Source: a virus
Direction: 5' to 3' (one strand)
DNA: 64,000 nt
Virus record (IMG/VR): IMGVR_UViG_3300022680_000058
Span: 1-64,000 of that record
Part shown: positions 1 through 64,000 of the stretch, one piece after another
Numbering within the stretch: the first letter of the stretch is position 1
How the letters are laid out: the number at the start of each line of letters is the position of its first letter
Translations under genes and position numbers: made by a program
Notes under the pieces: generated by a model
Told to the model about the DNA's origin: nothing
Databases searched by the model: none
What the model saw: the letters and a program-made list of their open reading frames with translations, nothing else

Positions 1-99
1 AAGAGCCAGAATGAGGGGCGCCAAAATCTCTGGGTCATCCCCGTCTTCGAGGAGATGATCCCAAGCAACTTGGACATCTTCGGGAAGGTCAAAGATCAT
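1..99 (-). CDS. Partial hypothetical protein (runs off left edge)
   Basis: An open frame starts at ATG 99 and continues past base 1, giving 33 residues beginning MIFDLPEDVQVAWDHLLEDG. Its ATG overlaps the TGA of the gene before it (ATGA), the same coupling used throughout this operon, which supports the start. The visible part is acidic and not recognised. Confidence 0.6.
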   Translation of the reverse strand, partial: MIFDLPEDVQVAWDHLLEDGDDPEILAPLILAL

Positions 100-377
100 T
101 GTGACTTTTTGGGAAGCTCATGAGCCCATGGGAAACGAGCGAAACCACCTCTCGGAATGGCGATTTCATGACCTTGAGGAGCGATCTCGATCGTGGTGTC
201 GGGGACGATCCCTTTCGCCAGGAGCTCGCTCATGCGAATTCCCATATCCTCCATCCAGCACGCGTTTTTGATGTAGACGTCGAAGAGTGTCACACGAGTG
301 ACCTCGCCGAGGTAGATCATCCTTCCGTGGAAAAGAAACTTTGCTCCAACCTCGATATCAGTTGTTTCCATACCCAT
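96..377 (-). CDS. Hypothetical protein, 93 aa
   Basis: Small soluble protein beginning MGMETTDIEVGAKFLFHG. I place the start at ATG 377 because AAAGGAG sits 8 nt upstream; a GTG three codons earlier lacks proper spacing. The first half looks like a compact beta barrel (GAKFLFHGRMIYLGEV), the C-terminal part is unassigned. No family recognised. Its stop overlaps the start of the next gene. Confidence 0.65.
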   Translation of the reverse strand: MGMETTDIEVGAKFLFHGRMIYLGEVTRVTLFDVYIKNACWMEDMGIRMSELLAKGIVPDTTIEIAPQGHEIAIPRGGFARFPWAHELPKKSQ

Positions 378-382
378 CTCTC

Positions 383-505
383 TCACTCTCCTTTCAACCG
401 GCGGATGAACTCACCCACCGCACTCCTGAATCTCATGAAACTCGGGCGACTGACCAGCCACCTCACTCCGAACCCGAGAAAGGACACACCAGATCCCAGG
501 ATCAT
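383..505 (-). CDS. Small hydrophobic/basic ORF, 40 aa
   Basis: A 40-codon frame fills most of the gap between two better supported genes. It starts at ATG 505, just inside the stop of the upstream gene, and ends at TGA 383. The product has a hydrophobic N-terminal half (MILGSGVSFLGFGVRWLV) and an Arg/Lys-rich tail, as in small single-pass membrane peptides. There is no strong ribosome binding site, so translation would depend on coupling to the gene before it. It could also be a chance frame. Confidence 0.35.
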   Translation of the reverse strand: MILGSGVSFLGFGVRWLVSRPSFMRFRSAVGEFIRRLKGE

Positions 506-509
506 CAAC

Positions 510-1172
510 TCATTCGCTCAAAGATGCATCCTTCAACTCCATCTCCACGAGGGTGAACCCCTCGACACCTGCTCTGATACTGCTCTCCCAGTCATCGCCT
601 GGAATGGTAATGCCCCTATTCATTTGCCCCATGAGGTCAAACGAGGCGTCTGGGACGTCCCCAAACATGGCATCGTCAGCTTGTTCGAGGTCATCAGTCT
701 GATAGATGACATGCCAGCAATCACCATCCCACGCCTTCAGCTTCACGAACACAGGATCACCGACAATCGAGTTGCCATGCTTCTCCTCGGTTGTCTTGTG
801 CTGAAGGAACCACCTGTGAGCTCCTTCGAGCGTCGCGAAACACCCGACATCACACTTCGCTTTCAGTAACTCCAACTCGGCTTGGCGCCCGATCTCTTCG
901 AGCGTCATCAACACCTCATGGTTGCTTGTTCTGAAAGTCACCGGAATAGACGCCGCGTCAACATTGGCCACAGCATTCTTGATGATGCTGAGCTTGCAAA
1001 GAGCTATCCTGGCGTGATGGGCGAGGTATCCGTTTGAACTCCTCAGCGCCTCATTCTCCGCTTTTAGCCCCCTCTTCTCGAATGCTCCCCATTCCGCCTG
1101 AATGAGCGTCCCCAGGACAAACATTCCGACTCCGACAACGACACAGAACACCACAGAGATTTCGTGTCCCAC
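510..1172 (-). CDS. Membrane-anchored hypothetical protein, 220 aa
   Basis: Start is GTG 1172, with AGGAGG 6 nt upstream. Residues about 5-27 form one hydrophobic segment (VVFCVVVGVGMFVLGTLI), followed by a short coiled-coil-like stretch (EKRGLKAENEALRSSNG) and a soluble domain with several Cys and Trp residues. Topology suggests a single inner-membrane anchor. No family recognised; its position a few kb from the holin and candidate spanin makes a role at the envelope possible but unproven. Confidence 0.65.
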   Translation of the reverse strand: MGHEISVVFCVVVGVGMFVLGTLIQAEWGAFEKRGLKAENEALRSSNGYLAHHARIALCKLSIIKNAVANVDAASIPVTFRTSNHEVLMTLEEIGRQAELELLKAKCDVGCFATLEGAHRWFLQHKTTEEKHGNSIVGDPVFVKLKAWDGDCWHVIYQTDDLEQADDAMFGDVPDASFDLMGQMNRGITIPGDDWESSIRAGVEGFTLVEMELKDASLSE

Positions 1173-1183
1173 AGGACCCTCCT

Positions 1184-1636
1184 CTATCTCGCCGAGAAAA
1201 AGACTTTTCTGAGCTCTTCCACCGCATCTTCGAACTGCTCTTTGCCGATCGAAGAGAACTCCCTCTGACGCTTCCTCAGGCCTTCCAGCTCTGGAGCGAT
1301 TTCCGCATCAAGAGGAATGAGACTGGACTTCATCTCCCTCAGGATCTCTGCCTTGGCCTTTTGGAGACCATCAAGTCTCCTGAGGGTGTGGAGGATCTCC
1401 TTCTCACAGTCTCTAAGAGCTTCGTTGTATCCACGATAGCTCAGAGTGTCGACGTAACCGTCCGTCGACCAGTGCATCGAGTACATCCAGGAGCTGTTGA
1501 TCTTGCTCGCCAACCACCTAAACGTGGAGATATCGTCAGGGATAAGGCTTTCACTGAGCTCCTCTTCTTCTGCTTCAGGGTCGTTACCCTGAGCAACCCC
1601 ACACGACGGACAAAAGGAATCACCGCACATACACAT
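1184..1636 (-). CDS. Small protein with CxC/CxxC zinc-like N-terminus, 150 aa
   Basis: Starts at ATG 1636 with GGAGG 7 nt upstream; a TTG two codons earlier is less likely. The first 14 residues carry a dense cysteine group (MCMCGDSFCPSCG) that looks like a metal-binding knuckle, followed by an acidic linker and a long charged helix. Similar short MCxCGD-type starts recur in phage hypothetical proteins. A promoter is present 40-65 nt upstream (1676-1701), so this gene begins a transcript. Confidence 0.7.
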   Translation of the reverse strand: MCMCGDSFCPSCGVAQGNDPEAEEEELSESLIPDDISTFRWLASKINSSWMYSMHWSTDGYVDTLSYRGYNEALRDCEKEILHTLRRLDGLQKAKAEILREMKSSLIPLDAEIAPELEGLRKRQREFSSIGKEQFEDAVEELRKVFFSAR

Positions 1637-1675
1637 GGCCAACCCTCCAATGAATGCGACCGTTACCCAGGAATC

Positions 1676-1701
1676 ATTATCACTAGATTAGCGTTTGTCA
1701 A
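1676..1701 (-). promoter_or_regulatory. Promoter: TTGACA-N14-GATAAT
   Basis: Read on the minus strand, TTGACA (1701-1696) is followed by a 14-nt spacer and GATAAT (1681-1676). The same spacing and a similar spacer (..ACGCTAATC..) occur at 2365-2390, 33520-33545 and 33626-33651. A predicted transcript start near 1669 leaves a leader of about 33 nt with a good ribosome binding site for the gene at 1636. Confidence 0.6.
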
Positions 1702-2090
1702 CGAGATTTCGGAGAACAACCCTTTTTTACCATACTGCAACGATCTGAACATGTTAGGAACCATGCAAATGTAGAGAGCCCACAAATCACGCATGGTCGG
1801 GTCCCCTCCCTTTCGAGCCTTCGATGGAGAGTCCTGCCCCCTCGCATCTTCTCCTCGAACAGGTTGATGACGAGATACATGTCGTGCTCAGTAGGTGGAG
1901 GAGACACCCTCGGAGAATCAATACATTCGTTGCAGTAGATCGAATCGGGATTCGTAACGACGCCACCACATCCAGCGGCACACCGATCACCGATCAGCAA
2001 TCGGTGGTCCTTGAACCGCTTGTATCCGGACATGGTCCTGACAGGCTCCACGTTGAGCCTGCCAGATGTCCATGACGCCTGCTGTCTCAT
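1698..2090 (-). CDS. Hypothetical protein with two Cys4-type clusters, 130 aa
   Basis: Two cysteine clusters are visible: CAAGCGGVVTNP..YCNEC in the middle and CVICGLSTF..CSDRC near the C-terminus, each with the spacing of a treble-clef or zinc-ribbon fold. An internal ATG at 2033 (MSGYKRFKDHR) is a plausible alternative start, because the first 19 residues are low in recognisable structure; neither start has a strong ribosome binding site. Likely a small zinc-binding protein of unknown role. Confidence 0.6.
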   Translation of the reverse strand: MRQQASWTSGRLNVEPVRTMSGYKRFKDHRLLIGDRCAAGCGGVVTNPDSIYCNECIDSPRVSPPPTEHDMYLVINLFEEKMRGGRTLHRRLEREGTRPCVICGLSTFAWFLTCSDRCSMVKKGCSPKSR

Positions 2091-2092
2091 CT

Positions 2093-2356
2093 CTAAGACT
2101 TCTTCCGAGCTGCCTCAGCCTCTCGGCGCCGCTTCTCTGCCAACCTCATGGATACCTCCTTCTCCATTCCGGTTGGAGCTTCGAGCTTCTTGATCTCCTC
2201 ATACCCAGCCAGAGCTGTGAGATTCAGCTTCGTGGAGAGGTCCCGAAGCTTCGCCACCATCTCCCACAGGATGTACGTCTCGATTTCGAGCCGATCCGCT
2301 CGCTCATTCGCGGAATCCAACTCTTTCTGGAGTTCTTCTACTCTTTGATCTGACAT
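2093..2356 (-). CDS. Coiled-coil protein, 87 aa, possibly leaderless
   Basis: Short helical protein with heptad patterns at both ends (VEELQKELDSANERADRLE and MRLAEKRRREAEAARKK). The ATG at 2356 lies only 9 nt after a TATAAT box (2370-2365), so the mRNA would start within 1-3 nt of the start codon, and no ribosome binding site is present. The -10 box is enclosed by a perfect inverted repeat, so repression is likely. First gene of a short transcript with the Cys-cluster gene behind it. Function unknown. Confidence 0.7.
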   Translation of the reverse strand: MSDQRVEELQKELDSANERADRLEIETYILWEMVAKLRDLSTKLNLTALAGYEEIKKLEAPTGMEKEVSMRLAEKRRREAEAARKKS

Positions 2357-2390
2357 ACGGTCATATTATACCATGACCGTCAACTGTCAA
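2357..2390 (-). promoter_or_regulatory. Promoter TTGACA-N14-TATAAT with operator-like inverted repeat
   Basis: Minus-strand TTGACA (2390-2385), 14-nt spacer, perfect TATAAT (2370-2365). The -10 box sits inside an inverted repeat with 8-bp arms, ACGGTCAT at 2357-2364 and ATGACCGT at 2373-2380. A bound repressor would cover the -10 box and the transcript start. The start codon follows directly. Confidence 0.65.
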
Positions 2391-2398
2391 TCGGTTGG

Positions 2399-3364
2399 CT
2401 ATCGAACGTCGAAAGCGTCGGCGTACTGCCAGGGGATTCGCCTGGTGTTCAAAGCATAGTCGATGTGCTCCATGGAGACCCCAAGTCTCCTGAGCTCCTC
2501 GGTGAAGACTTGTTGTGTCGAGCTCTCATCACCAGCGGCACGAATGAGCTGCCTGAACCGCCTGCTGACAGTCGTCAACGGCTTTGACGTCCTCTCGTCA
2601 GTCTCTGACACTGGACGCCTTCTGACACCCTCTGACGCCTCCTGAATGATGCTGGAGAAGTCGTTGATGAGAGAAGCGTGCTCTGATATGGGATCATCCT
2701 GCTCACTCTCAGTGTCATCCTGGAGAGCCATCGCAAGGATTCCGCCCATCTCCTCCTTCAAGACATTCTTGAGCCAGTCGACATAGTTCTTCTTGTCGAC
2801 GTCTGAGACCTTCTGCTTCGAGTAGACCTTCTGAGACCCGTTCGGACCCTCCACGAAGATCGTCGCCATGAGAGAGCCAGGGTCGAATTCCCAGAAGATA
2901 TCGATGGACCTTTTCGGCTTCTCATCTGAATCGAGGCTGAAAATGTCACGGCTCGCAGAGACGACCTTCCACTTCGCTCCAGTCATTCTGTTGAGCTCAG
3001 CGACGTATTTCTTCGCCACCTTCTTGAGCTTCTCGCCAATTTCTGTCTCTGCTTTGTCGACAACAGCTTGCTGATCCGCGTCAGCCTTCATGAGCGCCTT
3101 CAGAGCGAAGTTCTCATCAAGTTCCTTGCCCATGTCATGGAGAGCCTCACCGATCGCTTTGATCGCTTCACGGCGCCCGAGAGGTTTGGTGTCGTTGTTG
3201 ATGAAATAGCTCCCGTCTCCATCACGATAAGCGGGAACTCCATACACCATACGACGCTCATTCTGTGGAATGGAGAGCTTTTCCCTCACCATATCCTCAG
3301 TCACCTTCTCTTCATTGAGAGGCCCCTCGATGAGGCTCATTAGCTCTTCAGCCAGACGTCTCAT
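2399..3364 (-). CDS. Hypothetical protein, 321 aa (possible packaged protein)
   Basis: Starts at ATG 3364 with GGAG 6 nt upstream. N-terminus MRRLAEELMSLIEGPLNEEK resembles that of the gene at 40333 (MKSLAEELRNIIQG) and contains LIE/G, a hydrophobic-X-Glu site of the T4 prohead-protease type. The middle (about 95-200) is a charged alpha/beta domain; the C-terminal third contains RRFRQLIRAAGDESSTQQVF and may be helical. No family recognised. Association with the tagged protein set is only suggested by the N-terminus. Confidence 0.6.
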   Translation of the reverse strand: MRRLAEELMSLIEGPLNEEKVTEDMVREKLSIPQNERRMVYGVPAYRDGDGSYFINNDTKPLGRREAIKAIGEALHDMGKELDENFALKALMKADADQQAVVDKAETEIGEKLKKVAKKYVAELNRMTGAKWKVVSASRDIFSLDSDEKPKRSIDIFWEFDPGSLMATIFVEGPNGSQKVYSKQKVSDVDKKNYVDWLKNVLKEEMGGILAMALQDDTESEQDDPISEHASLINDFSSIIQEASEGVRRRPVSETDERTSKPLTTVSRRFRQLIRAAGDESSTQQVFTEELRRLGVSMEHIDYALNTRRIPWQYADAFDVR

Positions 3365-3367
3365 TCG

Positions 3368-3871
3368 TCACTCCGTAGCTTGGTCAATAGCCGCCGCGAT
3401 GCCGATGGCAGTAGCTGCTCCAACGACAAAGCCAACCGTGATCCCGATGACACCTTTGTTTTTCTCGAACCACGAGCGCCTGGACTTTTCACGCCAAAAC
3501 TCAATCTCATCGTCAGCGTCTTCGAGTTCATTCTCATAGATCCGGCGCTCCCGATCCATGGTGGACAGATCTACCTTGTAAAGCCCACGAATCTCATCAT
3601 AGGCAATCTTCACCCGAGCTGCCCTGACAGACATCTCCTGTGACATGTAGACACCAGGAGGTGTCTTCTGAGGAGGAGACGCCCCTTCCACAACACACTC
3701 GCTGACAGGGAGAACAATACGCTTGCTTGGAGGGACTTCTTCTGGCAGGTCTGGGAGAGTTTGTGTGAACAGTGGTTCCGGAAGAACTCTCTCTCGTGAC
3801 TCAGTCTGAGCTACAGGAGCTCCACAACATGCCATGGCCAATGAAACAAAAAGACAAACGGCCTTCTTCAT
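3368..3871 (-). CDS. Lipoprotein with C-terminal membrane segment; candidate unimolecular spanin
   Basis: I start at ATG 3871 (MKKAVCLFVSLAMACCGAP), which gives a typical short signal peptide ending in a lipobox-like AMAC; the frame extends upstream but without a signal. After a proline-rich stretch comes a charged helix (RERRIYENELEDADDEIEFW) and then a hydrophobic C-terminal segment near residues 140-162 (GVIGITVGFVVGAATAIGIA). An outer-membrane lipid anchor plus a C-terminal inner-membrane anchor is the architecture of unimolecular spanins such as T1 gp11, which fuse inner and outer membrane in the last step of lysis. The holin-like gene lies about 0.9 kb upstream in the same operon. Assignment rests on topology only. 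Confidence 0.55.
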   Translation of the reverse strand: MKKAVCLFVSLAMACCGAPVAQTESRERVLPEPLFTQTLPDLPEEVPPSKRIVLPVSECVVEGASPPQKTPPGVYMSQEMSVRAARVKIAYDEIRGLYKVDLSTMDRERRIYENELEDADDEIEFWREKSRRSWFEKNKGVIGITVGFVVGAATAIGIAAAIDQATE

Positions 3872-3872
3872 G

Positions 3873-4781
3873 TCAATCACCAACAGATGTATGGAATGAA
3901 AATTCACAACCACCATCTACTGGGCTGAGAATCGCCGCCTGACACTCAGAAAACCATCCATACACGACATGCCCATTTGAGTCTTGGGACCTTGTCTCTG
4001 GAGAGACCTCGAACGCCTCGGAGACCCAATCAGGAACATCACCTTGATAGGACAAGACCTCTCCCGTACCAATCGGGTCCTCAGCATGAGATGTCAACCA
4101 CTGAACTGCCTCAACAAGGGATTGATCAGCAGATTCAATCTGGACGCTCTCCTGCTTCTTTTTCGAGCCGGACTCTTTCGTTTTGACCCATCGTCCGAAC
4201 ACCATCTTCATACCCTTCTTGACGCCATGTTTGGCAAGCTCCTTCGCCGCCTCTTTCCCATGGGATTTGATGATGTCGGAAGCCCTCGATGGGTCTTTGG
4301 AGATCTGATCAAGAGCTTTTCCAGCAATACCTTTCAGCTTCTTCTCGATCCCCTTTTTGGGTTCCTCGCCCTTATCGTCCTTTTCCTCGTCGTCATCCTC
4401 AGCGCCAATCTTTTTCTTGATCTGCTCGGCGCCAGCTTTGACAGCCTCTTTGCCGCCCTCTTTCGCAGCATCGAGAGCTGCCTTACCAACAGCTTTCAAC
4501 GCATCTTTCGCAGCGCTTTTCAGTCGCCCAAGGATTCCTTGACTACCACCATTGTCACACTTGCTCGCTTCGACGAACTCATCAATAGCCTCGAAGACCA
4601 CATCAGAGTCATCCTCTGTCAATCCGTATGACGAGAAGATTCCGACAAACGCTTCAGCGATCATCTCGTCCGAGAAATCACCCACTCTCATGGATTGAAT
4701 GACATCCTCGGACAAGACGTCCAAGAGATGGTCATCAGAATGCTGGCATCGAGCCTCATCCAACCTCTGTGACAACCTCAT
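3873..4781 (-). CDS. Lys/Ala-rich amphipathic protein, 302 aa, with short capsid-tag-like N-terminus
   Basis: Begins MRLSQRLDEARC, closely like MQLSARLLEAMAG at 52228, with an L-D-E/A site. The centre (about 85-215) is extremely rich in Lys, Ala and Gly and forms long amphipathic helices (ALKAVGKAALDAAKEGGKEA) broken by an acidic stretch, then a basic part (GVKKGMKMVFGRW). The C-terminal 70 residues look like a small folded domain. Helices of this type can bind DNA or membranes. ATG 4781 follows GAGGTGAGAG. Probably a packaged or envelope-acting protein; function unknown. Confidence 0.6.
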   Translation of the reverse strand: MRLSQRLDEARCQHSDDHLLDVLSEDVIQSMRVGDFSDEMIAEAFVGIFSSYGLTEDDSDVVFEAIDEFVEASKCDNGGSQGILGRLKSAAKDALKAVGKAALDAAKEGGKEAVKAGAEQIKKKIGAEDDDEEKDDKGEEPKKGIEKKLKGIAGKALDQISKDPSRASDIIKSHGKEAAKELAKHGVKKGMKMVFGRWVKTKESGSKKKQESVQIESADQSLVEAVQWLTSHAEDPIGTGEVLSYQGDVPDWVSEAFEVSPETRSQDSNGHVVYGWFSECQAAILSPVDGGCEFSFHTSVGD

Positions 4782-4794
4782 CTCTCACCTCGCC

Positions 4795-5346
4795 TCACTC
4801 GTCTGAAGAAACCAATGCAGGTGCTGGTACTGGCGGGTCCGACGGAATGACACCATCAGGCTTCGTTCTTTCTTTGTGGAGCCTTGCTTCGAGTAGGTCT
4901 CGGATCGCGTCCTGAGCAAGCGTATCGAGTCCAGCCTCTCCAACCCTTGCCTCAACGTAATCGACAGCCACCTGTAGCTTCTCAGCACTCTCTGTCTTCA
5001 CACCGTCTGACCGGAGAGCTTTTCTCGTCTGCTCCTCAGAGAACGCGACAGCATCCTTGACGATCCGATTGTAGATACTCAAGGCGGCATGCTGTTTGTC
5101 GTCGCTCCACTTCCTTGACAGCTTCCGAATGAGCCATCCACCGAGAACGACAAGAACCGTCTCCAACAACGGAGACACGATCTGAACCAAGAAACTGAGC
5201 AGGACCATCCACCACTCTTGGGTATCTGCCGCCTGCTCCATCGTCAGATTCACATCAACCGGCGGGCAAGGCTGAGCAAACGCCGCCGTGGCAATCAGAG
5301 ACAGCGCTCCAAAAACCAAAATTCCTGCAACCATCCTCCAACTCAT
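4795..5346 (-). CDS. Holin, LL-H-like (holin superfamily VI type)
   Basis: Start at ATG 5346 with GGAGG 6-7 nt upstream. Residues 3-24 are a signal-like hydrophobic segment ending AFAQP; a second, longer membrane segment follows at about 45-72 (LLETVLVVLGGWLIRKL). The cytosolic part has the helical pattern of LL-H holins: IVKDAVAFSEEQTRKAL, then a LDTLAQDAIRDLLEARL helix. Such proteins open the inner membrane at the end of infection. The next genes in the operon include a candidate spanin, consistent with a lysis group; no endolysin is visible in the window. Confidence 0.7.
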   Translation of the reverse strand: MSWRMVAGILVFGALSLIATAAFAQPCPPVDVNLTMEQAADTQEWWMVLLSFLVQIVSPLLETVLVVLGGWLIRKLSRKWSDDKQHAALSIYNRIVKDAVAFSEEQTRKALRSDGVKTESAEKLQVAVDYVEARVGEAGLDTLAQDAIRDLLEARLHKERTKPDGVIPSDPPVPAPALVSSDE

Positions 5347-5451
5347 CACCAACCTCCAACTCCCCAGCTACAGAAACACGTCATACCGAAGAGCACCGAA
5401 GGAAGATACCCCTCGATGCTCGACGGTATAACCAGTGGTCCGGCGAAGTCC

Positions 5452-5709
5452 TTAGACCTCGTTCGCAGCGTCCTCGGTCGTCACGCTGGCGGCATTCGTC
5501 GCGAAGGCAACCGTGATGTCGCCCTTCTTGATCAGATCGTCGAGGTACATCGCAGGGGAGTACCCCTTCGTGAATCCCTCGCCGTACAGATCGGACATGC
5601 TCATACCAGCGACATAGGTTCCAGCCGCCGCCAAGGTCTGCTCGGGGACGAGCCCTTTGAACCCGATGGAAAGACTCGCACCGGACGTGTTCGTGATTGT
5701 CATGATCAT
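5452..5709 (-). CDS. Small beta-rich protein, 85 aa, decoration-like
   Basis: ATG 5709 follows AGGAGGAAAAACACC. The sequence begins ITNTSGASLSI and continues to a conserved-looking tail with an amphipathic stretch (YLDDLIKKGDITVAF). The same pattern (ITN-S...P..T......DL) occurs in the first part of the protein at 39880-40284, so both may belong to a common small phage structural family. A 77-bp gap without a recognisable promoter precedes it. Confidence 0.6.
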   Translation of the reverse strand: MIMTITNTSGASLSIGFKGLVPEQTLAAAGTYVAGMSMSDLYGEGFTKGYSPAMYLDDLIKKGDITVAFATNAASVTTEDAANEV

Positions 5710-5786
5710 GGTGTTTTTCCTCCTACCTACAGGGTCTATTCACCGGACCCTCACCCATACACGAATCCTATCATACCATCACAAGC

Positions 5787-6572
5787 TCAAACAGAGGCAC
5801 CTTTCGAGACCTTCGACCAGTTCTGGTGACCAATCACCCGACCAAACGTGCTCGACATCCTCTCCATGACATCATTGCTGATTGGTTTTCCCGTCGCTAT
5901 CAAGAAAAACGCATCAGAGAATGGGTACCACGCCACAGACGGCTCACCCCACACGTTGACATCGCTTTTCCCGAACTTCTTGACCCAAATTTTCCCAGCA
6001 AATGCATCAATGATGTCTCTGTATCTGTGCTTCCCTGCGATTGGGTCAGCAGAGAACGAATCGTTTATGGGATCATAGAACAGTGCCTTCCCACCAGCAT
6101 CATTCGGGTCCAAAAGAACACTTGTTCGCTCGATGTCTTCGGATAGCCCAGTCTTTTTGATGAAATCGTGAGCTCTCCTGATGGAGTTCAAAAACGGGAC
6201 CAACTCACGATCTGTGTATCCCCACACATTGAGCAGCACCATCTCTCCGACACCAAACGCCGCAGGAACGTCTCCAAGTCCCATCCTCAGAAGTCTCTTT
6301 GTATTGCCAACAGCAGAGGCAAGAGCCCTCACATTCTTTGCCGCGTAGACAGCTCTGGTCTTCGAGTGAGCAACATTGTGAGATTCACGACGAAGAGAGT
6401 CTCGAACCTTCTTGACCTCGGGTCGGACACCCACAAGAGATTCGATCACTGGAACCACTAGACGAGACAACTCAAGTAACTTTTGTCGCCTCGTGCCAGC
6501 AACACTGATCGCTGTCGCGACCTGTTCCAGCTCGGTCTTTATTCTGTCGAGGTTTTGCTGGGAGAGAGTCAT
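5787..6572 (-). CDS. Hypothetical protein, 261 aa
   Basis: Not recognised. I prefer ATG 6572, which shares its A with the TGA of the gene before it (TGATG, as at 47170, 47730 and 48314); an in-frame ATG at 6593 is possible but its purine run is too distant. The first half is helical and basic (VRDSLRRESHNVAHSKTRA), the middle mentions GDVPAAFGVGEMVLLNVWGY, and the C-terminal half is mixed alpha/beta with several Trp. It sits between membrane proteins and the small 85-aa gene. Confidence 0.65.
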   Translation of the reverse strand: MTLSQQNLDRIKTELEQVATAISVAGTRRQKLLELSRLVVPVIESLVGVRPEVKKVRDSLRRESHNVAHSKTRAVYAAKNVRALASAVGNTKRLLRMGLGDVPAAFGVGEMVLLNVWGYTDRELVPFLNSIRRAHDFIKKTGLSEDIERTSVLLDPNDAGGKALFYDPINDSFSADPIAGKHRYRDIIDAFAGKIWVKKFGKSDVNVWGEPSVAWYPFSDAFFLIATGKPISNDVMERMSSTFGRVIGHQNWSKVSKGASV

Positions 6573-6937
6573 CACAGGTTGTTTGCGAGCCATGCCGAAA
6601 TCTGTCGCCTTCCCTCGGCTGGGTCTTCTTGACCTACCTCTTCGATTCTATCAACCTCAGCGCTCTGTGTCTCTGCTACCGCCGCCACTCTGGCCCGCTC
6701 AATCTCTCCTTCGAGCCTCACGCGTTCCACCTGGGTTTGAGCTCTCTCTTTGAATGTCTGCTTCTCTTGTTGCTCTCGTGGGGACTCTACGACCTCCTCA
6801 CGCCTTGGAAGCAACAGCATAAGCAGGAAACCACCTACAGCAGCAGCACCAGCAAGAAACACCCACCAGCGTTCTCTGAGCCATCTCCACACAGAGCTAC
6901 CCACAGAGCGGCCCTCCGTTGCCACTGTTGTAGTCAT
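6572..6937 (-). CDS. Membrane-anchored coiled-coil protein, 121 aa (i-spanin-like topology)
   Basis: ATG 6937 begins MTTTVATEGRSVGSS. One membrane segment (about 24-45, WWVFLAGAAAVGGFLLMLLL) is followed by a charged coiled coil rich in Glu and Arg (VERVRLEGEIERARVAAVAE). N-terminal anchor plus periplasmic coiled coil is the layout of Rz-type inner spanins, but also of many small phage membrane proteins, so the name is not secure. The gene overlaps the zinc-ribbon gene before it by 41 nt and the following gene by one base. Confidence 0.55.
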   Translation of the reverse strand: MTTTVATEGRSVGSSVWRWLRERWWVFLAGAAAVGGFLLMLLLPRREEVVESPREQQEKQTFKERAQTQVERVRLEGEIERARVAAVAETQSAEVDRIEEVGQEDPAEGRRQISAWLANNL

Positions 6938-7112
6938 CCATAGATGTCTCTCGCTGTGGAGGTCGAGACGAACCCATGTCTCCAGTGAGGTATCCACGCC
7001 CCTGACTATCCACGAGCCGACTCTCTCCACAGCTCTGACAGGTGAACTTCTTATTGCCTCCGATGTGGCTTTCAGTGAGCACCATCGGCTTCCCACACGA
7101 CGAACAATTCAT
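6897..7112 (-). CDS. Zinc-ribbon protein, 71 aa
   Basis: Begins MNCSSCGKPMVL with a second CQSCG about 19 residues later: a two-knuckle CxxC...CxxC zinc ribbon, followed by a disordered Gly/Ser-rich tail. ATG 7112 overlaps the preceding stop (ATGA) and has GGAG at 9 nt, so I reject the longer in-frame start at 7133. Small zinc ribbons like this often bind nucleic acid or protein; the role here is unknown. Confidence 0.65.
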   Translation of the reverse strand: MNCSSCGKPMVLTESHIGGNKKFTCQSCGESRLVDSQGRGYLTGDMGSSRPPQRETSMDDYNSGNGGPLCG

Positions 7113-7912
7113 GATGTCTTCTCCTTCATCCATGCCACGAGAGTCTGAAATCGACTCTCCTCCTTCTTCTTTTTCTTCTTCCCACTCTTCACAGAGCCAC
7201 TCGCCGTAACTGTGAAGTCCTCTGGATCTATGAATGGCTTCTCTCGACCACTCTTGTTTTTTCGATGGACAGGGACATCACCGAATCTGTCATAAGGCCT
7301 GAACCTGAAAGGGCTACGTCCTTTCGCTCCAGGATTCAAAGCGAGCTCCTCTGTCTTTTTGAGAATGGACTTGGCCCACTCCCATCCAGCATCACCACCC
7401 CAAAGAAGCCAAGCGATCCAACCTGCACTCGGGTTTGATTCGCTGCCCCATCCGTCAGCACTGCTGTCTCCCTGATGCCTGGAAAAGTAAGAGTGCATCC
7501 TCTTGATTGTTTCAAGGGATACCCTGTCTCCATTCTTCAGGTTCGTCGCTCGTTGGACACCAGACCCTATGCCTTGTTTTGACGCCTGCTTCCTGCTCAG
7601 ACCACCTCGACCGAACTTCTTTCTGAGTTCAAGACCCTTCGCAGCATTTTTTCTCACAGACTCTGGCGGAACGAACCCTTCAGAGCTCTCTGTCTTGCTT
7701 TGGCCCCTGGAAACGATCTCCTTGGCAGAAAGCCTTTCGTCAGTATTCACGCCGCACGACTTTTTCAAGACGTTCATGGCGATGGCGACATGTTGCGTCC
7801 CCTGAGCAGTCTTCCCGGACCTATACTCTGATCTGACGTTATCCTTGAACGCAGCCAGAGAACACGCCCTGTTCAGAACCTCGCTCAGGTAATCCTTCCG
7901 ACTGTCGCCCAT
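7109..7912 (-). CDS. Hypothetical protein, 267 aa, with conserved phage-type central domain
   Basis: The central part (about 85-185) has a distinctive pattern: VRKNAAKGLELRKKFGRGG, then a Gly-Val-X-Arg-Ala motif, ETIKRMHSYFSRHQGD, and PSAGWIAWLLWGGDAGWEWA. I recall this kind of block from the ends of other phage structural or protease-like proteins, but cannot name the family. The C-terminus is a Lys-rich tail. Three consecutive start codons exist at 7918-7912; GGAG spacing favours ATG 7912. It overlaps the gene behind it by ATGA. Confidence 0.6.
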   Translation of the reverse strand: MGDSRKDYLSEVLNRACSLAAFKDNVRSEYRSGKTAQGTQHVAIAMNVLKKSCGVNTDERLSAKEIVSRGQSKTESSEGFVPPESVRKNAAKGLELRKKFGRGGLSRKQASKQGIGSGVQRATNLKNGDRVSLETIKRMHSYFSRHQGDSSADGWGSESNPSAGWIAWLLWGGDAGWEWAKSILKKTEELALNPGAKGRSPFRFRPYDRFGDVPVHRKNKSGREKPFIDPEDFTVTASGSVKSGKKKKKKEESRFQTLVAWMKEKTS

Positions 7913-7914
7913 CA

Positions 7915-8160
7915 TCACTCCGAATGGGCAATTGATTGCCCACTTTCAATCATCGATTTGACTGCCTGTGCCCGCTCTCCACCATTGGCTTCGAGATATT
8001 CACACACAGCTTTGTCAAGGACTTCTCCAGGAGAGCACCCTTCAAGCGCCCCTTGTGCCACCAGAACCTTCCAAAGAAAGACAGGGACCAGCAACGGCAT
8101 GACACCGCCATTGCCGTCTGTGAACGTCTGAGGCGCCTGTATTGACTCTGCTCTCGCCAT
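7915..8160 (-). CDS. Hypothetical protein, 81 aa
   Basis: Small protein with a hydrophobic patch (GVMPLLVPVFLWKVLVAQ) followed by a helix with PGEVLDKAVCEYLEANGG. The last eight codons contain one copy of the window's 16-bp palindrome, read as GQSIA. Located between a baseplate-like gene and the 267-aa gene, with overlapping stop and start. No family recognised. Confidence 0.6.
   Translation of the reverse strand: MARAESIQAPQTFTDGNGGVMPLLVPVFLWKVLVAQGALEGCSPGEVLDKAVCEYLEANGGERAQAVKSMIESGQSIAHSE
7926..7941. repeat. 16-bp palindrome copy 1 (GGGCAATTGATTGCCC)
   Basis: Perfect copy inside the 3' end of the gene at 7915-8160, where it is read as G-Q-S-I-A. The outer bases extend the symmetry to 18 bp (T...A). 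Confidence 0.75.
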
Positions 8161-8165
8161 CGAAG

Positions 8166-8954
8166 TTACCTTGCCGAGCCCGTGGTGCTCAGAAATGCCT
8201 TCACAGTGCTCGCAAATGTCATATTCGACCGGTCATGGAACCTGACCCTCTGCCCCTCCTGAACCACCTCGGCGAATTCGAGAGAGACCTCCATGATCCG
8301 AGGAAACCCAGTCTCGAACCATGCCTCATATGTGACATCACACTGAGTCATGACACACACAACGTAATCCACACCGTTGTGGCCGAGCTTTGTGTTCGGA
8401 AGCACTAGAAGACACTTCGCTGGCTCATACGCCTGAAGGTTTTCGCCGAGCCCATAATGAGGGTAGGTGTACCACCTCAACCATGAGACGACAGACCGCA
8501 AATCCACATCTCGGACACCGAGTTCAAGTCCGTTCAGAAGCGTTGAACCAGTCTCATACGGAGACGCCACAAAAGTTTCTTCGATCGCCTCCAAGACACT
8601 CTCGTCCGGAGCTGTGTCCGTTGTGAAGACAGACGTGAAGCTGATCCGCCTCTCACCGCCATGGGTCCACTGATAGATTGGGTGAGACCCGCCTGGAATA
8701 TTTCTGGGATTCCACTCGCTCGCTCTGGTGTCCTGAAGACTCTCTGGCCAATACTGAAATGCTATTGCTCCAAGATTGTCCGTCAGAGAGCTCCCTTCAC
8801 CGCCAGCACTTCCGGCGCCACCAACGTTGTTACTGTTCCAAGGAACAGTCTCATCAGGAGCAGTGTCAAGCGGCTGCAAGTATGCCTTCGCAGCTCGAAC
8901 CTCCTGAGGGAACTGTGTGAGCAAAGAGAGGATATTCCCAGGAAGACCAGGCAT
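8166..8954 (-). CDS. Putative baseplate/tail structural protein, 262 aa
   Basis: Contains the block FQYWPESLQDTRASEWNP, GGSHPIYQWTHGGERRISF and a later EVSLEFAEVVQEG, an arrangement I associate with myophage baseplate or tail-tube-end proteins (gp48/gp54-like or LysM-neighbour proteins). The first 60 residues are a loose Gly/Ser-rich lead. ATG 8954 is preceded by GGGGTGATGA. Its place at the end of the tail fibre genes supports a virion role; the exact part is uncertain. Confidence 0.5.
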   Translation of the reverse strand: MPGLPGNILSLLTQFPQEVRAAKAYLQPLDTAPDETVPWNSNNVGGAGSAGGEGSSLTDNLGAIAFQYWPESLQDTRASEWNPRNIPGGSHPIYQWTHGGERRISFTSVFTTDTAPDESVLEAIEETFVASPYETGSTLLNGLELGVRDVDLRSVVSWLRWYTYPHYGLGENLQAYEPAKCLLVLPNTKLGHNGVDYVVCVMTQCDVTYEAWFETGFPRIMEVSLEFAEVVQEGQRVRFHDRSNMTFASTVKAFLSTTGSAR

Positions 8955-8957
8955 TCA

Positions 8958-9152
8958 TCACCCCTCGATCAACCCCATGTGGACAACCATGAACTCCAAC
9001 AGCTCGTCCTTTTCTGCACGCTTCAGGTCGTCAAATCGCTTTCCAGCGAATTTCGCCTTGATCGACTCCAACGCCTCTTCCTCTTTGGTCTTCTTGCCCT
9101 GTGGTCCGTTCTTGTAGTGCTCCGTCTCCCGGATCATCACACCTTTCTTCAT
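8958..9152 (-). CDS. Small helical protein, 64 aa
   Basis: Highly charged: MKKGVMIRETEHYKNG, then a long helix (KTKEEEALESIKAKFAG) and LKRAEKDELLEFMVVHMG. AGGAG lies 8 nt before ATG 9152. It fits between tail genes with 3-nt gaps, suggesting co-translation with them. Possibly an assembly factor; not recognised. Confidence 0.6.
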   Translation of the reverse strand: MKKGVMIRETEHYKNGPQGKKTKEEEALESIKAKFAGKRFDDLKRAEKDELLEFMVVHMGLIEG

Positions 9153-9155
9153 GAT

Positions 9156-9542
9156 TTACTCCTGCTTCTTCGATCGGAAAACAATGAACGAGACATCATG
9201 ACTTTCGAGGTCCGACGAGCCCGATGGAATGTCGATGGTGAACAATCTCTCGATCAATGCATAAGGAGCTGCCCTTGTGAATCTATAGAACGAGTTCCCC
9301 TCGAACCTCTCATCACAAAGAACCGTGATGTCTCCAGTCTCACGCTCCCTGACAAGGAATCCGAACACCTGTCTCGGCTTGTCAATGACCTTGAGCTTCA
9401 CCTCGACATCATCATCCAAGTCGTACTCAATGCCGCCACAAATAACTTCTCCAGCTCCAACCATGACCTTCATGCCCGATACAGACACATCAAGCCCAAG
9501 CCTGAAGGATGGCGTCTCTGCTATCTCCTTGTACTTCATCAT
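9156..9542 (-). CDS. Hypothetical tail-region protein, 128 aa
   Basis: Beta-rich protein (GLDVSVSGMKVMVGAGEVICGGIEY split over a strand-turn pattern) with a C-terminal part FTIDIPSGSSDLESHDVSF. Resembles the small proteins that follow tail fibre genes and describe fibre-tip domains or chaperones, but no family is recognised. ATG 9542 overlaps the fibre gene stop (ATGA), so it is translationally coupled to it. Confidence 0.6.
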   Translation of the reverse strand: MMKYKEIAETPSFRLGLDVSVSGMKVMVGAGEVICGGIEYDLDDDVEVKLKVIDKPRQVFGFLVRERETGDITVLCDERFEGNSFYRFTRAAPYALIERLFTIDIPSGSSDLESHDVSFIVFRSKKQE

Positions 9543-11737
9543 GACGTCTGCCTCGCAAGAACGACGATATCAATGGCGCCAGACATAGCGCTTGCGTTTT
9601 TCTCCGTGACGACCGCTGCACCGCCACTCGTATCAGCTTCGAGGAACCTCACCTCGAAACCACCAGTGGTCTTGTTCGCCCAGAACGGAAGGACCCAACT
9701 ATTGGCGATCTCCTCTTCTGCCCCGAAAACAACAGCATACTCTGTGTCAGCCATCGGATATCCAAAGCTGAACGACAAAGACGCCCCTGGTACTGCCGCC
9801 TCATCGAGATTGAACCCCTCATTCACAGTCCCAACAGCGGCGATCCATGAATATGTGATCCAGGCCTTGACGATATTCTTGGCATACAGGGCGTTCCCAA
9901 ATGGAGTCTCACTGAACAGCGGATTGGACCCTGGGTGCCCTACCGTCACATTCGAGAACCAGACCCTACCATCACGGGGTTCGACAATCGTCTGATTTGG
10001 ATGGACAGAGCTCCCCATGACCGCCCTGAACATGTCGATGCCAGGGGACGACCAATCGGTTTCTGGCCACGGGCTAGCATCTGAAGATTCATACCGCTGC
10101 ATGACGAGACCTTGCTCATCAGTCGAATCTCCGACACCGATCTTGATCCTCTGAGAGTTCAACCCTACGACATCTCTGACCCACTGAGTTCCATCCCACC
10201 TGGCGTTCCATGTGAAGAGCAGGATGTTGTTGATCATCGTCCCGCCATCGGCGGTGTTCTCTGTCAGGTAGATCCGAATTGGACACCTGGTAGCAGTCGT
10301 GTACGGAGTCGACTGAAAGAGCAGGGTGAACCCATTCCCAACAGTCCCATCGCCATGGTAGCTCTCCAAACGAGCCTTGGCCATCTCAGCGGCTGTGGAC
10401 AACACGTTCTCGCCGACTCTGAGTCTTCCCCTGGTGAGCTTCAAGAGCCAGCTCGTTGCCGCCTCTCGGAGATCAGATATCTCGTACTCAAGGCCAGTAA
10501 GAGAATTGTTGGCACAAAAGAACTTGAGAGCTCGGTCTGCAATATCACTCGGGTCAGTCAATAGTGCCGACAAAACTGGGGCAACCGTTACCATCGACAC
10601 CATCCTGTCCCCAGACAGAATGTCAGCGTCGAGATCGTACTGTGTCTCGACAGACCCAACCTCTAACCACAGATTGAAGTCATCAAAACTGATGTCACCG
10701 ATGAACCCAGAGCTATCCTCAACGATGAGCTCGACCCGGATGTGAGACGCGCTCGCGGGGACCTTTACTATCCCTTGGAGTTGAATATAGCTGAACGTTC
10801 CGGTGACGACTGTCCCATCCTCGATGATCTCGAACCCACCATTCCACGAGGCTGGAGACGTCACGACTGTTCCGTCGTCCTCGTAAGCTGTGAGTCTGAT
10901 CCCCACCTTCGCTGACGCTCCATCCTGCAAGGTGACGCCATCACCCCTCACCCAGACAGACGCCATGAGATTCTGACCAGGGACGACCTTGATCGTCCTG
11001 GTGCATCTCGCATACATCGCATGAGAAAGCCCACCTCCTCCACCATCGGCAAGGAGGGAATTCTCACCTGTCCTTGGCTGTGAGGCTGGAGCGCTCGTAG
11101 GAGTCAAAATCTCCCAAATCCCATGTGAAAGCGTATCGCCCATCCACCAACCGACAAAAGAACGAGAAAGGTCGGTCGAAGAAATTCTCAATCCAGGCCC
11201 CTCGAAGGACCCATTCACGATCGCCTGACGCCACCCCCTCATTCCAGATGACATGTTGAGTGCAGCTTCAGTCCTTCTGTCACTCGTAATATCAGTCTCA
11301 GGGATCAGTGCCGCGACACCAGGGACGTCAGCGCTCCCAAGGCAGAGAATCGTGCTGTCGGCATCCACTTCGGCAGAAGACAACCCCTGCCACTTCACGG
11401 TTGTGTCCGCCCCAACGGTATAGTTAATGACGAGCCCGATATATGCTGTCGTTCCAGGGAGCCCACCAACATCAAGATCCAGAGTGACGTCTCCAACCTG
11501 GCGAAACGTCATCTGCTGGCCATTGGAATTGATGACGGAATAGATGCTGTCGCCAGTATCAGGATCAGCCTGAATCGTCACTCTCGATGCCAGAGCACTC
11601 GCCACGAGTCTCCCACCGCGAATGACACCATGTGGGGCCAATCCATTGAGCTTCTCATTGAGACCTTGTGAAGCATACGGCTCTCGCCATCTGACCTTCA
11701 CTAGAGAGCTTGAAGGGGTCGAAAGATCAGTCGCCAT
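9539..11737 (-). CDS. Tail fibre protein with carbohydrate-binding-like domain, 732 aa
   Basis: N-terminal 150 residues are a beta-rich attachment region (VRWREPYASQGLNEKLNGL). The middle (about 170-360) has the layout of a jelly-roll carbohydrate-binding module: VNGSFEGPG near the start, a Trp-rich segment, GENSLLADGG, then strands ending in ISFDDFNLW. A helical stretch (ISDLREAATSWLLKL) leads to a C-terminal beta domain with ITYSWIAAVGTVNEGFN, likely the tip. Fits a receptor-binding fibre positioned after the gpI-type gene. Fibre identity is well supported; sugar binding is inferred. Confidence 0.7.
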   Translation of the reverse strand: MATDLSTPSSSLVKVRWREPYASQGLNEKLNGLAPHGVIRGGRLVASALASRVTIQADPDTGDSIYSVINSNGQQMTFRQVGDVTLDLDVGGLPGTTAYIGLVINYTVGADTTVKWQGLSSAEVDADSTILCLGSADVPGVAALIPETDITSDRRTEAALNMSSGMRGWRQAIVNGSFEGPGLRISSTDLSRSFVGWWMGDTLSHGIWEILTPTSAPASQPRTGENSLLADGGGGGLSHAMYARCTRTIKVVPGQNLMASVWVRGDGVTLQDGASAKVGIRLTAYEDDGTVVTSPASWNGGFEIIEDGTVVTGTFSYIQLQGIVKVPASASHIRVELIVEDSSGFIGDISFDDFNLWLEVGSVETQYDLDADILSGDRMVSMVTVAPVLSALLTDPSDIADRALKFFCANNSLTGLEYEISDLREAATSWLLKLTRGRLRVGENVLSTAAEMAKARLESYHGDGTVGNGFTLLFQSTPYTTATRCPIRIYLTENTADGGTMINNILLFTWNARWDGTQWVRDVVGLNSQRIKIGVGDSTDEQGLVMQRYESSDASPWPETDWSSPGIDMFRAVMGSSVHPNQTIVEPRDGRVWFSNVTVGHPGSNPLFSETPFGNALYAKNIVKAWITYSWIAAVGTVNEGFNLDEAAVPGASLSFSFGYPMADTEYAVVFGAEEEIANSWVLPFWANKTTGGFEVRFLEADTSGGAAVVTEKNASAMSGAIDIVVLARQTS

Positions 11738-11750
11738 TCTACTATCTCCT

Positions 11751-12455
11751 CTACATGGTGAGGTCTGCTATCGTCACCAACTGGACCCCAGAAATTTTTT
11801 CCTGTTTATCAAACGTCATGTACCCAATCATGACGCCGTCATTGTCGAAAATCCCAATCTCATAGAACTCTGGTGTCGAACCGAGCTGTGTCGTATTCGC
11901 CTCAGAAGCTCCAACGGTACATGTGATTTCCGTGATCGCCGGAAGAACGGTATCGAAGAGAACGTCAGCGACAGTGAGCGCTTTCCGAAACACATACAAC
12001 GGAGAACTCGCTGTATGACCAGCTCTCGAACCTATCGTGGTCCCACCACCATAGTTCGCCGTCAAAACGAGGTTACTGTTGTCCGTCACGGACAAAACCT
12101 CGCCCCACACATCCTCTTCCGTACCTGGAGTCCCAGCCGAGTATGGATCAGCGGAAGGTGTCGGCCCCGGCTTGATCCAATCACCAGGGCTCACGTCAGC
12201 CAAGAAACTTGTGCCAGCCCCTGTCACGTTTGGAGAGCCATTGGTGAAGCCAACAGTCCCGCCACCAGGGAGAGGTGTTCCCTCGCCCTCAATATCAGTG
12301 AATGTCGCGTCTGGAGTGATCGGAGACCCTGCCAAAGAACCGCCTTCACCAATCTTGAACCTGACGATGTCACTTTTTGTTCTCGCAATATCCCGTGAAT
12401 ACACGAGCGCAAGGACAGTTCTCCAGTTGTTCTGGACGGTTGCTGAAACTGCCAC
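11751..12455 (-). CDS. Tail fibre/collar-type protein, 234 aa
   Basis: The C-terminal block LGSTPEFYEIGIFDNDGVMI followed by a Thr-Phe-Asp strand is typical of the N-terminal attachment domain of phage tail fibres (DUF3751-like, P2 gpH N-terminus). A Gly/Pro-rich loop region occupies residues 50-110. Short for a complete fibre, so it is likely an adaptor carrying the longer fibre encoded next. GGAG-type binding site precedes ATG 12455. Confidence 0.65.
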   Translation of the reverse strand: MAVSATVQNNWRTVLALVYSRDIARTKSDIVRFKIGEGGSLAGSPITPDATFTDIEGEGTPLPGGGTVGFTNGSPNVTGAGTSFLADVSPGDWIKPGPTPSADPYSAGTPGTEEDVWGEVLSVTDNSNLVLTANYGGGTTIGSRAGHTASSPLYVFRKALTVADVLFDTVLPAITEITCTVGASEANTTQLGSTPEFYEIGIFDNDGVMIGYMTFDKQEKISGVQLVTIADLTM

Positions 12456-12467
12456 GTCTCAATCCTC

Positions 12468-14219
12468 CTACACCTCAACAGTCCAAGAGCCAGCGAAGAC
12501 CTCAGCCACGCCGCCCGCATTCGTATACGTGATCTGCGTCGGGCTGACGTAACCCGTAATTGGAAATGTACCATCATTGGCTGGAGTTGTCGCGCCAGAG
12601 ATGACCACATCCTTACCAACCATACCGGCATCGAATCCACCAGCAGCATCTGTCAACGTCATGTTTGGAGCCGTTCCTGAAATGGAATCACCAGTACCGA
12701 TCTCGAACTGAGAACCATCAATATGAAGATGCGCGGGATCAAGAGTCAGCTCATCCGCTGGTACCATGTCGAAGTAGTATCCAACTGGCATATAAGCAAA
12801 GAGAGCTCTCTGCTGTGATGCCGTCATGATGAGGTGCTGTCCAGCGACACCAACCGCGAGCTCTACAGGACCAACAATATGGACCAAGTCAGCAACACGA
12901 ACATGGATGGGGACTACCTTGAGAATCCTGTCCCTCACACGTTCAAGAGCTCCATCAAGGCGCGCTGTGGGCTCGTTCAAAATCTCGTCAGGGGTAATCT
13001 CAACCCTGATGGTACTCGCCCTACAGTAGCAACAGAGTGATTGCTCTGGGCAGTCATAGCTGAGATTGACTGTCGCCCCAAAAGTCGGCGCCGTTCCAGC
13101 AAGAATCTCAAAAGTCCACGAAGCCCCTCCATCAACAGGGGTTGTTTCGAGCCAAAAATCACCACTGTCTCCTGATGGGAAGTTCGCATACCACCTCCCA
13201 TGCCGAGCAATACTCCACAGATCCGCCGATCCATTGACCTCGATTCTCCATCGTCCGCCACCCAAATCAGTGGTCGAAGAGATGGTCAACCCCTGGGTAT
13301 ACGAATTGATGGCATCTGACACAGATGTCCCATCAGGGAGGGGACCAGCAGGCGGCTCGATGGCGTCTGTGGTCCAATTCGGCGTGTCCCAGCACATCAT
13401 GTCAAGAGGAACAGCATCCAAACTGACATCGTCAAATGAAGGCCTTGTGGGGGGCTGATTGGTGTAGTAGTTCCCACTGTTCTCGGGGATCTCGAATATC
13501 TGGTTTGGAGCCAATGGGTCGAAAGAGTCTCCACAAAGGCGCCACAAAGGGACGGCAACGACATCGTATCCCGCCATCTTCCCAACAATCTCGTATCCCC
13601 TTTGAGCTCCCTTCGCGGCGTACAATTGCCACGCGTTCCTAACGATGGCTCTTTGAAACGACTCCGGATCGTGTTGATCGATTTCGACGCCATAGTCATT
13701 GCCAAGGTATTCAATGATTGATGGTGGCCTCAGAGTTGCGTCACCGACCGGGGATGCCCCGGTATTCGGCAAGATGTTCCCCTTGATGATGAAAGCATCA
13801 GAAAGTTTGTGGATATCAGTGACAATGAACTCTCGACCATCAGAATCCGTGAGAATCCAACCAACAGAAGTATCACCAAGAGGGACAAACGGGTCGCTAG
13901 GATCAGTGTCTTCGACCTCAACCCTAACCGTCAAACCATCTTCTTCGACAACAGCAGATGTCAATCTGACGCTGATATTTTCCTGATACTGCGTCCGGAC
14001 ATCATCAGGGTCTCTGAGTGTTTCGAGGCCAATCGCAGACTCCAACAGGTCCCTGAACAGACCAGCCTGTGAATCAGCCCAATTCTCAAGAGTCCCGCCG
14101 CCGTCTTCCCTGTCAGCCTGCCTATCTACTGATGGGAGGTCGTAGAACAGAACCTGTTTCGCCCAATCGAAGGCACCGAAAGGTCCATCGCCGAAAAATC
14201 CACTCCCGAAGCCTCCCAC
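12468..14219 (-). CDS. Baseplate wedge/tail protein, P2 gpI-like, 583 aa
   Basis: Start is GTG 14219 with GGAGGTGGAGA before it. Residues about 185-240 hold the gpI-type core (AIVRNAWQLYAAKGAQRGYEI followed by MAGYDVVAVPLW), a helix pair found in proteins joining the baseplate wedge to the fibres. The N-terminal 40 residues are Gly-rich and aromatic; the C-terminal half is beta-rich with Cys pairs (CCYCRAS) and a final Ig-like region. Much longer than P2 gpI (about 180 aa), so extra domains were added. It lies between the tail spikes and fibre genes. Confidence 0.6.
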   Translation of the reverse strand: MGGFGSGFFGDGPFGAFDWAKQVLFYDLPSVDRQADREDGGGTLENWADSQAGLFRDLLESAIGLETLRDPDDVRTQYQENISVRLTSAVVEEDGLTVRVEVEDTDPSDPFVPLGDTSVGWILTDSDGREFIVTDIHKLSDAFIIKGNILPNTGASPVGDATLRPPSIIEYLGNDYGVEIDQHDPESFQRAIVRNAWQLYAAKGAQRGYEIVGKMAGYDVVAVPLWRLCGDSFDPLAPNQIFEIPENSGNYYTNQPPTRPSFDDVSLDAVPLDMMCWDTPNWTTDAIEPPAGPLPDGTSVSDAINSYTQGLTISSTTDLGGGRWRIEVNGSADLWSIARHGRWYANFPSGDSGDFWLETTPVDGGASWTFEILAGTAPTFGATVNLSYDCPEQSLCCYCRASTIRVEITPDEILNEPTARLDGALERVRDRILKVVPIHVRVADLVHIVGPVELAVGVAGQHLIMTASQQRALFAYMPVGYYFDMVPADELTLDPAHLHIDGSQFEIGTGDSISGTAPNMTLTDAAGGFDAGMVGKDVVISGATTPANDGTFPITGYVSPTQITYTNAGGVAEVFAGSWTVEV

Positions 14220-14243
14220 TCTCCACCTCCCGAGATCAGACTA

Positions 14244-16007
14244 TCACCCTCTCGACGAACCGTAATCATCAAGGGCACTGTCAATCACGTCACCAGATGT
14301 TGTCTCAGACTGATTCCAATTCCCTGTGAATGGATCAGCATTGTAACCATTCCGATTACTGTGAATCGCAGTGCTGGCTGTGGGGTTTGAAATAGGAACG
14401 TTCGCGCCCCCATCACCATGAATGAATGTCGACTGCTGGAGATAGAGGTTTGGATTGTCAGCAGAGTTGAGTTCAATTGCTGGAGCTCCACTTCCGCCCC
14501 TCAAATGGGATGTCCCATACACTCTAAGTGTTGGATCAACATCGCCAACTCTTACCGCCGCCAAACTTGCTGTGGTTGGGAATATGTCTGATCCAATGAT
14601 TTCAACAACAGTCGTGCTGTCGCCACCACTGATATCAACCTGCCCATCCATGAAACACCCATCAATTTCTAGATGAGCTCCAATACCAGACACATCAATG
14701 TTCCCCTGGTCAATCTTTACTTTGTCCAGCCTCAAAGACCCAGAAGTTGCCAACGTGAATAGGTCTGCATTCCCTCCACGATCAAGAGTAAAAGACCTAC
14801 CACGACCATCAATCGTAATGTCAGCGGACGCTGCTATTGAAATTGCCCCAGTGAACGCAAGGTCATCTTCAATAACAACAACTCCCTTTGTCGTTCCATG
14901 ATTCGAGACTGCTATGCTCAGGCTCTTATGATAATCTCTACCACCATTCACACAAACTCTATGTACAGCATTCAATAATCGAATACCACACATACCATAA
15001 TTCATCGTAGTTCCACTTACATTCGCCGTGCGGACGCTGCCACCATATCCATATATCCCACAATCACTAGATGAACCAACTGTAAGGTTGCAATTGTTTA
15101 TTATTGCACCATCATTCGCTTCAACTGCATGGTGAACTGTTCCAGTTATATCACACCCATCAAGAATCAAATTTCCCGCCTGCGTTTGAATCGTACCAAC
15201 AGACGATGAGCTGCCAGACATTCTTGTTCCAACAGCCTTGAACGTACCACCAGCAATCCGTGTAACACCCTCGACGTAACAATTGTAAAGCTCCATCACG
15301 CCAGAGCTGTAAATCATAAGAGCTGTAGCACCAGAAGGCTGCTCAAAACGGCAATGATAATACCTATGCTCACCAGAATTGTTTGTTCTTCTCTCACCAG
15401 CAGAATATGAAACAAATGTACAGTCAGTAGAAAAACAACCAGTACCAGTTGTCATTCCATATGTTCCACCTGTTGAAGAACCAGCGGTCCTGAATGTAAC
15501 CCCAGTTATAGAACTGTTACTCGACGTCCAGTTGAGGATCGCTCCAGATGCGTCCCAGTAAAATTCAACAGCAGCAGACCCTCCAAACCCATAAAGAGAG
15601 AGGTAGTCAGTGTTAAGTGTAACCTGCTCGTTATACACCCCAGGCATTGCAACTATTGCAACCCTATTTGTCGACGACGGTGTTAGCGCGTCAGCAAGTG
15701 TTTTTGCTTGAGAATATGTCTTCACAGCAGTGTCAAGAGTAAGCCCATCATTCGCGTCATTGCCGTTTGGGCTCATGATTATGACATTGTCAAAATTGAT
15801 TGATAATGCACCACCAAGAGATGACCATACACCAGCCCCAACAGTAGCTGTATCACAAACATACAAACCATCACCTGTAACATAACAGGTGTCTCCAATC
15901 TCTACAGCCGCATCTTGTATCGTAGCTCCAGAGACGTTCGGGAGCTGTGAAGTGCTCGCCACATCTCCCCAGTGATTGTGAAACTGAGTTGGACTTTTCT
16001 TAGCCAT
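14244..16007 (-). CDS. Right-handed beta-helix tail spike, 587 aa
   Basis: N-terminal 70 residues are an attachment/connector part (TQFHNHWGDVASTSQLPN). From about 80 on, PNGNDANDGLTLDTAVKTY and a long series of short strand repeats with Asn/Ser/Gly turns form a pectate-lyase-like beta helix (for example GCDITGTVHHAVEANDGAII). The C-terminus ends in a capping part with NRNGYNADPFTGNW. Such spikes bind or cut surface polysaccharide. This gene and the next spike are visibly richer in A/T than neighbours, fitting exchange of host-range genes. Confidence 0.7.
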   Translation of the reverse strand: MAKKSPTQFHNHWGDVASTSQLPNVSGATIQDAAVEIGDTCYVTGDGLYVCDTATVGAGVWSSLGGALSINFDNVIIMSPNGNDANDGLTLDTAVKTYSQAKTLADALTPSSTNRVAIVAMPGVYNEQVTLNTDYLSLYGFGGSAAVEFYWDASGAILNWTSSNSSITGVTFRTAGSSTGGTYGMTTGTGCFSTDCTFVSYSAGERRTNNSGEHRYYHCRFEQPSGATALMIYSSGVMELYNCYVEGVTRIAGGTFKAVGTRMSGSSSSVGTIQTQAGNLILDGCDITGTVHHAVEANDGAIINNCNLTVGSSSDCGIYGYGGSVRTANVSGTTMNYGMCGIRLLNAVHRVCVNGGRDYHKSLSIAVSNHGTTKGVVVIEDDLAFTGAISIAASADITIDGRGRSFTLDRGGNADLFTLATSGSLRLDKVKIDQGNIDVSGIGAHLEIDGCFMDGQVDISGGDSTTVVEIIGSDIFPTTASLAAVRVGDVDPTLRVYGTSHLRGGSGAPAIELNSADNPNLYLQQSTFIHGDGGANVPISNPTASTAIHSNRNGYNADPFTGNWNQSETTSGDVIDSALDDYGSSRG

Positions 16008-16016
16008 CTTTAGCCC

Positions 16017-17885
16017 CTACAGGTTATGAGCGATGTCGTTTCCTGTTCCAGAATCATTGTAATTATTGGCAGATGGCGTAACACCATCAAAAAAGTTGTT
16101 TGAAATGACAGTGTTGTAATCTCCAGAGATATTGAGTGCAGACTGCCATCCGCTACCACCGATCAGGTCACCAACACCGCGATTACCTGATATGATACAA
16201 AAATCTGAAGATGCATTGATAGCGTTTGCTCCAGAAGCACCTGTGAGCCCTTCAATCCTGTTATCTTGCAACGAGCACCTGTGAGCAGCAGAGCCAATGG
16301 AAACACCATCACCGCCCATAGATGCGAGCCTTGTGAGAACATTCCCATGAACCTCACAATTCTCAGAGCTCAGGTTCACAATAGTGTCGTATGTCCCATC
16401 AATCTCCGAGTTAAAGACAATGACAGGTCCACCTGAATCATAAACACCAATGTCCGCACCATACGAAACCAAAGCAGACACAGTGTTTATCGACCCGCTC
16501 TTCGTAATCACAGAAGCGAATGGAGAAGCTCCAAACGCAGCCAATATCTGAGGAACATTTACAGCAAAACAATCAACGACCCTGCTTGTACTACTCACAC
16601 CTGGGTTCATGCAAAATGCCGCCTCTACAGTGACATTATTCGCAAGGTCCCACCCAGTCCATCCGTTCTCAAACGATACAGCGACGTGACGACATGTCGC
16701 CTCGTACCCACCAAGGGTTACGATCCCATCAACAACATTCTGGACATCCCCCATAGTCGCATCAGGACAAAAGATCGTCACATTCTCCAATGACGCCCCA
16801 GCACTCAACGAAAATGCCCGAGGGTCAACTGGATTTCCAGAATACAATGTAGAAATGGTCACCTGTCCGTAACCAGCACCTCGAACCCTCACACTGGCTG
16901 GTATCGTGATCGGACCTGTCAAGGAACCAAGTGAGTAGTCATACGTCCCAGGTCTGATATATACGTCTCTCGCCGGTGATCCAGATGCCGCCGCGATAGC
17001 AGCAGCCAACTGAACACCATCTCCAATATCCAGGTAATCAACATCACTGGCAGAGTCGCCCGCGACCTGGTTCCCTACAATGATCGCTGGAGCTGATTTA
17101 TCTCCAGAGCTCCCAACAATCGAACCGATCGTTGCTCTCTTTTTCGAGAACGAGTCAGCAGAATCCTCGATAACGAGGATGTCAGCAGAGATAGGCGTCC
17201 CCTTCAATGTGATGCCTTGAATCTCGCTTCCAACACTCTGATGTATCGCGTCAGAGTCTGTTGTCGGGAGCGACATCACAGTCGCCTTCTTTTTCGAGTA
17301 CGAGTCTGCCGAATCCTCAAGGAGGACAATATCAGCAGAGACAGGAGTCGCCTTCAGAGCTACTCCGTTGATCTCTCCTGACACATTCACATGAACAGCA
17401 TTCGCATCCGTGGCAGACCCACCAGGGTTCGGAGCTACGCCATTTGCAGTCTGACCATCTGACAGGCTGATTCCAGTCCTGAGGTAGATGACATTTCCAA
17501 CCCTCACACCAAACGCCATCGCATCGTCTGTGGACGGCAACGTCGAAACCTTCGAGAACGCCGCCGTCCCATTCGCAAGAATTGACCTGGTGATATCGAC
17601 ATAGACGATCTCACCGTCAGCCCAAGACGCGATGGAACCAGCGGCGATCTGAATGAGCTTTCCACTGATCGGGGACAGAATGCTGATCGTATCAGTCCAG
17701 TCCAGCGTACCGCTTGCCAGTGTCCATGTAAGGACACCACCACCAGTCCAGATGATACTCCTGTCTTCACGAGAGGCGAATCCAGATCCATCAAGAGCAG
17801 AGACGAGATCCTCAAACCCATCAAACCATGGGTCGTCATACTGTGAAGGGTAAGGCCACCCGAGACGTGGAGAGCTTTGAGTCAT
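16017..17885 (-). CDS. Tail spike with two linker repeats and beta-helix, 622 aa
   Basis: Begins MTQSSPRLGWPYPSQYDDPW, a virion-attachment type start. Residues about 165-255 contain two copies of a repeat of about 45 residues, each with a GEINGVALKATPVSADIVLL-like strand pair followed by EDSADSYSKKKAT or EDSADSFSKKRAT. This unit is common in tail fibre shafts. The remaining 360 residues are a pectate-lyase-like beta helix (GDGVQLAAAIAAASGSPARD, then YIRPGTYDYSLGSL) ending in Asn-rich turns. Probably the second receptor-binding or depolymerase spike. Confidence 0.7.
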   Translation of the reverse strand: MTQSSPRLGWPYPSQYDDPWFDGFEDLVSALDGSGFASREDRSIIWTGGGVLTWTLASGTLDWTDTISILSPISGKLIQIAAGSIASWADGEIVYVDITRSILANGTAAFSKVSTLPSTDDAMAFGVRVGNVIYLRTGISLSDGQTANGVAPNPGGSATDANAVHVNVSGEINGVALKATPVSADIVLLEDSADSYSKKKATVMSLPTTDSDAIHQSVGSEIQGITLKGTPISADILVIEDSADSFSKKRATIGSIVGSSGDKSAPAIIVGNQVAGDSASDVDYLDIGDGVQLAAAIAAASGSPARDVYIRPGTYDYSLGSLTGPITIPASVRVRGAGYGQVTISTLYSGNPVDPRAFSLSAGASLENVTIFCPDATMGDVQNVVDGIVTLGGYEATCRHVAVSFENGWTGWDLANNVTVEAAFCMNPGVSSTSRVVDCFAVNVPQILAAFGASPFASVITKSGSINTVSALVSYGADIGVYDSGGPVIVFNSEIDGTYDTIVNLSSENCEVHGNVLTRLASMGGDGVSIGSAAHRCSLQDNRIEGLTGASGANAINASSDFCIISGNRGVGDLIGGSGWQSALNISGDYNTVISNNFFDGVTPSANNYNDSGTGNDIAHNL

Positions 17886-17889
17886 TGTC

Positions 17890-18486
17890 CTACCTATCCA
17901 GAAGGTCTGTCTGAGCTCTTGCGCTTTCTTCGTGCGCCGAGCCCCAGTACGCCTTTTCGCCCCTCAGGAGAGCTGTGAGCCACCCTGCCACCCCCATCAT
18001 AAGGTATCCAGAGGCCCAGATGGCCAGAAAGATGCCGAGAGCAGCCCAATACTCACCAACAACCAGCAAAGGAATAGCCGCGATGATGCCGACAAGGAAG
18101 CTCCTCATCATTGACACCTCACACTGCTCAACGTGGATGTGTTCATGCATCTGTGTTCTGGACCAAGTTTCTTTGTCCGCCTTTCTTCCGTATGGACCAT
18201 AGAAGATTCCGTGCCCCAGAGTTGTCCCGCCCCATGGACGACCAGGCTCTCTCATGTACCAGCCCTTCGGGAAAGTCCCTTCAACGACAGGGAACGAACC
18301 TTCTTTGATCTGACAGGTGAGACATGGTCCGCCACCTCCACCTGCTTTTTCGTCATATCTCGGAGGTGACTCCCACCGAAGATCCTTTCCCCAGAACAGA
18401 CGCACCAACAAAACAACTGGCCACGCGATCATGATGTCCCATGGAGCACTGAGGATGTACAAAACGATATGTCTCTTTGTCTTCAT
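17890..18486 (-). CDS. Membrane protein with HExxH-like motif, 198 aa
   Basis: Two hydrophobic segments at the N-terminus (about 5-32) and two near the C-terminus (about 130-180) flank a central soluble region. The centre has GTTLGHGIFYGPYGRK and TQMHEHIHVEQCE; His-Glu-His-Ile-His fits the HExxH zinc-protease signature. I have seen this HEHxHVEQ pattern only in unannotated phage proteins, so activity is unproven. ATG 18486 shares a base with the stop of the gp6-like gene. Its place among baseplate genes is odd for a membrane enzyme. Confidence 0.5.
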   Translation of the reverse strand: MKTKRHIVLYILSAPWDIMIAWPVVLLVRLFWGKDLRWESPPRYDEKAGGGGGPCLTCQIKEGSFPVVEGTFPKGWYMREPGRPWGGTTLGHGIFYGPYGRKADKETWSRTQMHEHIHVEQCEVSMMRSFLVGIIAAIPLLVVGEYWAALGIFLAIWASGYLMMGVAGWLTALLRGEKAYWGSAHEESARAQTDLLDR

Positions 18487-20609
18487 CAGGCGACCGCCGT
18501 TTCTCCCACAATAGCCAACGAACCAAGGGTGATCACGCGTTCTTTTGTGATGATCAGATTCCCGTTCGAGTCCAAGAACTCAGACGGCCCATCGATACTG
18601 AAGATCGCATACTGAACACCTTCAACACCACCGACTCCAGTCTGTGGGTCCGGCTGGATCGAGGTGTAGATATCAGAGAGCCTCAAGCTGGCGCCGAATG
18701 CCCTATTTCTGAGGACATCATAGATTGCACTTCTGACGTTCGAGATGACGGTTGCTTGGACATACCCCTCGATGATTCCAAGAGTCCCTGTGATGACTGC
18801 CTCAACAAGGAATGCCTCACCAGAGACGACATCCACCACCTGAGTGACCTCTTTCCTGCTGTCGAGATAGTTCTCCAGAGAACGAATGAGCGCTGTAGAT
18901 GGCGATGTGTAGAACCCGTCAGCGTCATACGCAAGGATCGGGACCTGAACCAAGTTACTTTGGCAGTCGCTGGCGAGAAACGTGTCGACGTGATCGTAGA
19001 TCGCCTGCAAGTCGTTCTCGATGGCTGTCTCGAAGTCAGTCCCCATCGTCGTTTCAATGCTATCGAGCTGCGTCTGAAGACTCGTAATCGCCGTCGCCAT
19101 AGATACGAGGTCTGCGACTATAGCCACCTGAGCCGTCTCGGCGGCTCCTCTCTCGCTTTCAAGAGTTCCGAGCTCCGTCAGCACCGTGTCTCCATACCCC
19201 TTCGCTGCCGAAGCCTTCGAGGAGATGCCACTGAGCATGTTGAGCAAAGCAGTCTTTTCTGGGTCCTGAATCTGAGTCGCCCCGGCAGCAAACGTGTTCA
19301 CATAGGCTGTCACCGCCGTAACGTCACCCTCGATCTTTGTCGCTTCGGTCTGAGCATCAATCGTGTTGTCAGAGGCATTATCCGCAGCCGTCTCGATGTT
19401 CGAGAGCGCTGTCCCTATCGCGGTATTCTGAGAAGAGATGTCAGATCTCAAAGATGAGATCGTCGAGAGGTCAGTGTCTCCCTGAGAGACATACCCATTG
19501 ACTGTTGATTCCAGCGCCCCTGTGGTAGCTCTGATGCTGTCCAAAAGCCCCTGAAGAGTCAGGTCGTCCTCAGCACCAAGGGCAACGAACGCTTGAGCCA
19601 CAGCCACGGAACCTGCCACTGGGTCAGAATACCCCTGAGAAAGCGCAATGTAGTCACTCTCGACAACAGCGACGTCTCTCGCGGCAAAGTAGAGAGGAGC
19701 GTTCGATTTCGCAGACTCCAACGACTCAGGAGGAGACCCGCCAGAAGACCCGTCTGGATTCGTAACGTTGAGGCCTATATCGGTGAACGCCACGACAAGA
19801 GGCGTCACGACATCATTGATCGTTCCCTGGAGGACTTTCCCGTTCGCACCTGACGTCTCAACATACGTGACAACGACATCAACTCCAGACGCCGGAACAT
19901 TCCCAGCGACACCATCACCAAACCGGAGAACAGACGGCTCCGAGTTGTAGTCGATCTCATACTGGTCTGTGGCGTCATAGCTGATAAAGACACTCTCGTC
20001 CCAAACAGCTCCATCGACTGTCACAGAGACCTCTCCAGCGACCCACTTCCCCTCACTCGGTGTCAGTCTGAACCTTTGATTCTTCTCGCCAGTTCCTTTG
20101 AACTTCTGGATCTTTGTCGTACCCTCCCTCACAGAGAGCGTCCTTGGTGTACTCGTTGGACCTTCACCGGCAGGAAACGTGATCGTCTCTGTCGCCTCGA
20201 AAACGAGCTCATTCGGACCCTGAAATTGAAACCCTACAGGAATCGGAACATCGAACGCTCTTGCTTCTGTCAGAGTGATTTCGAGATCGACAGATGAGCT
20301 CGATGCTGAGTTCATCTTGTAGCCGACTTGCCGACACAGCCGGTTCACAGACCGCCTGAATCGCGCCGTCTCAAGGTAGCTCTCCGTTGCCTGTCGATCG
20401 ATGTAGAAGCTCAGTGTCTCGGCTGCCCACGACGTCATGTCGATGAGCATCTGACCAGTCCCACTCGAAATGAAGTCGTTGAACTCCGTGACGAACAGAA
20501 GCTGTATCCTGGAAATCAGATCATCGACAAACGTGAAGAAGTCTTTCCCAGAAAAACGAACCCTATTCACCAACGCCTGGGGGCTATCAATCGTGAGCGG
20601 CTCGGACAT
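18486..20609 (-). CDS. Baseplate wedge protein, gp6/J-like, with coiled-coil insert, 707 aa
   Basis: Residues 1-130 and 190-330 match the baseplate J/gp6 pattern: FTFVDDLISRIQLLFVTEF, a GYKMNSASSSSV loop, RFGDGVAGNVPASGVDVVV and AARDVAVVESDYIALSQGY. About 345-560 is a long insert of alternating Leu/Ile/Ala heptads with many Asp, Ser, Thr (SLRSDISSQNTAIGTALSNI), a coiled coil not found in usual J proteins. The C-terminal 150 residues return to the J fold (LRNRAFGASLRLSDIYTSI). Forms the wedge ring around the hub. Directly follows the gp25-like gene as in other contractile tails. Confidence 0.8.
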   Translation of the reverse strand: MSEPLTIDSPQALVNRVRFSGKDFFTFVDDLISRIQLLFVTEFNDFISSGTGQMLIDMTSWAAETLSFYIDRQATESYLETARFRRSVNRLCRQVGYKMNSASSSSVDLEITLTEARAFDVPIPVGFQFQGPNELVFEATETITFPAGEGPTSTPRTLSVREGTTKIQKFKGTGEKNQRFRLTPSEGKWVAGEVSVTVDGAVWDESVFISYDATDQYEIDYNSEPSVLRFGDGVAGNVPASGVDVVVTYVETSGANGKVLQGTINDVVTPLVVAFTDIGLNVTNPDGSSGGSPPESLESAKSNAPLYFAARDVAVVESDYIALSQGYSDPVAGSVAVAQAFVALGAEDDLTLQGLLDSIRATTGALESTVNGYVSQGDTDLSTISSLRSDISSQNTAIGTALSNIETAADNASDNTIDAQTEATKIEGDVTAVTAYVNTFAAGATQIQDPEKTALLNMLSGISSKASAAKGYGDTVLTELGTLESERGAAETAQVAIVADLVSMATAITSLQTQLDSIETTMGTDFETAIENDLQAIYDHVDTFLASDCQSNLVQVPILAYDADGFYTSPSTALIRSLENYLDSRKEVTQVVDVVSGEAFLVEAVITGTLGIIEGYVQATVISNVRSAIYDVLRNRAFGASLRLSDIYTSIQPDPQTGVGGVEGVQYAIFSIDGPSEFLDSNGNLIITKERVITLGSLAIVGETAVA

Positions 20610-20625
20610 CGTCTACATCTCCTGT

Positions 20626-20648
20626 AAAGATCTCAAGTTGAGATCTTT
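20626..20648. repeat. Perfect 11-bp inverted repeat with 1-nt centre
   Basis: AAAGATCTCAA, one central base, TTGAGATCTTT. It occupies nearly all the gap between the gp25-like stop and the ribosome binding site of the gp6-like gene. There is no long T-run after it on the minus strand, so it is more likely an RNA processing or stability hairpin, or a protein site, than a terminator. Confidence 0.6.
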
Positions 20649-20649
20649 G

Positions 20650-21033
20650 TTACCCCACCTGGGGCTGTGTGAATTGAACCGCCACCTGTTGAACGTCGAG
20701 ATTCACCTTGTAAGTCACAAGGACAATGATATTGATCCCGCCATCGTTTCGCGACTCTTCCGTCAGCCGAACATCAACAACGTTCGCCCTCGGCTCACCC
20801 TCAGCGATGGCTCTCCTCACCTCATGGTCTATCCTGGCGTTCAGGACAGGACCAGTGTTCTCAAAAACAAACGTGAGAACCTTACTCCCTGACGTTGGCC
20901 TCATGACCCTCTCACCACTGATAGTCTGCATGATCCTGATGATGTTGTCCCTGATCACGTCATTGTCTTCAGCCGTCGCTGGAAAAGAGAACGTCCCTCT
21001 TCTAAATGGAAACGATATCCCCTTGATCGTCAT
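20650..21033 (-). CDS. Baseplate wedge protein, gp25-like
   Basis: 127 aa, the usual size for this family. Typical features are SFPFRRGTFSFPATAEDNDV, an IRDNIIRIMQTISGERVM helix, the PTSGSKV loop, the acidic ENTGPVLNARIDHEVRRAI helix, and a strand pair at the C-terminus. gp25-like proteins bind the sheath and wedge and are conserved in all contractile injection systems. ATG 21033 is preceded by a GAGG-type site. Immediately upstream of the gp6-like gene, as expected. Confidence 0.85.
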   Translation of the reverse strand: MTIKGISFPFRRGTFSFPATAEDNDVIRDNIIRIMQTISGERVMRPTSGSKVLTFVFENTGPVLNARIDHEVRRAIAEGEPRANVVDVRLTEESRNDGGINIIVLVTYKVNLDVQQVAVQFTQPQVG

Positions 21034-21040
21034 GACGCCC

Positions 21041-21811
21041 TCACTTCACCTGAATCGTCTGGCTCAACATCGTCTGTAGCTGAGACTTTATGGCAATAAA
21101 TTGTGGAGCATTGACCGGGGTCCCAGACGTTCCAGCCGGTGTTGGAACAGTGATCGTATTGATCGCGTCAATGATCTGTTCCAGAAGAGACTTCAGTGTC
21201 GTACCAAGGACGCCAGCCTCATTGGCATTCACTGCCCCGTCCCCAATGTTCACCTTCTTGCCCGAGGCGTTTGTAATCGAGATCGACCCTTCAGAATCCA
21301 TCTCAATCGATGTGCTCCCATTCTTGTGCTTGACAGTGATCGTCTCCCCACCATCAGTATCATCAAGAAGGATTCTATGTCCCTGAGGACTCACCCACGC
21401 GTGAACATCTGTCGACTCGATGTCACTGGTGAAATCTCCATCTCCAACCCATCCACCGATCCACAGCGGAAGGTCTGGTCGACCTCTCTCGTAGATAACC
21501 CAGACATACCCACCAACAGGAGGAATGCTCTTGAACCCATATCCTGGGCCAAACATCGGGAAAACAGGATAGGCTATCCTTGTCGTCCTCCTCGACGCGC
21601 CATCGACAGACGGGATGTTCAACTCTAAGCGCCCATTCGGATCTGGACTTCCAGGACTACTTGGGTCTTCATTGCCTACAACCTCAGCCCGGTAGACTCC
21701 ATAGTACAAACCAATGGCTTCAAGCCCGTACCTCGTGATCTCATCCAAAAATCGACGAAACCCCGACGAGCTGTAAGCAGTGGACCCAAAAGCTCTAGTC
21801 CGCTCGAACAT
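21041..21811 (-). CDS. Baseplate central spike, gp5/gpV-like, 256 aa
   Basis: The N-terminal third is an OB-fold (GVYRAEVVGNEDPSS, then RLELNIPSVDG, PVFPMFGPGYGFKSIPPVGG, VWVIYERGRPDLPLWIGGW). A beta-helix region follows with short repeated strands (GETITVKHKNGSTSIEMD, then GSISITNASGKKVNIGD). This is the trimeric membrane-piercing spike of the baseplate. There is no lysozyme domain, unlike T4 gp5. The C-terminal 60 residues are helical and may be a chaperone-type end. Neighbours are the hub and wedge genes. Confidence 0.75.
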   Translation of the reverse strand: MFERTRAFGSTAYSSSGFRRFLDEITRYGLEAIGLYYGVYRAEVVGNEDPSSPGSPDPNGRLELNIPSVDGASRRTTRIAYPVFPMFGPGYGFKSIPPVGGYVWVIYERGRPDLPLWIGGWVGDGDFTSDIESTDVHAWVSPQGHRILLDDTDGGETITVKHKNGSTSIEMDSEGSISITNASGKKVNIGDGAVNANEAGVLGTTLKSLLEQIIDAINTITVPTPAGTSGTPVNAPQFIAIKSQLQTMLSQTIQVK

Positions 21812-21818
21812 CCATCAC

Positions 21819-22262
21819 CTATTCAGGACACAGAACGCCAGTGCTGGACACCCTGAACTCTTCTAACCTGTCTGCACTCTTCAAGGTGTAAGAGACTGCA
21901 TGCATCAAAGCACGCTTGTCCGTGGCCCACACAGGTTTTGTTCCATGGACATGGTCTATGAACGGCACCCACTTCCCTGGGTTGTCCATGGCGACCTTGA
22001 TAGAGACCAAGGACGACAGCAGTGTTCGTCCAGTTCCAGTATCGGTATCAGCCGAGCTGAAGAACCACGACAGCGGAGACCTCTTCCTGTACAGCCCAAC
22101 AACCTCATCAAGACTGTACGACTCACCTCGCCCAATCACCGCCAAAAGCAACTCCTCGACGGCATCAAAAGTACCTTCCTGTTCCGAGTTCAAAACGAGC
22201 TCACTCCCGTCATTTCTCTTGGCTCCAAACTCCTTCAGGAACCTCTTCGTACTGTCCTTCAT
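21819..22262 (-). CDS. Baseplate-region hypothetical protein, 147 aa
   Basis: Short protein between spike and hub genes. It has a helical N-terminus (STKRFLKEFGAKRNDG), then SYSLDEVVGLYRKRSPLSWFF, and a C-terminal half with FRVSSTGVLCPE at its end. Nothing matches a known family for me. Its fixed place in the baseplate block and tight spacing on both sides suggest an assembly or structural role. Confidence 0.6.
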   Translation of the reverse strand: MKDSTKRFLKEFGAKRNDGSELVLNSEQEGTFDAVEELLLAVIGRGESYSLDEVVGLYRKRSPLSWFFSSADTDTGTGRTLLSSLVSIKVAMDNPGKWVPFIDHVHGTKPVWATDKRALMHAVSYTLKSADRLEEFRVSSTGVLCPE

Positions 22263-22271
22263 CTCCCACTC

Positions 22272-23645
22272 CTATCCGTCATTCACTGTAGGCTCGACAG
22301 AGATCGTACCACCTCCATCCGCCTCCTGTCGCTGTGGTGCAGATTGAGAGTTCCAGCCTTCCCACTCCTGGGTGATCCCATTGGCCAGACCATTCGCGTC
22401 CACACCATCCCCAAGAAGCTTGACTGACATCGTCCACTCTCCAGCACCAGCATTGTGAGCCACGCTCTCGATAGTGTAGTTCCCAGAGAAGATTCCAAGG
22501 CCTTCCAACCTCACAACCTCACCTGGGAATATGTCAGGAAGCCCTATCGTCTCGAAAGACGCGTTGAGACCGCCCCTCTGACGCGCCTCAGTGACCATCG
22601 AGGTCAGAACTTCGTCCGGAGTCTCCGTGGCGTGAGCAGGCGCCACAACGCGCCTGCCAGTGCCCCTGTCGTCTCTCGGCGTCGGCTCAGTCGCAACTAC
22701 CGTTCCATCGTCCTCTTCAGACCCAGTACCAGGAGTGTCTCTTCCAGGAAGGGCCGGAACGTCAGTGTCCTCTGGACGAAGTGTTGACTCAGATGCCTCC
22801 CTCGTCCTGATATGAATATCAGCCGTCTGATGCTCTCTCGGAGGGAGCCACACTCCCTCAGCAGAAGACTCGAATCCGATAATCGGGAATGTGTTGATGA
22901 AATCCACATTACCCCGAGACCAGAACGTGTACCTTGGCTGTCCTGACATAGCCTCAGAACGTCGAACCACCCGAAGAATGTTTGCTCCCCTGGTGTCAGG
23001 ATCTGGAGCAATGAACGCGTCACAATTCGCCAACCGCGAAATATGCTGAACAAACATCCAATCCGTTCTGTTGCCCTGAGACACCCCCTCGCGACTGATA
23101 TAGAGGGGGTCGCTCTCACCGGAGCTATCCGGAAGGCTCAAAGCCCACCCATTCGATTCTTGATTGGCAATGTCCTCTATGATCGAAGCATACGACCCAT
23201 TGAAGACCTCGGAAGAGCTCCCCCTCGCCGCCGCGAATGCACCACCCTCACCATTGAGCGTCGCTGAAAGTCCATCATCTGGATTGATACTGATCGACGG
23301 CTTCGATGCCATCGTTGAAAACCATGGGAGGAACCGACCAATTCGAGGATATCCAATCTGAACATCAATCACAGAACCAATGGCAAACAGAGAGCTATTG
23401 AGGAGCTCCAACCCAAGATCGTATGTAGCAGAAATCTCAACAGAGACTTTTCCGATCAGCCCCATCCCAACATCAACCTGGACAGATTCCACAATCGGAA
23501 GATCCTGAAACGTCTCACCGTCACTCCCGTAAAAGATACTTGTGTCACCATCGACCGCACCACCAATCCAAAGGGGGAACGTCCCCCCAGCGGTCCTCAC
23601 AACGACAGCAATCTGGAATCCAGACGGGTCGATTGGCTGGGTCAT
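22272..23645 (-). CDS. Baseplate hub protein, gpD/gp27-like, 457 aa
   Basis: N-terminal half carries a tube-like beta domain (YDLGLELLNSSLFAIGSVID, then IDVQIGYPRIGRF) and the middle part has WMFVQHISRLANCDAFIAPD, a LysM-neighbour pattern seen in late-control gpD-like hubs. An acidic, Thr/Pro-rich linker (about 285-345) is followed by LNASFETIGLPDIFPGEVVR and a beta domain ending before an acidic tail. The hub joins the tail tube to the spike encoded next. ATG 23645 overlaps the previous gene by ATGA. Confidence 0.75.
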   Translation of the reverse strand: MTQPIDPSGFQIAVVVRTAGGTFPLWIGGAVDGDTSIFYGSDGETFQDLPIVESVQVDVGMGLIGKVSVEISATYDLGLELLNSSLFAIGSVIDVQIGYPRIGRFLPWFSTMASKPSISINPDDGLSATLNGEGGAFAAARGSSSEVFNGSYASIIEDIANQESNGWALSLPDSSGESDPLYISREGVSQGNRTDWMFVQHISRLANCDAFIAPDPDTRGANILRVVRRSEAMSGQPRYTFWSRGNVDFINTFPIIGFESSAEGVWLPPREHQTADIHIRTREASESTLRPEDTDVPALPGRDTPGTGSEEDDGTVVATEPTPRDDRGTGRRVVAPAHATETPDEVLTSMVTEARQRGGLNASFETIGLPDIFPGEVVRLEGLGIFSGNYTIESVAHNAGAGEWTMSVKLLGDGVDANGLANGITQEWEGWNSQSAPQRQEADGGGTISVEPTVNDG

Positions 23646-23971
23646 CGGCCCTCCTCACCACGGGTGGCGCCCTTCAGAATTCTGGTGAAGACTCTGGACT
23701 TTGACGGGCACCGAAGCCTCATGTTCTCATGGAGTTCACTCGGCAAAAGATTGATGCCGTTTGCTATCGCAATAATCCACCAGAGATCTGCAACCCCATA
23801 GAAGCGATATGACAACAAGTCAATCCGATCGCGTCTCACTGTGGTGTAGAAAAAATCGTCGGCAGATTCTTCAATCACAGGGTATTCAACATTTCCCCAG
23901 TGCTCCACATCATCCGTAGTGAAGAGCCCGGCGAATCGAAGACGAGACGTTGTTCTCAGATTGATAGCCAT
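23642..23971 (-). CDS. Baseplate wedge protein, gp53/LysM-like, 109 aa
   Basis: The sequence YTTVRRDRIDLLSYRFYGV, ADLWWIIAIANGI and a LysM-type end (RLRCPSKSRVFTRIL) is the pattern of T4 gp53 and gpX-like tail proteins, which close the baseplate around the tube. Size fits the short forms of the family. It lies between tape measure and hub, the common position. Confidence 0.75.
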   Translation of the reverse strand: MAINLRTTSRLRFAGLFTTDDVEHWGNVEYPVIEESADDFFYTTVRRDRIDLLSYRFYGVADLWWIIAIANGINLLPSELHENMRLRCPSKSRVFTRILKGATRGEEGR

Positions 23972-23984
23972 GCTTCACCGCCAA

Positions 23985-26900
23985 TCACATCTGCTCCGCA
24001 CCACCAGGAGTGGTTGGACGAGCCGCCGGTCGGCGCCTTTGTGAGCGTCGCCCCATGCCAGCTCTCACTGAATCAGCCAACTGACGTCGAGCTTCCGTGC
24101 CAAACGTGCTGATCTCGATTGCTCTCGCCAGTCGCTCGACTTCTCGCGTCCTCTCCCTTTCCACAGTCGCCTCTCGACGTGAGGCAGTGCGCCTTGTCCT
24201 TCTCACCGTCTCTTCTTCAGTTGGAACAAGCGGCCTCGCCACCTGTGCCCTTCGTGAAGTGACAGGTGCCGCAACACTCACAGCAGCAGAACGACGCCAC
24301 TCCTCACGAGCCGCCTCGAACTCCTGCATTGCTGCCTGCTGACGGGCCTGTGACGCCGCTTCCTCTGCCTCTCGTTGAGCTCGATTCCTTCGCGCCTCTT
24401 CCTCAGCCCTGGTGACCATCGGGCGAATTCGAGAAATCTCACTTTGCAACGCCTCTCTCGGTGAAGACAAGGCGCCCCTGACGAGGTCCCCAAGGAACGG
24501 AACATTGTTGGCCAACGTCTGGATTGAGTCGAAGATTCGATGGAAGATTTCGAGCACTGTGAGCTTGAGCCGCATGAACGTTGTGTTCACAGCATCTGCC
24601 ATCGTCCGAAGAGTTCCACCAACACGGACAAAAGGATGGACCAAGTATCTTTCGACACTGGCACCAACAAGCCGGAAACCTGTCCTGAGCACACCGAGTG
24701 TCGCATTCCAGGTATCTCTCAAGAAGTTGAAGATTCTCGTCGCCTCCCTGATCCTGTCAGTGATGTGGTCTCGAATGACATTGAACACTCGGCGAGCAAC
24801 ACTGAAAACCCTCCCAAGGATAGCCGACCAAACAGTGAACAATGCCTCAAATACAGGTCGAATAACAGAGCGCCAAACAGTCTGGACATGACGCCCAATA
24901 GCGTTGAACACTGGCCGGAACACACGAGTCCAAAGGAACCTGACAACACCCATGAACGTCTGGAACCCCTCAATCAGAGACGCCGTACTCTCTGACAGAT
25001 ACGGATAGACCCCATGAGCCACATCCCACAGCGTTCGGAGAGCTCCAACAACCCATCTGATAGAGTCAGCAAGGACCCTCACGCCCTCGACGACGAGTGG
25101 CATTGCCGTCCTGTGGAGCCACTGAACCATCGGCATGACATAGTCGAGGACTCTCCTCATCATATCGCCGAAACTTTGGACGTTACCCTCTGCTCCCTCG
25201 AAAGCCTCTCCCACACCTCCAACATCAATCCGGAACCCGAAGATGTCTTCAAGCAACGGAAGAAGAGTGTCATCCCAGAGCTCACCAAGGACACCACCAA
25301 TCTCCCGGAACGTCGCCATCCACTCATCCCAAAGCGGAGTGACATAGTCCAGCCAATGCATGAAGGTGTCTCGGATCTCGACGCCCCATGTCCTCAGAAG
25401 CCCTACTACACCATCGAGATAGGCATTGACCGTATCTTCGCCTATGACATGCTCCAGAAGCATTCTGACAAGTCCGATGCCAGGTAGCGATGAAATCGCC
25501 TCAACAATGCCACGGAGAATTTGACCCGATCGGAAATACTCAACAATCGATTCGATGTTGAACATGTCCATCAAGAAGTCAAAGATGCCACCAGTGATGT
25601 CAGTCCCTGTCATCCCTGACAAGATTCTCGGAATCCCGAACAGCAATCCATTCACAATCGAGCTGAACAGGGTCCTGAAGCCATTGACGATACCTTCCGT
25701 CCTAAAGCTTGAGATGATGTCAGGGAGATCGAAGAGAACTCCGATGATCGCACCGATGTACGGGATGCGCCTCAAGACCGTTCTGAGAGCTGTACCAGTG
25801 AGCCCTCGACCACCAATCATGAATCTGCCAAGCGACGAGAATACACGACGGAAAGCATTGATGATGCTCCCCCGAAGAGGGGTCAGCATAGCGGCACCAA
25901 AGACACCACCAATCGCAACACCAGCCGCCGCCCCGGCTCGCTGAACCTGACCACGAACATCCGGAGGCTCCATGACCCATTCGACGATACGATTCCACAT
26001 GCCGCGAATGAAGCCACCCACGATCCGAGTCACCCCATCAAACAGAGCTCTGAAACCCTCAGCAATGGAGCGAGCTCCTTCTGTCATCTGTGGGCTGCTT
26101 TCGAGGTCGCCCAGGGCGCCGAACGCTCCGAGGATTCCGTCTACCAGGTCTTGGCCCATCTGGTCCCAATCGATGGACTTCGAGAAGTTCTCAACACTTC
26201 TCCCGAAGTTCTCGAACATCTGAGTCCCACGCCTCATGATCGGGCCGAGACGATCCCAATACCTGATGAGGAGATAGATCCCACCAGCGAACAATGTCAA
26301 AGGATTGAACGCGAGACGAAGAAGGCGCCCAATCTGTGGCAGCCTGATCCCCATAGCTGACAGACCGATCATGAATGGACCCATCTGACCAGCAACTTGG
26401 AACAACCCTTCACCAACACCATCGAGCAGCGGGAGAAACTCTCCAATGCGCCTCGAAAGCGTTGGGAACGCCTCTCCAAGCTCATCCTGCAATGCCACAG
26501 TCAGTCCCATGGCGCCGCCTCGACGGAGAGCAATCATTGCCCTTGTCGTCGCCCCGAGAGGGCCTCTGTTGGCTGCAAAGTTGTCAATGATCCCCGTCAG
26601 CCGTTGGAACGCCTCCGTTTGCCTCCTGATGACGTTCCGCTCGAAGTTCGGGTAATGCCTCCTGGCCATCCTGTCGAGGCCTGCTCGGAACCTCTCCTCG
26701 ACGAGCTCCATCTGCTCAGCGAATGTCCTCGTTGACCCACCAGCCCCATGAGCCATCCTAGCGAACGCACCTTCAGCATTCCCAGCGTCCCCCATAGCAG
26801 CCTGTAACGCCGCCTGAGACGCTTCTCCACCCTGGACAAGGAACATGAAGGCTGGTCCCATCTGTTCAAGCACAGAACGGAGCCTGGCAGCCGCTGGACT

Positions 26901-27902
26901 GTTCCTGTCCATGTTGTTGAACATATCAGCGATGGTCGCACCAAACCTTGCCGGGTCCTGCATAATGGCATCGAAGGACATTTCAACATTGCCGGTCGCC
27001 CTGGCTATCTCAGCAGCAAGCTCCGGGAACTCCCCACCGAGACCAACCAATAGCCCTTCCATCTCACGACGTGTACCAGCAAGTTGATTGAAGACCTCAA
27101 CGGCACCTTGGACCCCCTCCTGGAAACTCCCTCCGAGCCGCCTCTGCTGAGCAAGGCCAAGCCTGGTGATTGACTCGATCGCCACATCAACATTGTCGGA
27201 TATCGCTGGGAATCGAGACGCCGCTTGGTCAACAGCCTGAAGAATCTCAGGCATCGCACGAGCAGCATCCGCCCCGACCCCAAACTGCTCACCAAGAGCT
27301 GTCACCGTATCAAGTACACGACGAGCTCCATCCGCCCCGAGGTCGTACCCCTGAGCAAGACTCGTCATGACATCACCAAGCTGTTCTCCTGTCAGGATTC
27401 CAGCTTGAATTGAACCAGCAACATCCCTCATGGAGAGACCGAACTCGTCAATACTCCTTCCGGTCCTGGCAACGGTTGTCGCGTAAGCGAGCATATCGTC
27501 GCCACCGACTCCAAGAGTGAATGACAAGCTACTGATCTGACCTCGAACAGTATCGACCTCTGCTCGATACTCTCCAAGGCCAGCAGTAGCCGCCCTGTAC
27601 TCCTGAGCGAACTGAGCCCCATGAGATTCGAGGCTCGTCGATGATATTTCGTTGGACAAGGCACCGGCGCGCTCTGCCAGGCCTTCAAGAGCGTTACCAA
27701 CACGAGAGAGCTGCGACAGGTTCAGAGCGTCAATAAAATTCCCGAGACGTTGGACACCAATGGACTCTCGACCGATGCTTTCGGACGACGAAGCCATGCG
27801 ATCCATGCTGTCGCTGATTTCCTCAGTCGTCCGAGTCGCGCCGTCGTCTTTTGCTCCAAAGAGAAATCCGAGCCCGAGAGTCCTTGAGATCCCACCTGCC
27901 AT
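23985..27902 (-). CDS. Tail tape measure protein, 1305 aa
   Basis: Starts at ATG 27902 (GAGGG 5 nt before it; a GTG one codon earlier is in frame). The first 450 residues are alpha-helical with TGLGEYRAEVDTVRGQI and AMPEILQAVDQAASRF patterns typical of tape measures. Hydrophobic segments near 500-545 (FAGGIYLLIRY), 665 (AAGVAIGGVFGAAML) and 715 (IPYIGAIIGVLFDL) would enter the host membrane. The last 150 residues are rich in Arg, Glu and Ala. Known function: sets tail length and forms the DNA channel. At roughly 0.15 nm per residue a tail near 195 nm is inferred. Confidence 0.85.
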   Translation of the reverse strand: MAGGISRTLGLGFLFGAKDDGATRTTEEISDSMDRMASSSESIGRESIGVQRLGNFIDALNLSQLSRVGNALEGLAERAGALSNEISSTSLESHGAQFAQEYRAATAGLGEYRAEVDTVRGQISSLSFTLGVGGDDMLAYATTVARTGRSIDEFGLSMRDVAGSIQAGILTGEQLGDVMTSLAQGYDLGADGARRVLDTVTALGEQFGVGADAARAMPEILQAVDQAASRFPAISDNVDVAIESITRLGLAQQRRLGGSFQEGVQGAVEVFNQLAGTRREMEGLLVGLGGEFPELAAEIARATGNVEMSFDAIMQDPARFGATIADMFNNMDRNSPAAARLRSVLEQMGPAFMFLVQGGEASQAALQAAMGDAGNAEGAFARMAHGAGGSTRTFAEQMELVEERFRAGLDRMARRHYPNFERNVIRRQTEAFQRLTGIIDNFAANRGPLGATTRAMIALRRGGAMGLTVALQDELGEAFPTLSRRIGEFLPLLDGVGEGLFQVAGQMGPFMIGLSAMGIRLPQIGRLLRLAFNPLTLFAGGIYLLIRYWDRLGPIMRRGTQMFENFGRSVENFSKSIDWDQMGQDLVDGILGAFGALGDLESSPQMTEGARSIAEGFRALFDGVTRIVGGFIRGMWNRIVEWVMEPPDVRGQVQRAGAAAGVAIGGVFGAAMLTPLRGSIINAFRRVFSSLGRFMIGGRGLTGTALRTVLRRIPYIGAIIGVLFDLPDIISSFRTEGIVNGFRTLFSSIVNGLLFGIPRILSGMTGTDITGGIFDFLMDMFNIESIVEYFRSGQILRGIVEAISSLPGIGLVRMLLEHVIGEDTVNAYLDGVVGLLRTWGVEIRDTFMHWLDYVTPLWDEWMATFREIGGVLGELWDDTLLPLLEDIFGFRIDVGGVGEAFEGAEGNVQSFGDMMRRVLDYVMPMVQWLHRTAMPLVVEGVRVLADSIRWVVGALRTLWDVAHGVYPYLSESTASLIEGFQTFMGVVRFLWTRVFRPVFNAIGRHVQTVWRSVIRPVFEALFTVWSAILGRVFSVARRVFNVIRDHITDRIREATRIFNFLRDTWNATLGVLRTGFRLVGASVERYLVHPFVRVGGTLRTMADAVNTTFMRLKLTVLEIFHRIFDSIQTLANNVPFLGDLVRGALSSPREALQSEISRIRPMVTRAEEEARRNRAQREAEEAASQARQQAAMQEFEAAREEWRRSAAVSVAAPVTSRRAQVARPLVPTEEETVRRTRRTASRREATVERERTREVERLARAIEISTFGTEARRQLADSVRAGMGRRSQRRRPAARPTTPGGAEQM

Positions 27903-27915
27903 CACACCCTCTCGA

Positions 27916-28080
27916 TCACTTCTCTTTCGACTTCCTCACGTTCAGGATGTTCTCGAACTCCTCACAGAGCCTCTTTCGTCTCCCCACGGGCATCGCCATT
28001 ACGTCTTGATACCCCTGGTTCAGATGCTCCGCTAGGAAGAAGAAATCCGCTTCGAGCGCCGCGAGGTTGCCGTAGGGAAA
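27916..28080 (-). CDS. Frameshifted C-terminal extension of the tail/baseplate chaperone
   Basis: The -1 frame continues 52 residues beyond the slippery site, starting YGNLAALEADFFFLAEHLNQ and ending in KSKEK before TGA 27918. It has no start codon of its own. Sequences of this type (a hydrophobic helix with FFFLAEHLNQG then MAMPVGRRKRL) are found behind tail assembly chaperones just before tape measures, where they are made by frameshifting. The fused product would be about 370 aa. Confidence 0.7.
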   Translation of the reverse strand, partial: FPYGNLAALEADFFFLAEHLNQGYQDVMAMPVGRRKRLCEEFENILNVRKSKEK

Positions 28081-29027
28081 AAGAATTGCTCCTGGCTGAT
28101 ATCGAGCTTGGCGATGAACTCACGCCCACAATGAGAGCAGTCGATGTCGACGTCCATCTCGATCCCAGGCTCATGCTTCTCGAACTCTCCCCTCAGGTGG
28201 TCCCTGTCTGCCGTTGTGAGACCCTTCACCTCGTTGAGCCAGCGATTGGCATCACTCGAAAGCTTGATCTTCGCCTTCTTCCCGCTCGTCAAGAAGTCCT
28301 TGTACTCCAGATCGATACTCTCCCCATCCCATCCTCGAAGCCTGGTCAAGATCGAGTAGCTCAAAGCACTCGATTCTGCACCGACACCGGCAGAGCTGAT
28401 CCCATGCATGATGCGGTCTTCCCTTCCCGTCATCACAGCCCACGAGACTTCGTGTCCACTATCGGGGAGCTCTGTCGAATGAATCATCACTGATGGATCT
28501 TCCGGCTCGAATAGTTCGAGGTCGAGCAGGTCCACCTTGTAGTACCCGATCTTCCCACACGTATTCGACGCGGGACAGCGCATCTCCATCTCGTACTTGC
28601 TGCCATGTGTCTTCCAATGGCTCGTGACTCTCAGAGCGATCAAGAGATGTGTCCGGCTTCCCGACGACATCGATCGGACAGCTCGAAGAATCTCCCCCTT
28701 GTCGGTGATTGACCCGAGAGACTTGACACAATTCCCCATGATCTGGTCCATCCGTTGGACCATCGGGACAGATCGATTCCCGAGAAGGTCTTCCTCATGG
28801 CCTGACATCGACCGAAGAGAGACCTCCTTGTGGAGCTCACCTTCAGCATCGACGTACCCACCGACCAGAGTGAAGATCCCAGCCTCTGGCTTCGGGTCCG
28901 TCACACGATCATAGCCCCCATCGTCCGGACCCTCGACAGCGACGCCGCCAGCCTTCTTCCCTCTCTCGATTGCTTCCTGGAGATTCTTGGACTTGGCTCC
29001 TCGCTCATTGAGCTCCTGTTCACCCAT
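28032..29027 (-). CDS. Baseplate hub/tail assembly chaperone, gp26-like, 331 aa
   Basis: Features are a beta-rich start with ITDKGEILRAVRSMSSG, then LLIALRVTSHWKTHG, a zinc-type pair MRCPASNTCGKIGYY and, near the end, CSHCGREFIAKLDISQEQFF. The C-terminal part also has LTRLRGWDGESIDLEYKDFL, matching the myophage family annotated as T4-type baseplate hub assembly chaperone. The last 14 residues of the zero frame (ATSRRSKRISSS) look unnatural, consistent with the -1 frame being the conserved one. ATG 29027 has GGTGAAGTAG before it. Sits directly ahead of the tape measure. Confidence 0.75.
   Translation of the reverse strand: MGEQELNERGAKSKNLQEAIERGKKAGGVAVEGPDDGGYDRVTDPKPEAGIFTLVGGYVDAEGELHKEVSLRSMSGHEEDLLGNRSVPMVQRMDQIMGNCVKSLGSITDKGEILRAVRSMSSGSRTHLLIALRVTSHWKTHGSKYEMEMRCPASNTCGKIGYYKVDLLDLELFEPEDPSVMIHSTELPDSGHEVSWAVMTGREDRIMHGISSAGVGAESSALSYSILTRLRGWDGESIDLEYKDFLTSGKKAKIKLSSDANRWLNEVKGLTTADRDHLRGEFEKHEPGIEMDVDIDCSHCGREFIAKLDISQEQFFFPTATSRRSKRISSS
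28074..28080 (-). other. Programmed -1 frameshift site TTTCCCT
   Basis: Minus-strand TTTCCCT is a canonical X-XXY-YYZ heptamer, read as T TTC CCT in the zero frame. After slippage the codons TTT CCC keep anticodon pairing at both sites. It lies just before the end of the chaperone gene and opens the 52-residue extension. Confidence 0.7.
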
Positions 29028-29111
29028 CTACTTCACCTTCTCCTTCTACGACGCCCTGATGTGGCGTGACGAACTGGTTAGATCGATACTATCATTCGCC
29101 CGTCTCCAGCG

Positions 29112-29855
29112 CTATCCTCTCCTGAGAATTGCAGTGCGACGAGATGACCGCCTCTTCTTTCGCCTTCTCTTCTTCTCCGGGTCCTCATCACATGGACATC
29201 GGTCAAGAAACTTTCGACCGTCTCCAGCACCGATAGGTACAGGGACCGTAGCGACATTCGCTGTCGTCGTCATCGACTCATCAATTCCGAGTGACCTCAT
29301 CACCCTCCTGAAACGGGCAATTGATTGCCCATTTCGAGACTCACTCGTCGGCTGAGCCACCCTCCTCACAGCGACAATCGATTTCTCTCCATACTCTTTT
29401 TCGACATCACGGCGAGCTCTCTTCTCGTGTCCTGGGCAGGCATAGGCGATAGCTCGACCGTCAGCAAACTGGAACCCCTTGGACGCGTAGTCGGAACAGT
29501 ACCTACACTTCTGTGGTCTCGCCCATTGCGGAGTGGGACCAGACCTACCCTCAGCGACTTTTGTAGAAATATTCTTTGGCGCAGGTGCCGCCACATCGGA
29601 CACTGGTCCAGAAGAACCCTCCCCACCCTTCTCCTTTTGTGCGCCTCTGTCAGAGCCCTGAGACGACCCTGACGCCTTTTTCGTGTCGTCCTTTGTGGTG
29701 GCATGGGTTTTGCCATCACCACCCTTCACAGGCATCTTGTACCCCTTCAGAGCGTCGGGGCCGCCATCATCTTCGAGTGCCCTTGAAAAGAAAGACGAGA
29801 GAGGTATCGGGCTGACCAAAGAAACTTTTGTGGAGTGTGGTGGGATTCCTGCCAT
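29112..29855 (-). CDS. Hypothetical protein with Cys/His cluster and basic tail, 247 aa
   Basis: A low-complexity, Lys/Ser/Gly-rich region (about 40-100) is followed by CRYCSDYASKGFQFADGRA and CPGHEKRARRD, a zinc-finger-like Cys2-CysHis motif also seen in other phage hypothetical proteins. The C-terminus has CPCDEDPEKKRRRKKRRSS, a strong basic patch that could bind DNA. One palindrome copy is read as GQSIA at about residue 174. ATG 29855 has no clear ribosome binding site; ATG 29735, with AAGGGG 6 nt upstream, is an alternative. Confidence 0.55.
   Translation of the reverse strand: MAGIPPHSTKVSLVSPIPLSSFFSRALEDDGGPDALKGYKMPVKGGDGKTHATTKDDTKKASGSSQGSDRGAQKEKGGEGSSGPVSDVAAPAPKNISTKVAEGRSGPTPQWARPQKCRYCSDYASKGFQFADGRAIAYACPGHEKRARRDVEKEYGEKSIVAVRRVAQPTSESRNGQSIARFRRVMRSLGIDESMTTTANVATVPVPIGAGDGRKFLDRCPCDEDPEKKRRRKKRRSSRRTAILRRG
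29315..29330. repeat. 16-bp palindrome copy 2
   Basis: Perfect GGGCAATTGATTGCCC inside the coding frame of the gene at 29112-29855, read as G-Q-S-I-A. Shares the left flank CTCCTGAAA with copy 3. Confidence 0.75.
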
Positions 29856-29898
29856 ACAGACAGTCTATCAAAAAAAATATGAGCTCTCCACACAGGGT

Positions 29899-30690
29899 TC
29901 AGTATTCGGAATCCCACTCATATTCAGCTTCAATGTCAATCGGAACAAAAAAACTGAACGTCCATGGGGCCTTTGATTTGAGAGATATTTTTCCAATATC
30001 TGCCTTCATCTCCAAGTCAACATCGATAACGATCTCACCGCTCGTTTCACGAGAAAATTCCTCATCCGTCTCTTCATTTGCCGCGTCAACAGCCTTGCGG
30101 GCAAGAGCCCTGAGAGCATCATCGTCAAACCCGTACTCTTTCTCCCAGGTCTTTACCATGCTGGAGAGCTCTTCATCACCAAAATGATCAACGACTTTTC
30201 TATCAGTCGCGACCTTTTGAGCAATCGACGGGCCAACAAACCCAGAAAGTTGTCTTTTGATGTTTGCGCTGAGTTTTGAGCTTGAGAGCTTGTTCACCCC
30301 GGAGTATGACAGCTCTCTTGGATATGACGCTTTAGCGAAAAACCATTCAGGGTCAGGATCGTCAGGCCAATCGAAGTGCTCGTAGGAACTTTCCAGCTCG
30401 TCCTCACGAACGACCTTGAACTTTGGGTTTTTGTTCTTGAGCGTCTTGTCGATCAAAACACCAACACTCGATTGGAGACCAGAGAGCACCTCTGAAATCG
30501 CATCTTCGAGCTTACCCCGATCCACATTATCAGCCCCATGCCGGATCAAGGCGTCAGAAATGACATCGACAGAAGATACTTTTTTCTTCCTGGAAGCTTT
30601 CCGTCTCGGCTTGCGAGCCTTCGGAGCTCTAACATTATAAGAAGTCCGTCCGGAAGCAATCGCCTCTAACAACTCTTGTGAACCCTTCAT
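29899..30690 (-). CDS. Tagged protein with basic N-terminus, 263 aa
   Basis: I start at ATG 30690 (MKGSQELLEAIASGRTSYNV) because GGAGGA lies 7 nt before it; an upstream in-frame ATG at 30708 is out of spacing. The N-terminus has the short tag (LLE/A..SYNVRAP) followed by a basic run (KARKPRRKASRKKK). The rest is helical with Trp-rich loops (FDWPDDPDPEWFFAKAS) and a beta-type C-terminus (FSFFVPIDIEAEYEWD). It has its own promoter and a terminator just upstream of it, so it is expressed separately. No family recognised. Confidence 0.65.
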   Translation of the reverse strand: MKGSQELLEAIASGRTSYNVRAPKARKPRRKASRKKKVSSVDVISDALIRHGADNVDRGKLEDAISEVLSGLQSSVGVLIDKTLKNKNPKFKVVREDELESSYEHFDWPDDPDPEWFFAKASYPRELSYSGVNKLSSSKLSANIKRQLSGFVGPSIAQKVATDRKVVDHFGDEELSSMVKTWEKEYGFDDDALRALARKAVDAANEETDEEFSRETSGEIVIDVDLEMKADIGKISLKSKAPWTFSFFVPIDIEAEYEWDSEY

Positions 30691-30740
30691 TTCTGGCTCC
30701 TCCAGCATTCATTGTATCAAACAGCAATGAATCCTTCACA

Positions 30741-30769
30741 AACATAAGTTGTATGATTTAGTTTGTCAA
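30741..30769 (-). promoter_or_regulatory. Promoter: TTGACA-N17-TATGTT
   Basis: Minus-strand TTGACA (30769-30764), 17-nt spacer, TATGTT (30746-30741). It lies directly behind a strong terminator and about 50 nt ahead of the tagged gene starting at 30690. The spacer begins AACTAAATCATAC, similar to the conserved spacer of the N14 promoters, so it may be a diverged member. Confidence 0.55.
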
Positions 30770-30776
30770 TGTCATC

Positions 30777-30821
30777 GCAAAAAAATAGCCCCCTCCAGCT
30801 TTTCAGCCAAAGGGGGCTATT
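30777..30821 (-). terminator. Rho-independent terminator
   Basis: Minus strand: AATAGCCCCCT (complement of 30811-30821), 16-nt loop, AGGGGGCTATT, then seven T residues. The 11-bp stem and T-run are a textbook terminator. It separates the unit at 30.8-31.3 kb from the next promoter. Confidence 0.85.
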
Positions 30822-30900
30822 CGAGTTCCCCTTACCCCTGGGCTTTATGTCGAAGTACCCAGCGGCTTTTGTCTTTTTGAGATCAGGTGCCCGCCCACCA

Positions 30901-31170
30901 TCACATCAGTTCTGCCCAACTTCTCAGAACCATGCCACCCCTATCGCACTGCCTGACGCGTTGCCTGGTGGCTCCCTTGGAATCGAGTTTCACTCGACAG
31001 AACAATATCCCCCTGTCCGGGGTTGCTATCGATGACTTGGGGTTATCTTGTTCACCCCTATCAGGCCACCGATGCTTTGTCCGTCCATCAGAGCGAGACT
31101 TCGTCTTATCCCAACCCCTGATGAACGTGCCGATGACTGACCAAGCCACCAGCAGCATCCTGAAAATCAT
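30901..31170 (-). CDS. Isolated ORF of 89 aa, or part of a non-coding RNA
   Basis: The 460-bp stretch between the Rmf-like gene and the terminator has one usable frame, ATG 31170 with AAGGG nearby. The product starts hydrophobic (MIFRMLLVAWSVIGTF) and continues very Arg/Gly-rich (DSKGATRQRVRQCDRGG), a composition that could be a membrane or lysis-type peptide but could equally be a non-coding stretch. It is flanked by a promoter at 31234-31261 and a terminator at 30777-30821, so a separate transcript of about 450 nt is expected. Confidence 0.35.
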   Translation of the reverse strand: MIFRMLLVAWSVIGTFIRGWDKTKSRSDGRTKHRWPDRGEQDNPKSSIATPDRGILFCRVKLDSKGATRQRVRQCDRGGMVLRSWAELM

Positions 31171-31233
31171 TTCAACCCTTCACCGCCTTCTCCTGTGTTT
31201 TCGCCTATCTACCGGCTTTCATCCACACCCAAC

Positions 31234-31261
31234 AGTCTAACTCTCCAGCGTTTTCTGTCAA
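31234..31261 (-). promoter_or_regulatory. Promoter: TTGACA-N16-TAGACT
   Basis: Minus-strand TTGACA (31261-31256), 16-nt spacer, TAGACT (31239-31234). The TTGACA is also the right arm of a small hairpin, TCTGTCA-GTGT-TGACAGA, which lies behind the Rmf-like gene and may act as a transcript end or operator. Expected to drive the isolated unit that ends at 30777. Confidence 0.5.
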
Positions 31262-31284
31262 CACTGACAGACCGTTTTTATCGT

Positions 31285-31473
31285 CTAATTCATCCACCTC
31301 ATATCGAAGTGTTCATTCCATCCACGTCGCCACGCAACATGCTCTGGAGTGCCCTCTGGATACGGATTGTCTGGACTCCCAGCAAGGACACCATCACACT
31401 CGACGGATGTGTTGTAGCCTTCGTTGAAGGCGTTCCTTTGTGAACCCGTTTTTAGGTACCTATGCAGACTCAT
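31285..31473 (-). CDS. Rmf-like small protein, 62 aa
   Basis: The pattern RNAFNEGYNTSV, DNPYPEGTPEH, AWRRGWNEHF matches the ribosome modulation factor fold (GY..., NPY..., W..GW...), which pairs with 70S ribosomes to form inactive dimers in bacteria. Phages often carry short relatives with unknown targets. ATG 31473 overlaps the stop of the gene before it by 14 nt and has a weak ribosome binding site, so it may depend on coupling. Confidence 0.6.
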   Translation of the reverse strand: MSLHRYLKTGSQRNAFNEGYNTSVECDGVLAGSPDNPYPEGTPEHVAWRRGWNEHFDMRWMN

Positions 31474-31918
31474 CGTTGATCCTCATCCCGTTCGATGACA
31501 GCTCATGGATCATCTTCGTGGTGTTCATGTCACACTTTGGGCACCTGAGTTCGACGGCTGCCCATCCCTCAGAGCCAAACTCGATGAGAGAGAAATCGAC
31601 TGCATGGACACCGGTCACCCCACAATTCCCACACTTCGACTTTACCTCCCTGAGATCCTGCTCGAATCCTGGAACATCCGGAGTTGGCGGAAGGTCCGGA
31701 CGAGGAACGCTCCAAATCCAAGCTCCCCAAGCATCTGAGAGGTGACACTTTCCATCAATCTCGTACACCACAACTGTAAGGCCACCTTGGCGCCCGTACT
31801 CCTCTCCTGTCGCCCGGATGTCATAGACCCCAGGCTCAGACGGGACACCCTTAGTCCACTGACCTTGCTGATAGCGCTTGAGTTGCTTCTCGAAGTCATA
31901 CCGAGTTTTCTGGTCCAT
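31460..31918 (-). CDS. Hypothetical protein with zinc-like CxxC pair, 152 aa
   Basis: N-terminal half resembles small proteins with GVYDIRATGEEYGRQGG and VVVYEIDGKCHLSDAWG. The C-terminal half has KCGNCGVTGVHAVDF and later RCPKCDMNTTKM, a CxxC...CxxC zinc ribbon spaced by about 30 residues. Not recognised further. In a chain of small accessory genes that starts at the promoter at 33520-33545. Confidence 0.6.
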   Translation of the reverse strand: MDQKTRYDFEKQLKRYQQGQWTKGVPSEPGVYDIRATGEEYGRQGGLTVVVYEIDGKCHLSDAWGAWIWSVPRPDLPPTPDVPGFEQDLREVKSKCGNCGVTGVHAVDFSLIEFGSEGWAAVELRCPKCDMNTTKMIHELSSNGMRINDESA

Positions 31919-31920
31919 GA

Positions 31921-32304
31921 CTACACCTCGAATTTGTTGTTTTTCCCAGCGGACAGCTTCAGGACCGGATCATTGATGTCGTCATCCCCTCCAAAGAGCG
32001 GGACAACCCTGACGTCAGATTCCGGATTCACCTCCAAAAGCTCTGCCTTCATCTTCCTGGCATCGTCGAACTCATCAAAGTTCTGGAACTGACGACCACC
32101 CTCAGTGATCTGGACCACCGAATACCCCGTGGGGTCCATATCCGGAAGAGCTCTTTGTTCAACCCCAAGTTTTTTGACCTCAATCGCCGCCAACGCAGTA
32201 TCCCGCATAGTTCTATATTTTAGCCAATCCGTGAACGAGAAGCTTCCAATCGCCAGAGCAGCCACACCACCGAGCACCAAAAACATCGCTGTAATCGGGT
32301 CCAT
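31921..32304 (-). CDS. Single-pass membrane protein, 127 aa
   Basis: Residues about 5-27 are hydrophobic (AMFLVLGGVAALAIGSFSF), followed by a soluble domain with DDARKMKAELLEVNPESD and an acidic end. ATG 32304 has GGAGAAGA before it. No family recognised; the gene belongs to the small-gene cluster 31.3-33.5 kb, which looks like an accessory module rather than virion genes. Confidence 0.6.
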   Translation of the reverse strand: MDPITAMFLVLGGVAALAIGSFSFTDWLKYRTMRDTALAAIEVKKLGVEQRALPDMDPTGYSVVQITEGGRQFQNFDEFDDARKMKAELLEVNPESDVRVVPLFGGDDDINDPVLKLSAGKNNKFEV

Positions 32305-32314
32305 CTTCTTCTCC

Positions 32315-32602
32315 TCACCAGCCCATAGAGAGCCGTCTCATGTCGTCTTCTCGGTCCTCTTCTCGGCGGATCTCCCGAATCTCATCCTCGATATCGTCAT
32401 CGGCATATCCGCAGAGGTATTCATCATTCGCCGCCTCTTCTGCCTCTTCGTCGAGCTCTTCGAGATACTCCGTGTACTCATCTCGACAAAGCGCCCTCCC
32501 TCCTTGTCTCGCACGGGAACGAAAAGCCTTCGCCCGCCGCCTGGAATCGCCCTTTGAGAGAGACGCAACCTCGGTCCAACTTCCTGCCCCCAACGGTTTC
32601 AT
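32315..32602 (-). CDS. Highly charged small protein, 95 aa
   Basis: First half basic (SLSKGDSRRRAKAFRSRARQ), second half strongly acidic with a DEYTEYLEELDEEAEEAAN helix and DDIEDEIREIRREEDREDD. Mostly disordered or coiled-coil. ATG 32602 overlaps the gene before it (ATGA). Unknown function. Confidence 0.55.
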   Translation of the reverse strand: MKPLGAGSWTEVASLSKGDSRRRAKAFRSRARQGGRALCRDEYTEYLEELDEEAEEAANDEYLCGYADDDIEDEIREIRREEDREDDMRRLSMGW

Positions 32603-33114
32603 GACTTACCTCCATTGACGAGCTCAGAAAACTCGTCGCTGTTGTCACTCCCTGTGATGGCTCGCCAAAGGTCGAAGGCTTCGTGAGCGTTGCAGTTCAC
32701 ACTCGCATAGAGCGCTTGAGCCATACAGACCTTGGCGGTCAAGGCCGGGTCATCCTGGTCTTTCTTGACACCAGACCACTCATCAACGAGAACCTGTTGT
32801 TCTTCATCAGAGAGGATGAACCAGTCCTCCTGATACTTCTCATCAGTGTTGACGAGGAGCGCCTTGTCAGCGACATTCCCCAAGAAGTCCAACACCACCG
32901 ACTCCTTTGTCTCAGGAGATAGTTGATCGACGAGGAGGAGCTCCTTCTCCGGACCCCAGAGACAGACGATGTCCAGAGCACGCTGAACGCCCGTCCGAAC
33001 ACCAGCCCAATATGATTCAGGATTCCACTCAAGCTCCGAACGACTGATACGCTCCCTCTCAGCCAGAACCTCAGACCTCAAGACACTAATCTTCTTCACC
33101 AACCCACTCAGCAT
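32599..33114 (-). CDS. Hypothetical protein, 171 aa
   Basis: I use ATG 33114 (MLSGLVKKISVLRSEV) with AAGGG 6 nt upstream; the longer frame from 33207 overlaps the neighbour without support. Helical N-terminus, then WAGVRTGVQRALDIVCLWG and a helical C-terminal half with FDLWRAITGSDNSDEF. No family known to me. Part of the small-gene cluster. Confidence 0.55.
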   Translation of the reverse strand: MLSGLVKKISVLRSEVLAERERISRSELEWNPESYWAGVRTGVQRALDIVCLWGPEKELLLVDQLSPETKESVVLDFLGNVADKALLVNTDEKYQEDWFILSDEEQQVLVDEWSGVKKDQDDPALTAKVCMAQALYASVNCNAHEAFDLWRAITGSDNSDEFSELVNGGKS

Positions 33115-33287
33115 GACGACCCTTCTTTCTGTCTTTTCAGCTCGAATTCGAGCATAGCTTTCACATCGACGAGCCCACTGATTCGACCCTCGTAGTAACG
33201 ACCCCACCGACTATCCGGAGAGTAGTGGCCACCGAGGCGCCTGGACTCTTCGATTGCCCCATCGATTTGCTTCAAGAGCTCATCCAT
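33108..33287 (-). CDS. Small helical protein, 59 aa
   Basis: ATG 33287 (MDELLKQIDGAIEESRRLGG) is preferred over a TTG three codons upstream because AGGGG lies 9 nt before it. Sequence contains SPDSRWGRYYEGRISGLVDV and ends in a helix (KAMLEFELKRQKEG). Its stop lies inside the next gene's start region, so the two are coupled. Unknown function. Confidence 0.55.
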   Translation of the reverse strand: MDELLKQIDGAIEESRRLGGHYSPDSRWGRYYEGRISGLVDVKAMLEFELKRQKEGSSC

Positions 33288-33299
33288 GACGACCAACCC

Positions 33300-33491
33300 C
33301 TAATCTTCCCATGTGGTGTAGTAGACGCTTTTCCCATCCCGAAGACGACGCTCAGCATCTTTGGCGTGGAGCAAGTCACCACCCCACGTCTCGTAAACCA
33401 CAACATCGCCAACAATCGGCGTCTTTGTCGGGAGCCCGTACCACTTGATCATGCCTTTGTTTGCTGGCCTGCGCTCATGGGTCCGTCTCAT
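33300..33491 (-). CDS. Small hypothetical protein, 63 aa
   Basis: Starts at ATG 33491 (MRRTHERRPANKGMIKWYG) with GGAGG 6 nt upstream. Contains TPIVGDVVVYETWGGDLLHA, a small beta-barrel-like core, and ends AERRLRDGKSVYYTTWED. First gene behind the promoter at 33520-33545. Not recognised. Confidence 0.6.
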   Translation of the reverse strand: MRRTHERRPANKGMIKWYGLPTKTPIVGDVVVYETWGGDLLHAKDAERRLRDGKSVYYTTWED

Positions 33492-33519
33492 GGGGTCCCT
33501 CCCTCTCACAAACCTCAAT

Positions 33520-33545
33520 CTAGTACCATGATTTGCGCTTGTCAA
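33520..33545 (-). promoter_or_regulatory. Promoter: TTGACA-N14-TACTAG
   Basis: Minus-strand TTGACA (33545-33540), 14-nt spacer AGCGCAAATCATGG, TACTAG (33525-33520). The spacer matches that of the forward promoter 80 bp away (GACGTAAATCACAT). Leader of about 22 nt with GGAGGG before ATG 33491. Divergent with the forward promoter at 33626. Confidence 0.55.
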
Positions 33546-33625
33546 CCGGACCAAAAGAAAAAAGCAAAAAACCTCACAGCGCAGATCGCCACCAGCTCTT
33601 TTGTCAAAAAAGAGTCCAGCATGCA

Positions 33626-33651
33626 TTGACAGACGTAAATCACATTATAAG
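33626..33651 (+). promoter_or_regulatory. Forward promoter: TTGACA-N14-TATAAG
   Basis: Plus-strand TTGACA (33626-33631), 14-nt spacer GACGTAAATCACAT, TATAAG (33646-33651). Leader of about 20 nt carries AAAGGG before ATG 33677. The only forward promoter found. Confidence 0.6.
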
Positions 33652-33676
33652 ATTGTCAGTGAAAGGGAAACGAACC

Positions 33677-33877
33677 ATGACCAACCCGAACGAAACAGTC
33701 ACCGCTCTCCTTCGTCAGGCCCGCAAGACCTCGGGCGCATCGCCTGAAGAGGCGCACACCGCCGCCCTGGCAGCCTTGAACATGGCCCGGAAGCACAAGC
33801 TTCACGGAGCCATCATCGCCCGATGTCACAACGAACTCTTCAAAGCCAACTCTCGGCGACATCAAGCCGCCGCCTAA
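33677..33877 (+). CDS. DUF2786-like small protein, 66 aa; only forward gene
   Basis: The frame ETVTALLRQARKTSGASPEE followed by AALAALNMARKHKL has the helix-turn pattern of DUF2786 (...LL..A....G.S.EEA..A...A..L..KH.L). The C-terminal part is basic (RCHNELFKANSRRHQ). Longer upstream reading to 33533 is not supported, since the promoter lies inside it. Flanked by its own forward promoter and converging with the minus-strand gene that ends 6 nt away. Lone orientation suggests an early or independently controlled gene. Function unknown. Confidence 0.65.
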   Translation: MTNPNETVTALLRQARKTSGASPEEAHTAALAALNMARKHKLHGAIIARCHNELFKANSRRHQAAA

Positions 33878-33882
33878 CCTGC

Positions 33883-34257
33883 CTACGAATAATCCACCAA
33901 AGAAGCTTCGACGACGAAGTTTGCCTGATTGACGACGGGATACCTCACAGGTGGGGTCGCACTGGGATACTCGACTGAGATCCCGTAGTAGTAGCATCCC
34001 TTGGCGAGCACTGACTGGTCTGATGGGATTGTAATCGTCGCCTGACCGTTCTGGGCGTCCGTGATCTCAATTCCATTGTCGGGGCTGGATAGTTGAATCA
34101 GCGCATCTGAGCTCGAATCAGCCTTCACTGTGAAGTACATGACGGCGTCGACAAGAGACGCGTTGCGCCCCTCACAAGTCTTCACAGTGACCTTGATCAC
34201 CTTCGTCTGGCCACTGACGATCTTCACTGAGTTGAGTAGGTTGGGAGGTGTCGCCAT
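33883..34257 (-). CDS. Small beta-sandwich virion-type protein, 124 aa
   Basis: Typical Ig/BppU-like pattern: SGQTKVIKVTVKTCEGRNAS, DAVMYFTVKADSSSDALI, GQATITIPSDQSVLAKGCYY and ISVEYPSA near the end. Proteins of this fold are baseplate or fibre attachment domains in other phages. Last minus-strand gene before the accessory cluster, converging with the DUF2786-like gene. Confidence 0.6.
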   Translation of the reverse strand: MATPPNLLNSVKIVSGQTKVIKVTVKTCEGRNASLVDAVMYFTVKADSSSDALIQLSSPDNGIEITDAQNGQATITIPSDQSVLAKGCYYYGISVEYPSATPPVRYPVVNQANFVVEASLVDYS

Positions 34258-34269
34258 CTTCTTGCCCTC

Positions 34270-34452
34270 TCAGTCGCTCTCTACGGCTGCTTCCAGGTCA
34301 CAATGAACCACAGAGCCCTGTAAGTCTGACGGCGCCTCAAGCACCGCTACAGCGTCACAAGACATCACTTCTCCTTTGAGGTCTTCCGTAATGGTCATCA
34401 CTGCCACAGCATCACACGAAACAACAGTCGCCCACGACGGAGAACTCAACAT
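34270..34452 (-). CDS. Tandem-repeat micro-protein, 60 aa
   Basis: Contains two full and one partial copy of a repeat of about 19 residues: VVSCDAVAVMTITEDLKGE, VMSCDAVAVLEAPSDLQGS and VVHCDLEAAVESD. Each begins with a V-x-x-C-D strand, and one Cys per repeat would line up in a stacked solenoid. ATG 34452 lies just after the TAA of the preceding gene, whose last codons (AGAAGG) act as the ribosome binding site. Not recognised; probably a small virion or redox-bonded protein. Confidence 0.6.
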   Translation of the reverse strand: MLSSPSWATVVSCDAVAVMTITEDLKGEVMSCDAVAVLEAPSDLQGSVVHCDLEAAVESD

Positions 34453-34455
34453 GAG

Positions 34456-35079
34456 TTATCGCCTTCGGGACCCATGAGATCGCCCACGATCACCTTGCGA
34501 GGATGTCTGCTGCGAGGATTGATTCTTGAGCTGCGTAGCGATGCCTCTCATCTCTTGGAGTAGTTGCTGGCTTGTCTTGCTGTTCTCTTCCCGAGCAGTC
34601 TCAATGGCTTTGATTCTCTCGTCGTGAGCTGTGACCTTCTCGGGAATCTCATCGAGCGTTTCGAGCTGTGTCGCCGCCGCCGATGCCGCCGAGTTACTGG
34701 CGAGAGCTATCGTGATGGCTGTGCCACCAACTATCACCAACACACCGAGGACCCACCAAAGAAGCTTGCTCGTCCCCTTGGACCTCTCGTCCACTTTTGA
34801 CAGGTCAGACGATGTCTTGTTGATGCGCTCCATCTCAGTGCAATGGTCGACGCCGTGGATATCGGTGTTCAGAATGTGTGAGTCGATCTTCTGAAGAGCT
34901 TCTCTCGCTGTATCCCTGGCTTCTCTGACATCATTGGCAAGAGGAGGGATCAAGTCTTCCTTGATGCTCCTGACGTTCTCTGTGAGGCCGGTCAAGCCTT
35001 TCTCGATGTTCGTCAGCACAGTCATGGACACCGTGGTGTGCATGTCATTGAGGCGCCCCTGGTCGAGGTCAGATCCCAT
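34456..35079 (-). CDS. Membrane protein with coiled coils on both sides, 207 aa
   Basis: Starts at ATG 35079 (MGSDLDQGRLNDMHTTV) with GGAGG before it. A coiled coil (about 15-100; LANDVREARDTAREALQKI) precedes a single membrane segment (LLWWVLGVLVIVGGTAITIA), followed by another coiled coil (ETAREENSKTSQQLLQEMRG) and a basic, Gln-rich tail. The layout recalls hemolysin/XhlA-type phage membrane proteins, which work with holins, but it is twice as long. A diverged palindrome copy lies 35 nt before the start. Confidence 0.55.
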   Translation of the reverse strand: MGSDLDQGRLNDMHTTVSMTVLTNIEKGLTGLTENVRSIKEDLIPPLANDVREARDTAREALQKIDSHILNTDIHGVDHCTEMERINKTSSDLSKVDERSKGTSKLLWWVLGVLVIVGGTAITIALASNSAASAAATQLETLDEIPEKVTAHDERIKAIETAREENSKTSQQLLQEMRGIATQLKNQSSQQTSSQGDRGRSHGSRRR

Positions 35080-35113
35080 ACTGCTTCTCCTCCTACCGCC
35101 CATGGCCCCTCCT

Positions 35114-35130
35114 GGCGAATCAAATCGCCC
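35114..35130. repeat. Diverged palindrome copy 7 (GGCGA...TCGCC)
   Basis: GGCGA-ATCAAA-TCGCC keeps the left flank CTGAAATGGGC found at copies 2 and 3 on its complement, so it is probably a decayed member. Intergenic, 35 nt before ATG 35079. Confidence 0.45.
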
Positions 35131-35147
35131 ATTTCAGTCGATTATCT

Positions 35148-35414
35148 CTACTTCGCAGGATCAGGGCAACCCGGCTCTTCCATATCGGCAGCATCATCCA
35201 GCTTTTTCGATGCCTCCTGAGTCTCTCGGATGGCTCTCACATCAGAACCGATCTGAGCCAGCTTCGTCTCACTATCTGCAACAAGATCCTCGACCTTCTT
35301 CAGTCTTTCATCAAGGACATCGTTTTTTTTGAGCAGCTCCTTGATTGACCTTTTGAGAATCTCGACAGAGTCTTCGTCACACTCGTTGCCAACCTCTACC
35401 ACCGGACTCTGCAT
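35148..35414 (-). CDS. Coiled-coil protein, 88 aa
   Basis: ATG 35414 (MQSPVVEVGNECDEDSVEIL) with GGAG 7 nt before; a GTG five codons upstream is less likely. Long heptad region (LKRSIKELLKKNDVLDERL, KKVEDLVADSETKLAQIG), ending acidic. A tract of nine G on the coding strand lies just upstream of the ribosome binding site. Similar coiled coil to the membrane protein encoded next, so they may interact. Confidence 0.6.
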   Translation of the reverse strand: MQSPVVEVGNECDEDSVEILKRSIKELLKKNDVLDERLKKVEDLVADSETKLAQIGSDVRAIRETQEASKKLDDAADMEEPGCPDPAK

Positions 35415-35462
35415 CAACCACTCCTGCACCCCCCCCCATCAACGACCTATCAAAATGACAAA

Positions 35463-36215
35463 TCAATACTCCGTAACAACGTGCCCGCCAACAGTTACCG
35501 TCAACTCTGTCAATCCGGTCAAATTATCATTGATAAGCGCACAAAACTCATCACCAGCACTACCATCAAGCCTAACCACAGCTCCAAATTCAGTATTACT
35601 CTCGATTTTTGCTATGAATCCATAAAATCCAGACGGCGCCTTATCATCGTATTTTGTTGTGAATTTTTGCTGAGCAAAACCAATATTGTTATATACAGTA
35701 CCGAAATTCTTTGAAATACCATTCTCACCTCTGAGGACAAACCCATTCGGAAGTCTTGTTAGTCCTCCAAACAAAGCGCTGTCCATTGGAGAGTTGTCCT
35801 GAATCGATATAACTAGTGATACCAAATCAAACTTCACCCCATCAGGAGCATGAATGCAGAACTTCTCAGGAGATGCAAGCGTTCCGCTTACGTTCATGTT
35901 TACTGGTCCTGCTTCTACAATAGTATTTGTCAAAGAATAATCGGCATCAGATTTCGGGACAATATTTACAGTTCCAGCCCCAATTGACTTTATGATGAAT
36001 TGTGAGTGTCGCCCACCACCAAGAAGGTTTATTGACTCATTTGCAGCCATACCAGTTGTGGATGACACATTTATAACATCGTCACCCTTTGATACATTTG
36101 CTGAAAGAGTGGTTATTGCATCAGGTCTGTACATGTACAGATTTACGAGTTCTCCTGTATAATCCTGAATGTATACGTCTTGAGACCTGAAGTTTACTGG
36201 GTAATACACACCCAT
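35463..36215 (-). CDS. MGVYYP-type virion/adhesin protein, 250 aa
   Basis: Begins MGVYYPVNFRSQDVYIQDY; the M-[GS]-V-Y-[YF]-P start is shared with the next two genes. The body is beta-rich: a short turn-rich domain (STTGMAANESINLLGGGRH), a jelly-roll-like centre and a C-terminal domain (GFIAKIESNTEFGAVV). Together with 36236 and 36733 it uses noticeably more A/T-rich codons than the surrounding genes. Likely a surface-exposed decoration or fibre; no exact family known. Confidence 0.55.
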   Translation of the reverse strand: MGVYYPVNFRSQDVYIQDYTGELVNLYMYRPDAITTLSANVSKGDDVINVSSTTGMAANESINLLGGGRHSQFIIKSIGAGTVNIVPKSDADYSLTNTIVEAGPVNMNVSGTLASPEKFCIHAPDGVKFDLVSLVISIQDNSPMDSALFGGLTRLPNGFVLRGENGISKNFGTVYNNIGFAQQKFTTKYDDKAPSGFYGFIAKIESNTEFGAVVRLDGSAGDEFCALINDNLTGLTELTVTVGGHVVTEY

Positions 36216-36235
36216 CTCACCACCCCTTTACCTTA

Positions 36236-36730
36236 CTACTCATCTATCTGAGTAGGATCAATGCTTCTTCTTCCCTCAACAAGAAGATCTATCCATGATG
36301 ATGACGAAGAGTAAGTACACTTCACACGAGCCCATATCTTCAAATCACCTTTTATCAAAGGAGACCCAGAGGCTATCTGTCCAGTGCCCCCATACTTTGT
36401 GGAAGCAAACCTTGGTCCACTAGACACAATACGAGTAGCATTTGCAAACGTTGTTGAGCCCGCCCACGCCTCAACCAAATATGTTTCATCTGCCCTTTGC
36501 ATCTCTATGACAAGCAACCGATCAAGAATGACATAGCAACAAGGTCCAAGATTTCCATTGTATACTTGGACTTCAGAGCCGAATGAGCCGTCTGCTGAAG
36601 AAGTCAAACGGAACGGGTCAAGATTCCCATCCTCAAAGTAACCATCACCACCCATCCCATAGACGATTGGTTGTGTAAAAAGCTTTTCAGCTATTATGTT
36701 TGAAGATACCTGTGGGAAGTAAACACTCAT
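36236..36730 (-). CDS. MSVYFP-type virion/adhesin protein, 164 aa
   Basis: Starts MSVYFPQVSSNIIAEKLF, the same start type as its neighbours. Central region LGPCCYVILDRLLVIEMQRA followed by a strand ending in LIKGDLKIWARVK; the last third is a lectin-like beta pattern (SSSSSWIDLLVEGRRS). A/T-rich codons. Encoded 2 nt from the next gene and 20 nt from the previous, so co-expressed. Confidence 0.55.
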   Translation of the reverse strand: MSVYFPQVSSNIIAEKLFTQPIVYGMGGDGYFEDGNLDPFRLTSSADGSFGSEVQVYNGNLGPCCYVILDRLLVIEMQRADETYLVEAWAGSTTFANATRIVSSGPRFASTKYGGTGQIASGSPLIKGDLKIWARVKCTYSSSSSWIDLLVEGRRSIDPTQIDE

Positions 36731-36732
36731 GA

Positions 36733-37539
36733 TTATGCATCCACTAGCCAGATGTCAAACGCCCCAGTAACTATCGAATTGTCCCCGCTTACCTCATCCG
36801 CTCTTATGAGTATATCAGCAGGTCCATTCACCTTGTTGTACGGTTCAAACCTATGACGGCCAACACCACCTTCAGAGGATAGCTGAATAGAATCCCTGAT
36901 TGGGAGATTCGTCTTGCTCTGACCACTCTCTGACACTCGAAGAGTAGCAGTAAGAGATCTATCTTGCGTTCCAGAACCAAGAGACACAGAAACAATCCAA
37001 TAAGTAATAAGCGCAATCTTGTTTCTCGGAACAGAATACACAGCCATCATAGTTTGATTGTCAGCCGGTTGAACAATCGCTTTCACAGCAGAAGGTGTTT
37101 GAGGAACTCCAGCAACAACCGCAACATCCTCATACACATAAACAGTCCCATTGAGAGTATCGCCTTTGTTTCTCACCCTAAATACTCTCAACCACTCCAA
37201 TGGAGATGTTATGAGTGTTTTTGTCTGACCGCTCAGTACCTGTGTCACAGTCTGTATATCGTTGTTCTCATCGAGTCCCTGAATCTCCATATCTTGAACA
37301 TCACCATTATCAGAGCTTGATATATACAAGTCTCCAGATGACGTCATGAATGGATACAACGCGTTTGCGTTCGCATTGTTCCCACCGGACCATACATCTT
37401 CTGGGACGGTGGCCACATCAACGTCTGTATTCCTTCCAAACTTGTTGACAGCTACCACACCGTCAACAAGCCCCATGGATGCTCCTATCGGCGCTGGAAC
37501 AGAAAGCACAGACGCCTTATCTGGATAGTAAACACCCAT
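36733..37539 (-). CDS. MGVYYP-type virion structural protein, 268 aa
   Basis: After the shared start (MGVYYPDKASVLSV), the sequence DVATVPEDVWSGGNNANANA, SGDLYISSSDNGDVQDMEIQ and GLDENNDIQTVTQVLSGQTK follows a pattern common in marine-phage head or decoration proteins (..VWSGGG...V.SSS..D..G...V.V.GLD......). A C-terminal beta domain ends AFDIWLVDA. Best recognised of the three MGVYYP-type genes, and the reason I call the group virion proteins. Confidence 0.6.
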   Translation of the reverse strand: MGVYYPDKASVLSVPAPIGASMGLVDGVVAVNKFGRNTDVDVATVPEDVWSGGNNANANALYPFMTSSGDLYISSSDNGDVQDMEIQGLDENNDIQTVTQVLSGQTKTLITSPLEWLRVFRVRNKGDTLNGTVYVYEDVAVVAGVPQTPSAVKAIVQPADNQTMMAVYSVPRNKIALITYWIVSVSLGSGTQDRSLTATLRVSESGQSKTNLPIRDSIQLSSEGGVGRHRFEPYNKVNGPADILIRADEVSGDNSIVTGAFDIWLVDA

Positions 37540-37542
37540 GAT

Positions 37543-37962
37543 TCACACCTTGTGCTTGTAAGGTTGTGCTGAAACTCTCGCCTGCATTTCTGTGGCGGCA
37601 GCCGTCGACAGGATCTCTATGTACTCATCGGCACACAAAACGATCTTGTCAGTGTTCGTCCACCTGTTCTCAGACGCAACAATTGAATCAAAGAGATAGT
37701 ACGAAAGAGACCCAGCAGACGTATTCCTGATGGCAACACTTTTTGTCGCAACACCATTGAAATTTACAACAATCTTCTCAACGACCCACAAGAGCTGGTT
37801 TGTGAACCCAAACTGAGCAATACCAAACCGGCCACCAACAGTGTCGATTGGATACGACCTGAGGCCAATATCTTCATCGTCGACCGGGTCTATTGCTGGG
37901 ACGGCACCATTCCAGTCATTGGTAGCCGTGATTCTCTGCTCGACAGTCGTTATGATAGCCAT
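37543..37962 (-). CDS. Small virion-type beta protein, 139 aa
   Basis: Begins MAIITTVEQRITATNDWNGA; middle GRFGIAQFGFTNQLLWVVEK, then SAGSLSYYLFDSIVASENRW. Looks like a single beta-sandwich with a long hairpin, similar in character to the MGVYYP proteins behind it but without the shared start. ATG 37962 has a GGTAGAG-type site. Placed between the tube paralogue and the MGVYYP group. Confidence 0.55.
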   Translation of the reverse strand: MAIITTVEQRITATNDWNGAVPAIDPVDDEDIGLRSYPIDTVGGRFGIAQFGFTNQLLWVVEKIVVNFNGVATKSVAIRNTSAGSLSYYLFDSIVASENRWTNTDKIVLCADEYIEILSTAAATEMQARVSAQPYKHKV

Positions 37963-37974
37963 CTCTACCCTACC

Positions 37975-38610
37975 TCAAAACCCTCTGACTCCAGCCGCAG
38001 AAAGGGACGCAGCCGTCAAAGAGAATGTTCTAGCCAACACTGGGGACAACGTAGCGACCGTCATCTCCACGACATCTTCAGGTTGTACTTCAAGCTCCTG
38101 AATCGAAACGTCGCTTGAATTGGCGTCGAAGTCACCACCAGCCTTGTATCTCGTTGGGAGACACGCTTGTAGAAACCACGCACGAGCCGGAAGCCTCGTC
38201 ACCAAACTTGTGATCGCCAGTTCATCTGGAAGGCTCCCAGAAGTGTCGCCATCCAGTGCAGCCGCCAACGGTCTGAACCCCATGAAATGGACCAGGACAA
38301 TGTTTCTCCTCAGGGGTTGCTTCCCCTTCACGGCATTGTTCATCCAGATCCAAAAATCGCTGTCATAGAACCGAGACCCACGAGAAAGGACAACAGGCGC
38401 CACATCCGCCGACTTCACTGCCCTCTTCTTATACTCCCAATTCCCCGGTTGGACCTCTCTGAGCTCCAAAGACACCTCTGGAGCACTGCATGCCGAGAAT
38501 CCAAGGGCAGGATCAAAAATCGAGAACAATGGATTTCCAGAGAAGCCGCTGGCATCGAATGCCCAGAACGGATAGAGCTGGAGCATGTCGAGGTATCTGA
38601 GCCGTGGCAA
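37975..38610 (-). CDS. Second tail-tube-like protein (gp19 family), 211 aa
   Basis: Start is TTG 38610 with GAGGAGG 8 nt before it. C-terminal block GGDFDANSSDVSIQELEVQP mirrors GDLDATTSDISIAELDVSL in the main tube gene just upstream, and both have a Phe-Trp pair in the middle (DFWIWMNNAV here, AFFNWVLAAI there). Probably a tube initiator/terminator paralogue or a minor tube subunit. The gap 38611-38690 holds no gene and no clear promoter. Confidence 0.65.
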   Translation of the reverse strand: MPRLRYLDMLQLYPFWAFDASGFSGNPLFSIFDPALGFSACSAPEVSLELREVQPGNWEYKKRAVKSADVAPVVLSRGSRFYDSDFWIWMNNAVKGKQPLRRNIVLVHFMGFRPLAAALDGDTSGSLPDELAITSLVTRLPARAWFLQACLPTRYKAGGDFDANSSDVSIQELEVQPEDVVEMTVATLSPVLARTFSLTAASLSAAGVRGF

Positions 38611-38690
38611 TGATTGACCCTCCTCGACAATCTTACATCACGACAGCCATCCAGGCCAAGCCGTGACTCTGAGCCGTGGGAAAAGTTACT

Positions 38691-39275
38691 TTAGGCAGCG
38701 GGCCTTTCGACGTCAACTCGCTCCAGAGAGACGTCGAGCTCAGCGATAGAGATGTCACTCGTGGTGGCATCGAGGTCGCCTGCGAGCTTGACCCTGGCCG
38801 GAGAACACTCTCGACACTTGTAGATTTTCGACACGATTCCGTCGCCCGTCACATCGATGTTCGCCCCCTTCGAGGTATCCTGAACGCTTTCCAGGGCGGG
38901 ACGCTGAACATGGAAAATGTTCATGTCACACCGGTACTCGTTCCCCTCGATGGCGGCGAGAACCCAGTTGAAGAACGCGGTGTCGTTCCGAGCGACACCT
39001 CTCTGAAGAGTGATGTCTGCGATCGTTGGAACGCCTGGGAACTTCATCGTGTAGACACGAATGCCTTCACGGTACTCTGCCTGCTCGACGGTGATTTCAG
39101 GAATCGTCACAGAGCTGAACCCTGCCTCGGAACCCTCACCAATCACATATCCCGCCTCAGTCCCATCCGGCTGAAGGATATCAGTGGCACCTGCGCCCGG
39201 AATCGTCGGCGCGTTGACCGACCTGACGTGATACCGGAAATTGTGAAGCGGATCTGACGCTGCTGCTCGTGGCAT
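38691..39275 (-). CDS. Tail tube protein, gp19-like, 194 aa
   Basis: Shows the T4 gp19/Hcp-like pattern: FRYHVRSVNAP, GFSSVTIPEITVEQAEYREG, IADITLQRGVARNDTAFFNW and the closing GDLDATTSDISIAELDVSLE. Stacked hexamers of this protein form the tube inside the sheath. Size and position two genes after the sheath fit the main tube. ATG 39275 has GGGTAGAGGGAGAGGC in front. Confidence 0.8.
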   Translation of the reverse strand: MPRAAASDPLHNFRYHVRSVNAPTIPGAGATDILQPDGTEAGYVIGEGSEAGFSSVTIPEITVEQAEYREGIRVYTMKFPGVPTIADITLQRGVARNDTAFFNWVLAAIEGNEYRCDMNIFHVQRPALESVQDTSKGANIDVTGDGIVSKIYKCRECSPARVKLAGDLDATTSDISIAELDVSLERVDVERPAA

Positions 39276-39298
39276 GCCTCTCCCTCTACCCTCGCCCC

Positions 39299-39850
39299 CT
39301 AGTAATCGGGGGTCAACACAACGCTACGACCAATCAGATCGCCGAGCGTCGAACTCCTACCCTGGCCACTCTCGACGGGAGACGGAAGCATCTGAATACG
39401 CCTCACGAACTCGGCGAGTGTCATGGGCTGCTCTGCCATCTCCTCCGCAATGAGGTTGTAGAGAGACGGCCACTTCTCCACCAATTCCAGAACGTAACCA
39501 GCGATGTCGAGGTATCTGTACCGAGAGACACTCTCTCCACCGCCAGGCTGCCTCATGCTTCGTCCGATAGGCGCCGTGGGGAGCATATCCTTGAGGTCGA
39601 CTCCCTCACGAGCCAATCGTGAAGCGTAAGCGATGCCGTAAGGCGCTGTAGCGTTCCTCTGAACCCACCGAGCCCACTCAGACTCCGTGAGATCCTGATG
39701 GCCCACAACGAAGACAGGGAGCACACCGAAGGCAGACCTCCCTGGGTAGTCCTCGTTGGTGAGCTTCGCGAGCTTCACGATCAGCCCTTCGCAGTCCGGA
39801 GGACCGGGGCGAATGGCCGATTCGAGTTGTTCTGACAAACGACGCCCCAC
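39299..39850 (-). CDS. Hypothetical tail-region protein, 183 aa
   Basis: Start GTG 39850 with GGAGGTGAGCT before it. Helical protein with GLIVKLAKLTNEDYPGRSAF, WARWVQRNATAPYGIAYASR and LAEFVRRIQMLPSP. Lies between a decoration-like gene and the tube gene, where an assembly factor could be expected, but nothing is recognised. Confidence 0.6.
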   Translation of the reverse strand: MGRRLSEQLESAIRPGPPDCEGLIVKLAKLTNEDYPGRSAFGVLPVFVVGHQDLTESEWARWVQRNATAPYGIAYASRLAREGVDLKDMLPTAPIGRSMRQPGGGESVSRYRYLDIAGYVLELVEKWPSLYNLIAEEMAEQPMTLAEFVRRIQMLPSPVESGQGRSSTLGDLIGRSVVLTPDY

Positions 39851-39879
39851 AGCTCACCTCCTCACCAAACGAAAGATGC

Positions 39880-40284
39880 TCACACCACCGTGGCCAGGTT
39901 GTCGTAGAAGTTCAACCAAGCCGCCGCCGCTGCATCGTAGTACGCCGGAACACCGGTACCAGCACCAACACCCTCGGCAGCCTTTCGTCCGTCGGAGACG
40001 AAAGCCACTCGACCGTTGAAGCCAGTCGGGAGATTGGCGAAGGTGTAGATCGGGAGCGACCCGAACACGAGTGAACCCTGGGTGGCAATCGCAGCGTCGC
40101 CAGTCCCGGAGGTCATGCTGACGGTGAGGTCACCAGCGACCACTCCGGCCTTGATAACCTCGTTCCCATCGATGTCCGCCACAGTGATACCGGACCAAGT
40201 CTTCGACTCACCGGCAGGGATGTTGATGTTCGGCCCAGGGATGAATTTCGCCTCGGCGCTCGCATTGGTGATTACCGCGTCCAT
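39880..40284 (-). CDS. Decoration-like beta protein, 134 aa
   Basis: I use ATG 40284 (MDAVITNASAEAKFIPGPNI), with GAGGG 5 nt upstream; a TTG at 40311 would begin inside the palindrome. The first half has ITN..P.G......SGITVADI, like the 85-aa protein at 5452. The second half is the short domain FANLPTGFNGRVAFVSDGRK followed by Gly-rich turns, often found at the end of phage capsid decoration and fibre proteins. A palindrome copy lies 22 nt before the start. Confidence 0.6.
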   Translation of the reverse strand: MDAVITNASAEAKFIPGPNINIPAGESKTWSGITVADIDGNEVIKAGVVAGDLTVSMTSGTGDAAIATQGSLVFGSLPIYTFANLPTGFNGRVAFVSDGRKAAEGVGAGTGVPAYYDAAAAAWLNFYDNLATVV

Positions 40285-40305
40285 ATCTGCCCTCGCTCCT
40301 GAAAT

Positions 40306-40321
40306 GGGCAATCAATTGCCC
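40306..40321. repeat. 16-bp palindrome copy 3 (inverted orientation)
   Basis: GGGCAATCAATTGCCC in the gap before the gene at 39880-40284, 22 nt upstream of its ATG. Opposite centre (CA) to the other five copies on the plus strand. Flank CTCCTGAAA is shared with copy 2. Confidence 0.75.
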
Positions 40322-40332
40322 ACCTCGTGTTG

Positions 40333-40737
40333 TTACCCGATCTTCCCTGCCCGCCTTCCGAGATAGGCGCAGAAGGCAGCCGGGTCCTTGACTCCAGAAC
40401 AGCACGCCTCGACGTACTTCTCACAGGTGTCAAAGGCGTCGCCTTTCCCACCCTTGAAGTCGCCCTTGGCGGTGCGATACTTCTTCCCGCACTCGCTGTC
40501 GCACTTCATGGCTTCTGTGAGCGCCATGGAGAGGATCTCCGGGTCGAGACCCATCACGCCAGCCATGTCCTCAGCAACAAACTGAGACGCCTCTTGAAGG
40601 TGCCAGCAAGGAGCCTCAGGACCATCACACCCTTCGTCGTCCTCGGTGAAGAGGTTTTCGTCATCCTCTTCATGGATCTGTTCATGGGAGTCATCTCCCT
40701 GAATGATGTTCCTGAGCTCCTCTGCCAACGACTTCAT
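40333..40737 (-). CDS. Acidic protein with Cys-rich C-terminus, 134 aa
   Basis: Begins MKSLAEELRNIIQGDDSHEQ, similar to the start of 2399-3364. An acidic, likely disordered stretch (EEDDENLFTEDDEGCDG) follows, with an HLQE/A site. The C-terminal 55 residues (CDSECGKKYRTAKGDFKGGK, then TCEKYVEACCSGVKDPAAFC) match the Cys spacing of 48845 (C..KYR..., DC...F..C..., VC.SI). Probably a small disulfide or metal-stabilised domain. Between sheath and decoration genes. Confidence 0.6.
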   Translation of the reverse strand: MKSLAEELRNIIQGDDSHEQIHEEDDENLFTEDDEGCDGPEAPCWHLQEASQFVAEDMAGVMGLDPEILSMALTEAMKCDSECGKKYRTAKGDFKGGKGDAFDTCEKYVEACCSGVKDPAAFCAYLGRRAGKIG

Positions 40738-40772
40738 TTCAACACCTCAATCCGCTACCATGACACGAATGA

Positions 40773-43403
40773 CTATTCCGAAGAGCTGAAGATCTGCTCG
40801 AACCGGAACAGGAGAAATTCTCCAGGCTTGTTCACCGCGACATACACGTCACAGATGACCAGTCCATCCTCCTCGACGTTGGGAGGATTGTTGGTCTCAT
40901 CACAGATGACGGAAAACGCCTCCTGAGGCGTGTCACCCTTGAACAGCCCCTGCCCAAAGAGCGTCAACATGAAACTCTCGACGGACAGTTGAATGGTCTT
41001 CCTGAGGGACGAACCCACGTTCTCGAAAACGAACCCATGGGTACTGTTGAAGACCGAGACCTTCAGGAAGTTGAACAGCCTTCGAGCATGAATGAACCTG
41101 AAGTCCGATGGTGGATTCTCCAGAGTCCTTGCGCCCCACACACACCGCCCTGTCTGGGCAGTGTCCATGAGAGAGTTGACCTGCTTCGGGTGGAGAATAT
41201 CGAGCTCATCGAACTCCATGGTTCGTTCGAGACCGATGCTGAAATTCAGCTTGCCCTCGGTGACGCCAGCCGGAGCTCGACCCACAGATTTCGTGTTGTC
41301 CGTCCTAGCATACACACCAGCGATGTGCCCACCAGGAGGGATATTCACAGGAAGGTCCGTCACAGGGTCAGTGATCGTGATCCAAGGGTAGTACAGCGCG
41401 CCGTAACTGCTGTTCGCCCCGAGGTCATTGATCCTGTAACTCTGAGCCTGTTGAGGCGTGAGTCCCTCCGGAGTCGCCAGGATGATGAACCATTTCTCGT
41501 TCCGCTCGGCCTCTGTGAGCTGATCGAGGGACATCGTGACGTTTCCAGCCGCGTCAGGAATCGTGACGTTCTGGAGCTCGTTCGTCGGGAGCAAAGCGTA
41601 CATCCCTTCACGATCAGTGAGAAGGGTCGGGTCGGTGAGCTCGTTCCGAGTCACAGAGCCGGGAGACGCACCATCGGTACCACCGGCGGCATCCGTCTCA
41701 ACGAGACTGAGATCTGGTTGCTTGTAAAAGCTCGCCGTCGCGATCGACCCAGGAACGAGAACGGCAGGTCCGGCGCCGTGAGACGTCTCGGGCTCCTCGA
41801 TCTCCTGACCAGCGACGAGTCTGAACGCGAAGTGTCCGGTCGTGTAGTTGATGACGTTGAGATTCGACGGGGCTGTCCCATCGACGTCACCAATCAGATT
41901 CCCGTCACCGTCATCAGTGATGGTCCTCGTATTGCCACCAACATCCGTGTAGGTGATACTGACGGACCCTTGCTGAACAGGTGCCTCCAGCGGAAGCGTC
42001 CGAACACCAACCGGAATCACAGCCGACGTCAGACCACCACCACCAGCAGTGCCGTCAGTGGAGCCGTAATCGAGAGTCGGTGTCGCAACCGGGATACCGC
42101 CGTTTCCGGCAGCACACTGGACCGACCTAGCGAAACCACTCAGACGAACGGGGGCGACATCCGCATTCGACGGCTCGGTGAGCTCGATGTAGTCCGACCC
42201 GACACCGGCATTGTTGAGCACACTTCCAACGTACCGAGCATCAGAAGTGTCAGTGAAGCTCAAATCCTCGAAAATCTCTTCGAGGCTGCCGTCAACGGTC
42301 ACCAAGACATCAAACCGAGAGTACGACGCAGTGCTCCTGGTGAAGTAGTCATCGTCCCCACGGATGTCGACGTCCACACCGTTGCCCCAGGTACCTCCAG
42401 AGATGACCGAGTAGTCCCAGATCACCTGCGAATAGCAGACTTCGATCGGGCACTTGTTGTACGGAGCAGGAGACCCAGCATTGATGATGAAACTCGCCTG
42501 CCCTGTCGTGTAGTCGATGGTGTCCGACACGCCCGTGAGGACAGTGTCAGTAGACGCCAATGTTCCGGCGCCGTCATCAAAGATGGTGACCAAGTCTCCA
42601 GCCGGGGTGAAGTCCGCCGTCACCGCAGCCGCTGCATCGGGAACACTCGCCGTCGTTGTCTCGAAAGACAAGTTGAAGACGCCTGTCGTGTAATCGATGT
42701 ACCCACGAGCGATGTTGCTCGTATCGTAGAGAATACCGATTCCCTCTTGAGCTGGAGCCGGGGCATGAACCGCGTCATCACCATAGGTCACAGCGCCAGC
42801 GCTGACCAGCGTATTGATCGTCACTGACCCAGGAACGATCTTCGCGTCGTTCGCAACGACAATCCGGCTGATCATTGCATCGTTCGACGCCGCAGAAACA
42901 CCAGCCACACCATCAGGGACGGGAACAGGAGTCAGGGCCTGAGCCACAACCGGAGTCCCTGCTTCATAGTAGGTGATAGAGACACCACCAGGAGCAGGTG
43001 TGACTTGTTGGATCGGGAGTCCAGAAATGGCTGTGAGAGGAGTACCACCCGAAGAAAAGTCCTGCGTGGTACCATCACCCACACCAATCTGCTCCTCACA
43101 GACTGGATTCGTGAGCTCTCCGACAGCAGTCGCCGCGTCGGACGGGATCACACGAACGACATACGCTCGACGACCGCCATTCGCGAAAAACGCATAGACG
43201 TGTGTTGGAACCTGGCTCAGTGCGGTGAACGTCCCGAACTCTTCCGAGAAAGAGGTGTAGTTCGTCTTGAGCGTGGCTACGTTTGTCGGACCCTTGGTCG
43301 TGAAGCCGACGATGCCCATGTTCGACGTGGAAACGCCTTGAATCGGGGTCAACCCACTCGCGCGTTCCTCGACATACACGCCGGGATGGAGGTATTCTGC
43401 CAT
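40773..43403 (-). CDS. Tail sheath protein, 876 aa
   Basis: Opens with the universal sheath start (AEYLHPGVYVEERASGLTPI, then GVSTSNMGIVGFTTKGPTN) and YAFFANGGRRAYVVRV. The C-terminal part has the contractile core: WGARTLENPPSDFRFIHARR, FVFENVGSSLRKTIQLSVES and the closing FNKPGEFLLFRF-like strand (VAVNKPGEFLLFRFEQIF). It is longer than most sheaths because of large inserted beta domains (about 100-560). Contraction drives the tube through the envelope. ATG 43403 has GAAGGGG before it. Confidence 0.9.
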   Translation of the reverse strand: MAEYLHPGVYVEERASGLTPIQGVSTSNMGIVGFTTKGPTNVATLKTNYTSFSEEFGTFTALSQVPTHVYAFFANGGRRAYVVRVIPSDAATAVGELTNPVCEEQIGVGDGTTQDFSSGGTPLTAISGLPIQQVTPAPGGVSITYYEAGTPVVAQALTPVPVPDGVAGVSAASNDAMISRIVVANDAKIVPGSVTINTLVSAGAVTYGDDAVHAPAPAQEGIGILYDTSNIARGYIDYTTGVFNLSFETTTASVPDAAAAVTADFTPAGDLVTIFDDGAGTLASTDTVLTGVSDTIDYTTGQASFIINAGSPAPYNKCPIEVCYSQVIWDYSVISGGTWGNGVDVDIRGDDDYFTRSTASYSRFDVLVTVDGSLEEIFEDLSFTDTSDARYVGSVLNNAGVGSDYIELTEPSNADVAPVRLSGFARSVQCAAGNGGIPVATPTLDYGSTDGTAGGGGLTSAVIPVGVRTLPLEAPVQQGSVSITYTDVGGNTRTITDDGDGNLIGDVDGTAPSNLNVINYTTGHFAFRLVAGQEIEEPETSHGAGPAVLVPGSIATASFYKQPDLSLVETDAAGGTDGASPGSVTRNELTDPTLLTDREGMYALLPTNELQNVTIPDAAGNVTMSLDQLTEAERNEKWFIILATPEGLTPQQAQSYRINDLGANSSYGALYYPWITITDPVTDLPVNIPPGGHIAGVYARTDNTKSVGRAPAGVTEGKLNFSIGLERTMEFDELDILHPKQVNSLMDTAQTGRCVWGARTLENPPSDFRFIHARRLFNFLKVSVFNSTHGFVFENVGSSLRKTIQLSVESFMLTLFGQGLFKGDTPQEAFSVICDETNNPPNVEEDGLVICDVYVAVNKPGEFLLFRFEQIFSSSE

Positions 43404-43434
43404 GGTATCTTATCCCCTTCCGTCGTCGTGGGCT

Positions 43435-43833
43435 TCAGCCTCGACGCGCTTTCCTTTTCCTCTTTCCCTCCTTCTCCTGCTCCTGTTGCTCCTGCTCCTG
43501 TTGCTCCTCTTCAGAATCTTGCCTGGGAACCTCGGTTTTGGCAACCTTTTCTGAGGTCACCCCATGCTTCTCGCCATCCGAAACCCGCTCTTTTTCCGGC
43601 GCTTTCCTCGGCTCACTTTTCTCGACCTCGACGTTGGAACTCTCGTCCTTCGCCGGGGCCTCCTTTTCCGGAATCTGAAAAGACTTCAGAGGAACGATCT
43701 TCTTGATCCTCTTCAGGTGCGCCAGCTCCCTCGTGAGAGGTGACTCGAAATCCTGATTCGGAACCAAGACAGTCGGACCACCAGGTAGGTCAACAGACTT
43801 CGTGACCTTTCCAACATACCTCCACCACGCCAT
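43435..43833 (-). CDS. Low-complexity charged protein, 132 aa
   Basis: The first 60 residues form a small domain (YVGKVTKSVDLPGGPTVLVP); the rest is disordered, with alternating Lys/Glu and a Gln/Glu repeat (EEEQQEQEQQEQEKEGKRKR) at the C-terminus. Encoded immediately ahead of the sheath. Might be an assembly or neck-associated factor; not recognised. Confidence 0.55.
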   Translation of the reverse strand: MAWWRYVGKVTKSVDLPGGPTVLVPNQDFESPLTRELAHLKRIKKIVPLKSFQIPEKEAPAKDESSNVEVEKSEPRKAPEKERVSDGEKHGVTSEKVAKTEVPRQDSEEEQQEQEQQEQEKEGKRKRKARRG

Positions 43834-43850
43834 CCTACACCTCTCTCAGG

Positions 43851-44537
43851 TCAAACGAGACCTCTTGAGTTTACACTCGTGATCAAGTTTGGTGAAGTGG
43901 GGGCGACATACGGGTCGTGGAAATCGAGCTCACCCTCAACCCTGAGGGATATTGTCCAGCCCAATGTTCTGTCCGCCACATCAACAATCTCATCCAAGGT
44001 ATCCAGTGACTCCTGGAACGCATAGTACCCTCTCTCGGCGCCCACAGAGTCAATGAAATACACCTGCCCATACGGTCCGAACTTTTGGCCAACCTTCCGC
44101 AACATCAAGTCTGCCTGAGTCCTCAACCTGGCCCTTATGTGGACCTCATACATGATGTCATACGGGTCTGCCCATTGCTTGATTTCGAGAGCCGAAGGCC
44201 CCTGAACACCACCAGACGAAGTCACAGTCTTTGATGTGGCAGCCGGTGTGTAATACTCACGACCACCTGGGTTCCTTCGTTGAGGAGCATGGTTGAGCGC
44301 TGTCCTCGAAACAACAATGTTTGGAAGAAGCTCGTTCTGATACGTCGCCTCTGGCTCTTGAAAGTAGATCGGAATATACCCACCATACTCGTCCGGCCCG
44401 AGAACATTGTCAATTCTGACCGCATAGACCTGAACAGTCTCACCGTCGAACTCGTGCGGGATCAACTCTCCACCCGCTGTCCGAATCATCCCCTCGTCAA
44501 AATCACGAAGGAAGACTATTCCTGTTCTGGCACTCAT
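43851..44537 (-). CDS. Neck/tail-terminator-like protein, 228 aa
   Basis: Beta-rich protein with FDGETVQVYAVRIDNVLGPD, a disordered middle (RRNPGGREYYTPAATSKT), then DIMYEVHIRARLRTQADLML and GWTISLRVEGELDFHD. Position directly before the sheath and after connector-like genes matches a tail terminator/neck protein (T4 gp15-like), but sequence evidence alone is weak. ATG 44537 overlaps the gene before it by ATGA. Confidence 0.5.
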   Translation of the reverse strand: MSARTGIVFLRDFDEGMIRTAGGELIPHEFDGETVQVYAVRIDNVLGPDEYGGYIPIYFQEPEATYQNELLPNIVVSRTALNHAPQRRNPGGREYYTPAATSKTVTSSGGVQGPSALEIKQWADPYDIMYEVHIRARLRTQADLMLRKVGQKFGPYGQVYFIDSVGAERGYYAFQESLDTLDEIVDVADRTLGWTISLRVEGELDFHDPYVAPTSPNLITSVNSRGLV

Positions 44538-45337
44538 CCCAACCCCATTGATACGAGCTCTTGAAATCGACGGACACGCTTCGCTGACGACGCCTTCTCG
44601 AACGGAAGATCATTGGCAGTCTTGTACCCTCTGTCCGATGGCACAGCTACCCAACCCTCGAACCTCTTGAAAATATGCTTCAGATCTGTCCCGATCACCA
44701 TCCTGAGCGCCGGTCTCCAATGAGCTCTTCCTGGGTTCGGTGGAATCCCGAACTCGTACCTGAGCACCTCGAAGGCAACATCGCGAGACACCTTCCTCGA
44801 AATAGACACCTTCTGTTTCGTTCTGACAGTGACTCCAAGCGCCCTGAGCTCAGTCTCTACAGACTCAAGATTCTTCCGTCTGTCCCTCTCAATCGCTTTC
44901 GCCTCCCTCTCAGAGACGAACCTGGACACCACCTCAGCCTCCCGACGTTTTGGCTCGTATGGGATCGTGTCCATGGTCCACGGATTCTCTCGTTCGAGAA
45001 CAACAGTTGCTGGCTCGACCGCCTCACCACCGCGAATCTTCGGGATGACGTAGAGCACTGTCCGCTTCACATCCGACGCCCTTAGCTTGTGAAGCATCTT
45101 CTGTGGAGCGAATATGCCAGCGATCTCCCAATCGTTCTCTTTTGGGAGGCTCATAACTCGAAGACCGTCAGGGTATCCTTCAATCCCCTTCGGAGCTCCC
45201 TCTTTGACCCGCTCCAAAGTTTCTTTGGCGACCTCTTGTGGGAACGTCTTGATGATAGCGACCACACGTTCTGGTAGCTCGTTGACGAGCTTCAACGTTC
45301 GCTTATTCTCCTTGAGTGGCGTAACAGTGAGCTTCAT
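44534..45337 (-). CDS. Head-tail connector-like protein, 267 aa
   Basis: N-terminal part NELPERVVAIIKTFPQEVAK followed by GAPKGIEGYPDG resembles phage tail-completion proteins (gp10/HK97 type). The centre contains a long charged helix (VSEREAKAIERDRRKNLESV) and the C-terminal part LRYEFGIPPNPGRAHWRPAL. Probably part of the neck. The gap 45338-45419 before it has no gene. Confidence 0.5.
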   Translation of the reverse strand: MKLTVTPLKENKRTLKLVNELPERVVAIIKTFPQEVAKETLERVKEGAPKGIEGYPDGLRVMSLPKENDWEIAGIFAPQKMLHKLRASDVKRTVLYVIPKIRGGEAVEPATVVLERENPWTMDTIPYEPKRREAEVVSRFVSEREAKAIERDRRKNLESVETELRALGVTVRTKQKVSISRKVSRDVAFEVLRYEFGIPPNPGRAHWRPALRMVIGTDLKHIFKRFEGWVAVPSDRGYKTANDLPFEKASSAKRVRRFQELVSMGLG

Positions 45338-45419
45338 TGTTTCAACCCGTCATGACCCATGCGCGACAACCTGGACTCGTAGAGGCATCTCATCGACACC
45401 GCGAGAGCTGGCTGAGAGC

Positions 45420-45713
45420 CTACACTTCTGTTGGCTCCTGGATTGGTTTCTTTTCCTCACCAGGCCACCGCCAATACAAACCATGAGCTGGTTGCACTGA
45501 AACATGAACGATGCTGGTATGCCCCTTCTCGGTCTGACGACCATAGGGGTCCTGCTTCGACTTATCTCGTGCTACACGAACAGCATTGATGCACGGCATA
45601 CATCCGTTGAGCTTGACGTCTCCGTGCACGGCTAGCACCAAAGCATTTTGGTCTACGCCTTCAGGGTCCGTAAAGATGACGACATCTCCAACGTGAGGTT
45701 GTCTCCGATCCAT
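45420..45713 (-). CDS. Conserved phage small protein, 97 aa
   Basis: Sequence RRQPHVGDVVIFTDPEGVDQ, GCMPCINAVRVARDKSKQDP and AHGLYWRWPGEEKKP is a pattern I recognise from many phage genomes (..GD.VHYVDP.G..H.A.V..V.G..PC.N.......S..DPYGRQ....). I start at ATG 45713, with AAGGAG 9 nt upstream; ATG 45770 overlapping the previous gene is possible. Role unknown. Confidence 0.6.
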   Translation of the reverse strand: MDRRQPHVGDVVIFTDPEGVDQNALVLAVHGDVKLNGCMPCINAVRVARDKSKQDPYGRQTEKGHTSIVHVSVQPAHGLYWRWPGEEKKPIQEPTEV

Positions 45714-45766
45714 TATCTCTTGCTCCTTCTGCGACCTTGTTGCCGCGCAGGAGTCATGACGATCAC

Positions 45767-46096
45767 TCATTTCTGGCCAACCGGAACCATGGCGTGCGGA
45801 GACTTCGGGCGAAGCATCTCCACATGCTCATCGCACGCCCCGACCATCCCCCCATCCTTCGCTTCGACGAGGTTGGTCGAATCCTTCCCACACCTGAAAC
45901 ACAAAGAGGCAATTGATTGCCTGCTCAATGGACCTCTATATGATGGGAACGACATACCACTGAGAGGACCACCACACTCCCCGTCGCCCAGTGCATCCCT
46001 ACACGAAGCCGAGTTCTCGCCTGTTGGCGCCATCCTCTCACAGCACGAGCACACGAATGAGTAACCCTGCTTCATGAACCTTTCCGTCTGGATCAT
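45767..46096 (-). CDS. Cys-rich protein, 109 aa
   Basis: Start ATG 46096 (MIQTERFMKQGYSFVCSCCE). Eight Cys arranged as CSCC, then C...C, CFRC and a final CDEH suggest two zinc sites. One palindrome copy is read as RQSIA in the middle. Not recognised; another of the many small zinc proteins in this genome. Confidence 0.55.
   Translation of the reverse strand: MIQTERFMKQGYSFVCSCCERMAPTGENSASCRDALGDGECGGPLSGMSFPSYRGPLSRQSIASLCFRCGKDSTNLVEAKDGGMVGACDEHVEMLRPKSPHAMVPVGQK
45907..45922. repeat. 16-bp palindrome copy 4 (AGGCAATTGATTGCCT)
   Basis: Outer pair changed on both sides (A...T), keeping full symmetry. Inside the gene at 45767-46096, read as R-Q-S-I-A, the same frame as copies 1, 2 and 6. 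Confidence 0.75.
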
Positions 46097-46112
46097 ACTC
46101 CTACTCCCTCCT

Positions 46113-46538
46113 CTACAACATACTCCGACCACCACCTGAAACCACTGGCCACTTCCCTCCCTGGTATGGGTTCGGCTTCAAAACGTTCCTGACATACAAG
46201 TCCTTCACCCGATCGAGCCGAGACTTCTCCATGTCAGGGGGTGGGACGACCCACACAAGATACTTTTCCGGGTCCACATCCACTTCGAGAGTCGTCCCCG
46301 ACGAAACGTCTCGAACCCGAACAACACCAATGGCAGGATCAACCTGAGTGATTCGACCATGCTTGATGATGTTCTTCCCCTTCTTTGACCTCACAGTGAC
46401 CAACTGCCCAGCCATCAGGTTTACCCGCTCTGCCGCCTCCTCCAGCCTCGCAGAGTTTTCCACGATGTCAGAGACCTCGGATTCCTGTAAGGCTACAATC
46501 GCCTCTCTGAGGACCGCATTGATGCGCTGAACATCCAT
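46113..46538 (-). CDS. Long-tag protein with KOW/SH3-like core, 141 aa
   Basis: Begins MDVQRINAVLREAIVALQES, the long tag, with an LQE/S site at residue 19. After a short helix, GQLVTVRSKKGKNIIKHGRI, DPAIGVVRVRDVSSGTT and the DVDPEKYLVWVVP end look like a small SH3/KOW barrel, a fold that binds RNA, DNA or protein. ATG 46538 shares a base with the stop before it (TGATG). Confidence 0.6.
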   Translation of the reverse strand: MDVQRINAVLREAIVALQESEVSDIVENSARLEEAAERVNLMAGQLVTVRSKKGKNIIKHGRITQVDPAIGVVRVRDVSSGTTLEVDVDPEKYLVWVVPPPDMEKSRLDRVKDLYVRNVLKPNPYQGGKWPVVSGGGRSML

Positions 46539-47170
46539 CAGACCGGAACTCCCTCGTAGCCAATGACACCCTTGATGTCCATGACCATCTCTCCGACCTT
46601 ATCGACCTGTGATTGGGCAAATGTTCTGGCGTCACCCTTCGATGATGTGAAGAAGATTCCGCGAGACCCCCATCCGCGTCTCACTGTCTTGACATAGACA
46701 GCACTTTCCCGCTCCTTTGACACCTTGATCAGAAATCTCTTCTTTCCACCCTTGCTGGCGCCCCCACCCTGAGCTTCGAGTTCTGCCAAAGTTTCACGAC
46801 CGAGCTGTGTAATGGACCACTTCTCAATCTCGGAGCCATCATCGTCACCCTTGTAGACCTCCATCACAATGAGGCCAAGATCCTCCATCTTGTAGAGGGT
46901 TGGAGTGAACATCCCCGTGATTGCTTTCGTGCCCATCGGGGTCGTGTACCACTTCCAGTAGTACCCAGTCCCAGGGTGCCTGGTGTAGAGGGTCCCATGG
47001 TCAGCAAGGTTTCTGAGCGTCTGCACAGCCTTTGGGGCGAGCCTTGGGAGCTTCTTCCCCTTCCGCCCTTTACCCTTGCTCGACAACTGTTTTGGCGTCG
47101 GAATTTCGTATCCACCGAGCTTCGTCTCACTAATTGCCGCATGAAGTTGTGCTGAAAGTTTAGGCATCAT
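46538..47170 (-). CDS. Short-tag protein with winged-helix-like domain, 210 aa
   Basis: N-terminus KLSAQLHAAISETKLGGYEI then PTP, followed by a basic linker (SSKGKGRKGKKL). Residues about 45-135 fit a winged helix: AVQTLRNLADHGTLYTRH, then FTPTLYKMEDLGLIVMEVY and WSITQLGRETLAELEA. The C-terminal part is a separate alpha/beta domain (FLIKVSKERESAVYVKTV). A DNA-binding domain on a tagged protein would fit a regulator delivered with the DNA; this is inference. Start ATG 47170 overlaps TGA. Confidence 0.6.
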   Translation of the reverse strand: MMPKLSAQLHAAISETKLGGYEIPTPKQLSSKGKGRKGKKLPRLAPKAVQTLRNLADHGTLYTRHPGTGYYWKWYTTPMGTKAITGMFTPTLYKMEDLGLIVMEVYKGDDDGSEIEKWSITQLGRETLAELEAQGGGASKGGKKRFLIKVSKERESAVYVKTVRRGWGSRGIFFTSSKGDARTFAQSQVDKVGEMVMDIKGVIGYEGVPV

Positions 47171-47730
47171 CAAATCCTGTCGTGTTCCGTCTTTCGGAAC
47201 GGCACGAACTTCGACCTAAGCTTGACCTCGATCTTGAACTGAACGAAGGTTGATGTCGTGAAGACATTTCCATCCCTGGTAGCCTTCACTACATCCCACT
47301 GACTGAACTGAGACGAGTTTCCGAATGGAACCTCTGACCAAAATTCGATAATGTCGCCCTTCTTCGGATACGGGGCGCTCCTGTCCTCGAACTCTTTTCT
47401 TGAAATCCAGATGACAGCCTCAGACTCCGTTCTCGCACCCTGCTCACTTGCTTCCACAGTGACATTGTCCGACTGTGGATAGTCAATCGCCGCATAGAGC
47501 TCGAAAGGCCCGTTGTACGACCAATCCTTCCCCTCATGAGAGGGCTCTCCATAAACAGGATCTCGATTCTTAGCTCTACGAAGCTGATAGAGCTTCACAG
47601 GCTCTCCAGCGAGCCTGGCAGGCTCTGTAGCAACGGAGTCCCACAACGCTTGTTCCGTGCCACAATCATCACAATCGCTGCCCGGAAAGATGCGTCTCGT
47701 GGGCTCGCAGTCGTCGCTACAGAACCCCAT
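47170..47730 (-). CDS. Neck-type protein with N-terminal zinc cluster, 186 aa
   Basis: Starts MGFCSDDCEPTRRIFPGSDC with four to five Cys in the first 25 residues. The body has PVKLYQLRRAKNRDPVYGEP and a beta barrel PYPKKGDIIEFW...DVVKATRDGNVFTTSTF ending in VEVKL-type strands, like head-tail connector proteins of marine myophages. ATG 47730 overlaps the stop of the tagged gene before it (TGATG). Confidence 0.55.
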   Translation of the reverse strand: MGFCSDDCEPTRRIFPGSDCDDCGTEQALWDSVATEPARLAGEPVKLYQLRRAKNRDPVYGEPSHEGKDWSYNGPFELYAAIDYPQSDNVTVEASEQGARTESEAVIWISRKEFEDRSAPYPKKGDIIEFWSEVPFGNSSQFSQWDVVKATRDGNVFTTSTFVQFKIEVKLRSKFVPFRKTEHDRI

Positions 47731-48314
47731 CACCACCACCCCTGATATTTCGCCGGTGGCCTCTTCTGAGCATGTCCAGTAACAGACCTGGCGATATTTC
47801 CAAGCTTCTTGGCATAGTTCGTGATTTTGCTGGCGAGCGTCTTGATCCCTCCCTCATCATCAATCGAGACATTCTTCCCGATCGTCATGAGCTCTGGGTA
47901 CTCATCAACCCACTGGTCCACAACCATCTGAGCATCTTTCTTCCGGTCAAAGAATGTCCCCTCATACCCGCCAAAAGCCATGCTCATCCCAGTTGTGGCA
48001 TGAGAAATAACCCACGAAGTTCCTTTATGGCTCTTGTGAACAGCCCAGACACCTTTGACATACGCCTTGATTGGCTGCTTCGTGTGCCCCTCATCATGGA
48101 ACATGTTCGGGACACGGATCTTGATGGTTTTCCCCGACCATCCAGTCGGCCCTTTCTTCCCCTTCTTCGGCGACTTCATCCCAAAAGTCCCTGGAGCACG
48201 AACATCATAGCTCGTTACACCAGAGGCTATTGCCTCAGCCATTACGGCGATCTCATCTTCTTGAAATGTTGAAATCGCCGTCACGAGAACAGTGTTGACC
48301 GTGTGAACATCCAT
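47730..48314 (-). CDS. Long-tag protein, 194 aa
   Basis: Tag MDVHTVNTVLVTAISTFQED with FQE/D at residue 19, then MAE/AIASGVTSYDVRAP, so both tag blocks are present. A Lys-rich linker (MKSPKKGKKGPTGWSG) follows, then a folded domain with IKIRVPNMFHDEGHTKQPIK, GTSWVISHATTGMSMAFGGY and FDRKKDAQMVVDQWVDEYPE. Basic C-terminal tail. No family recognised. Confidence 0.6.
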   Translation of the reverse strand: MDVHTVNTVLVTAISTFQEDEIAVMAEAIASGVTSYDVRAPGTFGMKSPKKGKKGPTGWSGKTIKIRVPNMFHDEGHTKQPIKAYVKGVWAVHKSHKGTSWVISHATTGMSMAFGGYEGTFFDRKKDAQMVVDQWVDEYPELMTIGKNVSIDDEGGIKTLASKITNYAKKLGNIARSVTGHAQKRPPAKYQGWW

Positions 48315-48841
48315 CACATATCTGCCTTGAACGCAAGGTGCGCTTTCAGAGCTTCGAGGATGTCCTTGTAGACGTCTTTCACGGTTCTGCCCGACGTGAT
48401 GATCGATGCCTTACCATGGTTGAGAACGCCGCCGACATCAACAGAGCTCGGGTTGATGAACATGTCAATGTTCTTCTGCCAGCCGACCTTCTTCTCATCG
48501 AAATCGACGAAGACCTGTCGTCTGTCCTTCTTCTTCCCGGTTCCCTTGTAGCCCTGGTAGACCCTCTTGGTTCCTGGGAGGTCTTTCTTGAGCTTCTTGA
48601 GCTGCTTCAAGAGCGCCGTAGAAAACTTGACCCTCTCTTCGAGAGTCCCCCCGCCAGTGATCCCCGCTGGAGAGAACTTCGATGGAGGAGGAGGAGTATA
48701 CTGCTGTCCACGAGGGGACGGAACTCTGTACACCCCGGTGACACCATGAGCCATCGCCGCCTCGTGGAGGTCGTCAACCTCACACTCCTGGAAGAAAACA
48801 ATGGCTTCGACCAGTGTCGTATTGACCGCCTGAATGTCCAC
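48314..48841 (-). CDS. Long-tag protein, 175 aa
   Basis: Start is GTG 48841 (VDIQAVNTTLVEAIVFFQEC), preceded by GGGGTGAGCT. FQE/C at residue 19 and LHE/AAMAHGVTG..VPSP at about 27-44. A Pro/Gly-rich linker, then TLEERVKFSTALLKQLKKLK and RRQVFVDFDEKKVGWQKNID, ending in DVYKDILEALKAHLAFKAD. Mostly helical and basic cargo. Unknown function. Confidence 0.6.
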   Translation of the reverse strand: MDIQAVNTTLVEAIVFFQECEVDDLHEAAMAHGVTGVYRVPSPRGQQYTPPPPSKFSPAGITGGGTLEERVKFSTALLKQLKKLKKDLPGTKRVYQGYKGTGKKKDRRQVFVDFDEKKVGWQKNIDMFINPSSVDVGGVLNHGKASIITSGRTVKDVYKDILEALKAHLAFKADM

Positions 48842-48844
48842 AGC

Positions 48845-49171
48845 TCACCCCTTTTTCTTGGTCCGGTTCTTCATGATGCTGACGCAAACGCCTTCCGGCT
48901 CTTTCGCCTTGGAACACCGTCGGAAAGCATCAACACAGTCTGAGAAGCTATTGAAGTCCTTCCCTTGCTTGTCTCGGTACTTCCGCATGCAGTCAGGTTC
49001 GCTCTTGATGGGACCTGTGGGCCGCTTCCGCTCCTTGCCCTTCTTCCCCCTCTTGGCAAGCGCCGCCGGTGTTGGAGGCGTGTATGCCGCCTCGGAGATC
49101 CCATCGATGTCCGCTTCCTGAAAACCGATGATTGCTTGAAGGAGAACCGAATTGACCTGCCCGATATCCAT
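48845..49171 (-). CDS. Long-tag protein with Cys motif, 108 aa
   Basis: MDIGQVNSVLLQAIIGFQEA with FQE/A at residue 19 and ISE/AAYTPPTP next, then a basic linker (AKRGKKGKERKRPTGP). The C-terminal 50 residues have DCMRKYRDKQGKDFNSFSDC, then FRRCSKAKEPEGVCVSIMKN: the same Cys spacing as in 40333. First 60 nt are very similar to the start of 49175 at DNA level, pointing to recent duplication. Confidence 0.65.
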   Translation of the reverse strand: MDIGQVNSVLLQAIIGFQEADIDGISEAAYTPPTPAALAKRGKKGKERKRPTGPIKSEPDCMRKYRDKQGKDFNSFSDCVDAFRRCSKAKEPEGVCVSIMKNRTKKKG

Positions 49172-49174
49172 GAC

Positions 49175-49768
49175 CTACCTCGCTTCACCAACACCAACGG
49201 ACTCAAAGGCAGGATCGCCCTCCATTTTGTCCGCATGGGGATAATACCTCATGGTGTAAAGCCAGCCCTTCAATGGGGCAAGCCCACCAGTTCCATAATA
49301 CTCTGTCGTGAACCTGCCCTTGAACGCCTTGCCGCCGATCTTTGTCCTGAGTGTTTTTGCGACATCTTTTGCAATCTTTGGAACATCTTTCGACTTGCCA
49401 TCGTCAGCGTCCATGAAGATAGAAACCTGGAATTGCGGTCCAAGCTTCTTCGAGACGTCCTGACCAAAAGTGTGGCCTGTAGCACGGATCGAAATCTTGG
49501 GGTACTTCTGCTTGAACTTTTTGTCCAATTCAGAGGCTATCGCGATGATTCTCGATCCGTAGATTCTCTCGAAGTGTTTAGCAAGGTGCATCTTGCTATA
49601 CCGCTTGAACTCCTCAGGACTCGGCACATGGAATCCAGACCCGTACTTCTCTCCGGTAGCGCTCGTTCTGTACGGCTTCCCGACGATGTACACTGACTCT
49701 TCGAGCTCACTCTCTTGGAAGCCGATGATCGCCTGAAGAAGAACCGAGTTGACTTGCCTGATATCCAC
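49175..49768 (-). CDS. Long-tag protein, 197 aa
   Basis: I start at GTG 49768 (VDIRQVNSVLLQAIIGFQES): GGGGTGAGGGC precedes it and the result aligns with the neighbouring tags, whereas a frame from 49804 does not. The tag is followed by SGFHVPSPEEF and a cargo domain with MHLAKHFERIYGSRIIAIAS, SIRATGHTFGQDVSKKLG and FQVSIFMDADDGKSKDVPKI. Looks like a complete alpha/beta domain. Not recognised. Confidence 0.6.
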   Translation of the reverse strand: MDIRQVNSVLLQAIIGFQESELEESVYIVGKPYRTSATGEKYGSGFHVPSPEEFKRYSKMHLAKHFERIYGSRIIAIASELDKKFKQKYPKISIRATGHTFGQDVSKKLGPQFQVSIFMDADDGKSKDVPKIAKDVAKTLRTKIGGKAFKGRFTTEYYGTGGLAPLKGWLYTMRYYPHADKMEGDPAFESVGVGEAR

Positions 49769-49772
49769 GCCC

Positions 49773-51227
49773 TCACCCCTTGCCCAACAATTCAACAATA
49801 TCATGCACAGGGACCCAGCCGGGAGATGTTTTCAGAAGAGGGAGACTCTTGAGCGCCTCTTCTGCTTCGACCTGCTCCGGATCTGACCCAAGTTTCTTGA
49901 GCTCACGAACGACCTCGAATCGCTCTCCATCCTGAGTCACTGTGTGAGCGGACCTCTCGTCAGTGAACTTTCCGTCTTTCCCGTGGTAGGTCTTCGACTC
50001 GCCGAACACCTGTTTCCTAGCCTTGACGAGCTTGATCTTCCTCTGGAACTTCCCCTGAACGTCGTCACCCTCGAAACCAACCTTGTTGAGGTAGATTTCT
50101 GTCGCACGAATCCACTCCCGCTGTCGGTGGGCTTCTTCGTCCCGATCATCCACAGAATGCATGAGAGCGAGACCAGCCATGGCCACCCCGTACCAGAATG
50201 GACTCGATGACCTTAGATGACGAAACGCCGTGTCGTCGTCGATGTCACTCCACGTCCAACCAGTACCACCCTGGTAAGACGTCTTTGCCCTTGTCGTTCG
50301 ACGAACCTTCGCCTTGGCAAAAGCGATATCGAGGAGCTTATCAGCGAGACGCCTCGCAGGATGCCTTGTCATCATCCTCGGGACGAAACGTTTCAACATC
50401 TCAGGATTCGCACGAGATGACATCCTCATGAAGTTCTTCTCGTTCGAAACAGCCTCTCGGTCCTCGGGCACGTCAACCCTCTTGGCCCAATTGACACCCT
50501 TCATGTACTGAGACGTGTCACGCCTGAGGTTTGGCAACGGGACATCAACATCAACCCCAGCGAGCTCAACCCCCATGGTCTTTCTTGGACCCGAGGCCTT
50601 GTCCTTCTTCCCCATCACATCCTTCTCTGGGTTGATGTCCTCTGGGTTCAGGTACTTGCTCCTGAGCTCACGAGCTGTTCTCTGTACGTAGTCCTCACGT
50701 TCGCTCTTCGGCAACGCCCCCTTGAGCGCCGATCCAGCCATCGCCACGCCATACCAGAACGGATCAGTCTTGAGGAGGTCACCAGGAACTACCCCATGGA
50801 ACTGATACCCGCCCCGAGTTGTCCCTACGCGCCTCATCTTATCGGCGACCAGATCCACTGGGTGAGTGATGTTCGCCACGACAGTCCCCTGGTCGAGCAA
50901 GACAGCGATAGACTTCCTGTCCATCTTCTTCGCCCCCTCCAGGCTCTTCGTGATGGACCTGAGCTTCGGGTCCTCGAACTCGGGCAGATCCTTCGTCATG
51001 TTTTTGTTCGCCCAGTTGACACCCTTAACAAACTGAGACTGGCGTCCAGGGGATGTGTTCGGGACCTTGACGTCAGCCGTGACGCCCCCATAACTGATGA
51101 TCGGCTTCTGCCGATAGAGAGGCGTCGGGTCCTTCTCCACTTTCGGCGGCGCCGGAACATCAAAAGACGTCACTCCCTTGGCGACTGCTTCATCAACGCG
51201 GCTGAAAAGATTGCCCCACCTACTCAT
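49773..51227 (-). CDS. Short-tag protein with two copies of a novel module, 484 aa
   Basis: I start at ATG 51227 (MSRWGNLFSRVDEAVAKGVT), since the upstream frame overlaps another gene out of phase. VDE/AVAKGVTSFDVPAP is the short tag. Then follow two modules of about 150-190 residues: module 1 (about 44-185) with GGVTADVKVPN, HPVDLVADKMRR and LKTDPFWYGVAMAGSALKGA; module 2 (about 205-395) with GVDVDVPLPNLRR, HPARRLADKLLD and LRSSSPFWYGVAMAGLALMH. A third copy is the whole gene at 51644. C-terminal 85 residues are separate. New family to me. Confidence 0.65.
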   Translation of the reverse strand: MSRWGNLFSRVDEAVAKGVTSFDVPAPPKVEKDPTPLYRQKPIISYGGVTADVKVPNTSPGRQSQFVKGVNWANKNMTKDLPEFEDPKLRSITKSLEGAKKMDRKSIAVLLDQGTVVANITHPVDLVADKMRRVGTTRGGYQFHGVVPGDLLKTDPFWYGVAMAGSALKGALPKSEREDYVQRTARELRSKYLNPEDINPEKDVMGKKDKASGPRKTMGVELAGVDVDVPLPNLRRDTSQYMKGVNWAKRVDVPEDREAVSNEKNFMRMSSRANPEMLKRFVPRMMTRHPARRLADKLLDIAFAKAKVRRTTRAKTSYQGGTGWTWSDIDDDTAFRHLRSSSPFWYGVAMAGLALMHSVDDRDEEAHRQREWIRATEIYLNKVGFEGDDVQGKFQRKIKLVKARKQVFGESKTYHGKDGKFTDERSAHTVTQDGERFEVVRELKKLGSDPEQVEAEEALKSLPLLKTSPGWVPVHDIVELLGKG

Positions 51228-51235
51228 GACCAACC

Positions 51236-51640
51236 TCACACAGTTTTCTCGATGTCCCTGAACAGATCCTTGAATCGCTTGTACTTCGCCGGGGCTTCTT
51301 TTTCCATGGCGTGCTTCATCGTCCGGCGAGCTCCCTTCTGAGTCTGCCTGATGCTCGACACCTGACCGCCCTTCTTGTAGGGGGGCTTCAGGTATCCATT
51401 GCGAGTCATCGCCCAACGACAGATGTTCCACGCCGCACGAACGCTCTTCTTCTTCCCACCATTCTTGCCATCTTTCACAGCGACGATACAGTGAGCAAGC
51501 TGAGCTGGAACCCTGTCGACCTTCGCCGCCGCCTTCGAGCCGCCTGGCTTCTGTTGCTGGCGAGGAGGTTTCCTCCTCAGACCTCCACGGGGAGCTTGGC
51601 GCCTCTCAAGAATCATCTCGACTGGTACCCACAGACTCAC
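51236..51640 (-). CDS. Basic protein with CIxxV...ICxxA motif, 134 aa
   Basis: Start GTG 51640 (MSLWVPVEMILERRQAPRGG). The first residues resemble 56904 (MWIPVRWLLEANKL). Arg/Lys/Gln-rich linker, then AHCIVAVKDGKNGGKKKSVR followed by AAWNICRWAMTRNGYLKPPY, a two-Cys helical pattern seen in several small phage proteins. The C-terminus is basic and helical (MKHAMEKEAPAKYKRFKDLF). Likely a nucleic-acid or capsid-associated protein. Confidence 0.55.
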   Translation of the reverse strand: MSLWVPVEMILERRQAPRGGLRRKPPRQQQKPGGSKAAAKVDRVPAQLAHCIVAVKDGKNGGKKKSVRAAWNICRWAMTRNGYLKPPYKKGGQVSSIRQTQKGARRTMKHAMEKEAPAKYKRFKDLFRDIEKTV

Positions 51641-51643
51641 AAC

Positions 51644-52228
51644 TCACCCCACACACAGATCGTTGCAGATGTTCGAGAAGTATTTCTTCTTCAAGGCTAC
51701 AACCTCTCGGTCGACGTAGTCATCCTTCTGCCTCATCGTGAGGGAGCGAATGAGCGCCTCCCCGACCATCCCGACAGCGTACCAATAAGGATCGGTTTCC
51801 AGCATCTGGTCTGGTACCGTTCCGTCGTACCTGTAACCGGCTTTCTGTGAAGCCATAGCGATCAGCTTCTTCGCCACCCGCTCAACAGGATGCCTCATCA
51901 CAGACTGATACCGACCAGACGAAAATCCGGAACGGACAGCTCCAATGTTCCGGCCAGACTGCTTCTCGATCTCACGAACAACGAACGCCAAACCCTCATC
52001 AGGAGGTGGCGGGTCCTTCAAGACAGTATCCTTCACCCACTCGACGCCGAGCCTGAACTTCTCGTTCGTCCACGCAGACCCCGCTGGCGTCTTCACAGTA
52101 GCGCTCACAGGCCCGTAAGAAACTCTGAGGGGGACTCCACCCCTGGTCACCTTCCTTTGCATTTGAGACGGCGTAGGCACCTTGTATGAGCCAGCCATCG
52201 CCTCCAGCAACCGAGCGGAGAGCTGCAT
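51644..52228 (-). CDS. Short-tag protein with one copy of the novel module, 194 aa
   Basis: MQLSARLLEAMAGSYKVPTP is the short tag with LLE/A; a basic stretch (SQMQRKVTRGG) follows. From about residue 34 the module begins (SYGPVSATVKTPAG) with RHPVERVAKKLIAMASQKAG and LETDPYWYAVGMVGEALIRS, aligning with both modules of 49773. Ends CNDLCVG. ATG 52228 follows GGGGTGATAC. Unknown function. Confidence 0.65.
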   Translation of the reverse strand: MQLSARLLEAMAGSYKVPTPSQMQRKVTRGGVPLRVSYGPVSATVKTPAGSAWTNEKFRLGVEWVKDTVLKDPPPPDEGLAFVVREIEKQSGRNIGAVRSGFSSGRYQSVMRHPVERVAKKLIAMASQKAGYRYDGTVPDQMLETDPYWYAVGMVGEALIRSLTMRQKDDYVDREVVALKKKYFSNICNDLCVG

Positions 52229-52231
52229 GTA

Positions 52232-53011
52232 TCACCCCACGATGAAAGGAACAGGATCGCTGAGACTGATCAGCTCCTGATCAAGTGAGAGTTTCTCGTC
52301 CTGAGCTTCGGCGAGTAGTGTCTCACCGTCCATAGATTTCGCACCACCTGCCGACGGGAATTCAGTGTACTTCCCACGGACTCGACCGAGGCGTTCTTTG
52401 AGACACGCCCTGGCGTACCTGAGGATCATGTCCCTGTCACGGAACCGAAGCTTCCTGAAATCATTCACAGGGGTCGTATCAGGCGCCACAGGGTCCTCGG
52501 TAACCAAGGTGGTGCTGGCGTATCTGGCGACCACTGTTCCAGTCGAATGGTTGACCGGATAGATGGACAGCAAGTTGTCGACTCGGCTGTACTCCCACGA
52601 TGGCTCGGAGCCGACAACCCGCTTCGCTGTCTCGGAGTGGGCGATCATCTGGTTGAGGGTGCCGTAAAACGAGCCCCCAGGGATTCCTGTGAGGCTCGCA
52701 TAGGCCACGGGGAGCATGTCCACGTCAATGAACGCGAAGGGGTTGATCGAGGCAATGACATCGAGCTGGACACCAGGGAACCAAACGGACAAAACCTCGT
52801 CACAGTCATCAGGCATCGAATAAGTGCTGATTCCAGACGAGACATTCTGAACGGCATGTCGTTTGATCCCCTTTTTCCCGATCCACCACCTCAAGGCATC
52901 ATCGAAGGAATCACTGCAATGCTCGTCAGTGACTTCGAGGACCACAACGCCACAGCCCAGCGAGCGCTTGACCCAGCCCTCAGCCTCTTCCCTGTTCATT
53001 GGGTCCGTCAT
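52232..53011 (-). CDS. Head-completion/neck-type protein, 259 aa
   Basis: Contains the block FDDALRWWIGKKGIKRHAVQ, SGISTYSMPDDCDEVLSVWF, and RDRDMILRYARACLKERLG, followed by SAGGAKSMDGETLLAEAQ. I know this arrangement from marine myophage genes placed after the capsid gene and annotated as neck or structural proteins. Likely attached to the portal. ATG 53011 follows GGAGAGGTGATCT; a palindrome copy lies 30 nt upstream. Confidence 0.55.
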   Translation of the reverse strand: MTDPMNREEAEGWVKRSLGCGVVVLEVTDEHCSDSFDDALRWWIGKKGIKRHAVQNVSSGISTYSMPDDCDEVLSVWFPGVQLDVIASINPFAFIDVDMLPVAYASLTGIPGGSFYGTLNQMIAHSETAKRVVGSEPSWEYSRVDNLLSIYPVNHSTGTVVARYASTTLVTEDPVAPDTTPVNDFRKLRFRDRDMILRYARACLKERLGRVRGKYTEFPSAGGAKSMDGETLLAEAQDEKLSLDQELISLSDPVPFIVG

Positions 53012-53040
53012 AGATCACCTCTCCAGCAAAAATCCAGAAT

Positions 53041-53056
53041 GGGCAATTGATTGCCT
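53041..53056. repeat. 16-bp palindrome copy 5 (GGGCAATTGATTGCCT)
   Basis: One outer-base mismatch. Intergenic between 53058 and 53011, 30 nt before ATG 53011. Confidence 0.7.
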
Positions 53057-53057
53057 A

Positions 53058-53489
53058 TCAGTCCTTTTTCTTGCTGGACCTGCGTCGCTTGGCTCCCTTC
53101 GCTGCCTTGGCGAGCTTCGAGGCGTGAGACTTGGTCCCTTCACCCTCAGCCCTCTTCTCCTCGGAGGCGACCGACGACGCCGAGTCGAGGACGGATGCGC
53201 TGGCGCCGGAAAAGCTCTCTTCCTGGGCAACCTTCTCGGCCATCTCGATGACCGAGCTCTGTGGTGCTGGTTCATCCAAAGCTTCTTTGGTCAGAGCCTC
53301 GGCGATCCGGCGAGACGTCTCCTCGGAGCGGTCCACTTCAACCGACTCCTTCACCTCAACCAAGAGACCTTCGTCGGCGAATTTCTGGTACTCGTCACCA
53401 ACAAGGATCTCGCCATCTCGAACTCGGCGACTCCCACCGTTCACGTACAAAGAGAGTCTTCCGGGGCGCGGCTTCCTGAACCTTTTCAT
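53058..53489 (-). CDS. Small protein after major capsid, 143 aa
   Basis: N-terminal 45 residues form a small barrel (RLSLYVNGGSRRVRDGEIL, VGDEYQKFADEGLLVEV), then a charged, Ala/Ser-rich region and a Lys/Arg-rich tail (KRRRSSKKKD). ATG 53489 has GAGGAG before it and lies only 13 nt behind a terminator hairpin, so its level should be lower than that of the capsid. Probably a connector or decoration protein. Confidence 0.55.
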   Translation of the reverse strand: MKRFRKPRPGRLSLYVNGGSRRVRDGEILVGDEYQKFADEGLLVEVKESVEVDRSEETSRRIAEALTKEALDEPAPQSSVIEMAEKVAQEESFSGASASVLDSASSVASEEKRAEGEGTKSHASKLAKAAKGAKRRRSSKKKD

Positions 53490-53501
53490 GGTCTGCTCCT
53501 C

Positions 53502-53533
53502 AAAAAGAAACGGGAGACTATGAATGGCCTCCC
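53502..53533 (-). terminator. Hairpin/T-tract terminator behind the capsid gene
   Basis: Minus strand GGGAGGC, 8-nt loop, GTCTCCC, then GTTTCTTTTT. Seven pairs with one G-U. It lies in the 236-bp gap 53490-53725 after the capsid stop; the gap also holds a CAGGCC...GGCCTG hairpin near 53676-53705 without a T-run, and no gene. Confidence 0.55.
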
Positions 53534-53725
53534 ACCACTATCAACATAATGCACTTAAAAGGGGTGAATGATCAACCTGACCAAACGCACCTCTTCTCAC
53601 TGTGGTCATAGGTCAACCTCATGGGCTCCATCGCAGAGCTCATGATCGCATAAAAAGAGGTATGTAGTGTGTGGTTATACAGGCCTAATGATGTACGGCC
53701 TGATTACGTGTGGTGTTCCAGCGAA

Positions 53726-55219
53726 TCAGAGTCCGCCAGTGATTGCGACGCGCCCGAACCATTCGCTCCTCAAGAGCTTGGTTGCATATCGGGTCCTCAT
53801 CCCCTTCTTGTTCGTCTGATCCTCAGGATCTTGGAACGTCTGGGTCATTTGAAGGGGGACGTATGGGCTGAAGACGAAGCCCGCATCCAGATAGCTGCGA
53901 CCACGGAGGCCAAGCATGATGTTGTTCCAGGAGAAGAAGGGGTCTTGGTATCCCCACCACTTGTTGGAGAGGGGACCCATCTTGAGGATGCCCTGGTGCG
54001 AGGTCATGGGACCGTAGCTCGGGGGCACCTGGATGCCATCGAAGGGGCCTTGAACGCCAGCACCGGAGGAGATCCATCCGGGGCGATAGTCGCCATGGGT
54101 CTGGGTCTGAATGAGCTTGGCCGAGACGTCGGGACTGGTGACGTACCAGTTTGCCGGGGCTCGGAGGGTTTGCTTGTGGATCTCGAAGCTGACGGCGCTC
54201 ATCCGAGTCATGACAGCTCGGATGTGGTCGACCTCGGAGAGACCAGCAGGAACGGTGAAGTCGAAGGTATCGGTGATACCCGCCGACGCCGCATAGAGCT
54301 GGTTGATGATGTCGCGGTCGATTTCGAGAGCGACTTCCTGGGCGATGCCGCCGACGAGCTCTGTTTCGGCGTCGAGCCCGTGGAACGCTCGGAGGTCATC
54401 CTGGGCCTCAGAGCTCCAGCGAGCCTTGAGCTTGCGGGTTTGAGCCTGGATGGGCAGGAAACTGATGTCGATGTAGACATCCGGGATGTTCCGGTTGCCT
54501 TCCATGTCGTACCAGTAGGTCACCCGAACGATGTTGCCATTGGTGGTGTTGACGCCGAACTGGAAGTTCGTGATCTGGCCATTGGCATAGTTGATGGTAC
54601 CAGAGGTCGCACCAGTGAACCCACCAGATCCATTGTCGACGTGACTTTGGACGATGATGTCCGCAGTCGCGTTGTACTCCTCGACCGTCACCGAGTAGCC
54701 CAGGTCGGCGTCGAGCGGACGAACTGGGTTGTACTGAAGGATGGTCGCACCAGAACCACCAGCCGGTGACCACTCCTGAGCAGCAGTGATATCAGCGAGC
54801 TTCTCATACTCGATCTTCTCGGAGGAGTAGAGCGAGTCGAAGTTCTGGATGAGGTTCGAGCCAGCCGTGGTCCCTCCCTTGGAGCGGCCATGCTTGAACT
54901 CGAAGTAGAAGACCGCACCGACGGGAGAAGTCATCGGCTGGACCGAGACGATCTCGTTGGCGATCAGGTTGGGGAACACCCTCCGGAGAACCGGAAAGAT
55001 GTACTTCGTGTACGATCCCGCGTTGGTCGAGAGCGTGTCCTCTTCGAGCTGCCGACGCATGTCACGGAACTGGTTCTCCATGAGCATGGCCATGCACTTG
55101 CGGGTGTAGTCTTCCTGGATGCCGCCGAGGTAGCGACCCCATTTTTTGACGAGCAGAGAAGTATATCGCTGGTCGCGAATCGTCTCACTCCCTGCCTCGT
55201 TCAGATTTTGTCTACTCAT
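53726..55219 (-). CDS. Major capsid protein, gp23-like, 497 aa
   Basis: Contains the T4-type block YTKYIFPVLRRVFPNLIANE, IVSVQPMTSPVGAVFYFEF and, further on, the P-domain strands (VTYWYDMEGNRNIPDVYIDI). The N-terminus MSRQNLNEAGSETIRDQRYT contains LNE/A, a hydrophobic-X-Glu/Ala site that a T4-type protease could use, though the cut, if any, is not proven. Conserved C-terminus with FVFSPYVPLQMTQTF. HK97-fold shell subunit. Follows protease-scaffold directly and is insulated by the terminator. Confidence 0.9.
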   Translation of the reverse strand: MSRQNLNEAGSETIRDQRYTSLLVKKWGRYLGGIQEDYTRKCMAMLMENQFRDMRRQLEEDTLSTNAGSYTKYIFPVLRRVFPNLIANEIVSVQPMTSPVGAVFYFEFKHGRSKGGTTAGSNLIQNFDSLYSSEKIEYEKLADITAAQEWSPAGGSGATILQYNPVRPLDADLGYSVTVEEYNATADIIVQSHVDNGSGGFTGATSGTINYANGQITNFQFGVNTTNGNIVRVTYWYDMEGNRNIPDVYIDISFLPIQAQTRKLKARWSSEAQDDLRAFHGLDAETELVGGIAQEVALEIDRDIINQLYAASAGITDTFDFTVPAGLSEVDHIRAVMTRMSAVSFEIHKQTLRAPANWYVTSPDVSAKLIQTQTHGDYRPGWISSGAGVQGPFDGIQVPPSYGPMTSHQGILKMGPLSNKWWGYQDPFFSWNNIMLGLRGRSYLDAGFVFSPYVPLQMTQTFQDPEDQTNKKGMRTRYATKLLRSEWFGRVAITGGL

Positions 55220-55254
55220 GATACGGCCTTTCTCCCTCCGTCCGTCCTGACCCC

Positions 55255-56895
55255 TCAGCGCTGGTTCTCTGGAATACCAGAGAGTTCATCGAAGGCATCA
55301 TCCGTGAGTCCGAAGCCTTCGACCAACGCGCCCGATTGGCCCTCACCGTTTTTGTCTCTCCAGGGCTCCGACGTCCCGTCCCTGAACGGGTTCTCTTCCT
55401 CTGACAGAGCCCTTCTGTTCCCCCGACTCACACGAGAACGGATTCGTTCTGCCTCGTCCTGGTCGAGAGCTCTCGTTCGTCGAGCACCAAAGGATCTGAT
55501 GACCCTTTCGGCGCCATCGATATCTGTGATCCCCTCACAGAGATCCACGACCTCTTCACCTTGCGGGTGTGCCGTCTGGACCCCTCTGAGGTACGACTCG
55601 ATCTGAATCGTCTCTGCAATCTGGATGGCCTCCTTCAGCTTCGACTTGGCGTGGTCCGCCTCCTCAGTCGCTTTCGAGAGCTTTCCCTCCAGATTTGCGA
55701 TCCTCTCACGGAGCTTGGCTTCGATGTCATCAGGTTCGTCATCCTCAGTCTTTGCCGAAGAGAGTTCGCCCTGAATAGCCTCAATCCGCTCGTCAATCTC
55801 GCTGACGTTTTTGAACGACTTCACATCTCCCACGAGCTTGACGATGGTGTCCCTTGAAGGGTCTCCACTCAACTTCCGCTCCATGTGGAGTCTGTATGTC
55901 GCCTCTTTCGCCACCTCAGCCATTTCGGCGTACTTCTTTTCCGCCGCCTCGACCTCCAACTCCTTGTCAGAGACCCTCTTTTCGAGCTCAGAAACCTTGC
56001 CCGACTGGTCATCCGCTCCATCACCTGTCGGAGTCGACGACGCGAAACTCGTGACGAGCCCAGCAATCTGCTCCAACACCTGGATGGCGCCACCGACCTC
56101 CGGGTCGTTCAGTAGTTCCTGTCGAACCCTCGTCTCGGCAGCCTCATCGAGCTTTTCGATCTTGCGAAGGAGTTCGTTCGAGAGCTGCTCCCTGACCTCC
56201 TCCTCGATCAGAGCACGCTCGGGAGACTCGACGTCTTCCCTGATCGGCTCCCCATCACCATCTGCCAGCGGACAGCCACAGCCCTCTCTGAGAGCCGCTG
56301 CTGCGAATTCATCCGCGAGACCTGGGTAGTCACGCTTGAAGGACTCCAAGGTGAAGTCTCCGTCACCTGGGACCTTCTCGATCTCTTCCTGGAAGACCTT
56401 GGGGTATGCAGTCTTTGTCGCTGGGTCTGCCACGAAGTCAAAAGTGTCCAGTCTGAAATCTTCCTGAACCTCCATAATCCCATTCGGGAGCGCCTTCGTG
56501 GAACCGAAACCTCGGCTACTGACACCGACCTTGGCCCCCGCCTCGGCCAGGGTCTTCATGATGCGACCCATAGGAGTGTCGAGGAGCTCAGCCTCCCCAA
56601 TGACTGAGTTCCCCTCAACACGAAGATTCGTGAGCAAGTGACTGACACGTTGAAGCTTGGTTCTTCCGTCAGCCGGATGATCGAGCTCTCCGAACGCCCT
56701 GCGATCTCTCATCGCCTCAGACAGTCGCCCGATCTCACGCCGCCAAAGATGCTCTCTGTAGAGACGCTTGTTCTCGGTTGGCTTATCAGACCTGGCGAAT
56801 TCGCCCTTCATGACGAGCTTGTGAGGCTTTGATGAGTCTGCCGACTCCTGCAAAGCACACGAAAACGTCATGGTGTCGATGAGCAGCTCAGCCAT
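55255..56895 (-). CDS. Prohead protease fused to scaffold, gp21-like (family S77), 546 aa
   Basis: Residues about 25-185 are the protease: LVMKGEFARSDKPTENKRLY, FGELDHPADGRTKLQRVSHL (probable catalytic His) and AGAKVGVSSRGFGSTKAL (probable catalytic Ser). From about 190 to the end follows a long acidic, coiled-coil region (LIEEEVREQLSNELLRKIEK, VSDKELEVEAAEKKYAEMAE) that looks like the scaffolding core. In T4, protease and scaffold (gp21, gp22) are separate proteins. The protease would mature the capsid and cut tag-bearing packaged proteins. Long C-terminus may be removed by itself. Confidence 0.8.
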   Translation of the reverse strand: MAELLIDTMTFSCALQESADSSKPHKLVMKGEFARSDKPTENKRLYREHLWRREIGRLSEAMRDRRAFGELDHPADGRTKLQRVSHLLTNLRVEGNSVIGEAELLDTPMGRIMKTLAEAGAKVGVSSRGFGSTKALPNGIMEVQEDFRLDTFDFVADPATKTAYPKVFQEEIEKVPGDGDFTLESFKRDYPGLADEFAAAALREGCGCPLADGDGEPIREDVESPERALIEEEVREQLSNELLRKIEKLDEAAETRVRQELLNDPEVGGAIQVLEQIAGLVTSFASSTPTGDGADDQSGKVSELEKRVSDKELEVEAAEKKYAEMAEVAKEATYRLHMERKLSGDPSRDTIVKLVGDVKSFKNVSEIDERIEAIQGELSSAKTEDDEPDDIEAKLRERIANLEGKLSKATEEADHAKSKLKEAIQIAETIQIESYLRGVQTAHPQGEEVVDLCEGITDIDGAERVIRSFGARRTRALDQDEAERIRSRVSRGNRRALSEEENPFRDGTSEPWRDKNGEGQSGALVEGFGLTDDAFDELSGIPENQR

Positions 56896-56903
56896 TTCAA
56901 CTC

Positions 56904-57122
56904 CTACCGGGACCTGATTTCTCCAGAACGATACTGGCTCCTAGCCAGTAGGTCACCGAGACGCTTCTTGGGTCTTTTCCGCTTCGGGACAATTTTCTTC
57001 TTCCCCTTAGCCTCGAACCCAATCCTGTCTCTGACCGTCCCTCCAAGTCCAAGGATGTCCCGTCGGCGACTCCGATGTTTCAGCTTGTTGGCTTCCAAGA
57101 GCCACCGAACGGGAATCCACAC
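56904..57122 (-). CDS. Small basic protein, 72 aa
   Basis: Start GTG 57122 (MWIPVRWLLEANKLKHRSRR) with AGGG 8 nt upstream. W-[IV]-P-V start is shared with 51236. Middle DILGLGGTVRDRIGFEAKGK, then a Lys/Arg run (KKKIVPKRKRPKKRLG). Could be a DNA-neutralising core protein, like T4 gp68-type factors, in view of its place between core protein and protease genes. Not firmly assigned. Confidence 0.55.
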   Translation of the reverse strand: MWIPVRWLLEANKLKHRSRRRDILGLGGTVRDRIGFEAKGKKKIVPKRKRPKKRLGDLLARSQYRSGEIRSR

Positions 57123-57130
57123 CTCACGCC

Positions 57131-58171
57131 CTACTCGCCGTCGTCGTCGAAGAAATTGATCCCGGAGAAGTCTTCGTCATCTCCGTCGTCGATATCCTCG
57201 TCCTCATCGATCTGGGTGTCGTCGTCGATGTCCTCATCCTCATCGAGGAATTCATCATCTTCGTCGTCATCCACATCTTCGAGAAGACCGTTCTCGATAC
57301 CCATCCCGATCGACTCGTGAAGACTGGGTTGCCCCAAATCCTCGTGAGCCGCCATGGCCTTGCTGACACCTTCGAGGAGCCCATTGAGCTTCTCTTCGAT
57401 GGACTCGCTGAGCTCCCCACCGTTGGCTTCGATCTCCTCGGAGATGGTGGCGCCGGTGTCGCTCATCGTGTAGAGCATGTCGGCGATGCTCTGATCACCG
57501 ATGGCCTCGAAACACTCGCCAAGGAGGTGAGCCAGATACCCGGCATTGAGAGCAGCATCCTCATACTCACTCACATCGCCCGTGTTGGTGCTGGTGCTCT
57601 CCAAATCTTCCTTGAGCTGAGACAGCCGATCGCTCGCCTGGATGTTGACACTCTCCTGACGGACGATGAAACCCTTCTTGGTCTTGCCCTTCCGCATCTT
57701 GCGGCGCTTGGCGATCTTGCTCTTGAACCGCTTGCGGTAGAGTCGAGAGGCAGCCTTGAGAGCTCCCCTCTTCTTTCGACGCGCAGCCTTCTCCTTCCGG
57801 AGTTGCTGCTTCGACACCTTGACCATCTTCCCGGAGGCGTCCATCCGATAGCCCTTCTTGCGACGCTTCAGGGCTTCGTCCATGGTCTCGGGCTCTCCGT
57901 CGATGTCCTCGTCATCGTCGTCCACTTCCTCGTAGACGTCGCTGGGAGCGGAGTCGGAGCCGACCTCTTGATAGATGTCACCACACCCACAATCCTCTTG
58001 GAGCGGGTCTTCTCGAACACCCTCGCCGCCGAGAGGAGCGGTGGACCACTCTTCCACGAGCTTGCAGTTGCGGTCCATGTCACCGATGATTTTGTTCGGG
58101 TCGAGACCGAGGCTCTCGATGTCCTCTTCCAACGGTCGGACTGTTCTGTCTTCGCCGTACATTACCTTCAA
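57131..58171 (-). CDS. Core/internal head protein with basic and acidic blocks, 346 aa
   Basis: N-terminus VMYGEDRTVRPLEEDIESLG, an acidic stretch rich in Asp/Glu, then a strong basic block (about 125-180, QLRKEKAARRKKRGALKAAS and FKSKIAKRRKMRKGKTKKG), a helical middle, and a C-terminal 60 residues nearly all Asp/Glu. Such charge-block proteins are found in prohead cores (T4 gp67/68, internal proteins). Position between portal and protease matches. Function inferred from context only. Confidence 0.6.
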   Translation of the reverse strand: MKVMYGEDRTVRPLEEDIESLGLDPNKIIGDMDRNCKLVEEWSTAPLGGEGVREDPLQEDCGCGDIYQEVGSDSAPSDVYEEVDDDDEDIDGEPETMDEALKRRKKGYRMDASGKMVKVSKQQLRKEKAARRKKRGALKAASRLYRKRFKSKIAKRRKMRKGKTKKGFIVRQESVNIQASDRLSQLKEDLESTSTNTGDVSEYEDAALNAGYLAHLLGECFEAIGDQSIADMLYTMSDTGATISEEIEANGGELSESIEEKLNGLLEGVSKAMAAHEDLGQPSLHESIGMGIENGLLEDVDDDEDDEFLDEDEDIDDDTQIDEDEDIDDGDDEDFSGINFFDDDGE

Positions 58172-58180
58172 CCTCCCTGC

Positions 58181-59119
58181 CTACGCTTGAGGTGTTGAAC
58201 TCAAAAAATGGCTGACGAATTTCTCAGAAAACGCCGCCGCCAGATTCATCTCTCTCAACCTCGAAGCCACACCATCATGAACCCGTCCAAGGCTCATGAC
58301 ATCCCCGCCGTCAGCGACAGCAATCGCACTCTCGACGATTCCAATGGTATCTTCCAGATTCTCGCTGAACTCATGGACGAACTCACCAAAGTCTTCGCCA
58401 AGCAACCCTTCCTCACCGGAAGTCATGTTCTCGTCAAACCCAGACCGCATGACTGATTCTACATCGACATGCATTCGCCTGAGCTCTGAAAGGACGTCAT
58501 CGAGTGAAACCTGGATAGAGTCCCTGATTCGTTGGTCCGAACGGTCCACAGCGGACTCGAAAAGATCGTTGAACTTCGGCTTCGGGAGAGCCCTGTTGGC
58601 GTCCGAACCAACGAACTTTGCCATCGACTCTTCATTCTCCCGAACCGCCTCGATCCAGTCGTGGTCATCACCCATCGCGATCAAGTCATCCTCGACACCC
58701 TCAGCGGTGAACTTCACGCCAGACCTTGCCATCGTGTAAAGAGACTCGATACGGGCGTCCGCCTCATCATCGTTCCCATCCAGGATAGCATCCACGACGA
58801 GGAGTGACTCTACCTTCGCATCGCCACTCAACTCAGAAGCTTCTTTGACCGGGACCTGCACCTGTTCGACAGTCCCGAGCTCCAAGTCACCCGTCTCCTC
58901 ATTCCGAGAAAGCTCGACCTTGAAAAACTCTCCACTCTCGTTGACCACGATCGCGTGCTCAGAGAATGTCCCGATGACACGAATCTCGTCGTCACTGTCG
59001 CCGCCGAAAAGGTCAAGGTTGGAAGACACAGCCTCGTCAACCTCGTTCCTCACAACCTCGAAACTCCCATCGAGGAGTTTCGCCAGTGCTTCGCCGTCAA
59101 CCAATCTCTGTGTAGCCAT
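58181..59119 (-). CDS. Acidic head-core protein, 312 aa
   Basis: Start ATG 59119 (MATQRLVDGEALAKLLDGSF). Largely helical and acidic with GGDSDDEIRVIGTFSEHAIV and later helices (SDQRIRDSIQVSLDDVLSEL, FGEFVHEFSENLEDTIGIVE). Contains EVDE/AVSS near residue 30, a hydrophobic-X-Glu/Ala site. Between portal and basic core gene, so it is likely part of the prohead core. The gap 59120-59192 holds a TTGACA (59171-59166) without a good -10. Confidence 0.6.
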   Translation of the reverse strand: MATQRLVDGEALAKLLDGSFEVVRNEVDEAVSSNLDLFGGDSDDEIRVIGTFSEHAIVVNESGEFFKVELSRNEETGDLELGTVEQVQVPVKEASELSGDAKVESLLVVDAILDGNDDEADARIESLYTMARSGVKFTAEGVEDDLIAMGDDHDWIEAVRENEESMAKFVGSDANRALPKPKFNDLFESAVDRSDQRIRDSIQVSLDDVLSELRRMHVDVESVMRSGFDENMTSGEEGLLGEDFGEFVHEFSENLEDTIGIVESAIAVADGGDVMSLGRVHDGVASRLREMNLAAAFSEKFVSHFLSSTPQA

Positions 59120-59192
59120 GTTTCCCAAGCTCTAATTTGAAAGCCTACGTGTAGGGTCTATCGTGTGTCAAGCCTCGTTATTGAACAGAATA

Positions 59193-60983
59193 TCACACAG
59201 CGCCCTGGTCGCGCATCATAGACCTCAATTCATGCATCATTGGGGCAACCTCCATAAACCTCTTCCTGAATCCGGCTTGTTCTTTGAGCACCTTGTCGAG
59301 CTTGTCCTTCCACCGATATTCATCACGTCTGGAGCCATGGTCGAAGTTACGCCGCCAGTCATTCCTCGGAACAGCCTTGATCAACTTCGACAACCTCATC
59401 TCCATCTGCTGCATTTCTGTGAGTTCAGGACTCCCGGCTGAGAGCTCGTCATCGGACAATGACTGAAGAAGCTTTTGCGCCTGAGCATCAATGGCAGCGT
59501 TCGCCAGTGTCTCCTGTCGCTTCTCATCCATGACCTGAAGTGCCTCATCCTCTGAGAACCTAAACAGATGTACGAGAAGCCACTTCGCGCTGACAAACTC
59601 ACCCATACGGGACGCAAGGTCCGCCACAGTGTTCATGACCTCCATCCTGGCGAGTTCCAGAATAGACGATGGGACCGCCATCTTGACCTGGTAGTCGGCC
59701 CTCTCCGGGTCCTTGTTCGTCGCGATGAGATGCACCCGACAAACCTTCCGGTAGCCTCCCCTGATGACCCTCTGAATCCTCATAACAGAGCGAGCAAACC
59801 GAATGTCCTGTGTCGAGAGCTGCCCCTGAACAGCCTCGCCACCATACCCCATATAAATTTGTGGGATCTTGAGAGCAGCTACCAGCTTGTCCCTGTGGTA
59901 GTTGAGGCTCTCAATCTCGGTGTAGTCCGGCCCCTGAATGACATCAATCTCTGTCGTTCTCTTCCCGTCACGAACCCCAATGAAAAAATCTTCGTCATGG
60001 GCCAACGGGTTGTTTCTCATGTCGAGCTGGCCAGAGGAGTTCACAAACTTCTTTCTGGCAAACTGATTCTTCACTCGGTTGACATGAGCTAACCCACGCT
60101 CAGCATCGAGCCCGCCGATATCAACGTAGAATGCGTATCGAGCCGGGGCACGTTCGAGCTTGTAAATCAGGAGCGCATCCTCCAAAAGAGAGAGCCTTTT
60201 CCACACCCACCGTGCAGGGTCAATGACAGCAGAACCATACACACTGTTTGGATGCTTCCCCCTCAACCTCCAATGAACGACCTCCCAATCCTCGAAAACA
60301 GTGATGCCCTGGGAGCTCGTTCTACCGTCACTCAAGAAACTTTTCTGAAGAGCAGGAGATGGACCTCCGCTCCTCTCGGCAGCCAGGGCGTAAAAATCCT
60401 CCATTGTGAGGTTGAAACCCCCACTCATGTCCTGGACGAACCCGAGCAGCAGTCCACGCCTGCTCTCCACGCGGCGCATCGTTGGAGGTGGAAGATAGTT
60501 GATCCCAACAACACCCTCATCCGCAACCAATATCTCACCGAAGCTATCGCCGTACTTACAGAGAGTCCTCGACGCCGCCCAAATGTCATCCTCGATTCCG
60601 AGGTTTTTGTGGAGCATGTCGTTGAGGTCTTCGGCAACGGCCTTGTCTTTCGACTCGACCCAGATCGCCTCTTCACGATCAAGATTCGGTGTACAGGTGT
60701 CGTCTGCATAGAGATCCAGCGCCACCTGAATCTCAGGGTACTGATCCATCTCTTCGTAATCGGTCTGAGCCGCCTGAAGTTGCTGGTCTACCCTGAGGGT
60801 CTCTGCGAGTTCATTGTATCCATAATTGCTTGCCTGAGTGAACGGAAGCCCCGCCTTCTCTACAGATGGGATGCCGCCCCTTCTAAGGTCTTGTGCTGAC
60901 TGTTCTGACGACCGAGCAAAGAAACTTCTGACAGCCTGGCCTGCACTTTTGACGAACCCCTCGAAGAGCTTTTTCTCTGCCAC
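59193..60983 (-). CDS. Portal protein, gp20-like, 596 aa
   Basis: Start GTG 60983 with AGGTGG 7 nt upstream. Contains T4-portal marks: YGDSFGEILVADEGVVGINY, LPPPTMRRVESRRGLLLGFV, VHWRLRGKHPNSVYGSAVID and WKRLSLLEDALLIYKLERAP, then DVIQGPDYTEIESLNYHRDK. The dodecameric portal is the docking point of TerL and nucleates the prohead. 12 nt separate it from the terminase stop. Confidence 0.9.
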   Translation of the reverse strand: MAEKKLFEGFVKSAGQAVRSFFARSSEQSAQDLRRGGIPSVEKAGLPFTQASNYGYNELAETLRVDQQLQAAQTDYEEMDQYPEIQVALDLYADDTCTPNLDREEAIWVESKDKAVAEDLNDMLHKNLGIEDDIWAASRTLCKYGDSFGEILVADEGVVGINYLPPPTMRRVESRRGLLLGFVQDMSGGFNLTMEDFYALAAERSGGPSPALQKSFLSDGRTSSQGITVFEDWEVVHWRLRGKHPNSVYGSAVIDPARWVWKRLSLLEDALLIYKLERAPARYAFYVDIGGLDAERGLAHVNRVKNQFARKKFVNSSGQLDMRNNPLAHDEDFFIGVRDGKRTTEIDVIQGPDYTEIESLNYHRDKLVAALKIPQIYMGYGGEAVQGQLSTQDIRFARSVMRIQRVIRGGYRKVCRVHLIATNKDPERADYQVKMAVPSSILELARMEVMNTVADLASRMGEFVSAKWLLVHLFRFSEDEALQVMDEKRQETLANAAIDAQAQKLLQSLSDDELSAGSPELTEMQQMEMRLSKLIKAVPRNDWRRNFDHGSRRDEYRWKDKLDKVLKEQAGFRKRFMEVAPMMHELRSMMRDQGAV

Positions 60984-60994
60984 GACTCCACCAC

Positions 60995-63900
60995 CTAACT
61001 TCTGAGAAACGGCAACGATCCGCCTGGGGCCTTCTTCTGGGGTCCGCTCTTCTTGCGGTCTCCATGGTCATCCTTCTTCACGAGAATCATACCGCCAGTC
61101 ACCCAGGAATCATCCTCTTTGTTCATATCGGGCGACTCTCTGGAACTCGACACCATGTCCACAGGGCGCCCAGGAGCCTTCTTACTCAGAGAATACACGA
61201 CACCAGCGATCGAGTCAGCCACGTCCTTTGACCCTGGTGTCCCATCCGGGTTTCGCTTTGGGTGGTCAATCTTGACCTTCCCGCCCCGCTTCGGAACTCG
61301 CTGTAGATATCTGAACTCTTGCAAGGCGATAGGGTTCGGCGCCATCCGGAAACGACCTTCATAGATGGCTGCCTTCAATGTGTCGTATGGCTCGGTTGTC
61401 CTGTCAATCGAAACGACTTCAGCCTCGATCCCATGCTTGTTGAATTGCTGGATCGTATCAGCACTCTGGAACTGGTCGAGAGAGCTGTAGGAAACCATGA
61501 ATCCATGACCCATAAATTGATAAACGATCCCACGCAGATCAGCCAACATGATCTCGTCACCTGGCGGTGGGATAACACGAAGGACAAGATCTGCTTCCAT
61601 GCGAGGGGCCAGCTCGTTGTACTCCTCGCCGTAAGCATCCTTCCGAACAACCTCTGTCCATCCAGCAATATGACCTATCGTGAGTCCCGCAGAGTCCCCC
61701 GTAAGCGCCGGGTCGATGTGGACGTATCGAACCTCCCCAGGATGCCTCTTCGGGCGCCACGCTTCCTCGTGGACCCCACCAGGGAGCCGTCGCACGAACG
61801 GGTTACAAATCCGGTTCCATTCAATCTTCAACGGAGACCCAGCGACCCACTCAACCACAGGCCCATCACCCTCAAGACCGGCCACTGGGTTCTGTAGTGT
61901 CTCATCCTGACAGTTGTAGACCATCTCAGTTCGGCTCATGTACTGAGATATGACGTCAGTAGCCACACCAGCAACGTCTCTCAAGGCACTATCGATATCC
62001 GCCTCAAATTCACCTCGATAATCCTCTGGAACATCGACGATTTGAAGCCCGAGCTCTCGATACCGTGCCTCATCTTCCTCGTCTCCAGGGCCAAGGATTC
62101 GAGAAGAAATCCGCTCATTACCAACAACAACCTTGAAAAACTTCCCGCTGAATCGCTCCTTGGGGTGGACCTCCCAGGTTGCATACTCCCGGATAAACGT
62201 CATGGGGTCTTCAGATTCTTTAGCCTGGTCAATCCTCTTCTCGATGAACGCGTTGGGGCGCTCCTTCGATGACGCCACAATCAGCACACCTGGGAGCCGA
62301 CCAACCCTCTGGAACCTGGACTTCATTCGCCGAATGATCGACTTGTAGATTTTCTCTCCGACATCGATGAGCACCTCTCGCCCAAGGCGATCAACCTCCT
62401 TGGCCTCACCCATAAAGCTCGACTCATCGATAAACCCAGAGAACACATTGAGGCCGATGATTGCAGACGAACCAGTCGAGCCAGCCACGACCTGAATATT
62501 GTTCGGGAACCTGATTTCGAGCTGCGACGGCGCCTCTTTGGATGGAAAGTGCTCCTGAAAGTATCTTGAGTGACGAATCTTTCCGATCAACTCGTTGATA
62601 ACGACACGCTTGGCCACCTTCTCCGTGACACTCAACATCGCCACGTAGATATTAGACCCAAGGTCAATCCCATACGCCCGTTGAGGATTCCTGAGGCATG
62701 ACATCTGATAAATGGCGTAAGCCATCGCAGTTGTTGAGAAAAAGCTATTGTGAACCACGACGCCATTGACAACAGCGTTACCTGTCGCCGGAACACTCAA
62801 GTCGTAAACATCACGAACACCCCTTGGCTCAACCGACTCAACCCGCTCCCACACGATGTCATCGCTCATGTCAGCGAATCTCCGGAACCTCCCGTGATAC
62901 CCGACCGAATCACACAACCGAACAAACTTTTGACGCCCCATATAGGAGCCCTTACACAACCCAGCAAGCTTGGCCCACTTCTTCTTGTTGTGCAGTCCAG
63001 TCTCTCTTCGGATCTCTTTCAGCTCTTTTGTCGTAATCGGGACAACATCCCAATTCGAGTTCGGCTTCACACTCCTCGCCTGCTTCAGGAGCCGATCACA
63101 CGCCGCCTCTTTCCCCGGTATCTGTCCAACCCTCTCCATGAACAAAATCTGGTTCGGCGCGTCAGCTATCTGAAGCCTCCAGGCATCGAGGTCACCATCC
63201 TGGTTCTTTTTGCGCTTGTAGCTCTTCCGAGCCACCACACCAAAGCGACGGAGGAGATACTGGATGTCATCGATCAACCCCTCAGACGCAAGGCAGATCT
63301 CAATCTTTCGAGGACTCCCCGTGTAGACGTCCCCATCGGTGAACAGCCAACGAAGAAAGAGAGAGAGCTGCTCATCCGACAAACCAAAATACGTATCCGG
63401 TACCCTTTTTACTTTCGACAGGCATCTGATACCAAGAGTGTCAGTCCACTCTGTCAATCCCCTAAGGCTGATCGTAGGCTTCCCATCTGTGGTCGGGCTC
63501 GCCCCATCAAACCCAGGAATCGATCCAGCATGCTTGACGACTTCTGCTCTAAGATTCGGGTCACCTTTGGTGTACGTCGTCCGCGCCCCTGTCATGCTTC
63601 CGTCAGCGATGAGAGCCGCCGAGACGACCACTTCATCGTCTGAGATTTCGAGCTCTCTCTGAGGGGCTGGGACGCGACGAGCTACAGCTACCAAATCACC
63701 CTCTTCAAGAGCAGAGACATGACGATACCCATCCGGGCACAACACCGGGTGATCAAGGCTCGCATCGAGGTGCTGACCTGAGACCAGCTTCATCCTGGCA
63801 CATTCTTTTCGACCAGACTTCCATACCCGATTCGACCTCTCATGGGCAATTGATTGCCCACCAAATGACGGAACTGATGGTGTCTTCCCAACAGCTTGAC

Positions 63901-64000
63901 CAATCGTCATCCTTGTGCCAGAATCTGAATCTACGAAAAAACTCAATGATTCTAGGCACTTCCCCCACCCAATGCTGCCTCCGAGCAATGCCTCTTGGTA
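60995..64000 (-). CDS. Large terminase subunit, gp17-like, split by an intein (N-terminus outside window)
   Basis: The frame is open to the window edge; in-window reading begins YQEALLGGSIGWGK. Removing the intein joins GWGK to SFFSTTAMAY, restoring a Walker A loop (GSIGWGKS). Walker B is FIDESSFMG (about C-extein residue 105). The nuclease has the RNase-H-like acidic residues in YVHIDPALTGDSAG, SLDQFQSADT and GSKDVADSIAG. The motor packages DNA through the portal encoded next. Without intein, about 597 residues are visible. Last 50 residues are disordered and basic. Confidence 0.9.
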   Translation of the reverse strand, partial: YQEALLGGSIGWGKCLESLSFFVDSDSGTRMTIGQAVGKTPSVPSFGGQSIAHERSNRVWKSGRKECARMKLVSGQHLDASLDHPVLCPDGYRHVSALEEGDLVAVARRVPAPQRELEISDDEVVVSAALIADGSMTGARTTYTKGDPNLRAEVVKHAGSIPGFDGASPTTDGKPTISLRGLTEWTDTLGIRCLSKVKRVPDTYFGLSDEQLSLFLRWLFTDGDVYTGSPRKIEICLASEGLIDDIQYLLRRFGVVARKSYKRKKNQDGDLDAWRLQIADAPNQILFMERVGQIPGKEAACDRLLKQARSVKPNSNWDVVPITTKELKEIRRETGLHNKKKWAKLAGLCKGSYMGRQKFVRLCDSVGYHGRFRRFADMSDDIVWERVESVEPRGVRDVYDLSVPATGNAVVNGVVVHNSFFSTTAMAYAIYQMSCLRNPQRAYGIDLGSNIYVAMLSVTEKVAKRVVINELIGKIRHSRYFQEHFPSKEAPSQLEIRFPNNIQVVAGSTGSSAIIGLNVFSGFIDESSFMGEAKEVDRLGREVLIDVGEKIYKSIIRRMKSRFQRVGRLPGVLIVASSKERPNAFIEKRIDQAKESEDPMTFIREYATWEVHPKERFSGKFFKVVVGNERISSRILGPGDEEDEARYRELGLQIVDVPEDYRGEFEADIDSALRDVAGVATDVISQYMSRTEMVYNCQDETLQNPVAGLEGDGPVVEWVAGSPLKIEWNRICNPFVRRLPGGVHEEAWRPKRHPGEVRYVHIDPALTGDSAGLTIGHIAGWTEVVRKDAYGEEYNELAPRMEADLVLRVIPPPGDEIMLADLRGIVYQFMGHGFMVSYSSLDQFQSADTIQQFNKHGIEAEVVSIDRTTEPYDTLKAAIYEGRFRMAPNPIALQEFRYLQRVPKRGGKVKIDHPKRNPDGTPGSKDVADSIAGVVYSLSKKAPGRPVDMVSSSRESPDMNKEDDSWVTGGMILVKKDDHGDRKKSGPQKKAPGGSLPFLRS
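62747..63958 (-). mobile_element. Intein with LAGLIDADG homing endonuclease in the TerL P-loop, 404 aa
   Basis: Begins Cys1 (CLESLSFFVDSDSGTR) right after GWGK and ends VVNGVVVHN before Ser+1. Splicing blocks: A at the start, B (SLDHPVL, His at intein residue 70), F (VRDVYDLSVPATGN) and G (VVVHN). The two LAGLIDADG-type helices are SAALIADGSMTG (acidic residue near 119) and FLRWLFTDGDVYTG (near 208), so the endonuclease looks intact. A basic DNA-binding part (YKRKKNQDGDLDAW) follows. Insertion in the P-loop disables TerL until splicing occurs. Confidence 0.9.
63844..63859. repeat. 16-bp palindrome copy 6, inside the intein
   Basis: Perfect GGGCAATTGATTGCCC, symmetry extends to 18 bp. Read in frame as G-Q-S-I-A at intein residues 34-38, the same frame as in three unrelated genes. 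Confidence 0.75.

Follow-up and report, generated by a model that had tools for sequence, protein, structure and literature searches.

Probable capsid-targeting propeptides with exchangeable leaders on a varied set of proteins in an uncultivated T4-like phage

Why do five neighbouring phage genes encode proteins that begin with the same peptide and continue with different sequences? The genes lie in the window, by which we mean the whole stretch of 64,000 nucleotides analysed here, taken from the start of an IMG/VR contig of 147,979 bp from an uncultivated T4-like phage. An earlier note on this DNA had described a 19-residue tag ending in Phe/Leu-Gln-Glu and had proposed that the tag brings cargo proteins into the prohead, where a gp21-like protease would cut it off. 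All five genes are on the minus strand, with their first bases at 46538, 48314, 48841, 49171, and 49768 (here and below, a slash within a sequence marks a known or predicted cut).

46113–46538, minus strand: cargo 1, 141 aa, long leader and KOW/Tudor-like barrel; tag at about 46458–46538 (E 2.6e-10); predicted cuts IVE/N (residue 27) and RLEE/A (residue 34)
47730–48314, minus strand: cargo 2, 194 aa; tag 48234–48314 (E 1.3e-7); predicted cut MAE/A, then SYDVRAP
48314–48841, minus strand: cargo 3, 175 aa; tag 48761–48841 (E 8.2e-6); predicted cut LHE/A, then VYRVPSP
48845–49171, minus strand: cargo 4, 108 aa, Cys-containing; tag 49091–49171 (E 1.7e-13); predicted cut ISE/A, then AYTPPTP
49175–49768, minus strand: cargo 5, 197 aa, GTG start; tag 49697–49768 (E 4.5e-10); predicted cut LEE/S (residue 24) or FQE/S, then GFHVPSP

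In order to avoid circularity, seven tagged genes of the related contig L020, which are also present in L005 and L006, served as the sole source of the tag profile, and this was then run against all stop-to-stop frames of the 147,979-bp genome. This independent profile recovers all five window tags (E 1.7e-13 to 8e-6), and the shared N-termini are therefore real. Exactly nine tags were found in the genome, the four further ones (E 1.8e-6 to 0.004) being located at 104.1–106.9 kb (three, minus strand) and at 119.5 kb (one, plus strand), 55–70 kb from the window five. The next match had an E value of 2.1 and the best match from five shuffled copies one of 1.3; a possible but weak tenth tag (E 0.009) belongs to a HExxH protein. 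The 19-residue block of the earlier note thus exists but is part of a tag of about 27 aa with the consensus M-D-[IV]-x-x-[VI]-N-x-x-L-x-x-A-I-x-x-[FL]-Q-E-x-E-[IL]-x-x-[LIM]-x-E/A, and the five genes are part of a set of nine, or ten with the weak match. M1, D2, N7, L10, and I14 are invariant in the alignment of all 16 tags (nine from this genome and seven from L020). As in T4, one leader is common to several genes, here nine, with different bodies.

Outside this genome, a search of IMG/VR with a strict DNA pattern for the long tag matched a single close relative, represented by three contigs. The pattern also gave 26 matches in 85k bacterial and archaeal species genomes, which we read as chance (best profile E 0.006). 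A diverged long tag, MNIxxVNxxLDRALLxFHED, starts a protein encoded between tail-completion genes in other relatives (L019:14009, L023:12001, L024:5419, L015:17227, L042:4651, L021:11023), and the acidic body of this protein varies between groups.

It had also been supposed that similarity between the starts of 48845 and 49175, the most similar tag pair in the window, indicates recent duplication. This does not hold: the two tags are 69% identical in nucleotide sequence over 26 codons and have flanks without similarity. They differ by nine synonymous codon changes, and codons 1–19 contain a single amino-acid change besides the start codon. Since synonymous changes are many, amino-acid changes few and the flanks unrelated, the tags are, judged by their codons, old and kept by selection on the protein rather than freshly copied.

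The bodies behind the tags are different. Comparison of the tagged cargoes with Pfam and PHROG gave nothing above the cut-off, and the KOW and other cargoes had no match among sequenced phages. Cargo 2 has an orthologue in L020 that is likewise long-tagged (L020:16792) and cargo 4 has one at L020:15026, and the bodies of 48314 and 49175 have no relatives in the sister contigs. Several genes (40333–40737, 48845–49171, and 51236–51640) have small, basic domains that contain Cys and resemble each other in pattern (C..KYR...GDF...D..D.C; HC..AV...RAAWNICRW).

T4 gp21 cuts after L/I-X-E (PMC9026906). An [LIM]xE motif, usually followed by Ala, is found within residues 20–28 of all 16 tags, compared with a mean of 5.06 after shuffling, and none of 5000 shuffles reached 16. 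An [LIMF]xE motif at residues 16–19, the FQE of the earlier note, is present in 12 of the 16 tags and has been lost in the four distant copies (GLQFA, GLQGG, AFQIE, NLLDG). According to the gp21 rule the site in residues 20–28 is the better fit, and the leader ends in the same L/I-x-E motif as in T4. The proposal of a cut after FQE19 was right about a hydrophobic-x-Glu site in the tag, but FQE19 is probably neither the sole nor the main one. FQE19, together with an LxE at residue 12 in a few copies, may provide extra predicted cuts, and in two tags (49175 and L020:16276) the second site lies four residues earlier. Propeptides with several cut motifs occur in phiKZ and SPN3US (PMC5694885, PMC9026906).

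A T4-type head is encoded in the window, including the large terminase, the portal, a gp21-type protease, and a gp23-like capsid protein.

53726–55219, minus strand: gp23-like major capsid protein; predicted cut QLEE/DTL after residue 60, aligned with LTE/A of T4
55255–56895, minus strand: gp21-type protease with a long C-terminal extension (probable scaffold); PF03420, E 2e-18

The protease gene had been recognized correctly, as the Pfam match is accompanied by the GELDHP (His) and GVSSRG (Ser) motifs in common with T4 gp21. Its long, coiled-coil-like C-terminal half suggests that protease and scaffold are probably combined in one gene. Near its N-terminus the protein has a candidate site, ALQE/S, and L-x-E/[SAD] near residue 17 is kept in its relatives. 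The capsid protein matches proteins in 2,473 phage records, each with less than 60% identity, and L-x-E/D-T-L occurs at the position of the T4 gp23 site LTE/A in every clade member aligned. A gp21-family protease and a putative L-x-E site at the gp23-equivalent capsid position are thus present together, as in T4. The large terminase (60995–64285) has an apparent intein in its Walker A loop (GGSIGWGK/C...VVVHN/SFF) with a LAGLIDADG-like segment, as seen in the translation.

The long tag is not the only leader of this kind. The predicted structure of 46113–46538 has one long helix (residues 3–34) holding the whole tag and then a small barrel of five strands (pLDDT about 85) with weak Tudor/KOW fold matches. 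Orthologues of this cargo in six related contigs are 29–59% identical and start with a short MxLxxxLxE/A leader instead of the long tag (MNLSAQLYE/A, MKLSEQLHE/A, MRLSTQLME/A, MTLYDDLIE/A, MSLHSDLHE/A, MTLHDELRE/A). A strict pattern of the short leader gave 16 matches in 15 records and none in the reversed control. By eye the short leaders resemble the N-termini of T4 gp22, gp67, and gp24, which are too short for a homology test; T4 gp22 (MLKEQLIAEA), gp67 (MEGLIEA), gp24 (MAKINELLRES), and gp21 (MNEPQLLIET) all start with similar short L/I-x-E peptides. In the related contig L021 (1369–9812) about ten genes in and around the interval between capsid and sheath genes start with MxLSxxLxEA. Further leader-bearing genes in the window are:

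3873–4781, minus strand: possible cargo, short leader MRLSQRLDE/A with a second site MIAE/A (pattern match, translation)
29899–30708, minus strand: probable cargo, QELLE/A, then SYNVRAP
46538–47173, minus strand: probable cargo, other leader MPKLSAQLHAAISE/T, then GYEIPTP (motif search, ORF list)
49773–51227, minus strand: probable cargo, leader MSRWGNLFSRVDE/A (VDE/A), then SFDVPAP; all-helical domain in two copies
51236–51640, minus strand: probable cargo or core protein, MxWIPVxxLIE-type leader (VSLWVPVEMILE/R); family in ten contigs
51644–52228, minus strand: probable cargo, short leader MQLSARLLE/A, then SYKVPTP (pattern match); all-helical domain as in 49773
56904–57122, minus strand: small core-region protein, leader type MxWIPVxxLLE/A; family in sister contigs

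The families of 51236 and 56904 start with a third leader type, MxWIPVxxLIE/A. One all-helical domain stands behind two leader types within the genome, once in 51644 and twice in 49773 (domain matches of 32–33% identity); its fold had no match in PDB or BFVD. The predicted structure of 51644 comprises a disordered leader (residues 1–29) and then the folded domain (pLDDT about 90). Taken together, the leaders appear to be modular: the clade has at least three types ending in hydrophobic-x-Glu, and one cargo can wear different ones.

Two large, adjacent leader-bearing proteins encoded outside the window carry HEMGHH and HELGH, the signature of zincin metallopeptidases.

Genome 106,925–108,877 (L027:5925–7877): HExxH protein, HEMGHH; leader LIE/A
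Genome 108,879–110,318 (L027:7879–9318): HExxH protein, HELGH; leader MRLSDVLLE/A

They match two proteins of the 485-kb uncultivated huge phage LR745208.1, and these relatives share another N-terminus, TLVDR[YF]L, which is perhaps that phage's own leader. A pattern search for the HExxH bodies found no relatives in IMG/VR, and there was no match in PDB.

The enrichment of the cut motif was determined in a census of ten contigs, in which the variable genes between capsid and sheath were compared with conserved structural genes. A single automatic rule assigned the start codons in the two groups; this makes the data noisier without biasing the comparison. The motif [LI]xE[AS] occurs in residues 5–33 of 31 of 88 variable genes and of 1 of 67 structural genes; the p value of 2.6e-8 is indicative only, as the genes are not phylogenetically independent. 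At residues 60–88 of the same variable proteins it was found in 1 of 70, and some variable genes of the interval have no leader. Genome-wide, [LIM]xEA at N-termini is mildly raised (17 compared with about 7 expected, p 0.002), as most genes are not cargo.

The claim that the bodies are unrelated needs qualification as well: the bodies differ, but four of the five window proteins have a YxVP[ST]P-like element just past the predicted cut. Whatever the leader type, most leader-bearing proteins have an element YxVP[STA]Pxx[ML]xx[KR] a short way past this cut. It is found at 29899–30708 and 46538–52228 in the window, in L027 (104–110 and 119.5 kb of the genome), in L020, and in L002. A [YF]x[VI]P[STA]P-like sequence is present in eleven leader-bearing census genes and in 51644 (for example, GYTVPSP, SFDVPAP, and SYKVPTPQQMHRR). 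The element was counted 13 times in the 10,773 residues of the N-terminal zone as opposed to three times in 27,111 residues elsewhere. In the 119.5-kb gene it is doubled in tandem, and in 51644 its region is predicted to be disordered, ahead of a well-folded domain. From its position the YxVPSP element would stay on the mature protein. Loading with two signals can be imagined, in which the cut-off tag leads to the prohead core, the retained YxVP[ST]Pxx[ML] is a second docking or ejection signal, and ten or more unrelated proteins, zinc-protease-like enzymes included, are loaded behind exchangeable leaders; we hold this tentatively and think it rather doubtful.

How are these observations to be explained? 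We consider it highly probable that the shared N-terminus is a T4-type capsid-targeting propeptide, in a system whose leaders are new and interchangeable and whose many cargoes include the two HExxH proteins. This reading is supported by the finding that relatives have another leader in front of the same cargo, by the L-x-E at the T4-equivalent capsid site and near the protease N-terminus, by the location of tagged genes far from the neck genes, and by the strong N-terminal enrichment of [LI]xE[AS] in variable over structural genes. The Phe of FQE speaks against it, as gp21 prefers Leu or Ile, and so do the shifted second site in two tags, the variable genes that have no leader, and the doubtful homology of the tag sequence to the T4 internal-protein leader. 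The main alternative of the earlier note, that the tag stays uncut and docks its proteins, as accessories of neck or tail, at the neck or head–tail junction, agrees with the position of the five genes between the head–tail adaptor (52232, PHROG Ad2 match) and the tail genes. Yet it fits poorly and appears improbable to us: four of the nine tagged genes, at 104–107 and 119.5 kb, lie among non-structural genes and thus outside the neck and tail block, the conserved structural genes of the interval do not have the motif, and the conserved L-x-E sites would be left unexplained.

That second tag cluster among non-structural genes would rather suit an address within the infected cell, for instance a membrane or replication body, for proteins that never enter the virion. 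Such an address would explain neither why hydrophobic-x-Glu sites are shared with the capsid protein and the protease nor why leaders are swapped within the head block, and we regard it as very improbable. Still less do we believe that the tagged genes are ordinary paralogues with a slowly evolving N-terminus and a diverged rest. Although the genes are arranged in tandem and certain bodies, those of 49773 and 51644, are related to each other, the orthologues of one body keep 57–59% identity despite a different N-terminal leader, and the predicted folds of the bodies differ (barrel vs. all-helical).

If the leaders are capsid-targeting propeptides, the amphipathic tag helix would attach each protein, once synthesized, to the scaffold core of the prohead. 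During head maturation the gp21-type protease would cut after hydrophobic-x-Glu, mainly at [LIM]xE/A near residue 27 as the sites suggest, and in most copies possibly also at FQE19. The cut would release the mature cargo within the head, whereas the tag fragments would leave. By analogy with the T4 internal proteins, the cargo would travel in the head, probably be ejected with the DNA, and act early in infection; for an action in the host after ejection we see about an even chance. If this is true, the leaders allow the set of injected proteins to be read from the sequence for a group of uncultivated T4-like phages. As T4 internal proteins inhibit restriction enzymes, the lineage-specific cargoes are promising as new proteins of counter-defence or host takeover. 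Moreover, the exchange of leaders on one cargo amounts to a natural experiment on what a targeting leader must contain, and it agrees with a leader that would suffice to package a foreign protein.

Similar addresses are known from other phages. In phage P1 an N-terminal address brings the anti-restriction protein DarB, and also a reporter, into the head (PMC9024508), but this concerns one protein with an unrelated sequence and head-assembly system. The inner head proteins of SPN3US and phiKZ (gp53, gp54, and homologues) include two diverged paralogues with an identical N-terminal propeptide and several cut motifs (PMC5694885); these systems differ in their A/S-x-E cut rule, in propeptides often longer than 100 aa, in having paralogous cargo, and in belonging to another phage group. 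Closest is the capsid-targeting sequence of IPI, IPII, IPIII, and Alt of T4, a short N-terminal propeptide on otherwise unrelated proteins with a hydrophobic-x-Glu end, a gp21 protease, and a cargo set that varies between phages (PMC9026906, PMC12373910). T4 Ip1–3, each of which acts against different GmrSD restriction enzymes, have the leader alone in common (PMC12373910), and 48314 and 49175, without relatives even in sister contigs, show the same pattern. In contrast to T4, the leader here has about 27 aa and another sequence with two or three candidate cuts; there are nine or more cargoes, alternative leaders per cargo, the YxVPSP element after the predicted cut, and HExxH cargoes. By analogy, then, the system works like the internal-protein system of T4, of which it is a putative member, and what is most likely new compared with the three small proteins of T4 are the novel interchangeable labels and the larger and more varied cargo.
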